DNA of 64,000 nucleotides from Pseudothermotoga thermarum DSM 5069 (GTDB lineage Bacteria; Thermotogota; Thermotogae; Thermotogales; DSM-5069): contig NC_015707.1 in the NCBI RefSeq assembly GCF_000217815.1, forward strand, positions 1,910,014 to 1,974,013, in the 5' to 3' direction. Under the pieces are notes generated by a model. The model made no database searches and was not told the DNA's origin. It saw nothing but the letters and a program-made list of their open reading frames with translations. A program made the position numbers and the translations under genes. This document shows, piece after piece, positions 1 to 64,000 of this stretch (its first letter is position 1; each line of letters starts with the position of its first letter).

Positions 1-1025
1 AAACAAACCAATCCACCAGGTTTTTCAGGTGAAGCTTCGTTCAAGAGAAATCTAACGGCACCATAGCCAAGTGTCCTTGTGTAATCGATGTCAAACGGAA
101 TTGGTCTTGCGCATCTTAGCTCATAGCCAAGTGTCACATCGACTATTGTTATTTTTTCTCCCCTTTGTTCAAAGCGTTTTTGAATTTCTCTTTTGAGAAT
201 GGTGGCAAGTGGAATTTCAGAGAGTCTTATGTGACCATGGGGATCTCTTTCAACGACAACTCCTGGTATTTGCTCAAACTCTTTTGGATCTATTAATTCT
301 CCTATACCTTCTGCGATGACCGCTACACCATCTTTTCTTCCAAGAATTCTTCTTTTTATTATCGCCGCTTCAAGGACGTCGCAAACCTCGGCCAAGGTTA
401 TTTTATCTTTTCTGAATTCCTCTCCTATCAAGGTCAAAGTGGCGCTTGCAGACATTCCTATCCCAAGTGCAAGGTGTCCTGCCCTTCTTCCCATGACTAC
501 GACGAAATACCAGCGGTTGGTTGTTCTTGAATCTTGCATCAGGTTGTAAACAAGTTCTGCTCCAACGTGTCTAGCAGTTTCATAACCGAAGGTTGGCATG
601 TCCCCTGGAAGAGGCAAATCGTTGTCTATTGTTTTTGGGACATGTGCAACGTATATTTCGTGGTTGCTTGCCTTAGAAACGGCTGAAGCGGAGAAAGCCG
701 TGTCATCCCCACCAATTGTGACAAGGTAGCGAATGTTAAGTTCTTTTAAAGCTTTAACCGCTCTTTCCAAATCTTCCGGATTTTTTGTTGGATTGGCTCT
801 GGAAGTTCGAAGTATTGATCCACCTTCGGTATGGATTCGCGAGACATCGGAAATGGTCAAAGGTCGAACCATGTCGGTTCTGCCTTTCATGAGATGTTCA
901 AACCCATCGTAGATTCCAACAACATCAACACCACTTGTGATGGCGGCAATCGTAACGGCGTTTATAACACTGTTGATACCAGGTGCCGGTCCACCACCAA
1001 CTAAAATCCCAAGCTTTTCTGCCAC
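1..1025 (-). CDS. pfp: Pyrophosphate-dependent 6-phosphofructokinase, C-terminus cut off by window edge
   Basis: Phosphorylates fructose 6-phosphate in glycolysis, predicted to use PPi rather than ATP. Translating the minus strand from GTG at 1025 gives VAEKLGILVGGGPAPGINS, the usual PFK N-terminus. Two marks point to PPi: the nucleotide loop reads GGDD (about residues 105-108), where ATP enzymes have GGDG, and the catalytic loop reads PKTIDND (about 130-136) with the extra Lys typical of PPi enzymes. Those two marks are known family discriminators. A TGA lies in frame two codons upstream and GGGGTG precedes the start, so the start is well fixed. About 341 codons are visible and the end lies off the left edge. 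It fits with hppA and ppdK in this window, which also handle PPi. Confidence 0.93.
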   Translation of the reverse strand, partial: MAEKLGILVGGGPAPGINSVINAVTIAAITSGVDVVGIYDGFEHLMKGRTDMVRPLTISDVSRIHTEGGSILRTSRANPTKNPEDLERAVKALKELNIRYLVTIGGDDTAFSASAVSKASNHEIYVAHVPKTIDNDLPLPGDMPTFGYETARHVGAELVYNLMQDSRTTNRWYFVVVMGRRAGHLALGIGMSASATLTLIGEEFRKDKITLAEVCDVLEAAIIKRRILGRKDGVAVIAEGIGELIDPKEFEQIPGVVVERDPHGHIRLSEIPLATILKREIQKRFEQRGEKITIVDVTLGYELRCARPIPFDIDYTRTLGYGAVRFLLNEASPEKPGGLVC

Positions 1026-1076
1026 TTTTCAACACCCCTTTTTCAAACGGTTTGCAACAAAAGTTGTCCAAAGAAG

Positions 1077-1104
1077 ATTATATCAGCTTTGCCAAACAAA
1101 GGAA
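1077..1104 (-). promoter_or_regulatory. Probable promoter of the PPi-phosphofructokinase gene
   Basis: On the minus strand a perfect TATAAT occupies 1082-1077, about 50 bases before the GTG start. Upstream at 16 bases spacing is TTCCTT, a weak -35. Only the -10 is convincing. Confidence 0.45.
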
Positions 1105-1216
1105 CTCTTTTTTATTTTAACGTTTGCTTAAATATTTCTTATGCAAATCGACATCAAAAAGCTTTGATTGTCGAAATATTATATAAGCAAAGCAAACTTG
1201 TGGGGAGGAATTGATT

Positions 1217-1321
1217 TTGATATCTTTGCTTGCTTATGATGACATCCTTGTAGCTGAAATAAAGAACGCTAAGAAGCGCAGCCGCCCGGTGATCGATGGC
1301 GGCTGCTTGCGCTTGTTGTAG
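1217..1321 (+). CDS. Putative leader peptide (lysine-codon attenuator)
   Basis: A 34-codon ORF starts at TTG 1217, nine bases after GGAGG (1204-1208), and stops at TAG 1319-1321. Codons 16-23 read Lys-Asn-Ala-Lys-Lys-Arg-Ser-Arg, so three of five consecutive codons are Lys (AAG), immediately before H1 of the leader. The ORF lies just upstream of the diaminopimelate operon. A ribosome waiting for Lys-tRNA at 1271-1276 would cover the 5' arm of H1 and could free the antiterminator strand. The Arg codons could make it respond to arginine instead. The ORF may be accidental, since a short open frame is not rare, but ribosome site, codon content and context agree. Confidence 0.5.
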   Translation: MISLLAYDDILVAEIKNAKKRSRPVIDGGCLRLL

Positions 1322-1348
1322 CGCAAAGCCGCAGGAAGAAAAAGATCA

Positions 1349-1383
1349 CCGGGCTACCTGAAAAAGGTAGCCCGGTTTTTTTA
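1349..1383 (+). terminator. Attenuator terminator upstream of dapH
   Basis: Perfect 11-bp stem CCGGGCTACCT/AGGTAGCCCGG with a GAAAA loop, followed by a run of T. It lies between the leader ORF and the dapH ribosome site, so it must be bypassed for the operon to be expressed from the upstream promoter. Confidence 0.9.
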
Positions 1384-1417
1384 TTAATAACACATCAATC
1401 AAGAGGAGGGAAGTTGC

Positions 1418-2203
1418 ATGGAAAATTTGGTGGATAACCTGACGACAGAAGCCATTATTCGTTTGATCGCCACATCTAGGAAAAGAACCCCTGTTGTTGC
1501 TTACGTGAAAGGTGAGTTGGACAAAGTGAAATTTGAAAATCTGCGTTTTTTTGGTGACGAGCGTTTTGGCATCGTTTTAGGGGAGTATGAAGATTTTGTG
1601 AGATTCGTCGAGGCAAACAGAAAATTTTTAGATGACTTTTACGTTGAAGTGAAAGCTAGAAACTCTGCCCTACCGCTGGCTGATCTAACGAAGTACAACG
1701 CTCGCATAGAACCTGGAGCCATAATAAGAGACCTTGTGGAAATTGGAGATGGAGCAGTTATAATGATGGGAGCGATAATAAACGTTGGTGCTAAAATTGG
1801 TGAAAAAACAATGATCGACATGAATGCTGTGATAGGTGGCAGGGCTATCATCGGTAAGAATTGTCACATCGGTGCAGGTGCAGTCATAGCAGGTGTCATA
1901 GAGCCACCAAGCGCCAAACCCGTTGTCATAGAAGATGACGTGATAATTGGTGCCAACGCAGTTGTGTTAGAAGGAGTAACCGTTGGAAGGGGTGCTGTTG
2001 TGGCAGCTGGTGCTGTTGTGATCAACGATGTTGAACCTTACACAGTTGTGGCTGGAGTACCGGCTAGGTTCATCAAAAAAGTGGATGAAAAGACCAGAGA
2101 AAAAACTCAGATCGTTGAAGCTTTGAGAAATCTCAAAAACGAAGGGAGAGTTTCAAGTGAGTCATCTGGTGGGGGTTTACAGGTATTTCAATTTGGAAAT
2201 TGA
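1418..2203 (+). CDS. dapH: Tetrahydrodipicolinate N-acetyltransferase (DapH/DapD family)
   Basis: Acetylates tetrahydrodipicolinate with acetyl-CoA, first step of the acetyl branch of diaminopimelate/lysine synthesis. The N-terminal ~90 residues form the small alpha/beta domain. From about residue 95 the chain shows left-handed beta-helix hexapeptides ([14 protein letters not shown], then [13 protein letters not shown]), ending in the acyl-carrier-type tail [13 protein letters not shown]. The start ATG follows GAGGAGGG. At 261 residues it is longer than the ~235 usual for the family; the last ~16 residues (Ser/Gly-rich) overlap the next gene by 47 bases and look like run-on after loss of an original stop. 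It leads the operon with the aminotransferase and deacetylase, which supports the acetyl rather than succinyl branch. Confidence 0.92.
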
Positions 2204-3344
2204 GCGAGCAAGTGGTATTTACTTGTACACCAAAGATGGCAAAAAGTTTATAGATACCTTCTCAGGGATAGGAGTTCTTGCCTTCGGTCACGGTGATTTG
2301 GACATACAAAAAGCTATAGTCGAAAAAGTTTCAAGGTACACGCACTTATCGAACTTTTTTCTCGATGAGGATGCTGAAACAGTTGCTTCAAAACTGGTTG
2401 AAAAGGTCGGTAAAGACGGCAAAGTATTCTTTGCAAATTCTGGTACTGAAGCAAACGAGGCAGCTTTGAAAGCTGTCAAAAAATTCAAAAAGGGGTTAAT
2501 ACTTTCCTTTCAAGGCAACTTTCACGGTAGAACCATTGGTTCGTTGTCTATAACAGGTTTTGAAAAGCTTAGAGAACCTTTTGAGCCTTTACTTGAAGGT
2601 GTAGTGATTTTACCTCACAACGATGTTGAAAAATTCTTAGATTTTGTTGAAAAACATCATGCTGAAATTTCCGCTATCTTTGTTGAACCACTTCTTGGAA
2701 GCGGTGGTATAAAACCTCTTTCCAGCAAAATGGCAGAAGCCATAATGTATGCAAAGCGTGAGTATGGAATAGTTTTAGTTGTCGATGAGGTTCAAGCTGG
2801 ACTTGGAAGAACTGGTAAATTCTTCTGTTACGAGCATTTCAACCTCGAACCAGATGTAATAACCGTTGCAAAAGCTTTGGGAGGAGGACTTCCGCTTGCA
2901 GCAGTTATTTTCACAGGTGATTTGAAGGAAGTTTTTACTTACTCTCAGCATGGTTCCACCTTTGCTCCAAATCCAGTGGCACTTTCTGCCGCAAAAGTTG
3001 TGCTTGAGAAGTTGACAAATCAGCTTGTAAGCGAGGTCAGGGAAAAAGGTGACTATTTCAAAAAGAAGTTGAGCTTGATTCAAAGTGAAGCGGTACGGGA
3101 TGTAAGGGGATTGGGGTTGATGATAGGTGTGGAAGTAAGCGTCGATGGGGATATATTGAAAGAAAGTGCATTAAATCACGGTCTTTTACTGAACATAGTT
3201 GGGGGGAATGTGGTTAGATTTTTACCGGCTTTAAACATAACTTATGATCAAATCGATGAGATCGTCGAATTATTTGAAAAAAGTTTGAGGGAGGTATCTG
3301 GTGAGAGAGATAGAGCTAAGAAGAATCTTGCACCAACATCCTGA
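2157..3344 (+). CDS. Class III PLP aminotransferase, probably N-acetyl-diaminopimelate aminotransferase
   Basis: Fold-type I, ornithine-aminotransferase-like enzyme (395 aa). Visible motifs are the phosphate-binding [12 protein letters not shown] (about 94-105), the PLP-Asp region [12 protein letters not shown] (about 205-216) and the Schiff-base Lys in [12 protein letters not shown] (about 235-246). By sequence alone it resembles acetylornithine aminotransferase (ArgD). Its place between dapH and an M20 deacylase suggests it aminates N-acetyl-2-amino-6-oxopimelate for lysine synthesis; dual use in arginine synthesis is possible. The GTG start at 2157 follows GGGAGAG and lies within dapH by 47 bases. 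The C-terminus also runs 44 bases into the next gene. The substrate is inferred from context. Confidence 0.85.
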
Positions 3345-4395
3345 ACCATCTTTCAAAGAGTTCACGACGCATAAGATACTTAAAAAGTTCATCGAAGAAC
3401 TGAATTTTGGGGAAATCTTCCCAGTTGAAACAGGGCTTGTTATCGTCAGACGGATGTTAAAAGACAATTCTTTCGTTCTTTTTAGGGCAGAGATGGATGC
3501 GTTGGAGATAGAGGAAAAAACAAACTATTCTTACAGATCCAAAAATAACTTTATGCACGCTTGTGGTCATGATTTTCACATGGCTGCTTTGTACGGGCTG
3601 ATGAAAAGAATCGTTGAAAGAAATTTTGCAGGAAATGTCATTTGCGTCTTTCAGCCTGGTGAAGAAACTGGCTGTGGGGCTTTGAAAATTTTGAATTTTT
3701 TACTTGAAAAAGGTTATGATATCAAAGCGGCTGTTGCCATGCATGTGACTGACGAATATCCTGTCGGCACGATTGCAAGCAAACCTGGTACTTTGTTTTG
3801 TGCATCGCTTGAAATAGATGTGGAAGTTGTTGGTCAAGCGGCGCACGCCGCATTCCACTGGATGGGAAAGGATGCTCTAAGAACTTGTGTTGAGTTTTTA
3901 GAGAAATTTTATAAAATGAGCTGGTGCGATGACTTAGTTTGGTTTGGCAAAATAGCTGGTGGTAGAGCAAGGAATGTGGTAGCAGATGAGGTCGTTTTAC
4001 AAGGGACTATAAGAAGTAAAAAGTTAGAAAAGATTGATTCAATTGTCGAAAAACTCAATCAAACGCTCAAGGAAATCTGTCTTGACCTTGGTACTTCATT
4101 CCAAATAAAAAGAGGAGCAACTTACCGGCAAGTTGAAGTGAACGAGAAGCTGTTCAGCGTTCTTAAACAAGTTGCTGTAGCTTATGGTTGGAATTTCGTT
4201 GAATGTGATACAAAGTTTACCGCTGAAGATTTCGGGTATTTCTCGCAGTATTATCCCGCTTTGATGTTCTGGTTTGGAACAAAAGAAAGAGAAACCTATG
4301 GCTTACACAGTGATCGTTTTCTTCCCGCCGATGAACTTGTTCCAAAAGCTTCCGAATTTTTGTACTCTTTGCTTTTGCATTTGATGATTTTTTAA
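3301..4395 (+). CDS. M20-family amidohydrolase, probable N-acetyl-diaminopimelate deacetylase
   Basis: Metal-dependent hydrolase (364 aa) expected to remove the acetyl group from N-acetyl-LL-diaminopimelate, completing the acetyl branch. Motifs of the M20D group are FRAEMDALEI (metal and catalytic Asp, about 60-69), HACGHDFHM (about 83-91) and PGEETGCGA (metal-binding Glu pair, about 119-127). The GTG at 3301 follows GGGAGG (3289-3294), overlapping the aminotransferase by 44 bases. Relatives include hippurate and indole-acetyl-amino-acid hydrolases, so specificity is set by the dapH-aminotransferase context. No epimerase, dapA or dapB lies nearby; lysA is elsewhere in the window (54804). Confidence 0.87.
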   Translation: MREIELRRILHQHPEPSFKEFTTHKILKKFIEELNFGEIFPVETGLVIVRRMLKDNSFVLFRAEMDALEIEEKTNYSYRSKNNFMHACGHDFHMAALYGLMKRIVERNFAGNVICVFQPGEETGCGALKILNFLLEKGYDIKAAVAMHVTDEYPVGTIASKPGTLFCASLEIDVEVVGQAAHAAFHWMGKDALRTCVEFLEKFYKMSWCDDLVWFGKIAGGRARNVVADEVVLQGTIRSKKLEKIDSIVEKLNQTLKEICLDLGTSFQIKRGATYRQVEVNEKLFSVLKQVAVAYGWNFVECDTKFTAEDFGYFSQYYPALMFWFGTKERETYGLHSDRFLPADELVPKASEFLYSLLLHLMIF

Positions 4396-4450
4396 TTCGG
4401 TTTTTTTGGTATTATCGTATTCAGAAAAAGGCTGCTGGGAGGTGTTAAAC

Positions 4451-6394
4451 TTGCTGGCTTTGTTTCTCATTGTAGCTATATCCTGCGCATACACAATTTT
4501 TTTGACCTTCAAAATACTAGATTCAAGCCCTGGAAACGAAAAGACAATTCAGCTTTCTTTGATAATTCAAAAAGGTGCAAGGTCTTTTTTACTTCAGGAA
4601 TATTCTGTGTTTTTCCCAATAGTTGGCGCCATAGTAGTTTTTCTCTCGTTTTTCAACTTTAAAGCAGGTATTTCGTTGCTTCTTGGAGCTTTGTTTTCAA
4701 CGCTGGCAGGATTTTTCGGAATGGTCGTTGCCACAAAATCCAACGCCAGGACAAGTTGGGCTGCCCTTTATGGGATGGACAAAGCTTTGCGGATAGCCTT
4801 TCAAGGCGGGGCAGTCATGGGTTTGACGGTTTCCGCGCTTGGACTTTTGGGAATAGGAATTGTCCTTTCGATTTTCAAGGAAATATCGTACGTTGGTTAC
4901 TATTCTTTTGGGGCGTCCTTTGTTGCGTTGTTTGCAAGAGTTGGTGGAGGAATTTACACGAAGGCTGCCGATGTTGGTGCAGATATAGTTGGCAAAACAG
5001 AAGCGAATTTACCAGAGGATGATCCAAGAAACCCCGCGGTCATAGCTGACAATGTTGGAGATAACGTTGGAGACGTCGCGGGAATGGGAGCGGATTTGTA
5101 CGAGTCTTACATTGGTTCAATATTCTCCGCATTGGCCTTGGCTTCTTTTGCGAATGATTTAAAGGCCTATCGATTTGTTATCTTCGTTGCTTTAACTGGA
5201 CTTGTTAGCTCCATGATCTCCGTTTTGGTGACTTCGGCAAGTACAAAGAAGTTTTCAAATCCGGGGGACGCTTTAAGGTTTGGATCGATATTGTCCAACG
5301 TTCTTTTACTTGTAGGTATTTTAATTTATTCGCTCGCAAATAACTATCTTGTTGCTTTTGTCGTGGTTTTAATGGGCGTTGTTGTGGGAATTTCCGTGGG
5401 GCTTTTAACGGAATTTTACACTTCCAGTAAAAAGATTGCTGAACTTGCAAAATCTGCGAACATGGGAGCTGCAAACATTTTGATAAACGGCATTGCTTTG
5501 GGTATGGAGTCTACGGCTATTATCACGATCATGATCGTGGCTGCAGTGATGCTTTCTTACAAACTTCTTGGTCTTTTCGGTGTGGCTCTGTCTGCAGTTG
5601 GAATGCTTTCAACGCTTGGGATGAACCTTTCTATAGACGCCTATGGACCGATTGCCGACAACGCAGGTGGTATAGCACAAATGGCTGGTTTAGATGAAAG
5701 GGCCAGAAGAATAACAGATCAGCTCGATGCAGTTGGAAACACCACAGCCGCGATGGGAAAAGGATTTGCAATTGTTTCGGCTGCTTTAACAGCTCTTGCT
5801 TTGTTTTCGAACTATGCGAACGTTGCTCACATCAGTGCGGTTGACATACGAAATCCCTCTTTATTCACAGGCGCATTGATTGGAGCAATGCTACCGTTTC
5901 TTTTTTGCGCCCTTGCCATGAAGGCGGTGGGAGACGCTGCAGACGAAATGGTTGAGGAAATAAGAAGACAAATCAGAGAAATTCCGGGAATAATATCTGG
6001 ACATGCTCAGCCAGATTACGAGCGTTGTATAAAGATAGCAACAAAAGGGGCTTTGAGAAGGATGGTTTTACCATCACTTTTGGCTATTCTTGTACCTATT
6101 GCGGGTTACTTTACAATCGGTTCTACCGGAACGGCTGGAATTTTGATAGGTTCCACTGTCACGGGTGTCATGGTTGCAATATTCATGGCCAACTCTGGTG
6201 GTGCATGGGACAATGCCAAAAAGTACATAGAGGAAGGTCATTTCGGAGGAAAGGGATCCATGGCACACAAAGCATCCGTTGTTGGTGACACCGTTGGTGA
6301 TCCGTTGAAAGACACCGCTGGTCCTTCGATAAACATATTGATAAAATTGATGGCAATAACCTCGGTCATATTGGCAACTTTGGTAGGGAGGTAA
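4451..6394 (+). CDS. hppA: Membrane-bound ion-translocating pyrophosphatase, K+-dependent type
   Basis: Hydrolyses PPi and pumps Na+ or H+ out of the cell; an integral membrane protein of about 16 helices. The signature is clear: GGGIYTKAADVGADIVGK, then EDDPRNPAVIADNVGDNVGD, and near the end GGAWDNAKKYIEEG and VVGDTVGDPLKDT. The stretch GNTTAA (5734-5751) has Ala where K+-independent enzymes have Lys, so K+ dependence is predicted from the known rule. TTG at 4451 after GGGAGG is preferred to an upstream ATG that would add 15 residues ahead of the first helix. That gives 647 aa. It sits directly upstream of a phosphofructokinase-like gene (gap 4 bases). The pumped ion cannot be decided here. 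Confidence 0.95.
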   Translation: MLALFLIVAISCAYTIFLTFKILDSSPGNEKTIQLSLIIQKGARSFLLQEYSVFFPIVGAIVVFLSFFNFKAGISLLLGALFSTLAGFFGMVVATKSNARTSWAALYGMDKALRIAFQGGAVMGLTVSALGLLGIGIVLSIFKEISYVGYYSFGASFVALFARVGGGIYTKAADVGADIVGKTEANLPEDDPRNPAVIADNVGDNVGDVAGMGADLYESYIGSIFSALALASFANDLKAYRFVIFVALTGLVSSMISVLVTSASTKKFSNPGDALRFGSILSNVLLLVGILIYSLANNYLVAFVVVLMGVVVGISVGLLTEFYTSSKKIAELAKSANMGAANILINGIALGMESTAIITIMIVAAVMLSYKLLGLFGVALSAVGMLSTLGMNLSIDAYGPIADNAGGIAQMAGLDERARRITDQLDAVGNTTAAMGKGFAIVSAALTALALFSNYANVAHISAVDIRNPSLFTGALIGAMLPFLFCALAMKAVGDAADEMVEEIRRQIREIPGIISGHAQPDYERCIKIATKGALRRMVLPSLLAILVPIAGYFTIGSTGTAGILIGSTVTGVMVAIFMANSGGAWDNAKKYIEEGHFGGKGSMAHKASVVGDTVGDPLKDTAGPSINILIKLMAITSVILATLVGR

Positions 6395-6398
6395 GACT

Positions 6399-7409
6399 AT
6401 GAGAAGAATAGCTATTTTGTGCGTTGGTAACGATTGCCCAGGTTTAAACGCAGCCATAAGGGCTACTGTTGTGAAAAGCAATATGGAAGATTTAGAGGTT
6501 GTTGGAGTAAAAGATGGTTTTGAAGGGCTTTTGAGAGATCAACTGGATGTTTTAACCAGAAACAGTGTTTCAGGAATACTTCACAGAGGTGGAACTATTT
6601 TGGGCACTTCTTTGTACATTCCAGAAAGCGATGAGGAAGTGAACAAGGTCGTTGAAAAGGTCAAACAATATTCCATAACTTGTTTGCTGATACTCGGTGG
6701 CAGGATTGGAACAAGAGCCGCGTTGAGATTGATGAAGGCCAACGTACCATCGATTTTGATTCCAGCCACGATAGACAACGATTTGCCGTTCACAGATTTT
6801 TCAATAGGTTTCTTCACAGCCGTCAGCCATGTCACTGACGCTTTGGATATGTTGCATTCCACAGCCGAAGCACATCACAGGGTTATGATAGTCGAAACGA
6901 TGGGCAGACCAAGTGGATGGATAGCCACTGTTGGAGGACTTGCAGGTGGGGCAGATTATGTTATAACAAATGCGGAAGGTTTTAAAGCAGAGGATTTGTT
7001 GGCGAAGATAAGGTCACGTTATGAAGGGCACAAAAGGTTCTCGATAGTTGTGGTTGAAGATGGGTTGAAATTGGACCAAAAGTTTTACGAAGAAGTTGGC
7101 GTGACGCAAGAAACACCTCCAGCTAAGGTCATAGGAATGTACATTCAAAAAGCTTTGAAAGATATCAACATTGAATGGCGTTACACCAGCCTTGGATATC
7201 TACAAAGGGGAGGAAGTCCTGTCAGCATGGACAGGATAATAGCAACCATGATGGCAACTAGAGCTGTTGAAATGGTTAAAGCAGCCAGGGTTTATCACGC
7301 AGTTGGAATGAGAGGTTTTACAGTTACCGAAGTACCGTATTCTGAAAGCATGCTCAACTTGAAGATTGTAGACGAATATTTGAGAAATCTTGCAAAACTT
7401 TTCTACTGA
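6399..7409 (+). CDS. Phosphofructokinase-family paralogue with altered nucleotide site
   Basis: 336-residue protein of the PfkA fold. It keeps the sugar-phosphate and catalytic parts: ATIDND (123-128, catalytic Asp), VETMGRPSGW (the MGR loop) and QRGGSP near the end. But the nucleotide site is broken. The conserved GGDG/GGDD reads GGRI (100-103), replacing the Mg-binding Asp with Arg. The N-terminal GGDAPGMN reads GNDCPGLN. The LGSAR segment, whose Arg contacts ATP in E. coli, reads LGTSL. It may use another donor, act as a regulatory partner, or be weakly active. The start ATG has GGGAGGT. It is probably co-transcribed with hppA and followed 8 bases later by sdaAB. A second, normal PPi-type enzyme is at 1-1025. 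Confidence 0.85.
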   Translation: MRRIAILCVGNDCPGLNAAIRATVVKSNMEDLEVVGVKDGFEGLLRDQLDVLTRNSVSGILHRGGTILGTSLYIPESDEEVNKVVEKVKQYSITCLLILGGRIGTRAALRLMKANVPSILIPATIDNDLPFTDFSIGFFTAVSHVTDALDMLHSTAEAHHRVMIVETMGRPSGWIATVGGLAGGADYVITNAEGFKAEDLLAKIRSRYEGHKRFSIVVVEDGLKLDQKFYEEVGVTQETPPAKVIGMYIQKALKDINIEWRYTSLGYLQRGGSPVSMDRIIATMMATRAVEMVKAARVYHAVGMRGFTVTEVPYSESMLNLKIVDEYLRNLAKLFY

Positions 7410-7417
7410 GGTGTACT

Positions 7418-8062
7418 ATGAAGCTGACGGAAATTTTAGGGCCTGTTATGATTGGGCCTTCTAGTTCTCATACACTTGGAGCCATGAGAATAGCAAGGTT
7501 TGTCAACAAGTTACTGGGTTATATTCCAAAAAAGGTTGAGTTCATACTTCACGGTTCCTTTGCTAAAACAGGTTTTGGGCATGGTACCGACAAAGCTCTT
7601 GCTGCGGGAATGCTTGGTATGAATTACGACGACGAAAGGGTGAAAGATGCTATAACCATAGCTAAAGAACGCGGTTTTGATTTCAGGTTTTTCAAGAAAG
7701 ATCTTGGTGACGTGCATCCAAACACGGTTTTGATAAAAGTTTTGGATACAGCCCAAGAAATTGAAGGTTGCTCAGTAGGTGGTGGAGCCATCAGGATAAC
7801 AAGAATAAACGGTGTGAAGTGTGATATAAGCTGGGAATACGATACTTTGGTGATTTTAAACAAAGACAAACCTGGTGTTCTGTCGAGAATAACCACCTTG
7901 ATCAAGGCCAACATCGCCAATCTGTACCTTCGTCGAATAAGTTTTCTTGAAGAAAAGGCTTTGACGATAATTGAACTCGACGGTTCTGTGGACATTTCTG
8001 AGCTAAAAAAATTAGACTGTGTTCTTGAGTGTTATTTCGTGCCACGAGATGACTTTATGTAA
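7418..8062 (+). CDS. sdaAB: L-serine dehydratase, iron-sulfur type, beta subunit
   Basis: Small subunit (214 aa) of the 4Fe-4S L-serine ammonia-lyase, converting serine to pyruvate and ammonia. The N-terminus has the family motif GPSSSHTLGAMR (about 12-23). The last ~70 residues, beginning near DTLVILNKDKPGVLSR, form an ACT domain likely to bind serine as regulator. ATG follows GAGGTG. The alpha subunit begins 15 bases downstream, the usual two-gene arrangement. Confidence 0.95.
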   Translation: MKLTEILGPVMIGPSSSHTLGAMRIARFVNKLLGYIPKKVEFILHGSFAKTGFGHGTDKALAAGMLGMNYDDERVKDAITIAKERGFDFRFFKKDLGDVHPNTVLIKVLDTAQEIEGCSVGGGAIRITRINGVKCDISWEYDTLVILNKDKPGVLSRITTLIKANIANLYLRRISFLEEKALTIIELDGSVDISELKKLDCVLECYFVPRDDFM

Positions 8063-8077
8063 AACGAGGGGTTTGTT

Positions 8078-8968
8078 ATGAAATTCGCTGAATTGATAGG
8101 GCTCTCTAAGAAAAGCCAGCAACCATTTCACGAGGTTATCTTGATAAATCAAATGATGGAAGAAGGTTTGGATCCGCTGGAACTTAGCCAAAAGCTTAAG
8201 AGACTTGTCATCACCATACTTGACCTTTGTGAAAAAAATTTTGGGAAACCTTCCAAAAGTCTAACTGGAATGGTTCAAAACGCTGCTTATACTTTTTCAA
8301 ATCATCAACCATTGATGATGGGAAAATTCAACTACATTGCCACTGTTGCAGCTCTTTCTATGGCTGAATCAAATGCTTCAATGGGTAAAATTGTGGCTTG
8401 TCCAACTGCTGGTTCTTGTGGGGTTTTACCGGGTGTTTTGTATGCGCTTTGGAAAGTTTTTTCAGCCGATGTTGATGATGTGACCAACGCATTCATAGTT
8501 GCGGGAGAAGTAGGTAATAGAATAGCTTCGGTGGCTTCCATATCTGGAGCAATTGCGGGGTGTCAAGCTGAAATTGGTGCGGCCGCTGCCATGGCAAGTT
8601 CTGCTTTGACTTATTATTTCACCTTGGATCCTGATAAAGTGGCGCATGCTGCTGCCTTGACCTTGAAATCCTTAATGGGTTTGGTTTGCGATCCAATAGG
8701 TGGTTTTGTGGAAGTTCCTTGTATAAAAAGAAATGCAACGGCTGTTAATTTGGCTATCGCAACTGCTGAGATGGCAATAGCTGGTATTCAAAGCGTAATT
8801 CCTTTTGATGAAGTGGTTGAAGCACTTTCAAAAGTTGGCCGAAGTTTACCAGAAGAGTTGCGCGAGACAGGTCTTGGAGGAATTGCCGCAACCAAAACCG
8901 CTCAGCTTTTAGTTGAGAAAATAAGAGGTGATCAAGGTGAAATTTTCCCTGAATATGGAGATAACTAA
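8078..8968 (+). CDS. sdaAA: L-serine dehydratase, iron-sulfur type, alpha subunit
   Basis: Catalytic subunit (296 aa) carrying the oxygen-sensitive 4Fe-4S cluster that dehydrates serine. Candidate cluster cysteines are in CPTAGSCGVLPG, VCDPIGGF and PCIKRN. The Gly/Ala-rich loops ASISGAIAGCQAEIGAAAAM are typical. With sdaAB it makes pyruvate in the cytoplasm. GAGGGGT precedes the ATG. The 3' end overlaps the DUF2804 gene by 32 bases. Confidence 0.95.
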   Translation: MKFAELIGLSKKSQQPFHEVILINQMMEEGLDPLELSQKLKRLVITILDLCEKNFGKPSKSLTGMVQNAAYTFSNHQPLMMGKFNYIATVAALSMAESNASMGKIVACPTAGSCGVLPGVLYALWKVFSADVDDVTNAFIVAGEVGNRIASVASISGAIAGCQAEIGAAAAMASSALTYYFTLDPDKVAHAAALTLKSLMGLVCDPIGGFVEVPCIKRNATAVNLAIATAEMAIAGIQSVIPFDEVVEALSKVGRSLPEELRETGLGGIAATKTAQLLVEKIRGDQGEIFPEYGDN

Positions 8969-9953
8969 ACCCGTTGAGCTGTGCACAAAACTTGGCAGAT
9001 TGAATCATTCAGCCCTTGGTTGGGCAAGAAAACCTCTTGTAAGATGCAATCTTAAAGGACATTTGTTTAGAAAGAAAAAGTGGAATTATTGGGCCGTCTA
9101 CAACAAGAATTATCTTTTTTCGGTAACTGTAGCCGATTTGGACTATCTTGGTATAAGCTTTTGGTATTTTGTAGACTTCAAGGAACAGAAAATGTGGGAA
9201 AGAAGCTTTATAACTCCGTTTGGAATTGGTTATGAAATGCCGGAAACACCTGAAGAGTCTGTTTTTTTTGAGACTAGAAATTTTAAAATCCATATGATCA
9301 GAAAAGCACAAATTACGGAACTTTTTGTGGAAGATCATCGAAGAGAGAATTTATCCGCGAAGTTTGAGATCTTTCACCAAAATTTTGAATCTTTGAACGT
9401 TGTTGTACCTTGGAGTTGGAATAGATTTCAATTTACAAGCAAGCAATTTTCGTTGATGGCAAGAGGTGAAGTTATTTTCGAAGATAGAAAAATAAGGTTT
9501 GATGAGTCTGAAAGCTTTGCAACTCTCGATTTTGGACGAGGAGTTTGGAAGTATAAGACAACTTGGAATTGGGCAAGTTTTGCAACACGTTTAAGTGATG
9601 GGACTGTCATTGGAGTGAATCTTGGAGGAAAATGGACCGACAAAACTGGGATAAACGAAAATGGATTATTGGTCAACGGCAAACTCACAAAAATTGAAAG
9701 TGACGTTGTGTTTTCGTATGATTTAGACGATTTGATGAATCTTTGGAAAATTTACTCCATCAACTCCGACGAAGTTCAGCTTGAGTTTAAACCTGTTTTT
9801 TTAAGAAACTCCAAAACCAACTTTTTGATCGTCGCCTCAAAAATGAACCAGTTGTTTGGTTTCTTCAAAGGTTTTGTGAGAGATGAAAATCGAAGGGTTT
9901 ATCTGATAGAAGATGCCTTTGGATGGGTGGAAGACCATTACGCCCGCTGGTGA
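8937..9953 (+). CDS. DUF2804 family protein
   Basis: 338-residue protein matching my memory of the DUF2804 family through the run FGRGVWKYKTTWNWAS (about 197-212) and the overall beta-rich, aromatic-rich composition. No signal peptide or membrane segment is evident. Function is unknown; some relatives sit with lipid or sugar genes. The start is GTG 8937 preceded by AGAGGTGAT; GTG 8928 lies inside that ribosome site and is less likely. It overlaps sdaAA and ends the operon just before the rRNA promoter. Confidence 0.75.
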   Translation: MKFSLNMEITKPVELCTKLGRLNHSALGWARKPLVRCNLKGHLFRKKKWNYWAVYNKNYLFSVTVADLDYLGISFWYFVDFKEQKMWERSFITPFGIGYEMPETPEESVFFETRNFKIHMIRKAQITELFVEDHRRENLSAKFEIFHQNFESLNVVVPWSWNRFQFTSKQFSLMARGEVIFEDRKIRFDESESFATLDFGRGVWKYKTTWNWASFATRLSDGTVIGVNLGGKWTDKTGINENGLLVNGKLTKIESDVVFSYDLDDLMNLWKIYSINSDEVQLEFKPVFLRNSKTNFLIVASKMNQLFGFFKGFVRDENRRVYLIEDAFGWVEDHYARW

Positions 9954-10008
9954 AGTGATATCTTTTGGTTGATACTGAAAATTTCTTTTTTGTTTACTTT
10001 TCTGTAAC

Positions 10009-10038
10009 TTGACATCCCCGTGCCCTTGGTGATACTAT
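10009..10038 (+). promoter_or_regulatory. rRNA operon promoter
   Basis: Perfect TTGACA (10009-10014), 18-base spacer, TACTAT (10033-10038). It lies about 170 bases before 16S rRNA in the otherwise geneless stretch 9954-10211. Confidence 0.8.
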
Positions 10039-10107
10039 CATACACGGTCGCTCGTGAATAAAACGGTCTAAAGAAGCAGGGTCTAAAAAATCAAAATACA
10101 AAGAAAA

Positions 10108-10139
10108 GAGTCTTGAAATGACTCGATTGCTTTTTGTCC
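10108..10139 (+). promoter_or_regulatory. Possible boxB/boxA antitermination signal in the rRNA leader
   Basis: A small hairpin GAGTC/GACTC (10108-10112 with 10120-10124) is followed by TGCTTTTTGTCC (10128-10139), similar to the boxA core TGCTCTTTA. The position between promoter and 16S fits NusB/NusE-dependent antitermination. Similarity is modest. Confidence 0.45.
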
Positions 10140-10151
10140 TGGGTCATTGAA

Positions 10152-10170
10152 AAGTGGATAGCAGTCCCGC
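10152..10170 (+). other. 5' arm of the 16S processing stem
   Basis: AAGTGGATAGCAGTCCCGC here is complementary to 11774-11792 (GCGGGACTGCTATCC plus a T-run), with 15 perfect base pairs and a few more beyond. The arms enclose the 16S gene and would form the RNase III-type processing stem of the precursor. Confidence 0.9.
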
Positions 10171-10211
10171 CGAACCCAAAAACAATGTCAGGATCTTAAA
10201 ATCCTTCACGT

Positions 10212-11761
<1,550 letters not shown>

Positions 11762-11815
11762 TAGGGAGTAAGTGCGGGACTGCTATCCATTTTTGAGTGA
11801 CTCAGGTTTGGGCTC

Positions 11816-11892
11816 GGGCTCGTAGCTCAGTAGGTAAGAGCGCACGCCTGATAAGCGTGAGGTCGGAGGTTCGACTCCTCCCGAGCCCACCA
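11816..11892 (+). tRNA. tRNA-Ile (GAT)
   Basis: Cloverleaf in the 16S-23S spacer with acceptor GGGCTCG/CGAGCCC, anticodon arm CACGC-CTGATAA-GCGTG giving GAT, and encoded CCA. Confidence 0.97.
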
Positions 11893-11896
11893 TGGC

Positions 11897-11972
11897 GGGG
11901 ACGTAGCTCAGCTGGGAGAGCGCCTGCTTTGCAAGCAGGAAGTCAGGGGTTCGAGTCCCCTCGTCTCCACCA
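11897..11972 (+). tRNA. tRNA-Ala (TGC)
   Basis: Second spacer tRNA, acceptor GGGGACG/CGTCTCC, anticodon loop TTTGCAA giving TGC, encoded CCA. The Ile-Ala pair in the spacer is common in bacteria. Confidence 0.97.
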
Positions 11973-11984
11973 AGGAAGGGTCAT

Positions 11985-12007
11985 TGAAAACTGCATAGGA
12001 AGCACAA

Positions 12008-12015
<8 letters not shown>
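11985..12015 (+). other. 5' arm of the 23S processing stem
   Basis: Bases 11985-12015 are complementary to 15006-15036 over about 30 positions with one bulged base. They bracket 23S rRNA and overlap its mature ends, as in other bacterial 23S precursors. Confidence 0.9.
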
Positions 12016-15016
<3,001 letters not shown>

Positions 15017-15054
15017 GTGCTTCCTATGCAGTTTTCAGTGATCCTTCGCATGTT

Positions 15055-15176
15055 TCCTCGGGTGCCGATACCGGAGCGAGAAACACCCGGTCCCATTCCG
15101 AACCCGGCCGTTAAGCCGCTCCGGGCCGATGGTAGTATGGGGGCAACCCCATGCGAGAGTAGGTAGTGCCCGGGGA
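15055..15176 (+). rRNA. rrf: 5S ribosomal RNA
   Basis: About 120 bases. The terminal helix forms between 15055-15063 and 15168-15176, with the conserved CCCATTCCGAACCCGG-like loop (about 15091) and CGAGAGTAGG near the 3' end. It completes the 16S-tRNA-tRNA-23S-5S operon. Confidence 0.95.
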
Positions 15177-15182
15177 GTCAAA

Positions 15183-15208
15183 GGGGCTGCGAAAAGCAGC
15201 CCCTTTTT
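15183..15208 (+). terminator. rRNA operon terminator
   Basis: 8-bp stem GGGGCTGC/GCAGCCCC with loop GAAAA and TTTTT tail, seven bases after 5S rRNA. Confidence 0.92.
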
Positions 15209-15223
15209 GTTTTTGGTATTTTT

Positions 15224-15550
15224 TCACTTCAAAGTTATCGTTGTTGTTATTTCAAGCAAGGCATATCTTACAATCACCGAGTACGGTTTGCCAGGGATAA
15301 AACTTCCGTATATTCTCACATATCCATTTTCGTCGGTTTTTACCCACAAAATAGTTTCATCGATTTGGACTTGCACGGTAACGTTCGAAATAGGCCTTCC
15401 GTTGCTATCTACAATTTGAAATTCTATGTATTCGTTTGTTGTTGATACCAAGTGCACTCCTACGGAAACTCCAAACCCTACCTGGACGTTGGAACATCCC
15501 ACGATCAGAAATGTTAGGGCAAGAGCCATTATTAACAGATAGACTTTCAT
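15224..15550 (-). CDS. Small lipoprotein with Ig-like/CarboxypepD-type domain
   Basis: 108-residue secreted protein. The first ~20 residues are a hydrophobic signal ending in LIVGC, a lipobox, so it is probably lipid-anchored. The remainder is beta-rich with VDSNGRPISNVTVQV and TDENGYVRIYG, reminiscent of the regulatory-like beta sandwich seen in carboxypeptidase or Big repeats. ATG at 15550 is chosen because GAGGTGG lies just upstream; the GTG three codons earlier is inside that site. It is divergent from the serpin gene across about 80 bases holding a perfect inverted repeat. Function unknown. Confidence 0.7.
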   Translation of the reverse strand: MKVYLLIMALALTFLIVGCSNVQVGFGVSVGVHLVSTTNEYIEFQIVDSNGRPISNVTVQVQIDETILWVKTDENGYVRIYGSFIPGKPYSVIVRYALLEITTTITLK

Positions 15551-15583
15551 TTGAACCACCTCTGTGTATACGGTGTTAATACA

Positions 15584-15607
15584 ATTTTACTCCAAAGGGA
15601 GTAAAAT
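15584..15607. repeat. Perfect 10-bp inverted repeat between divergent genes
   Basis: ATTTTACTCC and GGAGTAAAAT flank a four-base centre AAAG. It lies midway between the lipoprotein and serpin starts, in the space where both promoters must be, so it could be an operator for both. There is no T-run suited to a terminator for either gene. Confidence 0.6.
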
Positions 15608-15630
15608 CAAATGAACAGGAGGTGAGTTGT

Positions 15631-16803
15631 GTGAGATCATTGGTTGTTTTGTTTGCAGTTTGTCTTGGTCTAATGTGTTTTGCAAACAGCGTTTCAGATT
15701 CGATCAATGATTTTGGGTTCAATATCTTTAAAGTTCTGCCAGCTGAGCAGAATCTGTTCATATCCCCCACGAGCATTTCGATGGCACTCACCATGACAAG
15801 TTTTGGAGCAGCTGGTAAAACGCTTCAGGAGATGCTTGAAACGCTGTGCCTTTCAAAATTTGAGGAAAGAGATATTTTAAAAAGTTACAGAGAACTTGTC
15901 AAGTTTCTCAATGAAAAAAGTGAATACTATGAACTGAGGATTGCCAACGCTTTGTGGGCCCAGCAAGGATATCCATTCTTGGAAAGCTTTCTGAAAGTTG
16001 TTTCGGAAAACTTTCAAGCACCCGTGGAGGAAGTAGACTTCGTGGATAGTGTTCAAAGAGGGCAAACTCGTGCAAAGATCAACAAATGGATAAGCGATGT
16101 CACAAACGGTAGGATACCTGAGCTAATCTCTGCTGACGATATCGATGAGTTAACTCGATTGGTTTTGACCAACGCGATATACTTTAAAGGCAAGTGGCTG
16201 TATCAATTTGACTCGGAAAAAACGCAAAAGGATGTCTTTCATTCAATCACAGGGGATGTGGAAGTTGACATGATGAAAATAAGCCAAGATTTTGAATACT
16301 ACGAAGATGAAAATGTTCAAGTTGCAAAAATACCTTATATTGGTGAGAAATTATACATGCTGGTTGTATTGCCAAAAAAAGGACGAAGTATTCGGGAGGT
16401 TGAAGAAAGGTTGAATTCGAAAGTTTTCAGCAAATGGATTGCCAACACTTCACTTACAAAGCTTGATCTGTCGATGCCACGTTTTAAGTTTAGAAACAGA
16501 TTTTCGCTTGTAAAACCCCTCATGGAACTTGGAATGGTACTCGCTTTCACAAATTATGCGGATTTCTCCAGAATGACACCGGTGAATGATCTGAAGATAA
16601 CCGAAGTCCTTCACGAAGCTTTTATTGAAGTCAATGAAGAGGGGAGCGAAGCAGCGGCAGCCACGGCTGTGATTATGGGAATAAAAATGGCATTTGCTTC
16701 GCCGATTGTTTTGAAGCTTGATAGACCTTTTTTGTTTTTCGTTGTTGAAAAGTCCCAAAATCTTGTGCTGTTTATGGGTAGAGTTGTGGATCCCACAAAA
16801 TAG
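15631..16803 (+). CDS. Secreted serpin (serine protease inhibitor)
   Basis: 390-residue member of the serpin family, trapping target proteases by reactive-loop cleavage. An N-terminal hydrophobic stretch to about residue 18 suggests export. Core motifs include NLFISPTSISMALTMTSFGA, TNAIYFKGKW and, at the C-terminus, RPFLFFV. The hinge EEGSEAAAATA is of the inhibitory type. Counting P17 as the first Glu puts P1 at Lys and P1' at Met (GIK-MAF), predicting trypsin-like targets; this count is inference. GTG 15631 follows AGGAGGT; an earlier GTG lies in the ribosome site. It ends exactly where the convergent EamA gene ends. Confidence 0.93.
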   Translation: MRSLVVLFAVCLGLMCFANSVSDSINDFGFNIFKVLPAEQNLFISPTSISMALTMTSFGAAGKTLQEMLETLCLSKFEERDILKSYRELVKFLNEKSEYYELRIANALWAQQGYPFLESFLKVVSENFQAPVEEVDFVDSVQRGQTRAKINKWISDVTNGRIPELISADDIDELTRLVLTNAIYFKGKWLYQFDSEKTQKDVFHSITGDVEVDMMKISQDFEYYEDENVQVAKIPYIGEKLYMLVVLPKKGRSIREVEERLNSKVFSKWIANTSLTKLDLSMPRFKFRNRFSLVKPLMELGMVLAFTNYADFSRMTPVNDLKITEVLHEAFIEVNEEGSEAAAATAVIMGIKMAFASPIVLKLDRPFLFFVVEKSQNLVLFMGRVVDPTK

Positions 16804-17640
16804 TTAGTCTTCGGACTTTCTAACTAAACCAGGGATTGCGTATCGAAGAGTAATTGAACCCACTATGATGGTTCCGCCAATCAGAGCAAATTTTGAAGGA
16901 TATTCACCGGTTGAAAGAAAAACCCAGATTGGATTCAATATTGGTTCAATGACTGGTATCAACGAGGCTTCGAAAGCAGTGACTTTTGTTATGGCTATGG
17001 AATAGAATATGTAGGAAATACCCAATTGAACTGTTCCAAGAAGGATTATTCCAACTACATTCGTTGTAGTGATGGGCTGTCGGAACAAAAATGGCAGACC
17101 AACCACAGCTGTGAAAAAATTGCCCAGCACAACTGATTCAGCAGGCTTGGCATCCTTTTGCTTTCTTAGAAACACAATGAACAGTCCAAACGCAAGACCA
17201 CTCAGAACGGCAAAGAAATTGCCCAACATACTCCCAGAAGAAATTCTGCCGAAGAAGAACAAAAACATTCCAAAGAAGACAAAAGCAAGCGCCAAATAGT
17301 CGAATATCACCATTTTCTCTTTGAGTATAAGTGTTCCAAAAATCGCCACGTATACCGGAGCAGTGTACTGAAGAAATATTGCGTTTGCTGCAGTTGTCAA
17401 CTTGTTTGCTGCAACAAAGGTTATGACCATCAAAGAATAGAAGCAGGCAGCTACAATCATATCCTTTGTGAAATTCAGTTTGAATCTTTTTAAGTATAGC
17501 ACTAAAACGAAAACGGCTATCAGGCTTCTGGTCCCAGCTATTGCCATGGCATTCCAATTGACAAGTTTGATCAGTACACCACCAAAGCTCCACAAGGTCG
17601 ATGCTATGATCAAATAGAAAATGCCTTTGGTTCTTTCCAT
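16804..17640 (-). CDS. EamA/DMT-superfamily permease
   Basis: 278-residue integral membrane protein with about ten hydrophobic helices in two halves, as in EamA (DUF6) drug/metabolite transporters. Segments such as YLIIASTLWSFGGVLIKL at the start of the first half and the second-half SLIPVIEPILNPIWVFL are typical. It exports or imports an unknown small metabolite. The ATG follows GGTGGAAAAAAG. The stop abuts the serpin stop with no bases between, so the two transcripts must overlap at their ends. Confidence 0.88.
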   Translation of the reverse strand: MERTKGIFYLIIASTLWSFGGVLIKLVNWNAMAIAGTRSLIAVFVLVLYLKRFKLNFTKDMIVAACFYSLMVITFVAANKLTTAANAIFLQYTAPVYVAIFGTLILKEKMVIFDYLALAFVFFGMFLFFFGRISSGSMLGNFFAVLSGLAFGLFIVFLRKQKDAKPAESVVLGNFFTAVVGLPFLFRQPITTTNVVGIILLGTVQLGISYIFYSIAITKVTAFEASLIPVIEPILNPIWVFLSTGEYPSKFALIGGTIIVGSITLRYAIPGLVRKSED

Positions 17641-17815
17641 CTTTTTTCCACCTTTCGTTGTTTATGTCATCCTGTACTCATTCTACTTTACACAGACGAA
17701 ATAAGATGCAGCAACTCTTGAAGAAATGAAAATATAGATTTTTGCTGAGCTACTTGACAAAAAGACAAGTTGCTTTAGCATTGAAAATAGCAAAAAGTTG
17801 CCGGGGGGATCTACT

Positions 17816-19075
17816 TTGAACCAAACCAAGGATAGGAGAAGGTTTTTTCTTTATTCTATTGGTTTAGCTTTTGTTTTGTTTTCCCTTTTTTCAGGTGCGC
17901 TTTGGAATCCTTTGGCTTTTCTTGAAGGATTGAAGAGAATCGTTGTATTTCCAGATTTTCTATTGGTTGATTACGTTGAAATTGGTGGGCTTTCTGCGGC
18001 TTTCTTCAACGCCGGAGTTCTTATGATCCTTTTCACTTGGATCACTTCGCTGTTGAATCTTCAAGTTACCGGTTTGATGATTGCATCCGTTTTTACCGTT
18101 GGTGGTTTTGCACTTTTTGGAAAGAATCTTTTCAACGTGTGGCCAATATTGATTGGAGTTTATCTGTACTCGCTTTATAAAAAAGAGCCCTTCAGCCGAT
18201 ACATATACATAAGTTACTTCGGTACGGCAATATCTCCACTTGTAACTCAAATTGCTTTTCATTTTCCTTTTACAGGATTCAAAGCCATTTTGTTTTCTTA
18301 CTTTGTAGGAATAGTAGTTGGCTTTTTCCTGCCTTCTTTGGCAATGCATTTTCTTACCGCACACAAAGGGTACAATTTGTATAACGTTGGATTTACGTGT
18401 GGAATGGTTGGCATGATCTTTGCGGCTTTTTTCAGAGTCTATAGATATGAGATGTTGCCACAAAGATTTTGGAGCAGCGGAAACAACCTTGTGTTATCAA
18501 TCTTTCTTTTTTGCGTTTTTGGTGCGCAGGTGTTTTTAGGTTGGTGGTTAAGCTCAAAAACGTTCAGGAAGTACTCCAAACTTTTAAGACACAGTGGTAA
18601 ACTTGCCACAGATTTTGTGCTCTTGGAAGGTTTTGAAACCACTTTGACAAACATGGGTATTCTTGGTATCTTATCGGTTGTTTATGTGCTTTTGGTGAGA
18701 AGTCAGCTCAACGGTCCTACGATTGGAGGTATAATGACCGTTGTAGGCTTTGGAGCTTTTGGAAAACACATAAAAAATGTTTTACCAATTTTGATTGGTG
18801 TTACGCTTTGTGGGTTGACCAATGCGTATGCTTTGGGAGAGCCAAACAACGTTCTTGCAGCACTTTTTGGAACAACTCTTGCGCCGATTGCTGGTGAATT
18901 TGGATTTCTTTGGGGAGTGATAGCTGGTTTTGTACATCGTGCGGTCGTCAACAGTTCGGCGTTTATGCACGGTGGGTTGAATTTATACAATAATGGTTTT
19001 GCTGGAGGATTGGTTGCGATGATACTTGTTCCAATAATATTGGCTTTGAAGAAAGGTGAAAACAACAATGGCTAA
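17816..19075 (+). CDS. DUF1576 integral membrane protein
   Basis: 419-residue polytopic membrane protein, recognised as DUF1576 from its strong internal duplication. TVGGFALFGKNLFNVWPILI in the first half recurs as TVVGFGAFGKHIKNVLPILI in the second, and NLYNVGFTCGMVGMI recurs as NLYNNGFAGGLVAMI. The inverted or parallel two-half layout suggests a channel or carrier, but no function is known. TTG at 17816 after GGGGGG is preferred; the earlier TTG at 17798 precedes the ribosome site. The following small gene overlaps its stop, so the two are probably made together. Confidence 0.82.
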   Translation: MNQTKDRRRFFLYSIGLAFVLFSLFSGALWNPLAFLEGLKRIVVFPDFLLVDYVEIGGLSAAFFNAGVLMILFTWITSLLNLQVTGLMIASVFTVGGFALFGKNLFNVWPILIGVYLYSLYKKEPFSRYIYISYFGTAISPLVTQIAFHFPFTGFKAILFSYFVGIVVGFFLPSLAMHFLTAHKGYNLYNVGFTCGMVGMIFAAFFRVYRYEMLPQRFWSSGNNLVLSIFLFCVFGAQVFLGWWLSSKTFRKYSKLLRHSGKLATDFVLLEGFETTLTNMGILGILSVVYVLLVRSQLNGPTIGGIMTVVGFGAFGKHIKNVLPILIGVTLCGLTNAYALGEPNNVLAALFGTTLAPIAGEFGFLWGVIAGFVHRAVVNSSAFMHGGLNLYNNGFAGGLVAMILVPIILALKKGENNNG

Positions 19076-19415
19076 GGTGGCTGAGTTAATTTCAAAACTG
19101 TGTTCGCAAATAATGAAATATTTGCTTTCAAAATCGGCAAGTAAAATCGATATTTCCTGTCAAAAGGAAAAAGATCAAAGGTATCTGATCGAAATACAAG
19201 CTCAGGTGGACTTTAATGAATCCGATTTAGATATGCTTAAATTTTATCTGAATGTGGAAAAACACGAGGAACTTGCCTATTATTATCTACCTTTGGTAGG
19301 TGAGTACGGTTCTGAAGAAGAAATGTTGTTGATTTCCAGCTTTTTGGACAGCGTTAGCGTTGTGTACAACAAGGAGTTGAAAGTCCTAAATCTAAGGATG
19401 CTTGTAAAAATTTAA
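19068..19415 (+). CDS. Small protein of unknown function coupled to the DUF1576 gene
   Basis: 115 residues, soluble, rich in charged residues, with no motif I recognise. It begins at ATG 19068, eight bases before the DUF1576 gene ends, after GAAAGGTG. Predicted pattern is helix, strands, two helices, strands. Two mirrored hydrophobic strands (YLIEIQAQVDF, SVVYNKELKVLNLRMLV) could form a sheet. Translational coupling suggests a partner or regulator of the membrane protein. Confidence 0.6.
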   Translation: MAKVAELISKLCSQIMKYLLSKSASKIDISCQKEKDQRYLIEIQAQVDFNESDLDMLKFYLNVEKHEELAYYYLPLVGEYGSEEEMLLISSFLDSVSVVYNKELKVLNLRMLVKI

Positions 19416-19431
19416 AAAAGGAGGTAAAACG

Positions 19432-19635
19432 ATGGAATATGTCTTGTTTGTGCCTGATATGTCGTGCAATCACTGCAAAATGAGAATTTCAAAACTACTT
19501 GAAAAAGAAGGGGTTAAAGATTACGAAATAGATTTGACCAGTAAAACTGTTACTTTAAAAGCAGATGATATAAACAAAATCTGCGAAGAATTAGCGAAAA
19601 TTGGATATCCAGTTAAAGCCTGTAAACCGCGTTGA
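19432..19635 (+). CDS. Heavy-metal-associated (HMA) domain protein, CopZ-like
   Basis: 67-residue ferredoxin-like HMA domain with the metal-binding DMSCNHCKM loop (CxxC, about residues 11-14) and the second half DLTSKTVTLKAD typical of copper chaperones. It probably binds Cu(I) or a similar soft metal. No P-type ATPase lies nearby, so the partner is unknown. Ribosome site AGGAGG. It follows the DUF1576 pair by 16 bases and may share its transcript. Confidence 0.88.
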   Translation: MEYVLFVPDMSCNHCKMRISKLLEKEGVKDYEIDLTSKTVTLKADDINKICEELAKIGYPVKACKPR

Positions 19636-19644
19636 AGTGTTTTT

Positions 19645-19667
19645 GCATGAAAAAGTTGTGGTATAAT
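19645..19667 (+). promoter_or_regulatory. Extended -10 promoter of the DUF3798 gene
   Basis: TGGTATAAT (19659-19667) is a perfect -10 with an upstream TG. No good -35 is seen. It lies 40 bases before the ATG at 19707. Confidence 0.5.
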
Positions 19668-19706
19668 TTTAAAAAAAGAACACTACTCTTACGGGGGGTT
19701 GAAAGG

Positions 19707-20717
19707 ATGAGAAAGCTTCTAGCAGTGATTCTTGTACTGGCAGTTTTAGCTACTTTGAGCTTTGCCGCCTTGGGTTTCAAAATTGGTGTTGTAACAGGAA
19801 CGGTTTCGCAGGGTGAAGACGAATACAGAGGAGCAGAAAATGTCGTAGCAAAATACGGCAAAGAAATCATCCACGTTACCTATCCAGACAAATTCATGCA
19901 GGAGCAAGAGACAACTATTGCAAGAATCGTCGAACTTGCTTACGATCCAACAGTTAAGGCAATTGTGATTTGTCAAGGTGTTCCTGGTACCGTTGCTGCT
20001 ATCAGAAGAGTTAAGGAATTCAGACCCGACATAATCTTTGTCGTAGGTGTTCCACACGAGGATCCAGAGATAGTTGAATCTGTAGCAGATGTGGCTTTGG
20101 AAACAGATACACCAGGACGTGGAAAGACAATCGTAGACCTTGCTTACAAGATGGGGGCAAAAAGGTTGATTCACTACTCGTTCCCAAGACACATGAGCTA
20201 TAAACTTTTGGCAGAGCGAAGAGACATAATGGAGCAAAGATGTAAAGAACTTGGTATGGAGTTTATCTTTGTCTCTGCGCCAGATCCTCTTGGTGAGCAA
20301 GGTTTGACAGGTGCACAACAGTTCATCCTTGAAGATGTTCCAAGACAAATAGCCAAGTATGGTCCAGACACGGCTTTCTTCTCCACAAACTGTGGAATGC
20401 AAGAACCGTTGATCAAAGCGATTCTTACGCATGGTGGAATCTTCCCAGAGCAGTGCTGTCCATCACCAACACATGGTTATCCTGGAGCATTGGGAATCTC
20501 AATACCACCAGAGAAGAAAGGCGATATAAACTACATACTCAAGGTTATAAACGATGCCGTTGTTGAAAAAGGAGGAGCAGGAAGATTTGCAACTTGGCCA
20601 ATCCCAATGAATATGTTGTTCGTTGAAGCTGGAGTCGAGATAGCTATAAAGCTTGTTAAGAAAGAGATCAAAGCCAACGATATGAATGCAATAAAAGCTG
20701 TGGACCTGTCAACTTAA
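19707..20717 (+). pseudogene. DUF3798-type ABC substrate-binding protein, 5' part, disrupted by an IS
   Basis: 336-residue ORF with an N-terminal signal peptide (LLAVILVLAVLATLSFA) and a periplasmic-binding-like body that I assign to DUF3798 from memory (KIGVVTGTVSQGEDEYRGAE, TNCGMQEPLIKAILTHGG). It precedes a nucleoside-type ABC ATPase and two permeases, so it is likely their binding protein. At codon 332 the IS begins; the ORF then reads Asp-Leu-Ser-Thr and stops inside the IS end. Joining 20701 to 21442 restores an open frame of 372 codons. The product therefore lacks its last 40 residues. The truncated protein may be unstable, but some function cannot be excluded. Confidence 0.85.
20694..20701 (+). 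repeat. Target-site duplication of the IS, left copy
   Basis: AAAGCTGT, repeated exactly at 21434-21441 immediately after the IS. An 8-bp duplication is the norm for the IS6 family. Its perfection suggests a recent insertion. Confidence 0.88.
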
Positions 20718-21433
20718 GAAGGAAAACTGCACTAATAGAAGAAATGGAAATAGCCACTTCACTATGTCCTCATCCCTCCTCTTGTACCATAACCTGCTTA
20801 TGTTAAAACGCCTCAGCCTGTACCTTTTTATCCCTATCACGCTCTCAACAAGACTCCTCTCCCCAAACCTCTCATGCTCGTGTTCCCAATATCCCATATT
20901 CTCTTCGCTCGCTTCCCAGTACCATGGCCCTTTGTCCGTTATTATCCTCAACTTACCTGTCACTCTCTTCTTCACCATCTTCATCACCAAGCTCGCTTTG
21001 TCCTTCTCTCGCGTTTTGCTGACCAACGCATAGATCACTTTCTTCCTCTTAACCTCAAACGCTATCCATACATACCAGCAGTAACCGTTTATGTTCACCT
21101 TCATCTCGTCTACAGCTACTACTGCATTGCCTTCTATCTTCTCAGCAAATATCTCTTCTTTCATCCTTGCCCACCATTTCCTCAAGGCTTCATGACTGAC
21201 TCCAATTATGGCTGCTGCCTTCCTTAATGCAAGTCCATAAAAGTACAAAACCAATGCAGATACTTTCGCCTCATGTGGAACTCTTTGTCTTTGAAAAAGG
21301 TTTGGTATAATTTGGTATAGGTACTCGGTGATATTTGTTGTTGTAACTTTCATCTTTACGGGAACCTCCTTTCGGTGAGAAGAGTTGGTTCCCGTTTATT
21401 TTATCGTATTTCCCGGCTTAAGTTGACACCTCC
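20702..21433 (-). mobile_element. IS6-family-like insertion sequence, 732 bp
   Basis: The element has terminal inverted repeats GGACCTGTCAACTTAAG (20702-20718) and, on the other strand, GGAGGTGTCAACTTAAG (21433-21417), identical at 15 of 17 positions, with weaker similarity further in. It is flanked by the 8-bp direct repeat AAAGCTGT. It carries one transposase gene on the minus strand whose stop lies in the left repeat. Length, repeat length, duplication length and DDE signature all fit IS6. The transposase resembles the archaeal branch as I recall it. Confidence 0.88.
20709..21353 (-). CDS. IS6-like DDE transposase
   Basis: 214 residues. An N-terminal helix-turn-helix-like region (LALRKAAAIIGVSHEALRKW, about 41-60) precedes the catalytic core. 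Candidate DDE residues are Asp in VVAVDEMKVNINGYCWY, Asp in RIITDKGPWYW and Glu in RSLVESVIG. The DKGPWY and HERFGERSLVE segments are very like transposases of Sulfolobus IS6-type elements, known from memory, so transfer from archaea is plausible. ATG 21353 follows AGGAGG at ten bases. It appears intact, so the element may be active. Confidence 0.88.
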   Translation of the reverse strand: MKVTTTNITEYLYQIIPNLFQRQRVPHEAKVSALVLYFYGLALRKAAAIIGVSHEALRKWWARMKEEIFAEKIEGNAVVAVDEMKVNINGYCWYVWIAFEVKRKKVIYALVSKTREKDKASLVMKMVKKRVTGKLRIITDKGPWYWEASEENMGYWEHEHERFGERSLVESVIGIKRYRLRRFNISRLWYKRRDEDIVKWLFPFLLLVQFSFLS

Positions 21434-21441
21434 AAAGCTGT
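21434..21441 (+). repeat. Target-site duplication of the IS, right copy
   Basis: AAAGCTGT, identical to 20694-20701. Confidence 0.88.
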
Positions 21442-21565
21442 TTTCGATCAAGTTGCTTCACAGAAAGTCAAAGGTGCTTCAACGTTTATCAGAAGATACT
21501 CCGACAAAGGTAATTACTACATGCTCATTTCAGATTCCGTGATTTTTGGTGTTACACAATTCTGA
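21442..21565 (+). pseudogene. 3' fragment of the interrupted DUF3798 gene
   Basis: Forty codons continue the frame of the 5' part across the duplication (Ala-Val then Phe-Asp-Gln-Val) and end at TGA 21563-21565. The fragment has no start or ribosome site of its own and is not expected to be translated. Confidence 0.82.
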
Positions 21566-21583
21566 TGATTAGCTGATATAGGC

Positions 21584-21617
21584 AAAAGACGTCGGTGGCA
21601 ACACCGACGTCTTTTTT
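21584..21617 (+). terminator. Terminator after the DUF3798 gene
   Basis: Stem AAAAGACGTCGGTG/CACCGACGTCTTTT with loop GCAA and T-run. In the uninterrupted operon it would limit read-through, giving more binding protein than permease, a common ABC arrangement. Confidence 0.88.
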
Positions 21618-21662
21618 CTTATAATAGAAGCAGAAGTTTTTCACAGTGTGGGAGGTGTCTAC

Positions 21663-23258
21663 GTGAAAAAAGTTCTTGAGATGAGAAACATCAACAAGTT
21701 TTACTTTGGAAACCAAGTTCTGAAAAACGTGAATTTAGATCTTGAAGAAGGAGAAATACACGGACTCGTTGGTGAAAACGGAGCTGGTAAAACAACTCTT
21801 ATGAATATCTTGTTCGGGATGCCGGTTATCCACAGCACAGGTGGATTTGAAGGGGAAATATACGTTAATGGAAAAAAAGTTGACATTGATTCTCCAAGGA
21901 AAGCGATGGAACTTGGTATAGGAATGGTTCATCAGGAATTCATGCTTTTACCAAATTTTACGGTGACTGAGAACATAAAGTTGAACCGTGAAATAACCAA
22001 GAAGAATATTTTCAGCAGGGTTTTTGGAAAATCGCTGGAAACTTTGGACTTCAAGCAAATGCGAAAAGAGGCGAGAGAAGCTTTAAATACCATAGGTATG
22101 ATGGGCATCGATGAGTGGTTTCCTGTGGCAGGACTTCCAGTTGCACACAAACAGTTTGTCGAAATAGCCAGAGAAATTGACAAGAAGAATTTAAAAGTTC
22201 TAGTGCTCGATGAACCGACTGCGGTTCTTTCTGAAGCGGAAGCTGAGACTTTGTTGAATGTTATAAGAACGCTGTCGCAAAAGGGAATTGCGATCATCTT
22301 CATTTCGCACAGGCTTGCTGAAGTTTTAGCTGTTTCCCATAGAATAACAATTCTTCGCGATGGTGCAGTTGTGGACAGTGGACCTGCTTCGTCCTTCACC
22401 CTAGCGGAAGTGGCGGAGAAAATGGTTGGAAGAAAGATAGAAGCTTTGAACCTTCCAAAGAGACAAAAGGAACCCTCAGATGATGATATCATCATGTCCA
22501 TAAGAAATCTTCAAGTCAAGATGCCTGGAGAGGAAGTTAAGGATTTCAGCATAGATATAAGAAGAGGGGAAATTCTTGGCATTGGCGGCCTTGCTGGACA
22601 TGGAAAACTTGGAATTGCAAACGGCATAGCTGGTGTTTATCCTGCATCTGGAACAGTTCTTTTGGAAGGAAAACCATACAAGTTGAACGATCCAATGTAT
22701 GCACTTGCAAACGGTATAGTTTATCTTTCAGAAGACAGAAGAGGTGTTGGATTGCTTTTGGACGAGTCAGTTGAAATGAACATAGTTGCAACAGCAGTTC
22801 AGGCTTTCGGAAAATTTACGAAGAGGTTTCTATTTCTGAACCTTTTGGATAAAAAGGCTATTCGTGAACATGCACTGAAAATGATAAAAGAGCTAGATAT
22901 TCGATGCAAAGGTCCTACTCAACCGGTGAGAAGGTTGAGTGGGGGTAACCAGCAAAAAGTTTGTCTTGCGAGGGCTTTTACGCTTGAACCAAAAATACTG
23001 TTTGTCTCAGAACCAACCAGAGGTATAGATGTTGGAGCGAAAAGATTGGTTTTGGATCACTTGGTGCAGATGAACAGAAATCTCGGCGTTACCATCGTCA
23101 TGACTTCTAGCGAATTGGCAGAGTTGAGAAGTATCTGCGATAGGATAGCAATAGTTGCAGAGGGAAAACTTTCTGCAATTCTTCCACCCAGCGCATCGGA
23201 TGCAGAATTTGGTTTGGCAATGGCTGGAGAGCTTCAGGAGGTGGCTCAACGTGGATAA
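21663..23258 (+). CDS. ABC transporter ATPase, duplicated, nucleoside/sugar (BMP) type
   Basis: 531 residues with two ABC domains, as in YufO/NupO and RbsA-type importers. Domain 1 has Walker A GENGAGKTT, Q-loop MVHQEFMLLPN and Walker B VLVLDEPTAVLS. Domain 2 has a degenerate P-loop (GLAGHGKLG, no GKT/S) but a good signature LSGGNQQK and EPTRGIDVGA. Such asymmetry is normal for this subfamily. GTG 21663 follows GGGAGGTG; an earlier GTG falls in the site. Its likely binding protein is the DUF3798 product, now truncated by the IS. Substrate probably a nucleoside or related compound, by family only. Confidence 0.9.
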   Translation: MKKVLEMRNINKFYFGNQVLKNVNLDLEEGEIHGLVGENGAGKTTLMNILFGMPVIHSTGGFEGEIYVNGKKVDIDSPRKAMELGIGMVHQEFMLLPNFTVTENIKLNREITKKNIFSRVFGKSLETLDFKQMRKEAREALNTIGMMGIDEWFPVAGLPVAHKQFVEIAREIDKKNLKVLVLDEPTAVLSEAEAETLLNVIRTLSQKGIAIIFISHRLAEVLAVSHRITILRDGAVVDSGPASSFTLAEVAEKMVGRKIEALNLPKRQKEPSDDDIIMSIRNLQVKMPGEEVKDFSIDIRRGEILGIGGLAGHGKLGIANGIAGVYPASGTVLLEGKPYKLNDPMYALANGIVYLSEDRRGVGLLLDESVEMNIVATAVQAFGKFTKRFLFLNLLDKKAIREHALKMIKELDIRCKGPTQPVRRLSGGNQQKVCLARAFTLEPKILFVSEPTRGIDVGAKRLVLDHLVQMNRNLGVTIVMTSSELAELRSICDRIAIVAEGKLSAILPPSASDAEFGLAMAGELQEVAQRG

Positions 23259-24291
23259 ATTTTTTGCTATTTTGAAAAAGGTTGATTTGCCAACCTTGAT
23301 AATATTCCTTTTCTTGATAAGCCTTTTTGTTTTGGCAGCTTTTGTGAATGTTTCAATACCAACGTTAATAGGAGATTCTCTAAGAAGAATTGGTATGAAC
23401 GGGGTACTCGTGTTGGCTATGGTTCCAATGATCAGAGCTGGAGTTGGGCCAAACTTTGGTTTACCCGTTGGAATAATAGGAGGACTTCTTGGAGCTTTGA
23501 TAAGCATGCAACTTGGTCTTGCTGGTGCGATTGGCTTTTGGACTGCAATAGCACTTGCAGTGTTGATCTGCACAGGTCTTGGTTTGGTTTATGGGTGGCT
23601 TTTGGAGAAAGTGCGTGGGCAAGAAATGATGGTTGGAACTTACGTTGGTTATTCCATAGTTGCTTTTATGTCGATAATGTGGCTTTTGTTACCCTTCTCA
23701 AGACCAGATATGATTTGGGCAATAGGTGGAAGAGGACTTAGGTACACTTTGTCTCTTCAAGATTATTTTGCAGGAATTTTGAACAACTTTTTGAAGTTTA
23801 AAATCGGCAGTTTAGAAATACCAACTGGTTTATTACTCTTTTTCGGTGCAGCTTGTTATTTGATCTACATATTCTTCAGAACAAGGATTGGATTGGCTAT
23901 AGATTTGACTGGCCAGAACGAAAAGTATGCAATAACATCGGGGGTGAACGTGAAAAAAGCTCGTTTAATTGCGGCTACTTTGTCCACGATCCTTGGAGGA
24001 ATTGGAATAATAGTGTACGCACAAAGTTATGGTTTTTTGCAGCTTTACCAAGCACCTTTGGGATTAACCTTTCCATCCGTCGCATGCATCCTCATAGGAG
24101 GGGCTTCGATAAGGAGAGCCACCATAAAAAACGTGATAATTGGAACAGCAGTTTTTCAAACCCTTTTGACGATCGCTTTGCCGGTTTTAAGTCAAGTTAC
24201 CAGGGGTGATATCACCGAAGTCATGAGGATGATCATAAGCAACGGGATGATATTGTATGCACTAACTAGAGCTCCAAGGGAGGCGAGCTGA
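23251..24291 (+). CDS. ABC transporter permease (YufP/BMP type)
   Basis: 346-residue inner-membrane permease with about nine hydrophobic segments and the BPD_transp_2-like loop GQNEKYAITSGVNVKKARL facing the ATPase. GTG at 23251 follows AGGAGGTGG and overlaps the ATPase stop by eight bases, giving translational coupling. It pairs with the following permease to form the channel. A much earlier in-frame start (23155) would lie deep within the ATPase gene and has no ribosome site. Confidence 0.87.
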   Translation: MDKFFAILKKVDLPTLIIFLFLISLFVLAAFVNVSIPTLIGDSLRRIGMNGVLVLAMVPMIRAGVGPNFGLPVGIIGGLLGALISMQLGLAGAIGFWTAIALAVLICTGLGLVYGWLLEKVRGQEMMVGTYVGYSIVAFMSIMWLLLPFSRPDMIWAIGGRGLRYTLSLQDYFAGILNNFLKFKIGSLEIPTGLLLFFGAACYLIYIFFRTRIGLAIDLTGQNEKYAITSGVNVKKARLIAATLSTILGGIGIIVYAQSYGFLQLYQAPLGLTFPSVACILIGGASIRRATIKNVIIGTAVFQTLLTIALPVLSQVTRGDITEVMRMIISNGMILYALTRAPREAS

Positions 24292-24292
24292 G

Positions 24293-25351
24293 ATGGAAAA
24301 AGTCAAAAGAATTTTGATAAATTACTCTGTTCCAATAGCCTTTTTGGTTTTGTCAATCTCAGCCGTTGTTATTGCAAAGATTCCATGGACCTTTTTAGCC
24401 GCTGAAGTTGTAAGACGTTTGAGCAGAAATACATTCCTGGTTCTCTCGTTGATCATTCCAATTGTGGCTGGGATGGGATTGAACTTTGGAATAGTTCTTG
24501 GCGCGATGGCTGGGCAGGCGGCAATGTTCTTCGTCGTTGACAGAAAGATATCCGGAGTACCCGGAATTTTACTCTCGATGATTTTCGCAACTGGAATAGC
24601 CATAGTTTTGGGATGGTTGGCTGGCTTGGTTTTGAACAAGGCACGTGGTAGAGAGATGATAACATCGATGATCTTAGGATTTTTTGCCAACGGGGTTTAC
24701 CAACTGATATTCCTCTTCTTTGCTGGGTCGTTGATCCCGTTTTCAACCAAAGCCATGCTTTTGACTGGTGGAGTGGGTTTGAGAAACACGGTGGATCTTT
24801 GGGGAACTTTGGCAGGTGCTTTGAACTCCGTGTGGGTGATCAGGATCGGTATGATTCGCATTTTCGTTGTGCCGCTTTTGATTGTTGCGGCTTTGTGTGT
24901 CTTTATAACGCTACTATTTAAAACCAAACTTGGTCAGGATATAAGAGCCGTTGGTCAAGACATTCACGTTGCCGAAGTAGCTGGAATAAACGTCAACAAG
25001 GTTAGAATAATCGCAGTCATCATGTCAACTGTTTTGGCTGCGATTGGACAAATAATATACCTGCAAGACATAGGGACGATAAACACTTACAACAGCCACG
25101 AACAAGTTGCCCTTTTCTCTATAGCAACTCTGTTGGTTGGTGGAGCTTCGACGATGAAAGCCTCCATATGGAACGCGATAATCGGTGTTTTGTTGTTCCA
25201 CACGTTGTTTGTGGTTGCGCCAAGCGCCGGTAACAAACTCTTCGGTCAACCTCAGGTTGGAGAGTTCTTCAGAGAATTCCTTGCATACGCGGTTATAGCT
25301 TTTGCCTTGGCTATGCATGGTTGGAAATTGAGGCAGATGAGAAAAGCGTAA
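24293..25351 (+). CDS. ABC transporter permease (YufQ/BMP type)
   Basis: 352-residue second permease of the importer, similar in pattern to the previous one: hydrophobic helices throughout, coupling loop GQDIHVAEVAGINVNKVRI, and LVGGASTMKASIWNA near the end mirroring LIGGASIRRATIKNV of its neighbour. ATG one base after the previous stop. It ends the operon; the next 170 bases hold the pyr leader. Confidence 0.87.
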   Translation: MEKVKRILINYSVPIAFLVLSISAVVIAKIPWTFLAAEVVRRLSRNTFLVLSLIIPIVAGMGLNFGIVLGAMAGQAAMFFVVDRKISGVPGILLSMIFATGIAIVLGWLAGLVLNKARGREMITSMILGFFANGVYQLIFLFFAGSLIPFSTKAMLLTGGVGLRNTVDLWGTLAGALNSVWVIRIGMIRIFVVPLLIVAALCVFITLLFKTKLGQDIRAVGQDIHVAEVAGINVNKVRIIAVIMSTVLAAIGQIIYLQDIGTINTYNSHEQVALFSIATLLVGGASTMKASIWNAIIGVLLFHTLFVVAPSAGNKLFGQPQVGEFFREFLAYAVIAFALAMHGWKLRQMRKA

Positions 25352-25421
25352 TTGCTTTGAAATATTGATTTAATTTTGGTCGTGGTATTATACAAAAAAC
25401 GAGTTTTTGAGGTTGATCACA

Positions 25422-25523
25422 ATGGAGTGTATAGTTTCAAGCGTTAATCGGCAAGTGAATATTCATACAACAAAAGGGGCTTTTGGCAACGAAAGCCCCT
25501 TTATTTTTCGCCTGGAGGAATGA
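25422..25523 (+). CDS. Putative pyr leader peptide translated through the attenuator
   Basis: 33 codons beginning ATG-GAG-TGT, nine bases after GAGGT (25409-25413). The frame stays open across the whole hairpin 25473-25502 and its T-tract, and stops at TGA 25521-25523, two bases before the preferred pyrC start and overlapping an alternative pyrC ATG as ATGA. The layout matches the pyrBI leader concept. No remarkable codon run is seen, consistent with sensing of transcription speed rather than an amino acid. Confidence 0.5.
   Translation: MECIVSSVNRQVNIHTTKGAFGNESPFIFRLEE
25473..25507 (+). terminator. pyr attenuator
   Basis: Stem AAAGGGGCTTT/AAAGCCCCTTT (11 bp) with an 8-base loop followed by ATTTTT. 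It sits inside the leader ORF, 20 bases before pyrC. Confidence 0.85.
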
Positions 25524-25525
25524 AG

Positions 25526-26659
25526 ATGAGATATTACAACCCTTTTAAAGGCGCTTTTGAGGATCTTCAAATACAATTGCCAATTAAAGCAAAGGCAGAT
25601 AATTTAATCGCAACCATACCGTTTTTTGACATGCACACCCATGTTAGGCTGAACGGACAGGAGGATTATCAATCTTTGGAAAAAGCAGCTATCGCTGGTG
25701 GTTACTCCGCCGTCTTGATTCAACCAAATACAAAGCCAGAACTTGCCACAAGCCAGGTTTTTGAGCAACATTTGAACTTAGCGAAGGATAAACTCATCGA
25801 CTTTTTCTGGAGTTGCTCGTTGTTTGGAGAATTGGAACCCGATTCAACTAAAATTTTGTGTTACTCAAACGATGGAATACACTATGATACCTTGAAAATC
25901 GTTGAGGCTTTCAAGAGGAAAAAACCCCATCTTTTGCTTGATCACAGCCAGCTGCACGAACTTGACGGTGCTTTCTACGAAGGCACGAATGTTTTGTGTA
26001 AAAAACGTCCCATCAATTCAGAGGCTGTTTCGATCTTTCGTAACGTTTTGCTTGGCGTTGAATATGGATTTTCAAAATTTCACATTCAACACGTCAGCAC
26101 GAAGATGTCTATTGAAACTATCTGTTTTCTTCGAAGATTTGCTCAAGTTAGTTGTGAAGTGACGCCGCATCATTTGTTTTTCACCATGGAAGATGTGAAG
26201 AACACAAATTTCAAAATAAATCCGCCGCTTGCAACAAAGAGTGATAGAGAAACTTTGCTGAAAGCCGTTAAGGATGGAATTATAGATGTTCTGGCCACGG
26301 ATCATGCACCCCATCCAGATAAACCACAAGATTTTGAATTGGCACCTTTTGGAAGCAGTGGTATAGAAATTGCCTTCAGCGCTTTTTACACTATATTGGA
26401 AGATTTAAAATTGGTTTTCGACAAACTGATCGTTGCTCCAAGAAAGTTGCTTAAAGTTCCTCTACCGAATGGCTTTGAAGACTTAGTTGTCGTCGATCCA
26501 GATGCAAGCTTTACGGTGGACTGTAAAAAATTCTTTAGCAAGGGAAAAAATTGCGTTTTCGATGGAATCAAGTTAAAAGGAAAAGTTGTTGGAATGAAAC
26601 TCAAAGGAAGGTGGGTGTACTGGGATGGAGAATTTCTCTTTAACAAAGAAGGAAGTTGA
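25526..26659 (+). CDS. pyrC: Dihydroorotase
   Basis: Cyclises carbamoyl-aspartate to dihydroorotate in pyrimidine synthesis. Metal-binding motifs of the amidohydrolase superfamily: MHTHVRL (HxH), the conserved QPNTKP, HIQHVST, VTPHH and ATDHAPH (catalytic Asp). 377 aa from ATG 25526, seven bases after GGAGG; ATG 25520 is too close to that site. It heads pyrC-K-D-F-E, all overlapping or nearly so. pyrB, carAB are not in the window. Confidence 0.93.
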   Translation: MRYYNPFKGAFEDLQIQLPIKAKADNLIATIPFFDMHTHVRLNGQEDYQSLEKAAIAGGYSAVLIQPNTKPELATSQVFEQHLNLAKDKLIDFFWSCSLFGELEPDSTKILCYSNDGIHYDTLKIVEAFKRKKPHLLLDHSQLHELDGAFYEGTNVLCKKRPINSEAVSIFRNVLLGVEYGFSKFHIQHVSTKMSIETICFLRRFAQVSCEVTPHHLFFTMEDVKNTNFKINPPLATKSDRETLLKAVKDGIIDVLATDHAPHPDKPQDFELAPFGSSGIEIAFSAFYTILEDLKLVFDKLIVAPRKLLKVPLPNGFEDLVVVDPDASFTVDCKKFFSKGKNCVFDGIKLKGKVVGMKLKGRWVYWDGEFLFNKEGS

Positions 26660-27287
26660 GAAGATAAGCGGTAACACTTACTTGATTAGATTCAACGAGT
26701 GGATCGACTTTGAACCAATGCAGTTTGTAATGGTGGAAACACCCAATTCCGTAGTTCGAAAACCTTTTGGACTGGGATCTTGGCAAGGTGATTTGGCTTT
26801 GTGCGTTGAAATTTTGGGCGAAGGAACTAAATATATAGTTCATGAAGCGGTCAAATTGAATGTTCACGGGCCTTGTGGTAATGATTTTGTTCCTCCTAAC
26901 AAAAATGGTTTGATCATAGCGGCAGCTTCGTGCTTGGCTATGGCACACGAGGCTTTTAAAAGATGGGATGTAGAGGTTTTAATGTGCAGCAGAGAAGAAT
27001 TTGAAATGGATGTAAGACCTTTCAGAAAAATCGTCGGCGATGAAAGTTTTCTTAAAACACTTAGAGAATTAAAAGGTTACGATTGGTATCTGACGCTTGG
27101 ATCTCCGCAGATGTGCAGGATTGCTTACGGTATTTTGAAAACAAAAGGAGAAGTCTTCACGACGATGGATTCCTACATGGCTTGTGGAATAGGTGCTTGT
27201 AGAGGCTGTGCAATTGAAACTAAGGAAGGTTTAAAACACGTTTGCATCGATGGACCAATTTTCAGAGGTGATGTCGTATGGATTTGA
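26625..27287 (+). CDS. pyrK: Dihydroorotate dehydrogenase electron-transfer subunit
   Basis: 220-residue FAD and 2Fe-2S protein passing electrons from PyrD to NAD. The C-terminal cysteine cluster MACGIGACRGCAIET with a later HVCIDGP gives the four 2Fe-2S ligands. The N-terminal beta-barrel (FVMVETPNSVVRKPFGLG) binds FAD. ATG 26625 lies 35 bases inside pyrC; no strong ribosome site is visible, so translation may depend on coupling. It overlaps pyrD by ten bases. Confidence 0.92.
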   Translation: MENFSLTKKEVEKISGNTYLIRFNEWIDFEPMQFVMVETPNSVVRKPFGLGSWQGDLALCVEILGEGTKYIVHEAVKLNVHGPCGNDFVPPNKNGLIIAAASCLAMAHEAFKRWDVEVLMCSREEFEMDVRPFRKIVGDESFLKTLRELKGYDWYLTLGSPQMCRIAYGILKTKGEVFTTMDSYMACGIGACRGCAIETKEGLKHVCIDGPIFRGDVVWI

Positions 27288-28105
27288 AAGTTCCATTGGT
27301 CATAGCTTCTGGTGTCGGGGGCATGGGTGAATATCTCAAGTTGGTGGATCCTTCCTGTATAGGTGCTTACACTTTGAAAACCATAACTTTGAAATCAAAG
27401 GTTGGAAATCCTCCTTGTAGGTTGATAGCAACAAAAGATTATTTAATCAACAGCATAGGACTTGAAAATCCCGGGGTGGACGAATTTCTCAGAAGGCTCA
27501 AAGATGGTGAATACAACTGGATATTTGAGAAAGTAAAGGTTATCTTGAGCCTCGGCGGGGACAATTTGGATGAATATCGATTGGTAGCAGAAAAGGTTAA
27601 AGACGTGGAGGAAAAATTTGTCGCTATAGAATTCAACTTTTCTTGTCCAAATGTGGAAAAAGGCGGACTTGGTGTTGTCACCGATTTGAGTAATTTGGAA
27701 AGACTTTTAGGCATTCTTAGAAAAACTTTGAAGAGTTTTTTGATAGCCAAAGTGGGCATAGAAGGTATTTTCGTCGAATATTTTGCCAAAATGCTTGAAA
27801 ACAACGGTTGGAATGGTATAAGCTTGATCAACACGATAAGGGCTTTAAAGTTCGTGGATGGGAAGATCTTCAAGGGAGGACTTTCCGGACCTGTTTTAAA
27901 ACCAATTGCCCTTAGGGCAGTTTACGAGGTTAGAAGGGTTACTTCAAATTTGTTCGTCATCGGGGGAGGAGGCATAAGTAATGAGGAAGACGCAAAGGAA
28001 TTTTTGATGGCCGGTGCCGATGCTGTGAGTGTTGGTACTATAATTTACAAAAATCCAAAGATTGTTGAAAGGATAGCGGAAAGCTTAAGGAGGGGTAGAC
28101 TGTGA
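27278..28105 (+). CDS. pyrD: Dihydroorotate dehydrogenase B, catalytic subunit
   Basis: 275-residue FMN TIM barrel oxidising dihydroorotate to orotate. Features are ASGVGG at the N-terminus, LKTITLKSKVGNPP, FNFSCPNVEKGG (active-site Cys of type 1B is in this loop), INTIRALKF and the FMN phosphate site GGGGISNEEDA then VSVGTIIYKNP. Works with PyrK, whose gene overlaps its start. Followed by pyrF with a 4-base overlap. Confidence 0.94.
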   Translation: MDLKVPLVIASGVGGMGEYLKLVDPSCIGAYTLKTITLKSKVGNPPCRLIATKDYLINSIGLENPGVDEFLRRLKDGEYNWIFEKVKVILSLGGDNLDEYRLVAEKVKDVEEKFVAIEFNFSCPNVEKGGLGVVTDLSNLERLLGILRKTLKSFLIAKVGIEGIFVEYFAKMLENNGWNGISLINTIRALKFVDGKIFKGGLSGPVLKPIALRAVYEVRRVTSNLFVIGGGGISNEEDAKEFLMAGADAVSVGTIIYKNPKIVERIAESLRRGRL

Positions 28106-28710
28106 AGCCTGTTTTGAGTTTGGATATGGAGAATCCTTTGGAATTCATCGATAAGTACGGATCTTTCCAACACGTCAAGATTGGGCACAGTGTGGCGATT
28201 TATGGAAAATCGGTGCTAGAGGAGTTTCAGAAGAGAAATTTAAAGGTGATAGTTGATTTGAAATTCGTCGATATCCCATCCACCGTGGCAAGGTCTATAA
28301 AGGCTTGGGACCACGAGTGCGTTGAAGGTTTTACAGTTCACAGTGCCTGTGGCATCGACAGCATAAGGGCTGCCCTTGAAAGCACCGACAAGTTAATCTT
28401 TGTTGTGTTAAAACTCACATCTCTGACAGGCGATCTTGCTGAATACTTGGATTTGATAAAATCTCTGAGAATCCTTGGTTGCTCGTTCGTTCTTCCTGGA
28501 AAATGGGCTGTACAACTTAGAAAGCAGATCCCGGGAAAGATACTGGTTCCAGGTGTACGAATAAAAAGGGGAGCTGACGATCAAAAAGATGTTGTTCATC
28601 TGTCGGAAATCATGAACGTCGCAGATTACGCTGTGCTTGGAAGGGAAATATACAAAAGCCCCGATCCGGCAAAGGCTATGGATGAGGTGAGGAGGATGCT
28701 CAATGCGTGA
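28102..28710 (+). CDS. pyrF: Orotidine 5'-phosphate decarboxylase
   Basis: Makes UMP from OMP. 202 aa TIM barrel with the catalytic [12 protein letters not shown] (Asp-Lys-Asp), FTVHSACG and the phosphate site [18 protein letters not shown] 28102 overlaps the pyrD stop (GTGA). It overlaps pyrE by eight bases. Confidence 0.94.
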
Positions 28711-29257
28711 ACTTCTTCTCAAAACGGGTGCTTTGCTTGAAGGACATTTCTTGTTATCGTCTGGGAAGCATTCATCGAATTACATTCAATGCGCAAAAAT
28801 ATTTGAGTATCCTAAGTATGGCGACATGGTTGGAGAAATGATCGCTCGAAAGATATCCGTTCATTCACCACAAGTTGTCATAGGACCAGCACTTGGCGGA
28901 ATTATTCTTGCTTACACAGTGGCTCGAGCAATTGGCGCTCGTGCGCTTTTTGCCGAAAGGGAAGATGGAGTGATGAAGCTGAGAAGAAACTTTGAGATAC
29001 AAGAAGGTGAAAAGGTTGCAATAGTAGAAGATGTCACCACAACCGGTGGTTCGGTAATGGAAGTGAAAAACTTGGTGGAAAGCTATGGTGGTGTTGTTTG
29101 CTGCATAGCAAGTATAGTCGATAGATCGGTTGAACCATTGCCGTTTGACGTACCTTTTTATTCCTTGATTAAGCTTGTATTTCCAATCTATGAGCCAGGA
29201 GAGTGTCCGTTGTGTAAACAGGGAATACCGCTTGTAAAACCAGGAAGCAGAAAATGA
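28703..29257 (+). CDS. pyrE: Orotate phosphoribosyltransferase
   Basis: Adds ribose-5-phosphate from PRPP to orotate. 184 aa with the PRPP loop [14 protein letters not shown], the flexible loop region [12 protein letters not shown], and a Cys-containing tail [18 protein letters not shown] seen in thermophile PyrE. Last gene of the operon; its stop abuts the stop of the convergent ferritin-VIT1 gene with no gap. Confidence 0.94.
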
Positions 29258-30091
29258 TCAAATGTCTATCTTTAAAAATATCCTGATGAGAAAACCTATT
29301 GAAAATGAAACTGCGGCTACTCCTATACTTATTGAAAGCATCTCGAAAAAATGAATCTTGAAATTCAAATCCTTTACAATCGAGACAAAGTAAGTAAAAA
29401 TGAAAATCACGAAAACAGCGTTCAACATGGTTACAGAAAGCGCGACCAAAGGCAATTCAAAGACAAGGTAAGGAAAGGTTAAAAACAAAACGGTCAAAAT
29501 ATAGGCTGTTCCGGTGTAAAATGCCGACTTGATAGGGTTTTTCTCTCCCTTTTCCGATTTTTTGGAAAGATAATCTGAAGCAGCCATGGATAAAGCTGCG
29601 GCAAAACCTGTTATGAGTCCCGATAGTGCCACAACTTTTGTTTTTTGTAAGGCCAAGGTTAAACCTGCCAATGCCCCAGTCAGTTCAACTAAAGCGTCGC
29701 TCAATCCAAGAACCATGGAACCGATGTAGTTCAGCTTTTCCTCGTTTATAAGATCGAGCAACATTTTCTCATGTTTCTCTTCGTCTTGAACGAAAAGTTT
29801 AACAAGTTCGTTTGAGTTGCAATTTAAATAATTTTTTTGCGCTTTTTCTTCTTTTCTTTCCATAACTTTAAGTGCAAAGGTTAAACCAAAAATTTTTGCA
29901 AGCAAAATATACCAAAGTACGGCCAATTTTTTTGGTTTAGCATCAACGCCGGTGATCTTTTTTAAAGCTTCATAATGTCTTAATTCATCTCGAGCTATTT
30001 TCTCCAAGATTTCCCTGTTTTGCCTACTGATTTTTGAAAGCTTTGAATAAACTAAATATTCTGTGATTTCGTTTTGCTGAAATTCTTTCAT
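29258..30091 (-). CDS. Ferritin-like/VIT1 fusion, membrane iron or manganese transporter
   Basis: 277 residues. The first ~125 form a rubrerythrin-like four-helix domain with diiron ligands in QQNEITEYLVY, ARDELRHYEAL and FVQDEEKHEKM. The rest is a VIT1/CCC1 domain with about five helices, marked by LGLSDALVELTGALAGL and AAALSMAASDYLSKKSE. Such MbfA-like proteins oxidise or sense Fe2+ and export it. The ATG follows GGAGGGCAAG. It is convergent with pyrE and divergent from udk. Confidence 0.9.
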   Translation of the reverse strand: MKEFQQNEITEYLVYSKLSKISRQNREILEKIARDELRHYEALKKITGVDAKPKKLAVLWYILLAKIFGLTFALKVMERKEEKAQKNYLNCNSNELVKLFVQDEEKHEKMLLDLINEEKLNYIGSMVLGLSDALVELTGALAGLTLALQKTKVVALSGLITGFAAALSMAASDYLSKKSEKGEKNPIKSAFYTGTAYILTVLFLTFPYLVFELPLVALSVTMLNAVFVIFIFTYFVSIVKDLNFKIHFFEMLSISIGVAAVSFSIGFLIRIFLKIDI

Positions 30092-30145
30092 ATTCTTGCC
30101 CTCCTTTCAAACAATTATAATAAAATCTCGGTGGTGATTTCTTTG

Positions 30146-30760
30146 TTGATCATAGGCATAGGTGGAGGTACAGGTTCTGGGAAAACGACGGTGGCGAAAA
30201 AGATCATCGAGAAGGTTGGAGAAGAAAGATGCGGATTGATACCCATGGATAACTACTACAGGGATATGAGCCATTTGCCTTTGGAAGAAAGAAGAAAGGT
30301 GAACTACGATCATCCAGATGTGATTGAACATGAGCTTTTGAAGGAACATCTTCTACAACTTCTTGAGGGAAAAACCATCTTTCTTCCGTGCTATGATTTT
30401 GTAAACTACGTAAGATTGCCGAAGACCATAGTTTTCACCGCCAAGGATGTTGTCATAGTCGAGGGAATTTTTGCATTGTATTATGAAGATATCAGAAGTT
30501 TGTACGCTTTGTCTATCTACGTCGATGCCGAGGATGATATACGGTTCATAAGACGTTTAAGAAGGGATATCAAAGAAAGAGGTAGAACCGTGGATTCGGT
30601 GATAGAGCAATACCTTCAAACCGTAAAACCAATGCATGATGCTTACGTCGAGCCAACGAAAAGAAAAGCAGATATAATCGTTCCAAAAGGAGGATACAAC
30701 GAAAAAGCAATTGAGGTCATAGTTAACTACATTTTTAAAAGGTTGGAGAGTAAAGAATGA
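30146..30760 (+). CDS. udk: Uridine kinase
   Basis: Phosphorylates uridine and cytidine in pyrimidine salvage. P-loop GGGTGSGKTT at the N-terminus, then MDNYYRD, NYDHPDVIEHELL, VEGIFALYY and RRLRRDIKERGR (lid), all family hallmarks. TTG 30146 (or 30143) follows GGTGGTGAT, giving 204 aa, the usual length; an in-frame start at 30074 lies upstream of the TATAAT box (30116-30121) and is rejected. Salvage here complements the adjacent de novo pyr operon. Confidence 0.93.
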   Translation: MIIGIGGGTGSGKTTVAKKIIEKVGEERCGLIPMDNYYRDMSHLPLEERRKVNYDHPDVIEHELLKEHLLQLLEGKTIFLPCYDFVNYVRLPKTIVFTAKDVVIVEGIFALYYEDIRSLYALSIYVDAEDDIRFIRRLRRDIKERGRTVDSVIEQYLQTVKPMHDAYVEPTKRKADIIVPKGGYNEKAIEVIVNYIFKRLESKE

Positions 30761-33195
30761 AAGGAAAACCGATTGTAGTAATAATATTTTTCGTCCTTTT
30801 CACCTGCCTGGTTTTTGGCAATTACAAATTGGTGCGTACCAAATATTTTGACATAGTTTTTTCCGAAGGACTTGATTCCAAAGCTTTTGTTCTGTCGAAA
30901 AAAGCCGATGAAGTGTACGAAAAGTTGGCAAATGAATTGAATTGTACTTTGAAAACGCGTCCAAAAGTTTATCTTGTCGGTGGTAATGATTTTGCAAATG
31001 GTTATGCCAATCCTTTGACCAACACGATCGTTATATACGTAAACGACGTTGATCCCTTGGTGATAACACCGAACTACGAAGACTGGGTAGTATTTTGCTT
31101 TGTTCATGAACTTACTCATCTTTTTTTGATGAACAAACTTTCCACTTACATTGAGCCACTTTCAATTTTCGGTCAAACTGTTTGCGTAGCGTTGCAAAGT
31201 GTTTTAACACCTATGTACCTTCACGAAGGTCTTGCGACTTATTTTGAAACTTATCTAACAGGTTTTGGACGAGGGAATGATCCTCTTTTTAAAACTTACA
31301 TAGAGAAAGCAAAGGAAACGGATGTTGGTCTAAGGTATGCATCAAGCTTAACAACTTCTAGATGGCTTGCCGGCGGCGCAAGTTATGTTCAAGGTTATTC
31401 ACTCTTGAAGAAAATCGAGGAAGATTATTCACATCAAAAAGTCGTAGAGTTGGTCGAAAGATTTTCGGAAAATCCGCTAAGACCTTTTGGAATAACTTTG
31501 AAAGAGACGGTTGGAAAAGAATTTCTTGGTAGTTGGTTGGAAAAGGATAAAAGAGTAGGTAAAAACCAAGATTTTTCGAAGTTATTTCTTTGGCCAAGCA
31601 AGGTAGATTTGAACGCTTGGAGGATTTACTACGTTGCACAAAAATACTCTTCACAAGAAGCGTTGTATTATTGCGATGCGCTTAGCAAAGAAGAATTCAA
31701 AGTTTTAGATCTTCAAAACTGCGTGAGTTTTTCTGTAAGCAAATCTGGCAAAGTTGCCGTTGCTAGATACGTTTCAGCTGGTAATTCTGTAGTTTCACAG
31801 CTTTACGTACACTCTGGTACAACCTTTAAGCTTCCTGTACAAAATATCGTTGACCTTGATTGGATAAACGACCACAAATTGGTCTTGATAAGGCAGCAGA
31901 ACGGATCTAGATTCATCGATGTTTACGATCTTCTTCAAAGAAAAATCACACGAATTTTTGGACCGTATGAAAACTTAATTCCTTTGCAGATAACTGCTGA
32001 TGAACGACGAATAATTTTCACTGGTAAAGTGGAAACGAATATAGGTTTGTTCATGTTGAATTCAGATGGAAAACTTTACAAGTTAGATTGCGATGGAAAT
32101 GCAAAACTATCCCCGAAATTGGTTGAAGACAAGCTTTATTTTTGTGCGGAGAACTTCGACAAGATTCAAGTTTTCATGCTTGATTTAAACGACATGACGT
32201 TGTGGAATCTTGGTGGGCAAGATTTCGTCAGTGCGGTGGTTTACGAGAACGAGGTATTTGGTGTTCAAATTGTGCCTGGTGGTTATCGATTTGCCAGCCA
32301 ACCGGTTGAACCATCGTTCGTTAGAAATTTAAGATGGATAGAGTTTGATCAGCTTTTTCCACAGGAAAGCTTTGTCCTTGACGCAGAAAAGTATTTCGAT
32401 TTGCTGAAGTACAGATTTTGGTTTCCTGTTGGATATTTTGATGAAACTGGTTGGTTTCTTGGAACTTTGATTGGATTTTGGAACGATGCGGTTGATGAGA
32501 CGTTGTTTTTGCAAGTCGGATGGAGTGACTTTGGTCCTTCCTTTAAGGTTGATGTAACTTTTGACAAGGCAGCTGATCTTTACTTTAGCTATGCTTTTTC
32601 ACCAAAAGATCAAACTTTAAATGGTCAGTTTGCTGTACCACTTTATTTGAACAGAGGGTTGAAGAACGAAGTTGTTTTAACAAAGTTTGGTGTAACTTTG
32701 AAAGCTGAACAAGGTTTTGAACCACTATTGAGTTGCAAGTATTCCATTGGAACTGTAGGAGGTAAAATTCACGGTTTAAGTGTGCCAGAGATTGAATTAT
32801 GGTTAAATCTCATGCCAAAACCGAACGTTGGTTTTTCAAGATCCTTCCTGCTTGTTAATAGTTTGGTAATGTTTGCAGTAAACACAGATTTTGAGACACT
32901 TAAATACGTTTGGAATCTAACCTTGCCGCGTTTGAGGTTTAACCTTGGTTCAAAAGATGGTTTTTGGAACATGGATGGAATGAACCTTTCTTTTGGTTGC
33001 ATAACCGAGATAAACAGACTTTACGAGTTTGGATTCGATGGTTATGTAAAAACAACTTTTTATTTTGATTTTCTCTATCAAATACCTATGCCAGTTTTCA
33101 TAATGGTGGGAGTTAAAGATAACAAACCTTATTTTAGAATTGGCATAGAAAACATTTTAAATGCATTGAGAGTGCGAAAAAAGGCTATGCTATAA
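30757..33195 (+). CDS. Large exported gluzincin metallopeptidase with beta-propeller-like and barrel-like C-terminal regions
   Basis: 812 residues starting with a signal peptide (IVVIIFFVLFTCLVFG). The peptidase part holds HELTH (117-121) and a second ligand Glu at 157 in LHEGLATYFE, the gluzincin pattern of the peptidase MA group. Residues ~270-500 show repeated short beta segments (SKSGKVAVARYV, TADERRIIFTGK, NSDGKLYKLDCDG) like a TolB-type propeller. From ~560 on the alternating aromatic/polar strands (LYFSYAFSPKD, FGCITEINRLYEFGFDGYV) suggest an outer-membrane barrel. It might sit in the toga. Overlaps udk by 4 bases (ATGA). Confidence 0.72.
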   Translation: MKGKPIVVIIFFVLFTCLVFGNYKLVRTKYFDIVFSEGLDSKAFVLSKKADEVYEKLANELNCTLKTRPKVYLVGGNDFANGYANPLTNTIVIYVNDVDPLVITPNYEDWVVFCFVHELTHLFLMNKLSTYIEPLSIFGQTVCVALQSVLTPMYLHEGLATYFETYLTGFGRGNDPLFKTYIEKAKETDVGLRYASSLTTSRWLAGGASYVQGYSLLKKIEEDYSHQKVVELVERFSENPLRPFGITLKETVGKEFLGSWLEKDKRVGKNQDFSKLFLWPSKVDLNAWRIYYVAQKYSSQEALYYCDALSKEEFKVLDLQNCVSFSVSKSGKVAVARYVSAGNSVVSQLYVHSGTTFKLPVQNIVDLDWINDHKLVLIRQQNGSRFIDVYDLLQRKITRIFGPYENLIPLQITADERRIIFTGKVETNIGLFMLNSDGKLYKLDCDGNAKLSPKLVEDKLYFCAENFDKIQVFMLDLNDMTLWNLGGQDFVSAVVYENEVFGVQIVPGGYRFASQPVEPSFVRNLRWIEFDQLFPQESFVLDAEKYFDLLKYRFWFPVGYFDETGWFLGTLIGFWNDAVDETLFLQVGWSDFGPSFKVDVTFDKAADLYFSYAFSPKDQTLNGQFAVPLYLNRGLKNEVVLTKFGVTLKAEQGFEPLLSCKYSIGTVGGKIHGLSVPEIELWLNLMPKPNVGFSRSFLLVNSLVMFAVNTDFETLKYVWNLTLPRLRFNLGSKDGFWNMDGMNLSFGCITEINRLYEFGFDGYVKTTFYFDFLYQIPMPVFIMVGVKDNKPYFRIGIENILNALRVRKKAML

Positions 33196-33218
33196 TGATT
33201 GTAAAGGAGGTGAAGTAC

Positions 33219-34679
33219 ATGAGAATCGCCATGGCGGCATTCGAAGTTTATCCATTTGCAAAAGTTGGAGGACTTGCCGATGTACTTGGCTCACTTCCAA
33301 AAGTTATAGAAAAGCAAGGAGAAAAGGTTTCCATATTCATGCCACTTCACAAACTTGTTAGAAAAAATTGTGAAAAGCTTGGAATAACCTTGGAATCGTT
33401 GGTGAAGTCTATTCCCATACCGTACCTTCAAACTCAGCAAAAATTCGATGTTTATCATTCAAAATTACCAGGATCAAATGTTCCAGTTTACTTCATAGCC
33501 AACGATTATTACTTCTCAGCCGAGAATGTTTATGAAGCACCTGATATTGCCGAACAATCGATATTCTTCTGTGCATCGGTGTTGGAAGCAATGAAAAATC
33601 TTGGAATGCAATTTGACATTATACACGCTCATGATTGGCAAACAGCTTTAATACCAGTTTATTTGAAAGCGCTTTACAGAACAGATCCTTTCTTCTCCAA
33701 AACTGCTTCTGTTTTCACGATCCACAATTTGGGTTACCAAGGTATATTCGATCCTTTGTACATGAAGTTTGCTGGATTGCCAAATTACTTGTTCAGTATA
33801 GACGGTTTGGAATTTTATGGAAAGCTGAACTTCATGAAGGGTGGCATTCTGTTCAGCGATGTTATCACGACTGTCAGTCCAACTTATGCGCAGGAAATAC
33901 AAACCGAAGAATTCGGAGAAAAACTCGACGGTGTTCTCAGATTGAGAGCAGACGATCTTTACGGCATCTTAAACGGTATCGATTATCTTGAATACGATCC
34001 TGCAACGGATAAGAGGATTTATGTCAACTACGATTTGAACAATGTGGAAAAGAAAAAGTTGAACAAATTGGAGCTTCAAAAGGCTTTGAACCTAGAGGCT
34101 GATGAGAATAAGCCGATGATAGGAATGATAAACCGTTTGGTCGATCAAAAAGGACTTGATCTTGTGGAGAAAGCCATTGACTTTATCATGCTTTTCGATG
34201 TTCAATTTGTCGTCCTTGGAACAGGTGAAAAGAAGTACGAAGAAATGTTCCAACAAATTCAAGAAAAATACCCAACAAGAGTTTCAGTGAATCTGAAGTT
34301 TGACGTTGACCTTGCACAAAAAATTTACGCTGCAAGTGACATCTTTTTGATGCCATCGAGGTACGAACCTTGCGGGTTAGGTCAGATGTACAGTCTAAGG
34401 TATGGCACCATACCCGTTGTCAGATACACTGGAGGTTTGGCCGATACCGTCAAGGAGTACAATCCAAAGACGAAAGAAGGCAACGGTTTTGGCTTTACAG
34501 AGTACGATCCGGCACATTTGCTGTACGCAGTTGCAAAAGCTGTTCATGTTTACAAAAACGAAAAAGAACATTGGAACAGACTGATTAAGAATGCCATGCA
34601 GACAGATGTTTCTTGGGAAAGGTCAGCCAAGCAATACATAAGTGTTTATCAAGAAGCTTTGAAAAAGAAAAGATTCTAA
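33219..34679 (+). CDS. glgA: Glycogen synthase, GT5 (ADP-glucose)
   Basis: 486 aa, transfers glucose from ADP-glucose (perhaps UDP-glucose) to alpha-1,4-glucan. KVGGLADVLGSLPK near the N-terminus is the substrate loop, HDWQTALIPVYL the GT-B hinge, and MPSRYEPCGLGQMYSLRYG the catalytic Glu region. ATG 33219 follows AGGAGGTGA. The preceding peptidase stop lies in the ribosome-site region. Followed by galT, 15 bases on, suggesting nucleotide-sugar/glycogen metabolism in one unit. Confidence 0.95.
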   Translation: MRIAMAAFEVYPFAKVGGLADVLGSLPKVIEKQGEKVSIFMPLHKLVRKNCEKLGITLESLVKSIPIPYLQTQQKFDVYHSKLPGSNVPVYFIANDYYFSAENVYEAPDIAEQSIFFCASVLEAMKNLGMQFDIIHAHDWQTALIPVYLKALYRTDPFFSKTASVFTIHNLGYQGIFDPLYMKFAGLPNYLFSIDGLEFYGKLNFMKGGILFSDVITTVSPTYAQEIQTEEFGEKLDGVLRLRADDLYGILNGIDYLEYDPATDKRIYVNYDLNNVEKKKLNKLELQKALNLEADENKPMIGMINRLVDQKGLDLVEKAIDFIMLFDVQFVVLGTGEKKYEEMFQQIQEKYPTRVSVNLKFDVDLAQKIYAASDIFLMPSRYEPCGLGQMYSLRYGTIPVVRYTGGLADTVKEYNPKTKEGNGFGFTEYDPAHLLYAVAKAVHVYKNEKEHWNRLIKNAMQTDVSWERSAKQYISVYQEALKKKRF

Positions 34680-34694
34680 GGAGGAAGTAAAGAA

Positions 34695-35696
34695 ATGCCA
34701 GAACTCAGGAAAGATCCTGTGATAAAACGATGGGTAATAATAGCCACCGAAAGGGCAAAACGTCCCCACGATTTTGTCAGGCCGAAAGTTGAGGAAAAAT
34801 CAACATTCTGTCCTTTTGACTACGGTAACGAACACACAACTCCACCCGAGGTTCTTGCTTTCAGACCCGCAGACAGCTCGCCGAACACACCCGGTTGGTG
34901 GGTAAGGGTCGTGCCAAACAAATTTGGTGCCGTCGATCCAACGCTTGAACCAAGAAGATATGGGGTTGGAATGTTCGATGCCATGGAAGGTTTCGGGTTT
35001 CACGAAGTGATAATCGAAACTCCGGATCACAACACCCACTTGGCTTTGATGGATTACAAACAAGTAGAAGAAGTCGTGTGGGCTTATTGGCACAGGTACA
35101 CCGCTTTGGCAAATAACACGTTGATAAAATACATCCTCATTTTCAAAAACCATGGTAGGGATGCTGGAGCATCACTTCAACATCCTCACAGCCAATTGAT
35201 AGCACTTCCCATTGTTCCAAAAAGGGTACAGGAGGAATTGGATGGATCTTTGGATTACTACAATTACAAGGAGCGATGTGTTTTTTGCGATATAATCAGG
35301 GAAGAAACTTATCGTAAAGAAAGAGTTGTGGAAGAAAACGAAGACTTTATCGCAATAGAACCTTTTGCCGCGCGTTTTCCATGTGAAACATGGATACTCC
35401 CAAAAAGGCATGCGAATTCTTTCGGATCAATCGTCGAAAAAGAAGTGAAAAGTTTTGCTAAAATATTGAAAAATACCCTTTACAGAATGTGGAAAGCGTT
35501 GGACAATCCTCCGTACAATTTCATGTTGCACACAGCTCCAACAACAGGTGAAGGAAAGGAATATTATCATTGGCATCTTGAAATTGTTCCGAGGTTGACA
35601 AACGTGGCAGGTTTTGAATGGGGATCTGGTTTTTACATAAATCCGATGCCTCCAGAAGAGGCTGCAAAATATCTTCGCAGTGTTGAAATTCAGTGA
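34695..35696 (+). CDS. galT: Galactose-1-phosphate uridylyltransferase
   Basis: 333 aa HIT-superfamily nucleotidyl transferase of the Leloir pathway. Active site ASLQHPHSQLIALP (His-Pro-His, about 157-170) and a later HWHLEIVPR. Zinc-site cysteines are FCPFDYG and CVFCDIIREE. Relatives in thermophiles can act on other sugar phosphates or with ADP-sugars, and the glgA neighbour would fit that. AGGAGG precedes the ATG. Confidence 0.93.
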   Translation: MPELRKDPVIKRWVIIATERAKRPHDFVRPKVEEKSTFCPFDYGNEHTTPPEVLAFRPADSSPNTPGWWVRVVPNKFGAVDPTLEPRRYGVGMFDAMEGFGFHEVIIETPDHNTHLALMDYKQVEEVVWAYWHRYTALANNTLIKYILIFKNHGRDAGASLQHPHSQLIALPIVPKRVQEELDGSLDYYNYKERCVFCDIIREETYRKERVVEENEDFIAIEPFAARFPCETWILPKRHANSFGSIVEKEVKSFAKILKNTLYRMWKALDNPPYNFMLHTAPTTGEGKEYYHWHLEIVPRLTNVAGFEWGSGFYINPMPPEEAAKYLRSVEIQ

Positions 35697-35710
35697 ATTT
35701 GTAGTAAAAT
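35683..35710 (+). promoter_or_regulatory. Promoter of spoVS
   Basis: TTGAAA (35683-35688), 16-base spacer, TAAAAT (35705-35710), overlapping the end of galT and 60 bases before the spoVS ATG. Confidence 0.6.
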
Positions 35711-35769
35711 GAAAAATACCATGTCAATAAAAGTTCAAAATTCACACAATCTTAAGGAGGATTGGTAGA

Positions 35770-36045
35770 ATGGAGACTTTGAAGGTCAGTTCAAACTCAA
35801 ATCCTAACAAGGTAGCAGGAGCCATCGCGGGTGCTTTGTCAAAAGCCGACAGAGTTGAAATTCAAGCGATTGGTGCTGGAGCTGTCAACCAAGCTGTCAA
35901 GGCGATAGCTGTGGCAAGAAGATTTTTAAACGAAAGCGGCAAGGATGTGTACATGATACCAGGATTTATGGAGGCAACAATCGATAACGAAAAGAGAACA
36001 GGAATTTCTTTCAAAGTTTTTGTCACAACAAAACAAATGCAGTGA
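35770..36045 (+). CDS. spoVS: Stage V sporulation protein S (SpoVS) homologue
   Basis: 91 residues nearly all SpoVS/Alba-like: LKVSSNSNPNKVAGAIAGAL, IQAIGAGAVNQAVKAIAVAR, then FMEATIDNEKRTGISFKV. SpoVS affects septation and coat assembly in Bacillus, but homologues are common in non-sporulating thermophiles, where they may bind nucleic acid. Strong AGGAGG site. The next small gene begins right after it. Confidence 0.93.
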   Translation: METLKVSSNSNPNKVAGAIAGALSKADRVEIQAIGAGAVNQAVKAIAVARRFLNESGKDVYMIPGFMEATIDNEKRTGISFKVFVTTKQMQ

Positions 36046-36049
36046 GGAA

Positions 36050-36307
36050 ATGCTTGATGCTTTTGCGGAAATTGTCAAGGCTTGCTTGGAAGATGAGAGA
36101 ATTCTAAGTATCGTCCAACAAATTTGCAAATTGAGTCAAGAAGAAAGAGAGCAATTTTTGACGAAGGTCAAAAGATATTTTTTTGACAAGAACGACGAGT
36201 CAAGCGTTGAGGCTTACAAATTTTATTTGATTATTCTTGAAGATGAAAACGCCGAAAAAATATTGAAATTGGTTGAGGAAGGCGGAAGATCGATTAATAA
36301 GATTTGA
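36050..36307 (+). CDS. Small helical protein of unknown function after spoVS
   Basis: About 85 residues, mostly helical, charged (KLSQEEREQFLTKVKRYFF, ILEDENAEKILKLVEE). No recognised domain or signal. ATG 36050 is the best start, just after GTGAGG overlapping the spoVS stop; a TTG at 36020 in the same frame lacks a site. Spacing is tight, so the start is uncertain. It probably shares the spoVS transcript. Confidence 0.5.
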   Translation: MLDAFAEIVKACLEDERILSIVQQICKLSQEEREQFLTKVKRYFFDKNDESSVEAYKFYLIILEDENAEKILKLVEEGGRSINKI

Positions 36308-36331
36308 AAAACAAAAATTTCAATGCTGGAT

Positions 36332-36360
36332 TTGAAAAAGCACAAAGTAGGTGTTATAAT
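36332..36360 (+). promoter_or_regulatory. Promoter of tRNA-Gly and rpsO
   Basis: TTGAAA (36332-36337), 17-base spacer, perfect TATAAT (36355-36360), 21 bases before the tRNA. Confidence 0.85.
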
Positions 36361-36381
36361 ATACTTGTGAAATCCTGCCGA

Positions 36382-36456
36382 GCGGGCGTAGCTCAGCGGT
36401 AGAGCATCAGCTTCCCAAGCTGAGGGTCGCGGGTTCGACCCCCGTCGCCCGCTCCA
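36382..36456 (+). tRNA. tRNA-Gly (CCC)
   Basis: Acceptor GCGGGCG/CGCCCGC, anticodon arm TCAGC-TTCCCAA-GCTGA giving CCC, CCA encoded. Probably co-transcribed with rpsO. Confidence 0.95.
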
Positions 36457-36461
36457 GACCA

Positions 36462-36496
36462 CAACTCGGATGACGGTGAAAACCTCATCTGGGTTG
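36462..36496 (+). promoter_or_regulatory. Hairpin in the rpsO leader
   Basis: CAACTCGGATGA (36462-36473) pairs with TCATCTGGGTTG (36485-36496) over 12 positions including wobbles, topped by GGT-GAAA-ACC, a GNRA tetraloop. It lies between the tRNA and the S15 ribosome site. S15 commonly represses its own mRNA through leader structures, so this may be the target; that is inference. Confidence 0.55.
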
Positions 36497-36523
36497 TTGG
36501 AATCTTTTGTGGAGGTGTGAAAG

Positions 36524-36787
36524 GTGACGCAGGAAGAAAAAAGAGCCATCATTGAACAGTTCAGGATCAACGAAAAGGACACAGGTTCGGTAGAGGTGCA
36601 AATAGCACTGTTGACAGCAAGGATTAGACATTTAACTGAGCATTTGAAGAAGCATCCAAAAGACTTCCATTCGAGAAGAGGACTAATGAAAATGGTTGGA
36701 CGAAGAAGGAAGATGCTAAGGTATTTGCGCGAGAAGAACATTGAATCCTACAGAGAGTTAATTCAAAAGCTAAACCTAAGAAAATAA
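36524..36787 (+). CDS. rpsO: 30S ribosomal protein S15
   Basis: 87-residue, four-helix primary 16S-binding protein. Typical sequence: [33 protein letters not shown] then [10 protein letters not shown]. (Quoted in shorter parts: [25 protein letters not shown].) GTG start after GGAGGTG. Precedes pnp, the usual rpsO-pnp order. Confidence 0.97.
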
Positions 36788-36798
36788 TGAAAAACATG

Positions 36799-36824
36799 GC
36801 GGGCGGGTTACATCGCCCGCTTTT
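36799..36824 (+). terminator. Terminator after rpsO
   Basis: GCGGGCG/CGCCCGC stem (36799-36805 with 36814-36820), 8-base loop, TTTT. In many bacteria the rpsO-pnp gap also carries RNase III sites. Confidence 0.8.
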
Positions 36825-36860
36825 AATTCCAAACCGCGGAACATGACAGAGGTGGTCGAC

Positions 36861-39005
36861 TTGAAATGTTGGAGTCGTGAGATGATTGGAAGAACTTTTT
36901 ACGTTGAATATGGTAGAATGGCGAAACAAGCAAGTGGGTCTGCACTTGTTAGAATTGGCGATACAACCGTTTTGGCAACTGTTGCAATGTCTGACGAAGA
37001 GACGGAAGGCATAGACTTTGTTCCGTTAACCGTTGAATTTCAGGAAAGATATTATGCTGCCGGAAAAATCCCGGGAGGGTTCGTAAAAAGAGAAGGTAAG
37101 CCAAGCGATGCTGGCATACTTTCCGCAAGAACCATCGACAGGCCAATTAGACCGCTTTTTCCAAAGAATTTGAGAAACGAGGTTCAACTGATCGTCACTG
37201 TGCTTTCAGTTGATGGTGTTAATCCACCAGATGTTGCAGGGGTTATGGCAGCCTCATTGGCTTTGAACTTTTCCGAGGTGCCCTTCAACGGCATTGTCGG
37301 TGCGGTGAGAGTTGGATACATCGATGGAAAAGTTGTTTTCTTCCCAACTGAAGAAGAACTTGAAAAAAGTTTAGCTGATATCGTTGTTGCAGGTACTGAA
37401 GATGCAATAACGATGGTCGAGGGTGAGGCAAAGGAAGTCACTGAAAGTCAAATGGTTGAAATACTCTTCAGAGCGCATGATGCAATAAAGGAGATTGTAA
37501 AATTCCAAAAGGATATCTTGTCTGAATTCAACGTTGTCAAAAGGCAGATACCAGAGAAAACTCTTCCAGAAGATGTCCTAGCGGATTTTGAAGCGTGTAT
37601 AGACAGCGCAGAGCTTAGAAACAGGCTTTTGACGCAAGGAAAAAAAGCCCGTGCAAAAGCCTTAGACGAGTACTTTGAATCAATAAAGAACAAACTAGTT
37701 GAAAAATATGGTCAAGAAAGAATTGAAGAACTCCTTTTGCTTTTGAAAGATCTTTATGAGGAAAAATTGAAACATCGTGCAAGAAGGTTGATCGTTGAAG
37801 AAAATATACGCTTGGATTTGAGATCGCCAAAGGATATAAGACCAATTACCTGTGAAATAGGTGTAATTCCAAGGGTTCATGGATCGGCTTTGTTCACGCG
37901 TGGCGAAACGCAAAGTCTTGGTATAGTTACCCTTGGTGCACCGATGGATGAGCAAATCATTGACACACTTTTTGAAGAGGGCACAAAGAGGTTCATGTTG
38001 CATTACAACTTTCCACCGTTTTCAACTGGTGAGGTCAAACCACTTAGAGGACCAAGCCGAAGAGAAATAGGTCATGGATATCTCGCTGAAAGAGCTTTGA
38101 AGTTTGTCATACCAAAAGAGGACGAATTTCCATACACAATCAGGGTTGTTTCTGAAATACTGGAATCAAACGGTTCCTCATCAATGGCAACAGTTTGTTC
38201 AGGATCTTTGGCGCTTATGGACGCAGGTGTTCCAATAGCTAAGCACGTTGCTGGTGTTGCGATGGGCTTAATTTTGGAACCGGATGCGCAAATTGTTTTG
38301 ACTGATATCCTTGGTGCAGAAGATCACTGGGGCGATATGGATTTCAAAGTTGCAGGTACAAGGGATGGAATAACGGCATTTCAAATGGATTGCAAAGTTT
38401 CTGGTGTTTCAAGAGAACTGTTGCAAAGAGCACTTGACCAAGCAAAAGAAGCTCGATTGTACATTTTGGAAAAGATGTACCAAACGATTGACAAACCGCG
38501 CTCGTACCTTTCCAAATACGCTCCAGTGATAAAAGTAACAAACGTTGACCCATTGAGAGTGGCAGACATAATTGGACCTGGTGGGAAGGTTATAAAATCC
38601 ATCATCAGAGACTATGACGTCAAAATTTCCATCGATGATGAAACAGGACGGGTAAGCGTCATCGGAAACGATCCTGAAAAGGTCGATTCGGCGATCAAGC
38701 AGATCAACACGATTGCGAAAGAGATAAACGTGGGTGATGTTTTCGAAGGAAGAGTTACCCGAGTAGAACCCTATGGGTTGTTCATCGAAATACTTTCTGG
38801 AAAGATCGGATTGCTCCATCAAAGCAAACTTGTGCGCAACATAAAGAACTTCAAAGTAGGAGACCACGTGATGGTCAAAGTAGTCAACATTGACAACCTT
38901 GGAAGGTTACAATTTGAGGAAATCGCACCTGAGTCTGAGCAGAAACAAGTCAGTGCGCGTAAACATACCAAACCATTGAATGATGAAGATCAATACCAAG
39001 ATTAA
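36861..39005 (+). CDS. pnp: Polyribonucleotide nucleotidyltransferase (PNPase)
   Basis: 714-residue phosphorolytic 3'-5' exoribonuclease. Two RNase PH domains are visible ([38 protein letters not shown]), with [20 protein letters not shown] in the second core. KH domain at [16 protein letters not shown] and S1 domain at [20 protein letters not shown] follow. TTG 36861 after GAGGTGG gives a length close to relatives; ATG 36843 precedes the site. Ends before a good terminator. Confidence 0.96.
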
Positions 39006-39029
39006 ATTTAAAAAAACCATTGAAATGGC

Positions 39030-39060
39030 AAACCAGCCAACCTCAGGCTGGTTTGTTTTT
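39030..39060 (+). terminator. Terminator after pnp
   Basis: AAACCAGCC/GGCTGGTTT stem, 7-base loop, GTTTTTG tail. Confidence 0.88.
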
Positions 39061-39101
39061 GTTGTATTCAAAGTAGACGTTTTCGAGGAGGGATCGAAGC
39101 A

Positions 39102-40316
39102 GTGAATTGTGAAATAGTTCAAGTTGGCCCTCACATTGTTTATCTCATTCCTTTCAACAGTGTCGAGACGATTTCCGTTGCCTTTGCAGTTCCTGTAGGT
39201 TCAGCACATGAAAGCGATGAAGAAGCGGGAATTTCCCATTTTATAGAACATGTTGCCTTCAAGGGGACAAAGAACTTCAGCGAATTTGATTTGAAATATT
39301 CCGTAGAAGTTGTTGGAGGAACTTTAAATGCGTTCACCACACGTGATTTCACAGTTTATTATGCAAAGGTACCATACACAAGTTATCAGATAACTATCGA
39401 CGTTTTGACAGATCTCGTTTTCAACCCTATTTTTGATGAAAAAGCTGTTGAGCTCGAGAAATCTGTCATTATAGAGGAAATAAAGTCTTACAACGAAGAT
39501 CACGTTTCTAGGGTGGAAGATCTCTTCATTGAAGCGGTTCTTCAAAAGCCATATTCAAAACCTATAAGTGGATACGAAAAAACCGTTTCCAGTTTTTCTT
39601 CACAAGACTTGAAAAACTTTCATGAAAGAAATTATGGCAACCTTCGTGTTTTGGTTGTAGGCAAAATAACGAAAGATTTGAAAAAATATTTGTTAAATAA
39701 ATTGCAATGTTATGATAAAATTGTAAAAGAAGAGAAACCACCGTTGCGCTTTAAAAAACCGAAGAAAGTGTTTGAGGAAAAAAATGACTTAACACAGTTG
39801 CATTTCGTTCACGGTACTGTTTTGGATTTCGGAGTTGAGGATGAAAAGTTTAGGGTGTTCAGGGTGCTTGAAACAACGCTTGGGAGCGGGATGAGTTGTC
39901 TTCTTTTCAAAAGAATAAGAGAAGATTTAGGGCTTGTTTACAGTATCGAATTGTTGAGTTCTGCTTGGCCTAATAAAACACTTTTCAGTATATACGCTTC
40001 TACAAGTAAAGAAAAGTTCCAAAAATACGTTGAAGAGATGAATAAGTTGACACGTGAAGATATAGGCAAAGACTTTTTTGAGTACGGTAAAAGAAGATTG
40101 CTTGGAAAGCTTCAAATGCTTACTGAGAGTGTAAGTTCCCTGTTCAGCTATGCTCTTGGTTACATCATGGTTGGTTTAAAACCGAAACCAATAGAGGATG
40201 TGATAAAGGAAACCTCAAGGGTAACTTACAAACAAGTTCTGGAACTTTGGAAAGAGATATGTTCAAAAGATTGGTACTGGGCTTTCGTTGTTCCAAAAGG
40301 GTATAAACCTTTCTAA
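39102..40316 (+). CDS. M16-family zinc peptidase (processing-protease-like)
   Basis: 404 residues with the inverted zinc motif HFIEH in GISHFIEHVAFKGTKNF (about 45-61) and downstream Glu in EKSVIIEEIKSYNEDH. Half-size M16B peptidases act as dimers on peptides. Many bacteria carry one after pnp, as here. GTG 39102 follows GAGGAGGG. The HD-GYP gene begins 22 bases after it. Confidence 0.92.
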   Translation: MNCEIVQVGPHIVYLIPFNSVETISVAFAVPVGSAHESDEEAGISHFIEHVAFKGTKNFSEFDLKYSVEVVGGTLNAFTTRDFTVYYAKVPYTSYQITIDVLTDLVFNPIFDEKAVELEKSVIIEEIKSYNEDHVSRVEDLFIEAVLQKPYSKPISGYEKTVSSFSSQDLKNFHERNYGNLRVLVVGKITKDLKKYLLNKLQCYDKIVKEEKPPLRFKKPKKVFEEKNDLTQLHFVHGTVLDFGVEDEKFRVFRVLETTLGSGMSCLLFKRIREDLGLVYSIELLSSAWPNKTLFSIYASTSKEKFQKYVEEMNKLTREDIGKDFFEYGKRRLLGKLQMLTESVSSLFSYALGYIMVGLKPKPIEDVIKETSRVTYKQVLELWKEICSKDWYWAFVVPKGYKPF

Positions 40317-40338
40317 ATCTCGGAAAGGGGACGGTTTT

Positions 40339-41394
40339 TTGGATCAAAAGCAGGGTCAAACTGTTTGGAAAAAGGTTAGCTTCCTTGTGCCTGGAGATAT
40401 AAGTCTTGAAACGATTAAAAGTCCAAAAGATGGGGAAACACTGGTGAAAGCGGGACAAATCTTAACGCGCGAAGACATATTAAGGCTTTTGGAAAACGAT
40501 GTCAACTATCTATGGGTAATGGTTCAACCGGCAAATCCTCCAGTTGTTGAAGCAAAAAGAATAGAGAAAACAAAAGAGGAGATAAAGAATATATTCAACA
40601 AAGTCGTGGAAAGTATGAAAATCGAGACTGAAGAAGTTCGACAGCTTTCCGATCAAATTCTCAGCGATATCGAAAGAAATTATTCAGATAAGATGTCTTT
40701 GATTTTTTTTATCCAAGAAAGTGATGAAGAATACACCTATGTTCACGAAGTTCACGTTGGAATGATTTCCTCACTCATAGGGATAGAGCTGGGTATGAAA
40801 CATTCTGAACTTGCCGACCTTTGTTTTTCGGCTATGATTCACGACGTTGGTAAAGTTCTTGTTCCAAAACCGGTGCTTTACGCGCAAAGAAAGCTTACGC
40901 CAGAAGAATTCGAAATCGTTAAAAAGCATGTTTTGTACGGTGAAAAACTTTGCAGGGCTTCCGGTATAACCAACGAACTTGTGATAAGCGGAGTCAGAAA
41001 TCATCACGAAAAGCTCGATGGTTCTGGATATTTAGCAGGGTTAAAAGGATCAGAGATAACTTCATTTGCAAGAATAATAGCCGTTGCCGATATTTACGAC
41101 GCTTTGATATCCCAACGCTCCTACAAGACCCCATGGTCCCCCTACAAAGCCATTTCAGAGTTGATAAGCATGGCGTCTACTGGAAAACTTGACGGTAAGG
41201 TTGTGAGGGCTTTTGTATCAATAGTGGGGCTTTATCCGGTGGGAACCACCGTGATTTTGAACAACGGTGTGAAAGCAACGGTTGTGGGAAATACGAGGAA
41301 GGTCATCACCCGTCCGATCGTCAGATTGGAAGATGGAACGAAAGTTGATCTTTCCGAGGAAAAATCTTTGACAATAGTTCAAGTTTTGGATTGA
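40339..41394 (+). CDS. HD-GYP domain phosphohydrolase, probable c-di-GMP phosphodiesterase
   Basis: 351 residues. An N-terminal ~120-residue part (LVPGDISLETIKSPKDGETL, AGQILTREDILRLLEN) resembles the DUF3391-like partner of HD-GYP proteins. The catalytic part has HD in AMIHDVGK, HHEKLDGSGYLAGLKG and FARIIAVADIYDALIS. The GYP motif reads GYL, and its Pro is lost, so activity may differ. A short beta tail follows. TTG 40339 lies after GGAAAGGGG; no better start was found. Likely controls c-di-GMP or another cyclic nucleotide in the cytoplasm. Confidence 0.87.
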   Translation: MDQKQGQTVWKKVSFLVPGDISLETIKSPKDGETLVKAGQILTREDILRLLENDVNYLWVMVQPANPPVVEAKRIEKTKEEIKNIFNKVVESMKIETEEVRQLSDQILSDIERNYSDKMSLIFFIQESDEEYTYVHEVHVGMISSLIGIELGMKHSELADLCFSAMIHDVGKVLVPKPVLYAQRKLTPEEFEIVKKHVLYGEKLCRASGITNELVISGVRNHHEKLDGSGYLAGLKGSEITSFARIIAVADIYDALISQRSYKTPWSPYKAISELISMASTGKLDGKVVRAFVSIVGLYPVGTTVILNNGVKATVVGNTRKVITRPIVRLEDGTKVDLSEEKSLTIVQVLD

Positions 41395-41397
41395 ATT

Positions 41398-41877
41398 TCA
41401 AAGAACGGGGTAAAAGCCTTGTTCCCACCAAAATTGTTGAAGGAATTCTTCGTGCAAATTTTTCAACACATCTCTTTGGTGTTTTTCAAGTTCCATAAGA
41501 TTCAAAAGGAATCTTTTTACAGTTTCGTTCGAAATAACATCTGCTATTTTTTGACACAAGAGAGTTAAATCGTGCTCCATCATGTAAGCTGCTTCAAGTA
41601 ACGGTAAATCCGATCGAACGCTGGTTTCCGGATATAGTTTGAGCGTGGTAACGTAAGTTGGAAAATTTTCAAAAGTTGTGTTTGAAAAATCAAAAGAACT
41701 GATTTCGACAAAGTCAAACAACCTTTTGATGTGTTCATCCTCTATTTTGCTAAATTGAGTGAACAAGTCTTTCACCGTCTTTGTCAAAGCAAAATCGGCT
41801 TTTAGTTTGTAAAAATCTCGCCACTGGATTTCATGGGCAAGAAGAAGTTTTAACAATTCTTTTTCATCGCGTTTCAT
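41398..41877 (-). CDS. Ferritin-like (rubrerythrin-type) protein
   Basis: 159 residues forming a four-helix bundle with Glu/His pairs in AHEIQWRDFY, SKIEDEHIKRL, YMMEHDLTLL and LMELEKHQRD, the spacing of a diiron site. ATG 41877 after GGGAGAGAAAGG is chosen over an upstream ATG. It may handle iron or peroxide. Convergent with the HD-GYP gene (3-base gap) and divergent from yqeY. Confidence 0.75.
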   Translation of the reverse strand: MKRDEKELLKLLLAHEIQWRDFYKLKADFALTKTVKDLFTQFSKIEDEHIKRLFDFVEISSFDFSNTTFENFPTYVTTLKLYPETSVRSDLPLLEAAYMMEHDLTLLCQKIADVISNETVKRFLLNLMELEKHQRDVLKNLHEEFLQQFWWEQGFYPVL

Positions 41878-41959
41878 ACCTTTCTCTCCCTTCAAGTTGT
41901 TTGGTATAGAATATATCATAAAGTTGTGGAGACTTCAAGTTTGAAAGGAGGAGTAAAGG

Positions 41960-42412
41960 ATGAATTTGAAAGAAAAGTTATCTCAAGATTTGAAAGAGGC
42001 AATGAAAGCAAAGGATGAAGCAAAGGTACGCACCGTGAGGATGCTGCTTGCTGCTATCAAGAATTTCGAGGTTGAGAAAATGAAAAGCGCAACCGATGAG
42101 GATATTTTGCAAATCATGGCAAAGGAAATAAAAAAGAGAAAAGAATCGATAGAACTCTATCTAAAAGGTGGTCGCGAAGATTTGGCAAAAGCTGAGGAAG
42201 AGGAAATAAAAATCATCGAATCATACATGCCCCAGCAGATGAGCGAAGAAGAAATAAGAGAATTTGCTAAGAAGATTATAGAGGAACTAAAACTTTCAGG
42301 TCCCAAGGATGTTGGGACAGCTATGAAAGCAATTATGTCTCAACTGAAAGGTAAGGCAGATGGAAAGTTGGTGAACAAAATTGTGACAGAACTTCTCTCT
42401 GGTTCAAATTGA
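41960..42412 (+). CDS. yqeY: GatB/YqeY domain protein
   Basis: 150 aa, helical, with KSATDEDILQIMAKEIKKRKESIELY and YMPQQMSEEEIREF-like segments of the YqeY family, related to the tail of GatB amidotransferase and presumed to bind tRNA. (Parts: ILQIMAKEIKKRKES, SYMPQQMSEEEI.) Strong AGGAGG site. It ends 12 bases before mnmE and is probably co-transcribed. Confidence 0.92.
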   Translation: MNLKEKLSQDLKEAMKAKDEAKVRTVRMLLAAIKNFEVEKMKSATDEDILQIMAKEIKKRKESIELYLKGGREDLAKAEEEEIKIIESYMPQQMSEEEIREFAKKIIEELKLSGPKDVGTAMKAIMSQLKGKADGKLVNKIVTELLSGSN

Positions 42413-42424
42413 GGGGTGGTTTGA

Positions 42425-43774
42425 ACGGATACCATCGCTGCCATTTCTTCACCAAAGGGTATTGGTGCAATAGCTGTAATTAGAGTAAGTGGGACTTTAA
42501 GCTGGGAGATTGTTCGTAAAATATTGGCAAAATCGGTTGAAGTTGAACCCAGGAAAGTTTACCACAACTTTGTCATTGACAAAGATGGACAAGTTGTCGA
42601 TGAGGTTATGGTTGTCTTTTACAAAGCGCCAAATTCTTACACTGGAGAAGACATGGTAGAAATAATGTGCCATGGCGGGTTTGTTGTGAGCGAGATGATT
42701 CTTGAGCTTTTGATAAACAACGGAGCAAGACTTGCTGGTCCTGGGGAATTCACAAAACGCGCTTTTTTGAATGGAAAGATGGATTTAACTAAAGCTGAGG
42801 CAGTTAAACAAATAATAGAGGCTACCTCAAGGCATGCTGTCAAAGCCATCTCCCAAAATCTCACCAGTAGATTTTACCAAATGGTTAAGCAACTTCGTGA
42901 GGATGTGCTCAATCTTTTAGCACATTTAGAAGTTGAATTCGATTATCCAGACGATGTGTTCATAGAACGTGGATATTTGTTGAAAATGGCGGAAGATGTT
43001 CTATCAAAAGTTGAAAAATTACTCAGCAATGCGGAAAACAGATTAGCTGTTTCGTCTGGAATCAAGGTTGTGATAGTTGGAAAACCCAACGTTGGAAAAT
43101 CGTCACTTTTAAACGCTTTAGCTAAAGAAGAAAAAGCCATAGTAACCGAGATACCTGGAACGACCAGAGATCTGATCGAAGTCCCAATCACCATTGATGG
43201 GATCAACTTCACGTTAGTTGACACCGCTGGCATAAGGACTTCGAATGACAAGGTTGAACAGATTGGGATTGAACGTGCAATAAAGGCTTGTGGTAAAGCC
43301 GATTTGATTTTATTTGTTGTTGATGCAACCACAGAATTGGATGAGAACGATATGAGGATATTAGAGCTCATAAAGGATAAAAGATACCTTGTTGTTATAA
43401 ATAAAATCGATGCAAGGGATTTCGTGGATAGAGAAAAAATCAAGCAAATTCTCAAAACAAATACTCACGTTTTAACTGTCTCGGCTTTGAAAAAAGAAGG
43501 GATTGAGGAAGTGGAGAAACAAATTGTAAACAGCGTAAAAGATGTGATCCTATCCACCGATGGCTATGTGACAACTCACAGACAATACGAACATTTGTTG
43601 GAGTGTAAGAGAAATTTGGTGAAGGCCTTTGAAAGTTTAAAAAACTCAGTTGAACTTGACATGGTTGCGGAAGACTTAAGGTCAGCTTTAAAACAACTAG
43701 ATTTGTTAACTGGTGAAAGCTACACGGAGGATTTAATAGACAAGATCTTCAAAGAATTTTGTGTTGGAAAATAA
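42425..43774 (+). CDS. mnmE: tRNA modification GTPase MnmE, apparently starting at ACG
   Basis: With MnmG it makes 5-carboxymethylaminomethyl-uridine at tRNA wobble positions. The frame is open from ACG 42425 (an in-frame TGA is just before it): Thr-Asp-Thr-Ile-Ala-Ala-Ile-Ser-Ser-Pro, where homologues begin Met-Asp-Thr-Ile. No ATG, GTG or TTG occurs until codon 34, which would delete the formyl-THF domain. GGGGTG (42413-42418) is at normal distance from ACG. The G domain has GKPNVGKSSLLN, PGTTRDLIE, DTAG, NKID; the C-terminus is FCVGK. 449 aa from ACG matches family length. The start is either ACG or a mutation/sequence error. Confidence 0.9.
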   Translation, partial: TDTIAAISSPKGIGAIAVIRVSGTLSWEIVRKILAKSVEVEPRKVYHNFVIDKDGQVVDEVMVVFYKAPNSYTGEDMVEIMCHGGFVVSEMILELLINNGARLAGPGEFTKRAFLNGKMDLTKAEAVKQIIEATSRHAVKAISQNLTSRFYQMVKQLREDVLNLLAHLEVEFDYPDDVFIERGYLLKMAEDVLSKVEKLLSNAENRLAVSSGIKVVIVGKPNVGKSSLLNALAKEEKAIVTEIPGTTRDLIEVPITIDGINFTLVDTAGIRTSNDKVEQIGIERAIKACGKADLILFVVDATTELDENDMRILELIKDKRYLVVINKIDARDFVDREKIKQILKTNTHVLTVSALKKEGIEEVEKQIVNSVKDVILSTDGYVTTHRQYEHLLECKRNLVKAFESLKNSVELDMVAEDLRSALKQLDLLTGESYTEDLIDKIFKEFCVGK

Positions 43775-43808
43775 AGAGGGGGTGCAAAAGCCCCCCTCTG
43801 CTTTTACT
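43775..43808. terminator. Bidirectional terminator between mnmE and hup
   Basis: AGAGGGGG/CCCCCTCT (43775-43782 with 43792-43799) with a 9-base loop. T-rich tails lie on both strands, serving the two convergent genes. Confidence 0.85.
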
Positions 43809-44076
43809 TGATCTTTTCTTTGAGTGCTTTTCCAGGTTTGAACTTTGGTACTTTTCTTTCTGGAATTGTGATGGGCTTTTTGGTCTGTGGGTTGACACCT
43901 TTTCTCTGAGCGGCTTTCTTAACCATGAATGTTCCAAATCCGACGAGCTGCACTTTTTCACCCTTGCCAAGCGTGTCAATGATTGTTTCGATTGTTGTGT
44001 CAATGACTTTTTTGACGTCCTTCTTCTTCAAACCGCTCTTCTTTGCGACCTTGTCGACAAGTTCCTTCTTGTTCAT
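43804..44076 (-). CDS. hup: HU-type DNA-binding protein
   Basis: 90-residue histone-like protein that bends and compacts DNA. Classic sequence: MNKKELVDKVAKKSGL, VQLVGFGTFMVKKAAQRKG, NPQTKKPITIPERKVPKFKPG with the DNA-binding arm between. Ribosome site GGGGGA. Own promoter at 44133-44162. Confidence 0.97.
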   Translation of the reverse strand: MNKKELVDKVAKKSGLKKKDVKKVIDTTIETIIDTLGKGEKVQLVGFGTFMVKKAAQRKGVNPQTKKPITIPERKVPKFKPGKALKEKIK

Positions 44077-44132
44077 TCACAGTCCCCCTTTCTATTGAGA
44101 ATTTTGGGAGGATTGCCCTCCCTCACTTATGA

Positions 44133-44162
44133 ATAATAGCACTTTTTCGATAGACATTTCAA
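44133..44162 (-). promoter_or_regulatory. Promoter of hup
   Basis: Minus strand TTGAAA (44162-44157), 18-base spacer, TATTAT (44138-44133), 57 bases before the ATG. Confidence 0.75.
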
Positions 44163-44307
44163 GTCCCCTTCCCATCGAAACGGGAAAACCTTGGATTTTT
44201 GTTTCAGAAATGTTGAAAAGAAGCGGGATTCAGATAACTGTAATCTGAGAAAATCTTTTATAACGGTATTTTTGACTTATTTCAAAAAATTCGGTCAAAT
44301 TTTATGG

Positions 44308-44313
44308 TATTAT
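44308..44313 (+). promoter_or_regulatory. -10 element of the exported-protein gene
   Basis: ATGGTATTAT includes TGG-TATTAT, an extended -10. The rest of the geneless stretch 44163-44340 is AT-rich, with only a weak hairpin TCAGAT/ATCTGA (about 44232). Confidence 0.45.
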
Positions 44314-44344
44314 CAACCTTAGGGTTGAAAGGGAGGTATAAGGA

Positions 44345-45622
44345 ATGAGGAAATTTTTTGTGGCAGTTTCTCTGTGCTTAGTGCTTGTGGCCTTTGGTAT
44401 ATCAAGATTCATTCCCGGCGATTACGAAAGTGTTTTCATTGCTCGTTCAAATGGAAAATATTATGATCAAGCTAAAAGCTATGGACTGATAAAAATTTTG
44501 GCTGTGGATCTTGGGCTAGAACCTATGATTCAAAGCTTGCTGGCAAGTTATGGAGCTCAATATGGTGTAACAACAAAAGATATCGATGATTTATTAAGAA
44601 AAGATCTTTTAATAGTTCAAAACAAAGAAGATATCTTCGTAGCTCTAGGTCCATCACCTTCTGCTGGAAAATTCGTCAGATTTGTATCAACGCTGCTTGG
44701 GCAAGAACTTCAGATTTCTCACAAAGACGATTATTTGTTGATATCCACCAGCAAGGAACTTTTGGATAAATGCTTAAAAGGCGGCGGCTCTGTTCCAAAG
44801 GAAGTTATGAATCTTTTCAACGACGAGAGAGTTTGGGCAGTAAGCTATTCTCCCGGTATGTCAATTTCTGGTGCACAGTTTTCTTCAAAAGGTTTTGTTA
44901 AGGTTCTAAGCGATCGGATTTATTGTGAACAAATTTTAATAGCTCAAAACGATGCAGCTAAATCGATTTTGAAGCAATTAACACCTTCGAAAAACTTTGA
45001 ACTTGTTGAGGATCAAGGTTTGTCTGGTGAAGTTTTTGCATTCGTCAACATTTCAGATCCTTCTACTGTTAGAACACTTTTCGACTTTTCAAAAGACGTT
45101 CTTCAGTTATCTAAAACCTTTGGAATAGATGTGAAGGCGCAACTGGAAACTTTCGAAAAGTTGATAGACAAGTTCGGCGGAAAAGCGGCTTTATCAATGC
45201 AAGCGGCGGAAATAGTTGAATCTTTTCTTGCGCTTGATCAATCCAAAGAACAAAAAGAGCAAAAAGTTAAAATGTACGCAGTTATGCGTATGAAAACCAC
45301 TTTGCAGGAGCTTAAGAACATCCTTGGTGGGGAGATTCAAACTTTTGGTAAAACTCAGTATCTTCGCACCGATGATTTCTACGTGGTGGTTGAAAAAGAC
45401 GTTGTGAGGTTGTACACAATGCCTCCATACGATTACAAGCCAACTAGTAGTTCTTTGGAAAAAGCCAAGCAATTTTTCAAGTCAAATGAAATGTCACTGT
45501 TTGTCTTCATCGATTTCGATCCAATTTTGGATAAGCTTCTTGGTATAACAACTGGGTCAGCTTTTGTTCTCTACCAAAGTGTTGAAAATGATTTGCTGAA
45601 AACAATCTGGTATCTGAAGTAG
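44345..45622 (+). CDS. Exported protein of unknown function (DUF3352-like)
   Basis: 425 residues with a signal peptide (FFVAVSLCLVLVAFG). The body alternates strands and helices with statements of the kind KDDYLLISTSKELLDKCL and FAFVNISDPSTVRTLFDF, reminiscent of DUF3352 proteins, which share repeated alpha/beta units; the match is weak. No enzyme motif is seen. It is 11 bases upstream of ppdK and likely co-transcribed, though the link is unclear. Confidence 0.55.
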   Translation: MRKFFVAVSLCLVLVAFGISRFIPGDYESVFIARSNGKYYDQAKSYGLIKILAVDLGLEPMIQSLLASYGAQYGVTTKDIDDLLRKDLLIVQNKEDIFVALGPSPSAGKFVRFVSTLLGQELQISHKDDYLLISTSKELLDKCLKGGGSVPKEVMNLFNDERVWAVSYSPGMSISGAQFSSKGFVKVLSDRIYCEQILIAQNDAAKSILKQLTPSKNFELVEDQGLSGEVFAFVNISDPSTVRTLFDFSKDVLQLSKTFGIDVKAQLETFEKLIDKFGGKAALSMQAAEIVESFLALDQSKEQKEQKVKMYAVMRMKTTLQELKNILGGEIQTFGKTQYLRTDDFYVVVEKDVVRLYTMPPYDYKPTSSSLEKAKQFFKSNEMSLFVFIDFDPILDKLLGITTGSAFVLYQSVENDLLKTIWYLK

Positions 45623-45633
45623 GGAGGTGTAGC

Positions 45634-48294
45634 ATGGTGAAAAAGTACGTCTACTTCTTTGCAAACGGTGTGGCAGAAGGAAAAGCTGAGATGAAGGATA
45701 TCTTAGGCGGTAAAGGTGCAAACCTAGCCGAGATGACCAACCTTGGTATACCAGTTCCGCCTGGTTTTACGATCTCTGCGGAGGTTTGTAGGTACTATTA
45801 CACTCATGGACATACCTATCCAGAGGGTTTAAAGGAAGAAGTTGAAGCAGCAATGAAAAGATTGGAGCAGGTGACCGGAAAAGGTTTTGGTGATCCAAAA
45901 AGACCGCTGTTGGTTTCAGTCAGATCCGGTGCAGCAATTTCAATGCCTGGTATGATGGACACCATACTAAACCTTGGTTTGAACGATGAAACAGTTGAAG
46001 GTTTAGCAAAAATGACCAACAACCCAAGATTTGCTTACGATGCTTATCGAAGATTTCTGCAAATGTTTGGAGACACCGCACTCGGAATACCCAGAAGCAA
46101 GTTTGAAAATGCTTTGGAAGAAATGAAGAAGGCCAAAGGCGTAAAGTTTGACGTTGAACTTGATGCAAACGATCTTAAAAAGCTTGTTGAAATATTCAAG
46201 AACATATACAAAGAAGAAAACAAAGAATTCCCGCAGGATGTTTACAAACAGTTGTGGCTTGCAATCGAAGCAGTCATAAAGAGCTGGATGAGTGAAAGAG
46301 CCGTGAAGTACAGACAAATTCACAACATCAGGGAAGATCAAATGCTTGGAACAGCTGTAAACATAGTTGCCATGGTCTTTGGAAACATGGGTGAAAATTC
46401 CGGAACAGGTGTTGCTTTCACAAGGGATCCAAACACTGGAGAAAAGAAAATTTACGGAGAATTTTTGCCAAACGCACAGGGTGAAGATGTCGTTGCAGGT
46501 ATAAGAACTCCTCTTCCGATTTCAGAACTTGAAAGATTGATGCCACAGACTTACAAAGAACTTGTCGAAATAATGGATAAACTGGAAAGGCACTACAAGG
46601 ACATGCAGGACATAGAATTCACAATCGAAGAAGGAAAGTTGTATCTGCTGCAAACAAGAAGCGGTAAGAGAACTTCAAGGGCTGCCATAAAAATAGCCGT
46701 TGATATGGTTCATGAGGGTTTGATCACCAAAGAAGAAGCAGTTTTGAGGGTTAAACCTGAGGATGTTGAAAGAGTTTTGCATCCAAGATTTGATGAAAAA
46801 GAACGGGCAAAAGCTACCGTCATAGCCAAAGGTTTGCCTGCTTCGCCTGGTGCAGCCACAGGAAAGGTTATCTTCGATTCTCACAAAGCTGAGGAACTTG
46901 GTAGGAACGGCGAAATGGTGATTCTCGTTAGACCTGAAACAAGTCCAGAAGACGTCGGTGGAATGGCTTTTGCACAGGGTATTCTAACCTCAAGGGGTGG
47001 AATGACTTCTCACGCAGCGGTTGTGGCACGCGGAATGGGTAAGCCTGCCGTTGTTGGAGCAGAAATGATTGAAGTTAAAGAAGAGGAAGGATTCTTCAGG
47101 GTAAACAACGTTGTTGTCAAAGAAGGAGATTGGATATCCATAGACGGTGCAACTGGAGAAGTTTTGCTTGGAAAGATTCCAACGATTAGGCCAATGGGCT
47201 TGGAAGGAGAAATTGCCGAACTGCTCAAGTGGGCAGATGAGATCAGAAGACTTGGTGTAAGGGCCAACGCAGATATACCAAGAGATGCGGATGTTGCAAG
47301 AAGGTTTGGAGCAGAAGGTATAGGTTTGTGCAGAACGGAGCACATGTTCTTCGAGAAAGACAGGATTCCAAAGATGAGAAAAATGATCGTTGCAAAAACG
47401 AAGGAAGAACGTGAAAAGGCTTTGAATGAATTGTTGCCACTCCAAAAGGAAGACTTCAAAGGTTTGTTCAGAATCATGGCTGGTTATCCTGTAACGATCA
47501 GGCTCATAGATCCACCTTTGCACGAATTCCTCCCACAGGACGACGAACAGATAGAGGCTACCGCAAGGGAGCTAGGAATGTCTGCCAAAGAGTTGAAGGA
47601 TATAGTTGAATCGCTCAAAGAACTGAACCCAATGCTTGGTCACAGAGGTTGTAGATTGACGATTACATATCCAGAAATAGCGATAATGCAAACAAAAGCA
47701 ATAATCGGAGCAGCCATAGAACTCAAGAAAGAAGAAAACATCGACGTAATACCAGAGATCATGATACCACTTGTCGGACATGTTAACGAGCTTGTCTATA
47801 TGAAGAAGATTATCAAAGAAGTTGCCGATCAGATGATCAAAGAAGCAGGTGTTCAAATTGAGTACAAGATTGGAACCATGATCGAAGTGCCAAGGGCTTG
47901 CGTCACAGCGGACGAAATAGCGAAAGAAGCCGAGTTCTTCAGCTTTGGAACAAACGATTTGACTCAGATGACCTTTGCCTTCAGCCGTGACGACATAGGT
48001 AAGTTCTTGCCGGAATACTTGCAGAAGGGAATACTTGAACACGATCCATTCAAGACCCTTGATTACGAAGGAGTTGGCAAATTGGTCGAAATGGCTACGC
48101 AAAAAGGTAAGCAGGCTAGATCGAACTTGAAAGTCGGTGTCTGCGGAGAACACGGAGGAGATCCGCGATCGATCAGATTCTTCCACAAAGCAGGTCTTGA
48201 CTATGTAAGTTGTTCTCCATACAGAGTACCTATTGCAAGATTAGCCGCCGCTCAAGCTGCTCTTGAAGGTAAAAAGTACGAAGAAAACGGATAA
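45634..48294 (+). CDS. ppdK: Pyruvate, phosphate dikinase
   Basis: 886-residue enzyme interconverting pyruvate + ATP + Pi with PEP + AMP + PPi. The N-terminal nucleotide-binding domain contains GGKGANLAEMTNLGIPVPPG. The central phosphohistidine loop is GGMTSHAAVVARGMGKPAVVG. The PEP-binding barrel ends with GVCGEHGGDPRSI. Length matches the family. With PPi-PFK and the membrane PPase it forms a PPi-handling set. Start ATG with GGAGGTG; terminator directly follows. Confidence 0.97.
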   Translation: MVKKYVYFFANGVAEGKAEMKDILGGKGANLAEMTNLGIPVPPGFTISAEVCRYYYTHGHTYPEGLKEEVEAAMKRLEQVTGKGFGDPKRPLLVSVRSGAAISMPGMMDTILNLGLNDETVEGLAKMTNNPRFAYDAYRRFLQMFGDTALGIPRSKFENALEEMKKAKGVKFDVELDANDLKKLVEIFKNIYKEENKEFPQDVYKQLWLAIEAVIKSWMSERAVKYRQIHNIREDQMLGTAVNIVAMVFGNMGENSGTGVAFTRDPNTGEKKIYGEFLPNAQGEDVVAGIRTPLPISELERLMPQTYKELVEIMDKLERHYKDMQDIEFTIEEGKLYLLQTRSGKRTSRAAIKIAVDMVHEGLITKEEAVLRVKPEDVERVLHPRFDEKERAKATVIAKGLPASPGAATGKVIFDSHKAEELGRNGEMVILVRPETSPEDVGGMAFAQGILTSRGGMTSHAAVVARGMGKPAVVGAEMIEVKEEEGFFRVNNVVVKEGDWISIDGATGEVLLGKIPTIRPMGLEGEIAELLKWADEIRRLGVRANADIPRDADVARRFGAEGIGLCRTEHMFFEKDRIPKMRKMIVAKTKEEREKALNELLPLQKEDFKGLFRIMAGYPVTIRLIDPPLHEFLPQDDEQIEATARELGMSAKELKDIVESLKELNPMLGHRGCRLTITYPEIAIMQTKAIIGAAIELKKEENIDVIPEIMIPLVGHVNELVYMKKIIKEVADQMIKEAGVQIEYKIGTMIEVPRACVTADEIAKEAEFFSFGTNDLTQMTFAFSRDDIGKFLPEYLQKGILEHDPFKTLDYEGVGKLVEMATQKGKQARSNLKVGVCGEHGGDPRSIRFFHKAGLDYVSCSPYRVPIARLAAAQAALEGKKYEENG

Positions 48295-48322
48295 AAAGAA
48301 GAGGGCGTAAGCCCTCTTCTTT
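48295..48322 (+). terminator. Terminator after ppdK
   Basis: AAAGAAGAGGGC/GCCCTCTTCTTT, 12 bp, loop GTAA, T-tail from the stem itself. Confidence 0.85.
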
Positions 48323-48345
48323 AAATTGATCAATGAGGTGGAAAA

Positions 48346-48939
48346 ATGGAACATTACTATGTTGAGAAACCTCAGTGCAAATTGAGAGTTAAAAGAGTTA
48401 TTTTCGAGCTTAAAAATGGCAGAAAGTACATTTTCGATACCCCTTCTGGGGTTTTCAGTTTTGGTGCAATCGATAAAGCAACGAAAATTTTGATAGAACA
48501 TGCTTTGATAAAAGGAAAAAAAGTTCTTGACCTTGGTTGTGGTTATGGTGTGATCGGAATAGTTTTGAAAGGAGAATACCCAGATTTGGAAGTTTACATG
48601 AGTGATATAAACGAGAGAGCAGTTGAATTTTCCAAAGTAAATGCCAAGAACAACAATGTTGAAGTTCACATCAAAAAAGGAGCTTTTTTTGAACCCTGGG
48701 GTGATGAAATTTTTGATGTAATTTTACTTAATCCACCAATCGTGGCAGGAAAACAGGTAGTTTTACGTATGATATCTGAAGCAAAAGAACATTTGAATCC
48801 AGGAGGACTATTTGAAGTTGTTGCTTACCACAACAAGGGTGGTTCTTACATTAAAAAAGCCATGCAGGAGATTTTTGGAAACGTTCAAGACCTTTACAAA
48901 GAAGGCGGAATAAGAATATACCTTTCTAGAAAAGAATGA
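48346..48939 (+). CDS. Class I SAM methyltransferase, RsmC-like
   Basis: 197 residues. SAM site VLDLGCGYGVIGIVL (about 64-78), acidic MSDINERAVEF, and catalytic LLNPPIVAGKQV (NPP motif), as in rRNA N2-guanine methyltransferases such as RsmC. The substrate could be 16S rRNA, but other NPPY-type targets are possible. GAGGTGG site. Overlaps the next gene by 4 bases (ATGA). Confidence 0.87.
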   Translation: MEHYYVEKPQCKLRVKRVIFELKNGRKYIFDTPSGVFSFGAIDKATKILIEHALIKGKKVLDLGCGYGVIGIVLKGEYPDLEVYMSDINERAVEFSKVNAKNNNVEVHIKKGAFFEPWGDEIFDVILLNPPIVAGKQVVLRMISEAKEHLNPGGLFEVVAYHNKGGSYIKKAMQEIFGNVQDLYKEGGIRIYLSRKE

Positions 48940-49628
48940 AAATGTTAGAGGCTATTGATATTTCATTTTCCTACGGCAAAAGATTGGTTTTAAAGCAAAT
49001 CAACCTCACCTTAAGAGAAGGAGAACTTGTTCTATTAACGGGCGCGAACGGTTGTGGGAAAACAACCTTGCTGAAACTTCTTTCCGGACTTTTGCCTTTT
49101 CAAGAAGGTCAAATTCTTTACAACAAAAAGAAAGTTTCTCAAAAGGAGCTTAGAGATCTCACGGGTTATGTTTTCCACAATCCATTTGAGCAAATTTTTA
49201 ATTTCACTGTTGAGCACGAAATAGCCTTTGGGTTGGAGAATACAGGTGTTGAAAGACAAAGAATGTTGAAAATAGTTGATGAAACTTTAGAATTTTTCAA
49301 ATTGAATTCGGTGCGCTTTAAAGATCCTGGTACGCTTTCTTGTGGACAAGCTCAAAGAGTTGCAATTGCATCGATAGTTGTTTTGAAGCCAAAATTTCTT
49401 TTCTTAGATGAACCAACTGCGATGCTTGACGACGAAGGCTGCAAACAAGTTAAAGACTGCTTGAAAGCTTTGCTTGAAGAAGGGATAGGAATCGTTGTTG
49501 CAACTCATGAACCTGCATTTTTTTCTCAACTTGTATCAACTGTGGTTCACATGAGTTTTAATAGTGTGGATTTTGTAGGTAGTTTTGATCAGTTTAAAAG
49601 TAAAGGTTTTGAAGACGTGGAGATTTAG
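48936..49628 (+). CDS. ABC ATPase, energy-coupling-factor type (first)
   Basis: 230 residues. Walker A GANGCGKTT, Q-loop FHNPFEQIFNFTVEHEIAFG (the ECF/CbiO-like form), signature LSCGQAQRVAIAS, Walker B FLFLDEPTAMLDD, His switch ATHE. The signature SCGQ differs a little from SGGQ. Together with the next gene it looks like the EcfA1/EcfA2 pair that drives vitamin uptake. No EcfT or S component is adjacent. Confidence 0.87.
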   Translation: MKMLEAIDISFSYGKRLVLKQINLTLREGELVLLTGANGCGKTTLLKLLSGLLPFQEGQILYNKKKVSQKELRDLTGYVFHNPFEQIFNFTVEHEIAFGLENTGVERQRMLKIVDETLEFFKLNSVRFKDPGTLSCGQAQRVAIASIVVLKPKFLFLDEPTAMLDDEGCKQVKDCLKALLEEGIGIVVATHEPAFFSQLVSTVVHMSFNSVDFVGSFDQFKSKGFEDVEI

Positions 49629-49630
49629 AT

Positions 49631-50308
49631 ATGAAAGACGACTTTTTACTTCAAGTTTTTGATCTTTGGTTTCGATATTCAAATGAAGATGGTTACATTC
49701 TGCGCGGGGTAAATTTTACTCTAAATTTTGGAGAAATCGCTTTGATAACAGGAACAAACGGGAGTGGAAAAACGACTTTTTTAAAACTCGTATCCGGTTT
49801 GATCAAACCAGATAAAGGGTTGATTCTTTTCAACGGCAAAAACATTCACAGCGATACTTCTTACTTAAAAAAAATTGGTTTTGTCCCGCAAAATTCTGAG
49901 GACTTATTTCTGCGCAAAACTGTTAAGGATGAAATTCTCTATTCTTGTGAAAACTTTGAAATCGCAAATCCAGAGGAAAGGCTTGAGGAAGCTTGTAAAT
50001 TGCTCGATATTGATAAAGAACTTTTGCCAAGAAATCCATTCAGTCTCTCTCACGGTGAAGCCAAAAGAGTGGCTTTAGCTGCTGCGGTAGCGCATGATCC
50101 TGATTTGTTGATCCTGGATGAACCATTCGTTGGTCTTGACAAGCCAGGAAAGAGAATTTTGGAAAATCTACTTAAAATCTGGAAAGAAAAAGGAAAAAGT
50201 GTTCTTCTCACTTCTCAAAGGTTGAATGTTCTTGCAAATGTAAAAGTGGAAAATTACGTCCTCAAAGAAGGCACTTTGATTAAAATTGACAGTCACAATC
50301 TGTCATGA
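49631..50308 (+). CDS. ABC ATPase, energy-coupling-factor type (second)
   Basis: 225 residues. Walker A GTNGSGKTT, Q-loop VPQNSEDLFLRKTVKDEI, signature LSHGEAKRVALAA, Walker B LLILDEPFVGLD; the His-switch segment reads LLTSQRL, with Gln-Arg replacing the usual His, so hydrolysis may be carried by the partner. It follows the first ATPase by two bases. The T component is missing nearby. Confidence 0.85.
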   Translation: MKDDFLLQVFDLWFRYSNEDGYILRGVNFTLNFGEIALITGTNGSGKTTFLKLVSGLIKPDKGLILFNGKNIHSDTSYLKKIGFVPQNSEDLFLRKTVKDEILYSCENFEIANPEERLEEACKLLDIDKELLPRNPFSLSHGEAKRVALAAAVAHDPDLLILDEPFVGLDKPGKRILENLLKIWKEKGKSVLLTSQRLNVLANVKVENYVLKEGTLIKIDSHNLS

Positions 50309-50314
50309 TACAAT
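50286..50314 (+). promoter_or_regulatory. Promoter of tRNA-Arg
   Basis: TTGACA (50286-50291), 17-base spacer, TACAAT (50309-50314), inside the end of the ABC gene. The -35 overlaps a GACAG/CTGTC repeat. Confidence 0.82.
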
Positions 50315-50325
50315 CAAAAAGCGGA

Positions 50326-50400
50326 GCCCCTATAGTTCAATGGATAGAACGGCGGATTCCTAATCCGCAGATGGAGGTTCGATTCCTCCTAGGGGCACCA
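50326..50400 (+). tRNA. tRNA-Arg (CCT)
   Basis: Acceptor GCCCCTA/TAGGGGC, anticodon loop TTCCTAA giving CCT, CCA encoded. Confidence 0.95.
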
Positions 50401-50412
50401 GGATTGAACTGA

Positions 50413-50441
50413 TTGACGAAATCTCAACGGTATGATAAAAT
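50413..50441 (+). promoter_or_regulatory. Promoter of tRNA-Lys and the infC operon
   Basis: TTGACG (50413-50418), 17-base spacer, TAAAAT (50436-50441), 25 bases before the tRNA. Confidence 0.7.
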
Positions 50442-50465
50442 CGTTTGCGGATTTTTATCAAGTGT

Positions 50466-50542
50466 GGGCCGTTAGCTCAGTCTGGTAGAGCACCTGACTC
50501 TTAATCAGGGGGTCGCAGGTTCGAATCCTGCACGGCCCACCA
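50466..50542 (+). tRNA. tRNA-Lys (CTT)
   Basis: Acceptor GGGCCGT/ACGGCCC, anticodon arm CCTGA-CTCTTAA-TCAGG giving CTT, CCA encoded. It lies just before the infC leader and may be processed from the same transcript. Confidence 0.95.
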
Positions 50543-50550
50543 GGCAAAGT

Positions 50551-50646
50551 GGAAGCCTAGCTTCCCACCCCAAGACGTAAAGTCGAAGGGGTTTGTTCAA
50601 AAAATAAACCGCGATGGGAGGCGGGCTTTTGCCCGCTTAATTTTTT
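50551..50646 (+). promoter_or_regulatory. L20-type autoregulatory leader of infC-rpmI-rplT
   Basis: Nested hairpins: GGAAGC/GCTTCC (50551-50565), then CCCC...GGGG enclosing GAC/GTC (50568-50591), then a terminator GCGGGC-TTTT-GCCCGC with T-run (50621-50646). CTTCCCA (50561-50567) can instead pair with TGGGAGG (50615-50621), overlapping the terminator base. Such alternatives match the known attenuation of this operon by ribosomal protein L20 in Firmicutes; binding here is inferred. Confidence 0.65.
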
Positions 50647-50666
50647 AGCGTAGGGAGGGGAAACAT

Positions 50667-51194
50667 ATCGAAAAGGAACAAGTGTTTTTGAAGAATGAAC
50701 AAATCAAAAAACCAACGGTTAGGGTAATCGACGTAGATGGCAAGCAAATAGGAATTCTGCCAACACGCGAGGCTATTGAGCTTGCAAGGAGAAAGGGACT
50801 AGATTTAGTGCTTGTGGCACCGAACGCTGATCCGCCTGTTGCGAAGATCATGGATTTTGGAAAGTACATGTATCAACTTGCAAAAAAACAAAAGGAAGCA
50901 AAGAAAAAACAAAAGCAGCAGGAAATAAAGCAGATGAAATTCAGATTGAAGATTGACGAGCATGACTATCAAACAAAACTTAGGCACATCAGAAGATTTT
51001 TGGAGGATGGCAACAAAGTTAAGGTAACGGTCATGTTCAGGGGTAGGGAAATAATGTTTCAGGAAAAGGGAAAAGAATTGCTCGATAGGATTGTCAAAGA
51101 TGTTAGCGATATAGGTGAAGTTGAAAGCGAACCAAAGTTGGAAGGTAAAGACATGTGGATGCAAATCAAACCGAAAAGTCAAAAAGGTGGATGA
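50667..51194 (+). CDS. infC: Translation initiation factor IF-3, ATC start
   Basis: Prevents subunit joining and proofreads start codons. 175 aa with VRVIDVDGKQIGILPTREA-like N-domain, the lysine-rich linker and C-domain FRLKIDEHDYQTKLRHIRRFLEDGNKVKV (in parts), RGREIMFQEKG. The start is ATC 50667, six bases after GGGAGGGG. The first ATG/GTG/TTG in frame is GTG 50682, 21 bases from the site, too far. Rare start codons in infC are known from E. coli (AUU), giving repression by IF3 itself; the same is likely here. Confidence 0.9.
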   Translation: MEKEQVFLKNEQIKKPTVRVIDVDGKQIGILPTREAIELARRKGLDLVLVAPNADPPVAKIMDFGKYMYQLAKKQKEAKKKQKQQEIKQMKFRLKIDEHDYQTKLRHIRRFLEDGNKVKVTVMFRGREIMFQEKGKELLDRIVKDVSDIGEVESEPKLEGKDMWMQIKPKSQKGG

Positions 51195-51208
51195 GGGAGG
51201 GGCAAAAA

Positions 51209-51412
51209 ATGGCTAAATGCAAAATGAAAGTGAATAAAACAGCGGCAAAAAGGTTCAGAGTCACAAGAAACGGGAAAATTTTGTTCAATCATGCACGCAG
51301 AAGACATACGACTGGTAAAAGAAGAAGATCAACATTAAGAGCTTTGAGAATGAAAGATAGTTTGAAAAAATGCGATGAAGGTAGGATCAAAAGATTGCTT
51401 GGATTAAAATGA
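51209..51412 (+). CDS. rpmI: 50S ribosomal protein L35
   Basis: 67 aa, basic: MKVNKTAAKRFRVTRNGK, HARRRHTTGKRRR. ATG after GAGGGAGGGG, 14 bases behind infC. An in-frame ATG at 51155 is within infC and rejected. Confidence 0.96.
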   Translation: MAKCKMKVNKTAAKRFRVTRNGKILFNHARRRHTTGKRRRSTLRALRMKDSLKKCDEGRIKRLLGLK

Positions 51413-51427
51413 GGAGGTTGATGTAAA

Positions 51428-51799
51428 ATGCGAATCAAAAGAGCTGTTCACGCAAAGAAGAAAAGAAAGAAATATTTAAAAGCAGCCAAAGGTTACAGAG
51501 GAGCTCTCAGCAGAAGATATAGACTGGCAAAACAGCATTACTTTAGGGCAAAGATGTATGCTTACATTGGAAGAAAGCTTAAAAAGAGAAACTTTAGAAG
51601 GATTTGGATAACAAGGATAAACTTTGCCGCAAGGCAAAATGGGATCAAATACAGTCAGTTGATTCACGGTTTAAGGCTTGCGAATGTGAACATCAACAGA
51701 AAAATGCTGGCTGAGCTTGCCGTCAACGATCCGGCAGCTTTCGCAGAGTATGTAAGGATAGCCAAAGAAAGCCTACAAAAAGCAGCTGCTGTGAAATGA
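51428..51799 (+). CDS. rplT: 50S ribosomal protein L20
   Basis: 123-residue 23S-binding and assembly protein, probable repressor of this operon. RAVHAKKKRKKYLKAAKGYRG then YAYIGRKLKKRNFRRIWITR. GAGGAGG site; terminator follows the stop. Confidence 0.97.
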   Translation: MRIKRAVHAKKKRKKYLKAAKGYRGALSRRYRLAKQHYFRAKMYAYIGRKLKKRNFRRIWITRINFAARQNGIKYSQLIHGLRLANVNINRKMLAELAVNDPAAFAEYVRIAKESLQKAAAVK

Positions 51800-51803
51800 G
51801 AAA

Positions 51804-51838
51804 ACGGGGTGAGAAAAAGCTCACCCCGTTTTTATTTT
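51804..51838 (+). terminator. Terminator after rplT
   Basis: ACGGGGTGAG/CTCACCCCGT (51804-51813 with 51820-51829), A-rich loop, T-rich tail. Confidence 0.92.
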
Positions 51839-51913
51839 TCATTTTCACCTCTTGACAAACTATGGGTGTTTATGATATCCTCACTAAAAAGTAAACTCAT
51901 GGGGGTTACGAAT

Positions 51914-52018
51914 TTGGGAAAGTTTTTCATGTTGGTTAATACAGCTACATTCTCTTACGCCTATTGGTTTAGGGGAACGCCCTCTTCCGGGATTCCCCTA
52001 AGATTTACTGCCAACTAG
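51914..52018 (+). CDS. Aromatic-amino-acid leader peptide
   Basis: 34-codon ORF, TTG 51914, eight bases after GGGGG (51901-51905), ending TAG 52016. Codons 13-19 read Phe-Ser-Tyr-Ala-Tyr-Trp-Phe (51950-51970). Five of seven are aromatic, in front of the P2 hairpin of the attenuator, and the operon encodes a Trp/Tyr-type uptake system. The resemblance to trpL and pheL logic is strong. Alternative starts are ATG 51899 (poor site) or ATG 51929. It has not to my knowledge been described in Thermotogota. Confidence 0.65.
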   Translation: MGKFFMLVNTATFSYAYWFRGTPSSGIPLRFTAN

Positions 52019-52046
52019 GCGTAGGGGAATCCAAAAATAAAAGGAA

Positions 52047-52079
52047 GAGGGCATCCAAAAAAGGATGCCCTCTTTTTTT
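52047..52079 (+). terminator. Attenuator terminator of the trpX-type operon
   Basis: GAGGGCATCC/GGATGCCCTC, 10 bp, A6 loop, then TTTTTTT. Its 5' arm is shared with the antiterminator. Confidence 0.92.
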
Positions 52080-52110
52080 AAAAACAACATTCCATGGGAG
52101 GTGTAGGTTT

Positions 52111-53085
52111 ATGAAAAAGTTAATTTCCGCCGTGTTAATGTTGATCATCTCGGTATTGGTACTTGGAACAGTTCGTGTTGGGATAACTCAGATCGTCGAT
52201 CATCCTGCCTTGAACGCCGTTTACGATGGGATCATCAAAGCGTTGGAGGATGCTGGTTTCAAAGTTGGAGTAGATGTTATCATCGACAGGCAGAATGCGC
52301 AAGGAAGTATTCAAAACGCTGTAGCAATAGCAAGAAAGTTTGCCGATGAAAAAGTAGATTACGTCGTTGCGATTTCAACACCTTGTGCCCAAGCAGCTGT
52401 TCAAGTTATTACAGATCGACCCGTTGTGTTTTCAGCAGTCACCGATCCGGTTGGCGCCGGCTTGATCAAGCAACTTGGCAAAAACGACTCAAACGTTGTT
52501 GGAATTTCGGATATGGCACCAGTTGCAACACACTTAAAATTAATCAAGATGATCTTTCCGAATGCCAAAAAGGTTGGGGTAATTTACAATCCCGGTGAAG
52601 CAAATTCAGTAACACTTACAAACATTGCAAAAAGTGTTGCACCTTCACTTGGTCTGACGATAATTGATATTCCTGGTACCAGTGCCGCCGAAATGGTAAC
52701 AGCTTTGACCAGCATAGGTCCAAGTGTTGATGTTTTGTACATTGGAACAGATAACACCGCTGCTGCTGGAATACAAGCCATTGGTTCTGCTGCTTTGAGG
52801 TTGAAAAAACCGATAGTTGCCGCGGATATCGACATAGCACGAGGTGGAGGTGTAATTGGGTTTGGGTTTGACTATTTCACAATTGGGGTTGAAACTGGAA
52901 AGCTTTTGGTTCAACTCATCAAAGGTGCAAAACCTCAAGATCTTGAATCTGGTGTTCTTGGTCCTGAATCTTTGCTTCTTTACATCAACCTTGATGTTGC
53001 AAAGCAGCTGGGTGTTGAAATACCAAAGGATCTAATCGACAGAGCAAACATATTGGTTCAAGGTGGGCGTGAGGTGAAAAGATGA
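52111..53085 (+). CDS. trpX: ABC transporter substrate-binding protein, TrpX type
   Basis: 324 residues, signal peptide LISAVLMLIISVLVLG, then VRVGITQIVDHPALNAVYDG, VFSAVTDPVGAGL and VGVIYNPGEANS, all typical of the PF04392 binding-protein family. Relatives in Gram-positives import tryptophan or tyrosine. The leader with Tyr/Trp codons agrees, but the substrate is inferred. No lipobox Cys is evident near the cleavage site. GGGAGGTG site. Confidence 0.87.
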   Translation: MKKLISAVLMLIISVLVLGTVRVGITQIVDHPALNAVYDGIIKALEDAGFKVGVDVIIDRQNAQGSIQNAVAIARKFADEKVDYVVAISTPCAQAAVQVITDRPVVFSAVTDPVGAGLIKQLGKNDSNVVGISDMAPVATHLKLIKMIFPNAKKVGVIYNPGEANSVTLTNIAKSVAPSLGLTIIDIPGTSAAEMVTALTSIGPSVDVLYIGTDNTAAAGIQAIGSAALRLKKPIVAADIDIARGGGVIGFGFDYFTIGVETGKLLVQLIKGAKPQDLESGVLGPESLLLYINLDVAKQLGVEIPKDLIDRANILVQGGREVKR

Positions 53086-54041
53086 TACCCATTCTTGAAC
53101 AAGGTCTTTTACTTGCTTTGGCCGCCATGGGTGTTTACATATCTTTTCGCCTTGTGGATCTTCCAGATCTTACTCCGGACGGCTCCTACGTTCTTGGAGG
53201 AGCCGTCGCGGTAGTTCTTCTTCACTCCGGCCATGGGTGGGGTTTATCGGTGCTTGCGGCTGCACTTGCCGCCGGTGCAGCCGGTGTAGTTGTCGCCTTC
53301 TTGACGACCAGGTTCAAGATCAATTCTCTTTTGGCTTCCATACTGGTTATGACTGCTCTTTACTCGTTGAGTATCCGTGTTATGAATGCCCCAAACCTTC
53401 CCGTACCAAAGTTTGACACCGGAAAGATTTTTGCTTATGAACAACTTACAGGCGGAACACCTTTGGATGATCTTCTTGGAAATTTTCAGGTTAGTTTTGA
53501 AGGAACGGGTTTAAAAGCCGTCAGAATACCTTTCAACAACCGAGCAGACGGAAAAGATTTGGCTTTGATAGCTCTCATCGTTGCAGTAAGTGCAATTGCT
53601 CTTTGGATTTTTCTGAAAACCGAATTTGGAATGATGCTTCGAGGCTATGGTAAAAACAGATTTGCAGTTAAAGTCCTTGGCGTAAATCCAGATTTGTATG
53701 CTTATGTTGGACTAATTTTGGCGAATGTTTTCGTGGGAATATCTGGGGCTTTGTTTTCGATGTACAGCGGTTTTGCGGATGTCAACATGGGTATAGGCAC
53801 AGTGGTTGTCTGTCTTGCTTCGGTCATACTTGGAGAGATAATTTTTGGAAAGCGTCAACCCATGTATGGTGTATTGTTTCCCATTGTGGGAGCAGTGTTG
53901 TATCAATTTTTGCTTTCTTTGGCGATGAAGTATGGATACAAGATAGGTTTTAAACCAAGCGATATGAAGTTGGTCACAGCAATCTTTGTTGTTTCTGTGA
54001 TAGCCGCAAGGAGGTTCAAAAAAAGCGAGGTGATGGTATGA
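53082..54041 (+). CDS. trpY: ABC transporter permease, TrpY type
   Basis: 319-residue inner-membrane permease, about eight helices. VYISFRLVDLPDLTPDGSYVLG is the typical start (Leu-Pro-Asp-Leu-Thr-Pro-Asp-Gly-Ser), with coupling region RGYGKNRFAVKVLGVNPD. ATG overlaps the trpX stop by four bases. Forms the membrane part with TrpX and TrpZ. Confidence 0.87.
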   Translation: MIPILEQGLLLALAAMGVYISFRLVDLPDLTPDGSYVLGGAVAVVLLHSGHGWGLSVLAAALAAGAAGVVVAFLTTRFKINSLLASILVMTALYSLSIRVMNAPNLPVPKFDTGKIFAYEQLTGGTPLDDLLGNFQVSFEGTGLKAVRIPFNNRADGKDLALIALIVAVSAIALWIFLKTEFGMMLRGYGKNRFAVKVLGVNPDLYAYVGLILANVFVGISGALFSMYSGFADVNMGIGTVVVCLASVILGEIIFGKRQPMYGVLFPIVGAVLYQFLLSLAMKYGYKIGFKPSDMKLVTAIFVVSVIAARRFKKSEVMV

Positions 54042-54787
54042 TCGAACTTGAAAATGTCACAGTGATATACAACAAAGGAACTTTGGATGAAAAGGTTGCT
54101 TTGAGAAACGTCAGTTTAAAGGTAGAACCAGGAGAATTTGTCGTCATAGTTGGTGCAAATGGTGCTGGAAAATCCACTTTGCTTAAGCTCATCGTAGGAG
54201 GTGTGAAACCAACAGAAGGTCGGTGCAAAGTTTTTGGACAGGATGTAAAATCAGAGAAGATATTCAAATGCGCAAGTATAGTTTGTCAGGATCCAGACAT
54301 GGGAGTTTTTCCAAATCTTTCGATAGAAGAAAATCTGATATTGGCTAGCAAGAAAGGCCTAAGAGGGTTGAGCTTTGGAAGGATAGACAAAAAGATTTTA
54401 GAGCTTCTCATCTCCACAAAAATGGGTTTGGAACAAGATTTGAAAAGAAAAGCATCCAAGCTTTCTGGTGGTCAAAAACAAGCCTTAGCAGTTGTAATGG
54501 CAGTGGCGTCCAATCCAAAATTACTTTTGCTGGACGAACACACCGCTGCTTTGGATCCAAAAAGTACCGAAACGGTCATGGAATTGACCGAGAGGATAAA
54601 CAGGGATTTCGGTACCACGATTTTGATGATAACTCACGATATGAGTATAGCGGAACAATATGGTAACACAATCGTTGTCTTGGAAAATGGTAAAATTGTG
54701 GCTAGAATTGATAAGCGTAGAGAAAAAGTTGCTGCTTCTCAGCTGAAAGCAATGATAGGATCGATGCGGATTTCTTTTGCATCTTAG
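54038..54787 (+). CDS. trpZ: ABC transporter ATPase, TrpZ type
   Basis: 249 residues. Walker A GANGAGKST, Q-loop CQDPDMGVFPNLSI, signature LSGGQKQALAVVMA, Walker B LLLLDEHTAALDP (His for Pro in EHTA, seen in this subgroup), His switch ITHDM. ATG overlaps trpY by 4 bases. Energises the transporter. Confidence 0.88.
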   Translation: MIELENVTVIYNKGTLDEKVALRNVSLKVEPGEFVVIVGANGAGKSTLLKLIVGGVKPTEGRCKVFGQDVKSEKIFKCASIVCQDPDMGVFPNLSIEENLILASKKGLRGLSFGRIDKKILELLISTKMGLEQDLKRKASKLSGGQKQALAVVMAVASNPKLLLLDEHTAALDPKSTETVMELTERINRDFGTTILMITHDMSIAEQYGNTIVVLENGKIVARIDKRREKVAASQLKAMIGSMRISFAS

Positions 54788-54803
54788 ACTTAGGGGTGAA
54801 AAA

Positions 54804-55952
54804 GTGGAAAAAGAAGTTTTAAAACAAGCGGCTGAAAAATTTGGTACACCGATATACGTTTACAGTTTACCGAAAATCCTTTCCCAAATCGAACTTGTCA
54901 AGAGTACTTTGGAAGGTGTTAACTATTCTTTAGCCTTTGCGATGAAAGCCAATTTTAACCAAGACCTTTTAAAGTTGTTTCACAGTTTGGGGTTGATGAT
55001 AGATTGCGTTTCTATAGGGGAATACTTGCGTGCTAGAAAAGTGGGATTTTCACCTAGCAAGATAATAGTAAACGGAAACTGCAAAAAGAGAGAGGAACTT
55101 AAACTTTACGTAGATGAAGGTATTTTTTCCATAAACCTCGATTCTTATGAAGAATTGATCAGGTTAGAAGCGCTTGCAAATAAACCTGTGAACGTTTGCA
55201 TAAGGGTTAATCCAGACGTTGATGCCAAAACCGATCCACACATTGCAACAGGTTTGAAAGAGCACCAATTTGGCGTGGATTACGATACAGCGGCAAGGAT
55301 GATTGAAAGAATTTCAAAAAATGGCAACATCAAACTCATTGGACTTCATTGTCACATAGGTTCTCAAATAGTAGAAGTGGAACCTTATGAAGAAGCGTTG
55401 AATTCGTTGAAGGATTTTGTAAGGCAAATGAATTTGAATATACAAGTGTTGAACATAGGTGGTGGCTGGGGTATTGACTACGGTGATGGAAAATCGTTGA
55501 ACTTGAAGGATTACAAAAAAAGAATAGTTCCACTTCTAAAGGATTTTAATGTTAAAATCGTTTTAGAACTTGGACGTTTCATAGTTGGTCCGGCAGGGTA
55601 TTTGGTGGCAAGGGTTGAATACGTGAAAAAAACCAACAGTAAAATCTTTGTCATTGTTGATACCGGTATGACTCACTTAATAAGACCAGCGCTTTACGGT
55701 GCCAAGCATAGGATCATTCCACTGTACGATACCTTAGATCGAGAAGAAACTGTTGCCGATGTGGTTGGTCCTGCTTGTGAAAGTTCCGATGTTATAAGAA
55801 AAACCATAACCCTTCCCTTGCCAAGGGAAGGGGACCTTATAGCAATAGGCGAAACAGGAGCTTACGGTTATGCGATGGCTTCTGATTACAATCTAATTCC
55901 AAAGCCACTTGAGATTATATGGGATGGAAAAATGCTCTTTAGATCTTCTTGA
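54804..55952 (+). CDS. lysA: Diaminopimelate decarboxylase
   Basis: Converts meso-diaminopimelate to lysine, last step of the pathway begun at 1418. 382 aa fold-type III PLP enzyme. PLP Lys in FAMKANFN, HCHIGSQI, GGGWGIDYG phosphate loop, and ACESSDVI with GETGAYG near the end. GTG 54804 after AGGGGTGA is preferred to 54777, which lies within trpZ. It is 16 bases behind trpZ, so may be in the aromatic-controlled operon. Its 3' end overlaps the ybjQ-like gene by 14 bases. Confidence 0.94.
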   Translation: MEKEVLKQAAEKFGTPIYVYSLPKILSQIELVKSTLEGVNYSLAFAMKANFNQDLLKLFHSLGLMIDCVSIGEYLRARKVGFSPSKIIVNGNCKKREELKLYVDEGIFSINLDSYEELIRLEALANKPVNVCIRVNPDVDAKTDPHIATGLKEHQFGVDYDTAARMIERISKNGNIKLIGLHCHIGSQIVEVEPYEEALNSLKDFVRQMNLNIQVLNIGGGWGIDYGDGKSLNLKDYKKRIVPLLKDFNVKIVLELGRFIVGPAGYLVARVEYVKKTNSKIFVIVDTGMTHLIRPALYGAKHRIIPLYDTLDREETVADVVGPACESSDVIRKTITLPLPREGDLIAIGETGAYGYAMASDYNLIPKPLEIIWDGKMLFRSS

Positions 55953-56259
55953 TCTTTACAGCGGTACCGTAAGCTATAACTTCGGCTGCACTGCTCATCA
56001 CACTTGCACTGCCAAGTCTTATTCCCACGACGGCATCCGCACCTAGTTTTTCTGCTTCTTTTATCATTCTTTGAATTGCGATGTTGCGTGCTTCTGTTAG
56101 CATTTCCGTGTAAGATTTTATCTCGCCACCTGCCAATGTTTTAAAAGCAGCCGCGATGTCTTTACCGATGTGTTTTGAATGTACAGTGTTTCCCATAACT
56201 AACCCAAGTACTTCAACTATCTCGTATCCAGGCAAATTATCAGTTGTCGCCAGTATCAT
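55939..56259 (-). CDS. YbjQ/UPF0145 family protein
   Basis: 106 residues, beta-alpha repeat forming a pentamer in relatives: TTDNLPGYEIVEVLGLVMGN, SYTEMLTEARNIAIQRM, AEKLGADAVVGIRL. Function unknown, sometimes called heavy-metal-binding. ATG 56259 follows AAGGAGG. Convergent with lysA, overlapping by 14 bases. The permease gene is upstream on the same strand. Confidence 0.9.
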   Translation of the reverse strand: MILATTDNLPGYEIVEVLGLVMGNTVHSKHIGKDIAAAFKTLAGGEIKSYTEMLTEARNIAIQRMIKEAEKLGADAVVGIRLGSASVMSSAAEVIAYGTAVKIKKI

Positions 56260-56282
56260 CTTTACCAACCTCCTTTTCAAAT

Positions 56283-57047
56283 TTAAATTTCTTTTTTCTT
56301 GAATACCCAATAACTTACCAATATAGTTGCTATACTTATTGCCGACAAAACTACTGTGTATTTGATATCGGCTTTTCCTGTTTGAAATATTTTGCTTCCT
56401 AAAATATACGAATAGACGTTCAAATATCGAAGAGGTCTTAAAAGTCCCAAAACCGTTGTACCAGCCAGTATTGCGAAAGAGCCAAGCAAAGGTTTAACTT
56501 GATCAGAGGATACAGCCGACAAAAGTAACGCGATAGAAAACCAAAAAGTTGAACCAACGACAACATGAACTGTAAAAGCTGGTATGTAGTTGTAAGCGAA
56601 AGATTTTTCAGCAAAGAAAGAGTAAGCAGCCGGTAAAATTGAGAAAATGATGGTTTCAACAATCAAAATCAACAACGCAAGAAAAGTTTTCAAAAAGAAG
56701 ACTTTTTCTCTACTACTTCGTGCAAGTAAAAACTCTATGGTGCCATTTTCATATTCTCTCGAAAAAAGTGGGAAAGCCATTATGACGGCTATTATTGGTA
56801 CGATCTGACCCAAATTTTTCCCAAACCACTGTGAGTAGATGAAAAAGCTCCAATCGTTCAATTTTTCGACGAATTCTTTTGGCAGTAATTTCCTCACGAA
56901 TTCCGGTAGAACCTGTTCATTGGTATATTGTTCGAGCATTGAAACTGCAAGCTTTTGAAACGGTGCAATTAGAAAGAACAAGGCAACTACCAAGAAGAAG
57001 ATGAACAAGGATCGAAATTTCATGTCATAAAATTCTTTCTTGATCAT
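56283..57047 (-). CDS. ABC-2 type permease
   Basis: 254-residue membrane protein with about six helices. YENGTIEFLLARSSREKVFFLKTF is the conserved loop (in shorter: NGTIEFLLARSSRE), typical of NatB/YtrC-like export permeases. It overlaps the ATPase by four bases and belongs to the GntR-ATPase-permease operon read leftwards. The substrate may be an antibiotic, lipid or ion. The C-terminal overlap with ybjQ is absent (23-base gap). Confidence 0.85.
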   Translation of the reverse strand: MIKKEFYDMKFRSLFIFFLVVALFFLIAPFQKLAVSMLEQYTNEQVLPEFVRKLLPKEFVEKLNDWSFFIYSQWFGKNLGQIVPIIAVIMAFPLFSREYENGTIEFLLARSSREKVFFLKTFLALLILIVETIIFSILPAAYSFFAEKSFAYNYIPAFTVHVVVGSTFWFSIALLLSAVSSDQVKPLLGSFAILAGTTVLGLLRPLRYLNVYSYILGSKIFQTGKADIKYTVVLSAISIATILVSYWVFKKKEI

Positions 57048-57830
57048 TCTTTCACCCCCTTAACGATTGCCTCAAATATCGCGTTGAAGTTGGCTGGTTC
57101 AACTTTTCCCTTTGCGTTTTCCTTTTTCACAAGGTATATCTTTTCGTCGCTTATTTCCTTGTACAGAAAGCCATTAACAGTTTCATCTTTTGGAACAGCG
57201 CACAGAACATATTTTTCTTTCAAGTTATCGAGTAAATCCATTTCAACGATTTTGCCTTTGACCATTATGGCAACGATGTCAGCCACCATTTCGACTTCTG
57301 AAAGTATATGGCTTGTGTAAAAAAACAGCCTTATTTTCGTAAGCAAGTTGACGGATTTTATCCAAAATTTTGTTGCGCATCAGTGGATCCAATCCCCATG
57401 TTGGCTCATCCAAAAAGTACACATCGACATCTTGAGCCAATATCAGCGAAAGGTATGTTTGCGTCAAGGTACCATGAGAAAGGTTTGCAATTTTTTCTTT
57501 CAAAGGAACTTGAAATTCTTCAAGCAAAGCGAAGGCTTTTTGAGGTGAGAAATTTTTCGTTAAAGCTGAAGTTATTTGAACCATTTTTTCAACCGTTAAA
57601 TGTCGATACAACTCTTTTGTTTCAGGTAGATAGGCAAAAGTTCCTTCAAGTTTGATTTTTCCAGAATCGGGTTTTCTAAAACCAAGGATGCATTTAATCG
57701 TTGTAGTTTTCCCAGCTCCGTTTGGGCCAACTAAAGCGAGTATTTGTCCTCTATCAAGCTTTAAAGAAACCCCATTGACTGCCTTGTTTTGTTTGTATGA
57801 TTTTTGAAGATCTTCAACCACCAGGATCAT
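57044..57830 (-). pseudogene. ABC ATPase split by a +1 frameshift at a T7 run
   Basis: Two frames make one normal ATPase. The first (57830 to 57279) has Walker A GPNGAGKTTT, LSHGTLTQTYLSLIL, YFLDEPTWGLD, then runs out of frame. The second (to 57044) resumes with VFYTSHILSEVE, the H-loop. The switch lies at seven T on the minus strand (57325-57319); six would join the frames. The signature reads SHGTLTQ, unusual too. It could be a true frameshift, a sequencing error in a homopolymer, or transcriptional slippage restoring some protein. It lies between the repressor and permease, both intact. Confidence 0.8.
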
Positions 57831-58195
57831 TTTTCATCCCTCCCAAAAACTTCTTTTATCACGTCGAGCAAAACGTTTTGGTCTATACCTGCCTTTTTAC
57901 ATTCATCGACGACGCGTTTAAACTCGTCCAGCATTTTTGCAACAAAAGTTTCTCTATCCAACTCTGCCACAACGTATCCTTCTCCTCTGACAGGTTGAAG
58001 TACCCCCTCCAAAACCAATTCTCTGTAAGCTCTGGCAACCGTGTTCAAATTCACTCCTAAATCCTCCGCGAGGGATCTTATCGATGGGACAAAATCACCC
58101 TTCTTCAAAATTCCAACAGATATGAGGGCTTTTATTTTCTCTTTTATTTGTTTATAAACAGGTACGTGCGAAGAGAAATCAACCGAAAACCACAC
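57827..58195 (-). CDS. GntR-family repressor, YtrA type
   Basis: 122 residues. Winged helix at SHVPVYKQIKEKIKALI, VPSIRSLAEDLGVNLNTVARAY (in parts) and EGVLQPVRGEGYVV, with a short C-terminal dimer helix as in YtrA. Probably represses its own ABC operon, opening in response to the exported compound or cell-wall stress. GTG 58195 after GGTGAG is the preferred start; GTG 58207 coincides with the expected transcript start. A palindrome covers the -10. Confidence 0.87.
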   Translation of the reverse strand: MWFSVDFSSHVPVYKQIKEKIKALISVGILKKGDFVPSIRSLAEDLGVNLNTVARAYRELVLEGVLQPVRGEGYVVAELDRETFVAKMLDEFKRVVDECKKAGIDQNVLLDVIKEVFGRDEK

Positions 58196-58209
58196 CCATC
58201 TCACCACAG

Positions 58210-58242
58210 TGTAATATTACAACATTACAGTATAATTGTCAA
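58210..58242 (-). promoter_or_regulatory. Promoter and palindromic operator of the GntR-ABC operon
   Basis: On the minus strand TTGACA (58242-58237), 17-base spacer, TAATAT (58219-58214). The perfect palindrome TGTAATATTACA (58210-58221) contains the -10, ideal for repression by the dimeric GntR product. Confidence 0.78.
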
Positions 58243-58370
58243 CAGGTCAAAAATTCTATTAGTCGCTTTTTTGCAAAGTTCAATTGAGATCTGAAAAAGC
58301 TCTTGGGAATTTCGTGGGGAAGATCGAAAAATTTTACAACTTTACAAAACGGCAAAGTTGTGATAAAATA

Positions 58371-58394
58371 AAAGGGAGCTTTGACAGCTCCCTT
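58371..58394 (-). terminator. Terminator after tRNA-Met
   Basis: On the minus strand GGGAGCT/AGCTCCC stem (58392-58386 with 58380-58374), 5-base loop, followed by TTTTATTTTAT. Confidence 0.82.
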
Positions 58395-58470
58395 TGGTGG
58401 GCTCGGGTGGAGTCGAACCACCGACCGCCCGGTTATGAGCCGGGCGCTCTACCAGTTGAGCTACGAGCCC
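58395..58470 (-). tRNA. tRNA-Met (CAT)
   Basis: Minus strand: acceptor GGGCTCG/CGAGCCC, anticodon arm CCCGG-CTCATAA-CCGGG giving CAT, T-arm GGTGG-TTCGACT-CCACC, encoded CCA. Elongator or initiator, or the tRNA-Ile (CAT) substrate of TilS, cannot be settled by eye. Confidence 0.93.
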
Positions 58471-58481
58471 GTAACCGTTTT

Positions 58482-58516
58482 TCATTATACATCCTAACCC
58501 TTGACTGTGTCAAGGG
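58482..58516 (-). promoter_or_regulatory. Promoter of tRNA-Met with overlapping inverted repeat
   Basis: Minus strand TTGACA, 18-base spacer, TATAAT. The -35 lies inside CCCTTGAC-TGT-GTCAAGGG (58498-58516), a perfect 8-bp inverted repeat, giving a TTGAC element on each strand. Confidence 0.7.
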
Positions 58517-58539
58517 TCATATAAAAGGCGGTGATTACC

Positions 58540-58728
58540 TTGGATCTGAACGTTTTAAACCTTGATCCAGTGAAAAGGCTTTTAAGGTCTTATCCGCGGA
58601 TCGTCGTCATCAAAGCCGCTTTACAAGTTCTAAGATCTGGAAGACAAATAAACACCGAAAACATAGAAAAAGCCATAAATGATATAATGAATAACGAAAA
58701 GGATGATGAAGAAGAAGGCAGGGACTAG
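58540..58728 (+). CDS. Small acidic-tailed protein of unknown function
   Basis: 62 residues. A helical body (PVKRLLRSYPRIVVIKAAL, SGRQINTENIEKAINDIM) ends in NEKDDEEEGRD. No family recognised. TTG 58540 after GGCGGTGAT. A strong hairpin begins within its last codons. It precedes tldD by 35 bases and may be in its operon. Confidence 0.55.
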   Translation: MDLNVLNLDPVKRLLRSYPRIVVIKAALQVLRSGRQINTENIEKAINDIMNNEKDDEEEGRD

Positions 58729-58743
58729 ATCCCTGCCTTCTTC
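58711..58743 (+). terminator. Strong hairpin across the stop of the small gene
   Basis: GAAGAAGGCAGGGA/TCCCTGCCTTCTTC, 14 perfect base pairs, loop CTAGA containing the TAG stop. The T-tail is weak, so it may stabilise or attenuate rather than end transcription. Confidence 0.7.
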
Positions 58744-58763
58744 AATAGGAAGGAGGGAAAGTT

Positions 58764-60209
58764 GTGCAAGAAAAGCTCCAAAAGCTTTTGCAGTTCCTTG
58801 TAAGTCGTGGTAGCAGGTACGCCGATGCCAGATATGAAGAACACGTTGAGCAGGAGTTATTGGTTGAAAACGGTGTCCTTAAATCTACAACTTATGTGAC
58901 TCATTCGGGAGTAGGGATTAGGGTTCTTTACGGAAACGGTTGGGGATTTGCAGCCACCGATGAAAAAGGTGAAACTGCCTTGGAAAAAACTGCACTCAAA
59001 GCTCTTGAAATAGCTCAAAGTTCCGATAGGAGAGCTAAAAAGCCCGTTCTTCTTGCGCCCGAGCCGGTTCACAAGGCAACTTTTAGATCGCCTGCTGCAA
59101 TTGATCCATTCCAGATATCGGACAAAGAAAAAATAGATTTGCTCAAACAAGTCACCTTAAAAGCCAAACAAGTTGAAGGAGTTGTGCGTGCAACTGGTTC
59201 AATGCGATTCAAAAAGATTAGAAAGCTTTTTGTAAGCACCGAAGGGTCGATTATAGAACAAGAGATAACTATATCCGGTGCAGGAATAGCTGCACAGGCA
59301 GTTGGTGAAGGGGGATTTCAAACAAGGTCCTATCCTGCGAGCTTTGGAGGGGATCATTCTACCCGAGGATGGGAATTTGTTTTGGACATGAATTTAATTG
59401 AAAACGCCGAAAGAATTGCGCAAGAAGCTGTTCAACTGGTCAGCGCTCCAACGATTGAACCAGGGGAGTACGACATTGTAATCAGTGGAAATCAACTGGC
59501 TCTTCAGATACACGAATCCTGTGGACATCCTTCTGAACTCGATCGTGTGATGGGTTCGGAATTGAGCTTTGCAGGTGGAAGCTTTTTAACTCCCGATAAA
59601 CTGAACAACTTTAAGTATGGAAGCGAGCACATAAACATAACAGCCGATGCAACTATTCCTGGAGGACTGGGAAGTTTTGGATTTGACGACGAAGGCGTTG
59701 AAGCACAACGAACTTACATAGTCAAGGAAGGAATTTTCGTTGGATACCTTATGGACAGACAAACGGCTACAGAACTTGGGTTGAGGTCAAACGGCGCAGC
59801 ACGTGCAGACAGCTGGTCGCATTTACCAATAATAAGGATGACGAATATAAATCTTCTGCCAGGAAAGTATACGTTGGAAGAGTTGATATCCGGCATTGAC
59901 TACGGCTTTTTGCTGGATACCAACAAAAGTTGGTCAATCGATGATCTTAGGTTGAACTTTCAATTTGCAACCGAGATAGCTTACGAAATAAAATCCGGTC
60001 GTTTGACCGGCAGGATTTTCAAAAACCCAGTTTATTACGATATAACACCGATGTTTTGGAACAAATGTGATGGTGTGGCAAATGAGAAATATTGGAGAGT
60101 TTGGGGGGTTCCAAATTGCGGAAAAGGGCAACCAATGCAGGTGATGCATGTCGGGCACGGTGCTTCTTACGCAAGGTTCAGAAGGGTGAAGGTAGGTGTT
60201 AAGGGATGA
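58764..60209 (+). CDS. tldD: TldD-family metallopeptidase
   Basis: 481 residues. HESCGHPSE (HExxxH, zinc) in the C-terminal half identifies TldD, which with TldE degrades or matures peptides (microcin B17, CcdA in E. coli). N-terminal half begins YADARYEEHVEQELLVENG. GTG 58764 after AGGAGGG. The partner gene overlaps its stop by four bases. Confidence 0.92.
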   Translation: MQEKLQKLLQFLVSRGSRYADARYEEHVEQELLVENGVLKSTTYVTHSGVGIRVLYGNGWGFAATDEKGETALEKTALKALEIAQSSDRRAKKPVLLAPEPVHKATFRSPAAIDPFQISDKEKIDLLKQVTLKAKQVEGVVRATGSMRFKKIRKLFVSTEGSIIEQEITISGAGIAAQAVGEGGFQTRSYPASFGGDHSTRGWEFVLDMNLIENAERIAQEAVQLVSAPTIEPGEYDIVISGNQLALQIHESCGHPSELDRVMGSELSFAGGSFLTPDKLNNFKYGSEHINITADATIPGGLGSFGFDDEGVEAQRTYIVKEGIFVGYLMDRQTATELGLRSNGAARADSWSHLPIIRMTNINLLPGKYTLEELISGIDYGFLLDTNKSWSIDDLRLNFQFATEIAYEIKSGRLTGRIFKNPVYYDITPMFWNKCDGVANEKYWRVWGVPNCGKGQPMQVMHVGHGASYARFRRVKVGVKG

Positions 60210-61537
60210 GAGGAGAAAATTACTACAGAAATATTTTTAGGATACTTTACGAGAACTTCGTTGGCTTAAACTATCTAGCCGTTGTGAGTGAATCAGAATC
60301 CGCTTTGACAAGGTTTGCAAACAGTCAGATTCACCAGAATGTTTCAGAAAAGAAAAGCACCTTGACGATGCTTGTCACAAAAGACAACAAGGTCGTTTGT
60401 TCGACTACAAACGATTTGACGATAAACGGGTTGAAAGCCTTGAAAGCCAGGCTTGAAGCCATGTTGGAAAACGCAACTCCGCTTGATTATCAGTTTAAGT
60501 TACCGGATTTGACGGTTGCTTATCCAGTTGAAAACGTTGACGAATCAGTTAAAAACGCTTCGGCTGAAACTAGGGCTGGTATTTTCGACAAAATACTCTC
60601 GGCGTGTGGTAACGATGTTCAAGCTTTTGGATACATTGAAGATGAAATAACTGAAATCTGTGTGGTTTCATCCAACGGTATGTTTTTGTACCAGGCGGGA
60701 TCAAAAGTGAGTTTCAACTTTGTTCCTTTGAAAGATTCCGCAAGTGGTTACGTTTCTTCCTGTGCAAAAGGTTATAAAGATTTAAATCTTGAGGAGAAAA
60801 TAAAAAGAGCGGTTGAATTTGCTAGGATGTCGGTTAACCCCGTTGAGATCGATCCAGGGACGTACACTGTGATTCTTGGTCCAGAAGCGGTTGCAGATTT
60901 GTTCACATACTTTGTATACGCTTGCACAAACGGGTATATGCACGAACTTGGAATGAGTTCTTCGGTTAAGTTCCTTGGACAGAAGATAGGACCAGATGAA
61001 CTCAACGTTTTTGACGATCCTTATCATCCTGATCAAATACCGCTTTCATTCGATATGTGTGGCAAAAAGAGAGAAAGGATACCGATAATAGAAAACGGAG
61101 TCTTCAAAAACGTCCTTTATCCTTACGGAGCAGCTTTGAGATTTGGTAAAAAACCAACGGGTCATACCATTTCTTTGGAAAACATGGACTATGCAATGGC
61201 ACCAAATTTGGTCGTGGCTGCGGGAAGTCAGCCGCTTGAAGAAATGTTGGCGAGCACCGAGAGTGGAATTTTTGTGAACACTTTTCATTATATGAACGTT
61301 GTGGATCCACACGAAGCTATTTTCACTGGTATGACAAGGCATGGTACGTTCTTGATAGAAAAAGGCAAATTGACCAAGCCCATCAAGAACATGAGGTTCA
61401 ACATAAAGTTTTTCGATTTTGCCAAAAATTTGATAGCCATATCCAAGGAAACCGAAACGGTCGCGGGAAGCTATTTCCCAATCGTTGCACCGTATATGAA
61501 GGTGGCCAACTTCAATTTTACTTCAAAAACGGCTTAG
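60206..61537 (+). CDS. TldE/PmbA-family protein
   Basis: 443 residues, the non-zinc partner of TldD. Typical parts are EIDPGTYTVILGPEAVADLF, MSSSVKFLGQKIG, GKKPTGHTISLENM and a last ~60-residue domain. It lacks HExxxH. ATG overlaps tldD by ATGA; the heterodimer is likely cytoplasmic and acts on peptides. Confidence 0.9.
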   Translation: MRGENYYRNIFRILYENFVGLNYLAVVSESESALTRFANSQIHQNVSEKKSTLTMLVTKDNKVVCSTTNDLTINGLKALKARLEAMLENATPLDYQFKLPDLTVAYPVENVDESVKNASAETRAGIFDKILSACGNDVQAFGYIEDEITEICVVSSNGMFLYQAGSKVSFNFVPLKDSASGYVSSCAKGYKDLNLEEKIKRAVEFARMSVNPVEIDPGTYTVILGPEAVADLFTYFVYACTNGYMHELGMSSSVKFLGQKIGPDELNVFDDPYHPDQIPLSFDMCGKKRERIPIIENGVFKNVLYPYGAALRFGKKPTGHTISLENMDYAMAPNLVVAAGSQPLEEMLASTESGIFVNTFHYMNVVDPHEAIFTGMTRHGTFLIEKGKLTKPIKNMRFNIKFFDFAKNLIAISKETETVAGSYFPIVAPYMKVANFNFTSKTA

Positions 61538-61572
61538 AAAAAACTAAGGTTTTGAATTTTTTGAAGGAACAC

Positions 61573-61601
61573 TTGATTTTTAACTTTAACGGTTATATAA
61601 T
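61573..61601 (+). promoter_or_regulatory. Promoter of tRNA-Thr
   Basis: TTGATT (61573-61578), 17-base spacer, TATAAT (61596-61601), 22 bases before the tRNA. Confidence 0.82.
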
Positions 61602-61623
61602 AATTTTCGCGAAGTAAATGAGA

Positions 61624-61699
61624 GCCAGCGTAGCTCAATGGGCAGAGCGGCGCATTCGTAATGCGCAGGTTGGGGGTTCGAGTCCCTTCGCTGGCTCCA
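61624..61699 (+). tRNA. tRNA-Thr (CGT)
   Basis: Acceptor GCCAGCG/CGCTGGC, anticodon arm GCGCA-TTCGTAA-TGCGC giving CGT, CCA encoded. Confidence 0.95.
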
Positions 61700-61725
61700 A
61701 TTTTTTTGTAAAAGGGTGTTCAAAC

Positions 61726-63060
61726 TTGCCTCTCGATGAACTTGAACTTCGTGTCCTTAACTTTGTTCAAGATCACTTACTCATTCCCCCTGGATCCAAA
61801 GTTTTGGTGGCTCTTTCTGGTGGGATGGATTCCGTTTGTCTTCTCAGCGTTCTTTTGAACATAAGACAAAAAATTGGTTTTGAAATTGCTGCAGCACATT
61901 TGAATCACATGATAAGACCAACAGCTGCGCGCGATGAAGAATTCGTAAAGCAGCTTTGCAAAGAATTCAACGTGGAGCTTTACGTTGAAAAGTTCGATGT
62001 TCTTGCTTTTTGTAAACAAGAAAAAGTTGGGATAGAGGAAGGTGCACGCATCGTCAGATACCAATTTTTGGAAAAGGTTAGAAAAAAGTCTTCTTCAGAT
62101 TTGATAGCACTCGCTCACAACTTAAACGATCTTGTTGAAACCATGGTTCATCGTGTAGTCAGAGGGACAGGGTTAACAGGTCTTGTGTGCATGAAATCAA
62201 AGGATGGAGCAAAGATAAGACCACTTTTGTACACAACAAGGGAGGAGATAGAAAGTTATGTTCATAGAAAAAGTTTACCGTACGTTGAGGATGAAACCAA
62301 CTACGATCTCACGTATACCAGAAATTACATAAGACACAAAGTGATCCCGCTGTTAAAGCAGATGAATCCAAATTTAGAAAACACTCTGAAACAGCTGCAT
62401 TTTTCATCGATTCTTCTTGAAAAACACGTAACACGAATTTTAGAAAATGCAAAAGTAGTGAAATTAACGGATCGTATGGTTTTTTCCATCGAAGGGTGTG
62501 ATGAATTTGAAATCGTTGAGATTTTGAAATATTGTGCAGAAAGCTTTGGAGTTTGTTTGGCTTTTAGACAAATTGAAGATTTTTTAAAGTCGATTGGAAA
62601 AACATCTTTTTCATTGCGCGTTGCGGACGATCTTTGGCTCAAGAAGGGATTTGAATTTGTAAGCGTTGAGAAAACTAAAGAAATCGTTTCATTTTTGGAG
62701 CTCAGCGAGTTTGGTGTCTACAATTTCAATGGTTGGATTTTCAAACTGAGTGACAAGGTTGAATCGAAGCAATGGATAGAACTTGAAAAAGGCAAAAGTT
62801 TTATTAGAACGCGCAGACCAGGCGATAAGATAGGGAAAGTTAAATTGAAGGATTTGATGATTGATTCAAAAATTCCTGAATTTTTGAGGAACGAGTATCC
62901 CATCGTCTGTTCAAATGATAAAATAATATGGATACCTTATGTCTACAAAAGTGAGGAACAAAAAGGTTGTGGAATATTCCTAAATCTGATTTTCGATCCA
63001 TATGAGTGTATACTAAAGATGGAAAATCGTGAAAGGAGGAAAAGGTTTGAACGGCGGTAG
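61726..63060 (+). CDS. tilS: tRNA(Ile)-lysidine synthetase
   Basis: Modifies C34 of tRNA-Ile (CAT) to lysidine. 444 aa. PP-loop [13 protein letters not shown], then [12 protein letters not shown] and the region [16 protein letters not shown]-terminal domain [20 protein letters not shown] (in parts). TTG 61726 after AAAGGGTGTT is preferred. An in-frame ATG-like start at 61618 would run through the tRNA-Thr and is rejected. It overlaps ftsH by 14 bases, a common tilS-ftsH order. Confidence 0.93.
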
Positions 63061-64000
63061 ACCAAACTATATATCTTTGATATTTGCTGTTTTGATGATA
63101 CTTTCGCTGTTTTGGTTGGTTAGGTCTTTTTATCTTCAAACCCAACCAACCTCAAAGATGAGCTTTAGCGACTTCATAGCCCTTGCTTACGAGGAACCAA
63201 CGAAAATAGCAGAAGTGGTTATAAAAGATGATGGAACCTTAAAAGTGATGACGAAAAGAGGAGAATACTACGAAATCTACGCACCATGGTTCAGCCAAGA
63301 TGTTGAAACAATCAAAAAGTTGAGCGAAAAAGGAGTAAGAGTGATAGGTGAAAAGGGAACGAGCAGTTCCTTTTGGATTAACTTGATAGGAAATGTACTG
63401 CTCGTTGGATTTTTGATCTTCATGTTCATGTTCATGATGAGAGCAATTTCTGGAAGAAACAACCAAGCTTTCACCTTCACTCGAAGTAGAGCGCAGATGA
63501 TCAAACCTGGACAAACTCGAGTGACCTTCAAAGATGTGGCAGGTGTGGATGAAGCGATAGAGGAGTTAAAGGAAACCGTTTTGTTTTTGAAAGACCCTGC
63601 TAGGTTTGCCAAAATCGGGGCTAGGATGCCTAAAGGTATACTTCTTGTTGGACCTCCTGGGACTGGTAAAACTTTGCTTGCAAGGGCTGTCGCAGGCGAA
63701 GCAAATGTTCCATTTTTCCACATAAGTGGTTCTGATTTTGTCGAACTGTTCGTTGGCGTTGGAGCAGCAAGAGTCAGGGACCTTTTCAACCAGGCGAAGG
63801 CTAATTCTCCATGTATAATCTTCATCGATGAAATCGATGCTGTTGGAAGGCACAGGGGTGCTGGCTTGGGCGGCGGACACGACGAAAGGGAGCAAACTCT
63901 CAACCAGCTTTTGGTGGAAATGGATGGCTTTGATGTTAGACAAGGCATAGTGGTCATGGCTGCGACGAACAGGCCTGACATATTGGACCCAGCTTTACTT
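63047..64000 (+). CDS. ftsH: ATP-dependent zinc metalloprotease FtsH, C-terminus cut off by window edge
   Basis: Membrane AAA protease degrading damaged membrane and regulatory proteins. From TTG 63047 (seven bases after GGAGG), 318 codons fit exactly to the edge. Two membrane segments ([35 protein letters not shown]) flank a periplasmic part. The AAA domain has Walker A GPPGTGKT, pore loop about [13 protein letters not shown], Walker [12 protein letters not shown], and sensor 1 [10 protein letters not shown]. The HEXGH zinc site would lie off the right edge. Confidence 0.95.

Follow-up and report, generated by a model that had tools for sequence, protein, structure and literature searches.

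A predicted leader-peptide attenuator before a trpX-like transporter operon of Pseudothermotoga thermarum and its counterparts in the Thermotogota

The enterobacterial trp and pheA attenuators of Yanofsky carry their control codons on strand 1 of a leader RNA with the exclusive pairings 1:2, 2:3 and 3:4. Their stop codon is positioned so that strands 2 and 3 cannot pair while a ribosome terminates there, and an intrinsic terminator precedes the first structural gene. In Actinobacteria, Trp attenuators upstream of trp genes combine alternative hairpins with a leader ORF in which UGG codons are doubled or tripled (PMC1262725), while the uORFC-13-1 motif before aroF in Acholeplasma combines a predicted uORF containing Phe codons with a terminator (PMC8632094). 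Homologous aromatic amino-acid transporters can be controlled differently, since trpXYZ of Streptococcus suis is under T-box control (PMC9382623), which agrees with the statement of a first-pass annotation of the locus described below that Firmicute versions of this operon usually use T-boxes. Specifier codons of T-boxes have been used to predict transporter substrates, and the joint Fusobacteria/Thermotogae row (2 genomes) of the same T-box survey lists 0 T-boxes (PMC2494555). Here we analyzed a window of 64,000 nucleotides from the P. thermarum DSM 5069 genome, this being the whole stretch of DNA under study, in which a trp-type ribosome-mediated transcription attenuator very probably controls the operon trpX-trpY-trpZ-lysA.

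Leader anatomy and predicted switching

All leader elements listed in the first-pass annotation were found base-exact in the sequence. The features of the leader and the operon are as follows.

51852-51881, + strand: sigma-70-type promoter, TTGACA-18 nt-TATCCT, 10/12 consensus matches
51901-51905, + strand: Shine-Dalgarno-like GGGGG run in the sequence, 8 nt 5' of the TTG start
51914-52018, + strand: leader ORF of 34 codons, MGKFFMLVNTATFSYAYWFRGTPSSGIPLRFTAN, with TTG start and TAG stop; frame, aromatic run and stop position conserved
51950-51970, + strand: putative control codons TTC TCT TAC GCC TAT TGG TTT (Phe-Ser-Tyr-Ala-Tyr-Trp-Phe), 5 aromatic codons in 7
51949-52030, + strand: outer hairpin P1 (51949-51963/52016-52030 plus 51964-51968/52010-52014), MFE helices
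51969-52001, + strand: inner hairpin P2 (51969-51977/51993-52001), MFE helix that sequesters the antiterminator arm 51990-52000
51979-52052, + strand: antiterminator, 10 bp + 11 bp, 10/10 and 11/11 pairs, -35.5 kcal/mol
52040-52079, + strand: intrinsic terminator hairpin (52040-52056/52063-52079), 17 bp, 6-nt loop, TTTTTTT end; conserved in all orthologues
52111-53085, + strand: trpX-like substrate-binding protein (PF04392), Pfam 8e-76; NCBIfam TrpX 5.5e-71, below the equivalog cut-off
53082-54041, + strand: permease (PF02653), Pfam family match
54038-54787, + strand: ATP-binding subunit, Pfam profile search
54777-55952, + strand: lysA, diaminopimelate decarboxylase, TIGR01048 4.9e-127

The leader ORF opens with TTG GGA AAG and closes with AAC TAG; ATG codons at 51899 and 51929 are also in frame, with the TTG at 51914 the most likely start. 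The 34-codon frame with five aromatic codons in seven reported by the first-pass annotation was confirmed, and the MFE helices place these codons on the 5' arm of P1, just before P2, as it had described, with the stop codon within the 3' arm of P1. The two-part antiterminator pairs 51979-51988 (GCCCTCTTCC) with 52043-52052 (GGAAGAGGGC) in its 10-bp helix and 51990-52000 (GGATTCCCCTA) with 52022-52032 (TAGGGGAATCC) in its 11-bp helix, all 21 pairs being canonical, and the UAG stop at 52016-52018 lies just 5' of the 3' arm of the latter.

Folding was performed at 37 C, which is not the growth temperature of this thermophile. The MFE structure of the full leader consisted of P1, P2 and the terminator (-80.3 kcal/mol, z = -8.0; 0/200 shuffles as stable), and that of the leader folded only to 52054, where the 3' arm of the terminator is absent, was the antiterminator, so that the proposed exclusion of the terminator by the 10 + 11 bp pairing held. 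The 2:3 duplex of this leader was equaled by 0/300 shuffles. At equilibrium the terminator together with the 11-bp helix (-42.9 kcal/mol) is favored over the full antiterminator (-35.5 kcal/mol), and the switch must therefore depend on the order of transcription, as in known attenuators. In simulated ribosome stalls, with masks ending 13 and 16 nt past each codon, a ribosome on the Tyr codons left the whole antiterminator open, one at Trp left part of it open and one at Phe hardly any.

The locus thus combines the components of a trp-type attenuator: a Shine-Dalgarno-preceded leader ORF 3' of a promoter, for which translation is predicted, a control-codon run matching the operon, an exclusive antiterminator/terminator pair together with a protector hairpin that includes the control codons, and a stop codon between strands 2 and 3. 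We infer that transcription starts near 51888 and that RNA polymerase is trailed by a ribosome translating the leader ORF. When charged Tyr, Trp and Phe tRNAs are present, the ribosome would reach the UAG at 52016, P2 would reform behind it, and its footprint would extend over the 3' antiterminator arm at 52022-52032, allowing the terminator to form. Scarcity of charged Tyr-tRNA or Trp-tRNA would instead stall the ribosome at UAC/UAU/UGG (51956-51967), where it would mask the 5' arms of P1 and P2 and leave 51979-52000 largely free; the 10+11 bp antiterminator could then form ahead of the synthesis of the terminator 3' arm, and polymerase would read through. Because the aromatic codons lie inside the switchable hairpin, the operon should be switched on when these amino acids run short. 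Such a switch would work only if the ribosome closely follows the polymerase, so that the coupling of transcription and translation in a thermophile could be tested directly at this locus.

Since its hairpin is a good intrinsic terminator, the element could also be read as a constitutive terminator between trpX and the upstream gene, with the ORF being incidental. That gene, which we take to be rplT from its position after infC and rpmI and from its sequence, already has a terminator of its own at 51800-51833, followed by the leader promoter at 51852-51881, and aroF and trpE, at other places in the genome, are preceded by the same layout, leaving constitutive termination an extremely unlikely explanation. 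The two further copies are located outside the window.

G000:C1:490300-490430 (L030): aroF attenuator copy, leader ending in KKFFYAYWFRGMPSSGVPLKPVAK
G000:C1:475569-475707 (L091): trpE attenuator copy, leader ending in VVCVNWWWLWGMPSLKGSPKATLIL, with only Trp codons in the run

The leader before aroF, MLKSIIGLIVNQTKKFFYAYWFRGMPSSGVPLKPVAK (FFYAYWF run), is 90% identical to the transporter leader over the shared part, and aroF is absent from the other Pseudothermotoga-family genomes. The copy before trpE and the trp genes has the leader end CVNWWWLWGMPSLKGSPKATLIL (WWWLW). Together with the transporter leader, these copies amount to three attenuators in one genome, Trp-only before trpE and mixed before aroF and the transporter.

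Downstream, lysA overlaps the ATPase gene, and its co-transcription with the transporter is therefore presumed; it also follows the ATPase gene in 4/4 other Pseudothermotoga-family genomes checked. A gene of the lysine pathway would thus close an operon under aromatic control, in an order kept in four other genomes of the family.

Conservation in the Pseudothermotoga family and across the Thermotogota

The leader is present in 9/9 family genomes that have trpX, and all nine orthologues keep the Shine-Dalgarno site (GGGGG or GGAGG at the position equivalent to 51901-51905), the start, an in-frame aromatic run S/A-Y-A-Y-W-W-F and both hairpin systems, with the stop directly before the 3' antiterminator arm in every case. 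A TTGACA-17/18-TATAAT/TATACT-like promoter occupies the same place in 10/10 family leaders. The leader peptides are of the form MKREIFLNQKVAQFSYAYWWFRGMPSSEIPLIPLGT (GTG start read as M) and METVNIVQHGEFAYAYWWFRGRPSSGIPPKPLGT; their N-terminal part is freely variable, yet the frame is kept. Among 11 aligned leaders the F, Y, A and Y codons show synonymous third-base changes only, and the sole indel in the aromatic run is one whole TGG codon. None of the nine orthologues retained the hairpins while losing the frame or the aromatic codons, a pattern that the first-pass annotation had named as contradicting its reading. Of the two signs it had expected from an alignment, the conserved in-frame aromatic run was found in 9/9 leaders but covariation of the stems was not, as the near-invariant paired arms contained 0 double changes. 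With so little variation in the arms, covariation within the family carries no information, and replacement of the arms between clades was used in its place.

For the phylum as a whole, a collection of the PF04392 genes of 103 Thermotogota genomes gave 47 full-length operons, distributed over 40 genomes from 16 genera; counts over these operons refer to genomes, not to independent events. Related leaders were sought with a covariance model and matches below ~40 bits were left out, as these (e.g. L104, L105, L106, L109 and L110) were mostly bare terminators or AT-rich chance matches; the match at L101 was judged spurious, and the leaders of G045 and of two G086 paralogues were placed by hand. 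An aromatic-codon leader ORF upstream of the binding-protein gene and a terminator after this ORF were present in 47/47 operons. As a blind statistic, a Shine-Dalgarno-preceded ORF with at least 4 aromatics in 7 codons was encountered in 39/47 real sequences, 1/47 on the reverse strand and 6.2% of shuffles. Pairing of the region after the codons with the 5' arm of the terminator (2:3) beat at least 297/300 shuffles in 39/47 leaders (median z -4.1), with 8/47 falling below this strictest test, and the region after the codons folded onto the codon region in 41/45 leaders measured. Between clades the antiterminator arms are unrelated in sequence, yet complementary, as in GCCCTCTTCC with GGAAGAGGGC, AACGTCCTTTCT with AGAGAGGACGTT and GACACCCAACTT with AAGTGGGTGTC.

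A strongly stable (z = -8) and conserved fold would also be expected of a ligand- or protein-binding RNA switch containing an untranslated, accidental ORF. Against such a switch, 47 operons retain the reading frame with its Shine-Dalgarno site and start, the aromatic codons and the placement of the stop, changes at the F, Y, A and Y codons of the aligned family leaders are exclusively synonymous, and a conserved aptamer would not show the differences in hairpin sequence seen between clades. No Rfam family reached the gathering score in the window leader, and the T-box covariance model (RF00230) had no match in the window or in the 103 Thermotogota genomes, with control genomes being positive. 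We consider an RNA switch of this kind highly unlikely. The comparative tests, with 47/47 operons carrying the leader and T-boxes detected in none of the 103 genomes, thus support the leader-peptide attenuation that the first-pass annotation had proposed, with read-through as its predicted outcome.

In a second alternative, the leader peptide would itself arrest the ribosome in the manner of TnaC by binding free Trp or Tyr inside it, the effector being the free amino acid and not uncharged tRNA. Arg or Lys often follows the aromatic run (WFRG, YRAK, YWKD), which gives room for a contribution of the peptide, but the peptide after the run is wholly different between clades (PSSGIPL, RNVLSSDSS, KDTQLGAF, TKPSCGFV) and tracks the RNA arms instead of a peptide motif, while the length and identity of the run vary with the gene, as expected of control codons. 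A natural test of the frame is provided by a group that we take to be the Petrotogaceae, in which the RNA element AAAGACACCC...TTTGGTGCC is common to the leaders of trpX and aroF. This element is read as AAA GAC ACC in the trpX leader and as AAG ACA CCC in the aroF leader, with the aromatic codons directly before it, each in its own frame (YFYFWYW and YYYWF). Retention of aromatic codons with the same RNA in different frames argues that RNA structure and coding frame are separately maintained. In the TnaC system a high amino-acid level raises expression, a direction that fits catabolism and not uptake and therefore also counts against TnaC-like arrest, which we regard as very unlikely here compared with attenuation by uncharged tRNA.

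Outside the Thermotogota, matches to leaders before PF04392 genes were scattered (6/72, approximately the chance rate), with one that looks real. This leader, before an Atribacterota PF04392 gene (L168:438-536), has an ORF in which twelve Tyr codons follow one another without interruption (NNYYYYYYYYYYYYPEGVYA), together with a terminator-like hairpin, and is likely a Tyr attenuator in another phylum.

Leader codons and transporter substrate

The run codons of 13 trpE leaders, mostly ending in NWWWHL or TWWWHL, comprised 38 Trp, 1 Tyr and 0 Phe, counts to be taken with care as the trpE scan favored Trp-rich ORFs, and those of 19 aroF leaders comprised 69 Tyr, 20 Phe and 13 Trp. Transporter leaders were mixed; variants with a single aromatic amino acid were FAFAF and FSFF for Phe, YAYY for Tyr and WWW for Trp. 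To judge from these sequences, leader codon content follows gene function, being Trp-rich for trpE and Tyr-rich for aroF. No convincing Trp leader was found in the Thermotoga trpE upstream regions. Five loci of genus g5, presumably Thermotoga (L042, L044, L047, L048 and L051), have a short ORF ending in HNYYYFWFNRGTCP 5' of aroF, with close variants CDYYYFWF and FNKGTCP and overlapping hairpins after the ORF.

Three tandem PF04392 operons, each with its own leader, occur in two related genomes (L098 and L099; G047 C98 and G046 C24), the leaders being of Phe type (FAFAF/FVFAF), Tyr/Phe/Trp type (VYGFWY/VYYFWY) and Tyr type (LYAYY/VYAYY). In another genome (G086) the PF04392 leaders L150, L152 and L157 read NNWWWHL (Trp only), IFSFFRG (Phe only) and FSFYFYYWR.

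The description of the window transporter as Trp/Tyr-type stood as far as the PF04392 family assignment is concerned, but its binding protein belongs to the wider family, missing the NCBIfam TrpX equivalog NF041285 (239 vs 390-bit cut-off), and its specificity residues look Tyr/Phe-like. Its nearest solved relatives are 3lkv (8e-64), 6hni (2e-56) and 3lft (2e-50), whose structures contain bound Phe, Tyr and Trp, respectively (PMC6816091). Two positions reported to set selectivity are Glu263/Tyr279 in CD0873 (Tyr), Ala/Tyr in VC_1101 (Phe) and Ala/Gln in SP1069 (Trp) (PMC6816091). Among the 47 binding proteins the corresponding residues were Asp/Tyr in the window protein and 43 others and Phe/Tyr in three. 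A pure Trp label is therefore doubtful, in agreement with the simulated stalls, and the substrate is uncertain, with the pocket residues suggesting Tyr or Phe at least as much as Trp. Phe at the Glu263 position of CD0873 was present in 3/5 proteins with Tyr-less leaders vs 0/42 others (P = 6e-4 ignoring relatedness, with probably only two independent changes), a suggestive link at the sequence level between a Phe/Tyr pocket and leaders lacking Tyr.

It is conceivable, at slightly less than even odds in our estimation, that leader peptides serve the Thermotogota as general sensors of aromatic amino acids, in the role that T-boxes have in Firmicutes, with the control codons of each paralogue matching its own substrate. 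If so, leader codons would be a readable label of transporter specificity. The attenuator predicts operon membership, including the odd lysA tail, as well as the amino acid carried by each transporter paralogue.

Relation to known attenuators and T-boxes

No prior report of such attenuation in Thermotogota was found in the open-licence papers searched. The mechanism belongs to a classical type, and the novelty, within the scope of that search, lies in its phylum-wide use in Thermotogota on transporters that Firmicutes control by T-boxes and in a codon content that varies with gene and paralogue across the phylum, forming a codon-labelled family. Classical ribosome-mediated attenuation would thereby be extended to a phylum in which no T-boxes were found, as a recurrent control of both uptake and synthesis of aromatic amino acids.

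The window leader resembles the enterobacterial trp and pheA attenuators in its control codons, three exclusive pairings, stop placement and terminator, but its first target is an uptake transporter, its Tyr/Trp/Phe run is mixed, its host is a thermophile of the Thermotogota and the sequences are unrelated. With the T-box of S. suis trpXYZ it has in common a homologous aromatic amino-acid ABC transporter and, as predicted here, transcriptional control by tRNA charging, whereas the T-box reads uncharged tRNA directly, without a leader peptide (PMC9382623), and the window system would use a leader ORF. The uORFC-13-1 motif concerns another phylum and gene, has no known sequence relation to the window leader and was not reported in Thermotogota (PMC8632094). 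The attenuators of Actinobacteria are Trp only and aromatic transporters are not reported among them in the portion of that study cited here (PMC1262725), while the run in the window is mixed and precedes a transporter. Finally, the substrate predictions from T-boxes relied on one specifier codon (PMC2494555) and those for Thermotogota would rely on the codon content of a translated leader, but in both the sensed codon tells the substrate.
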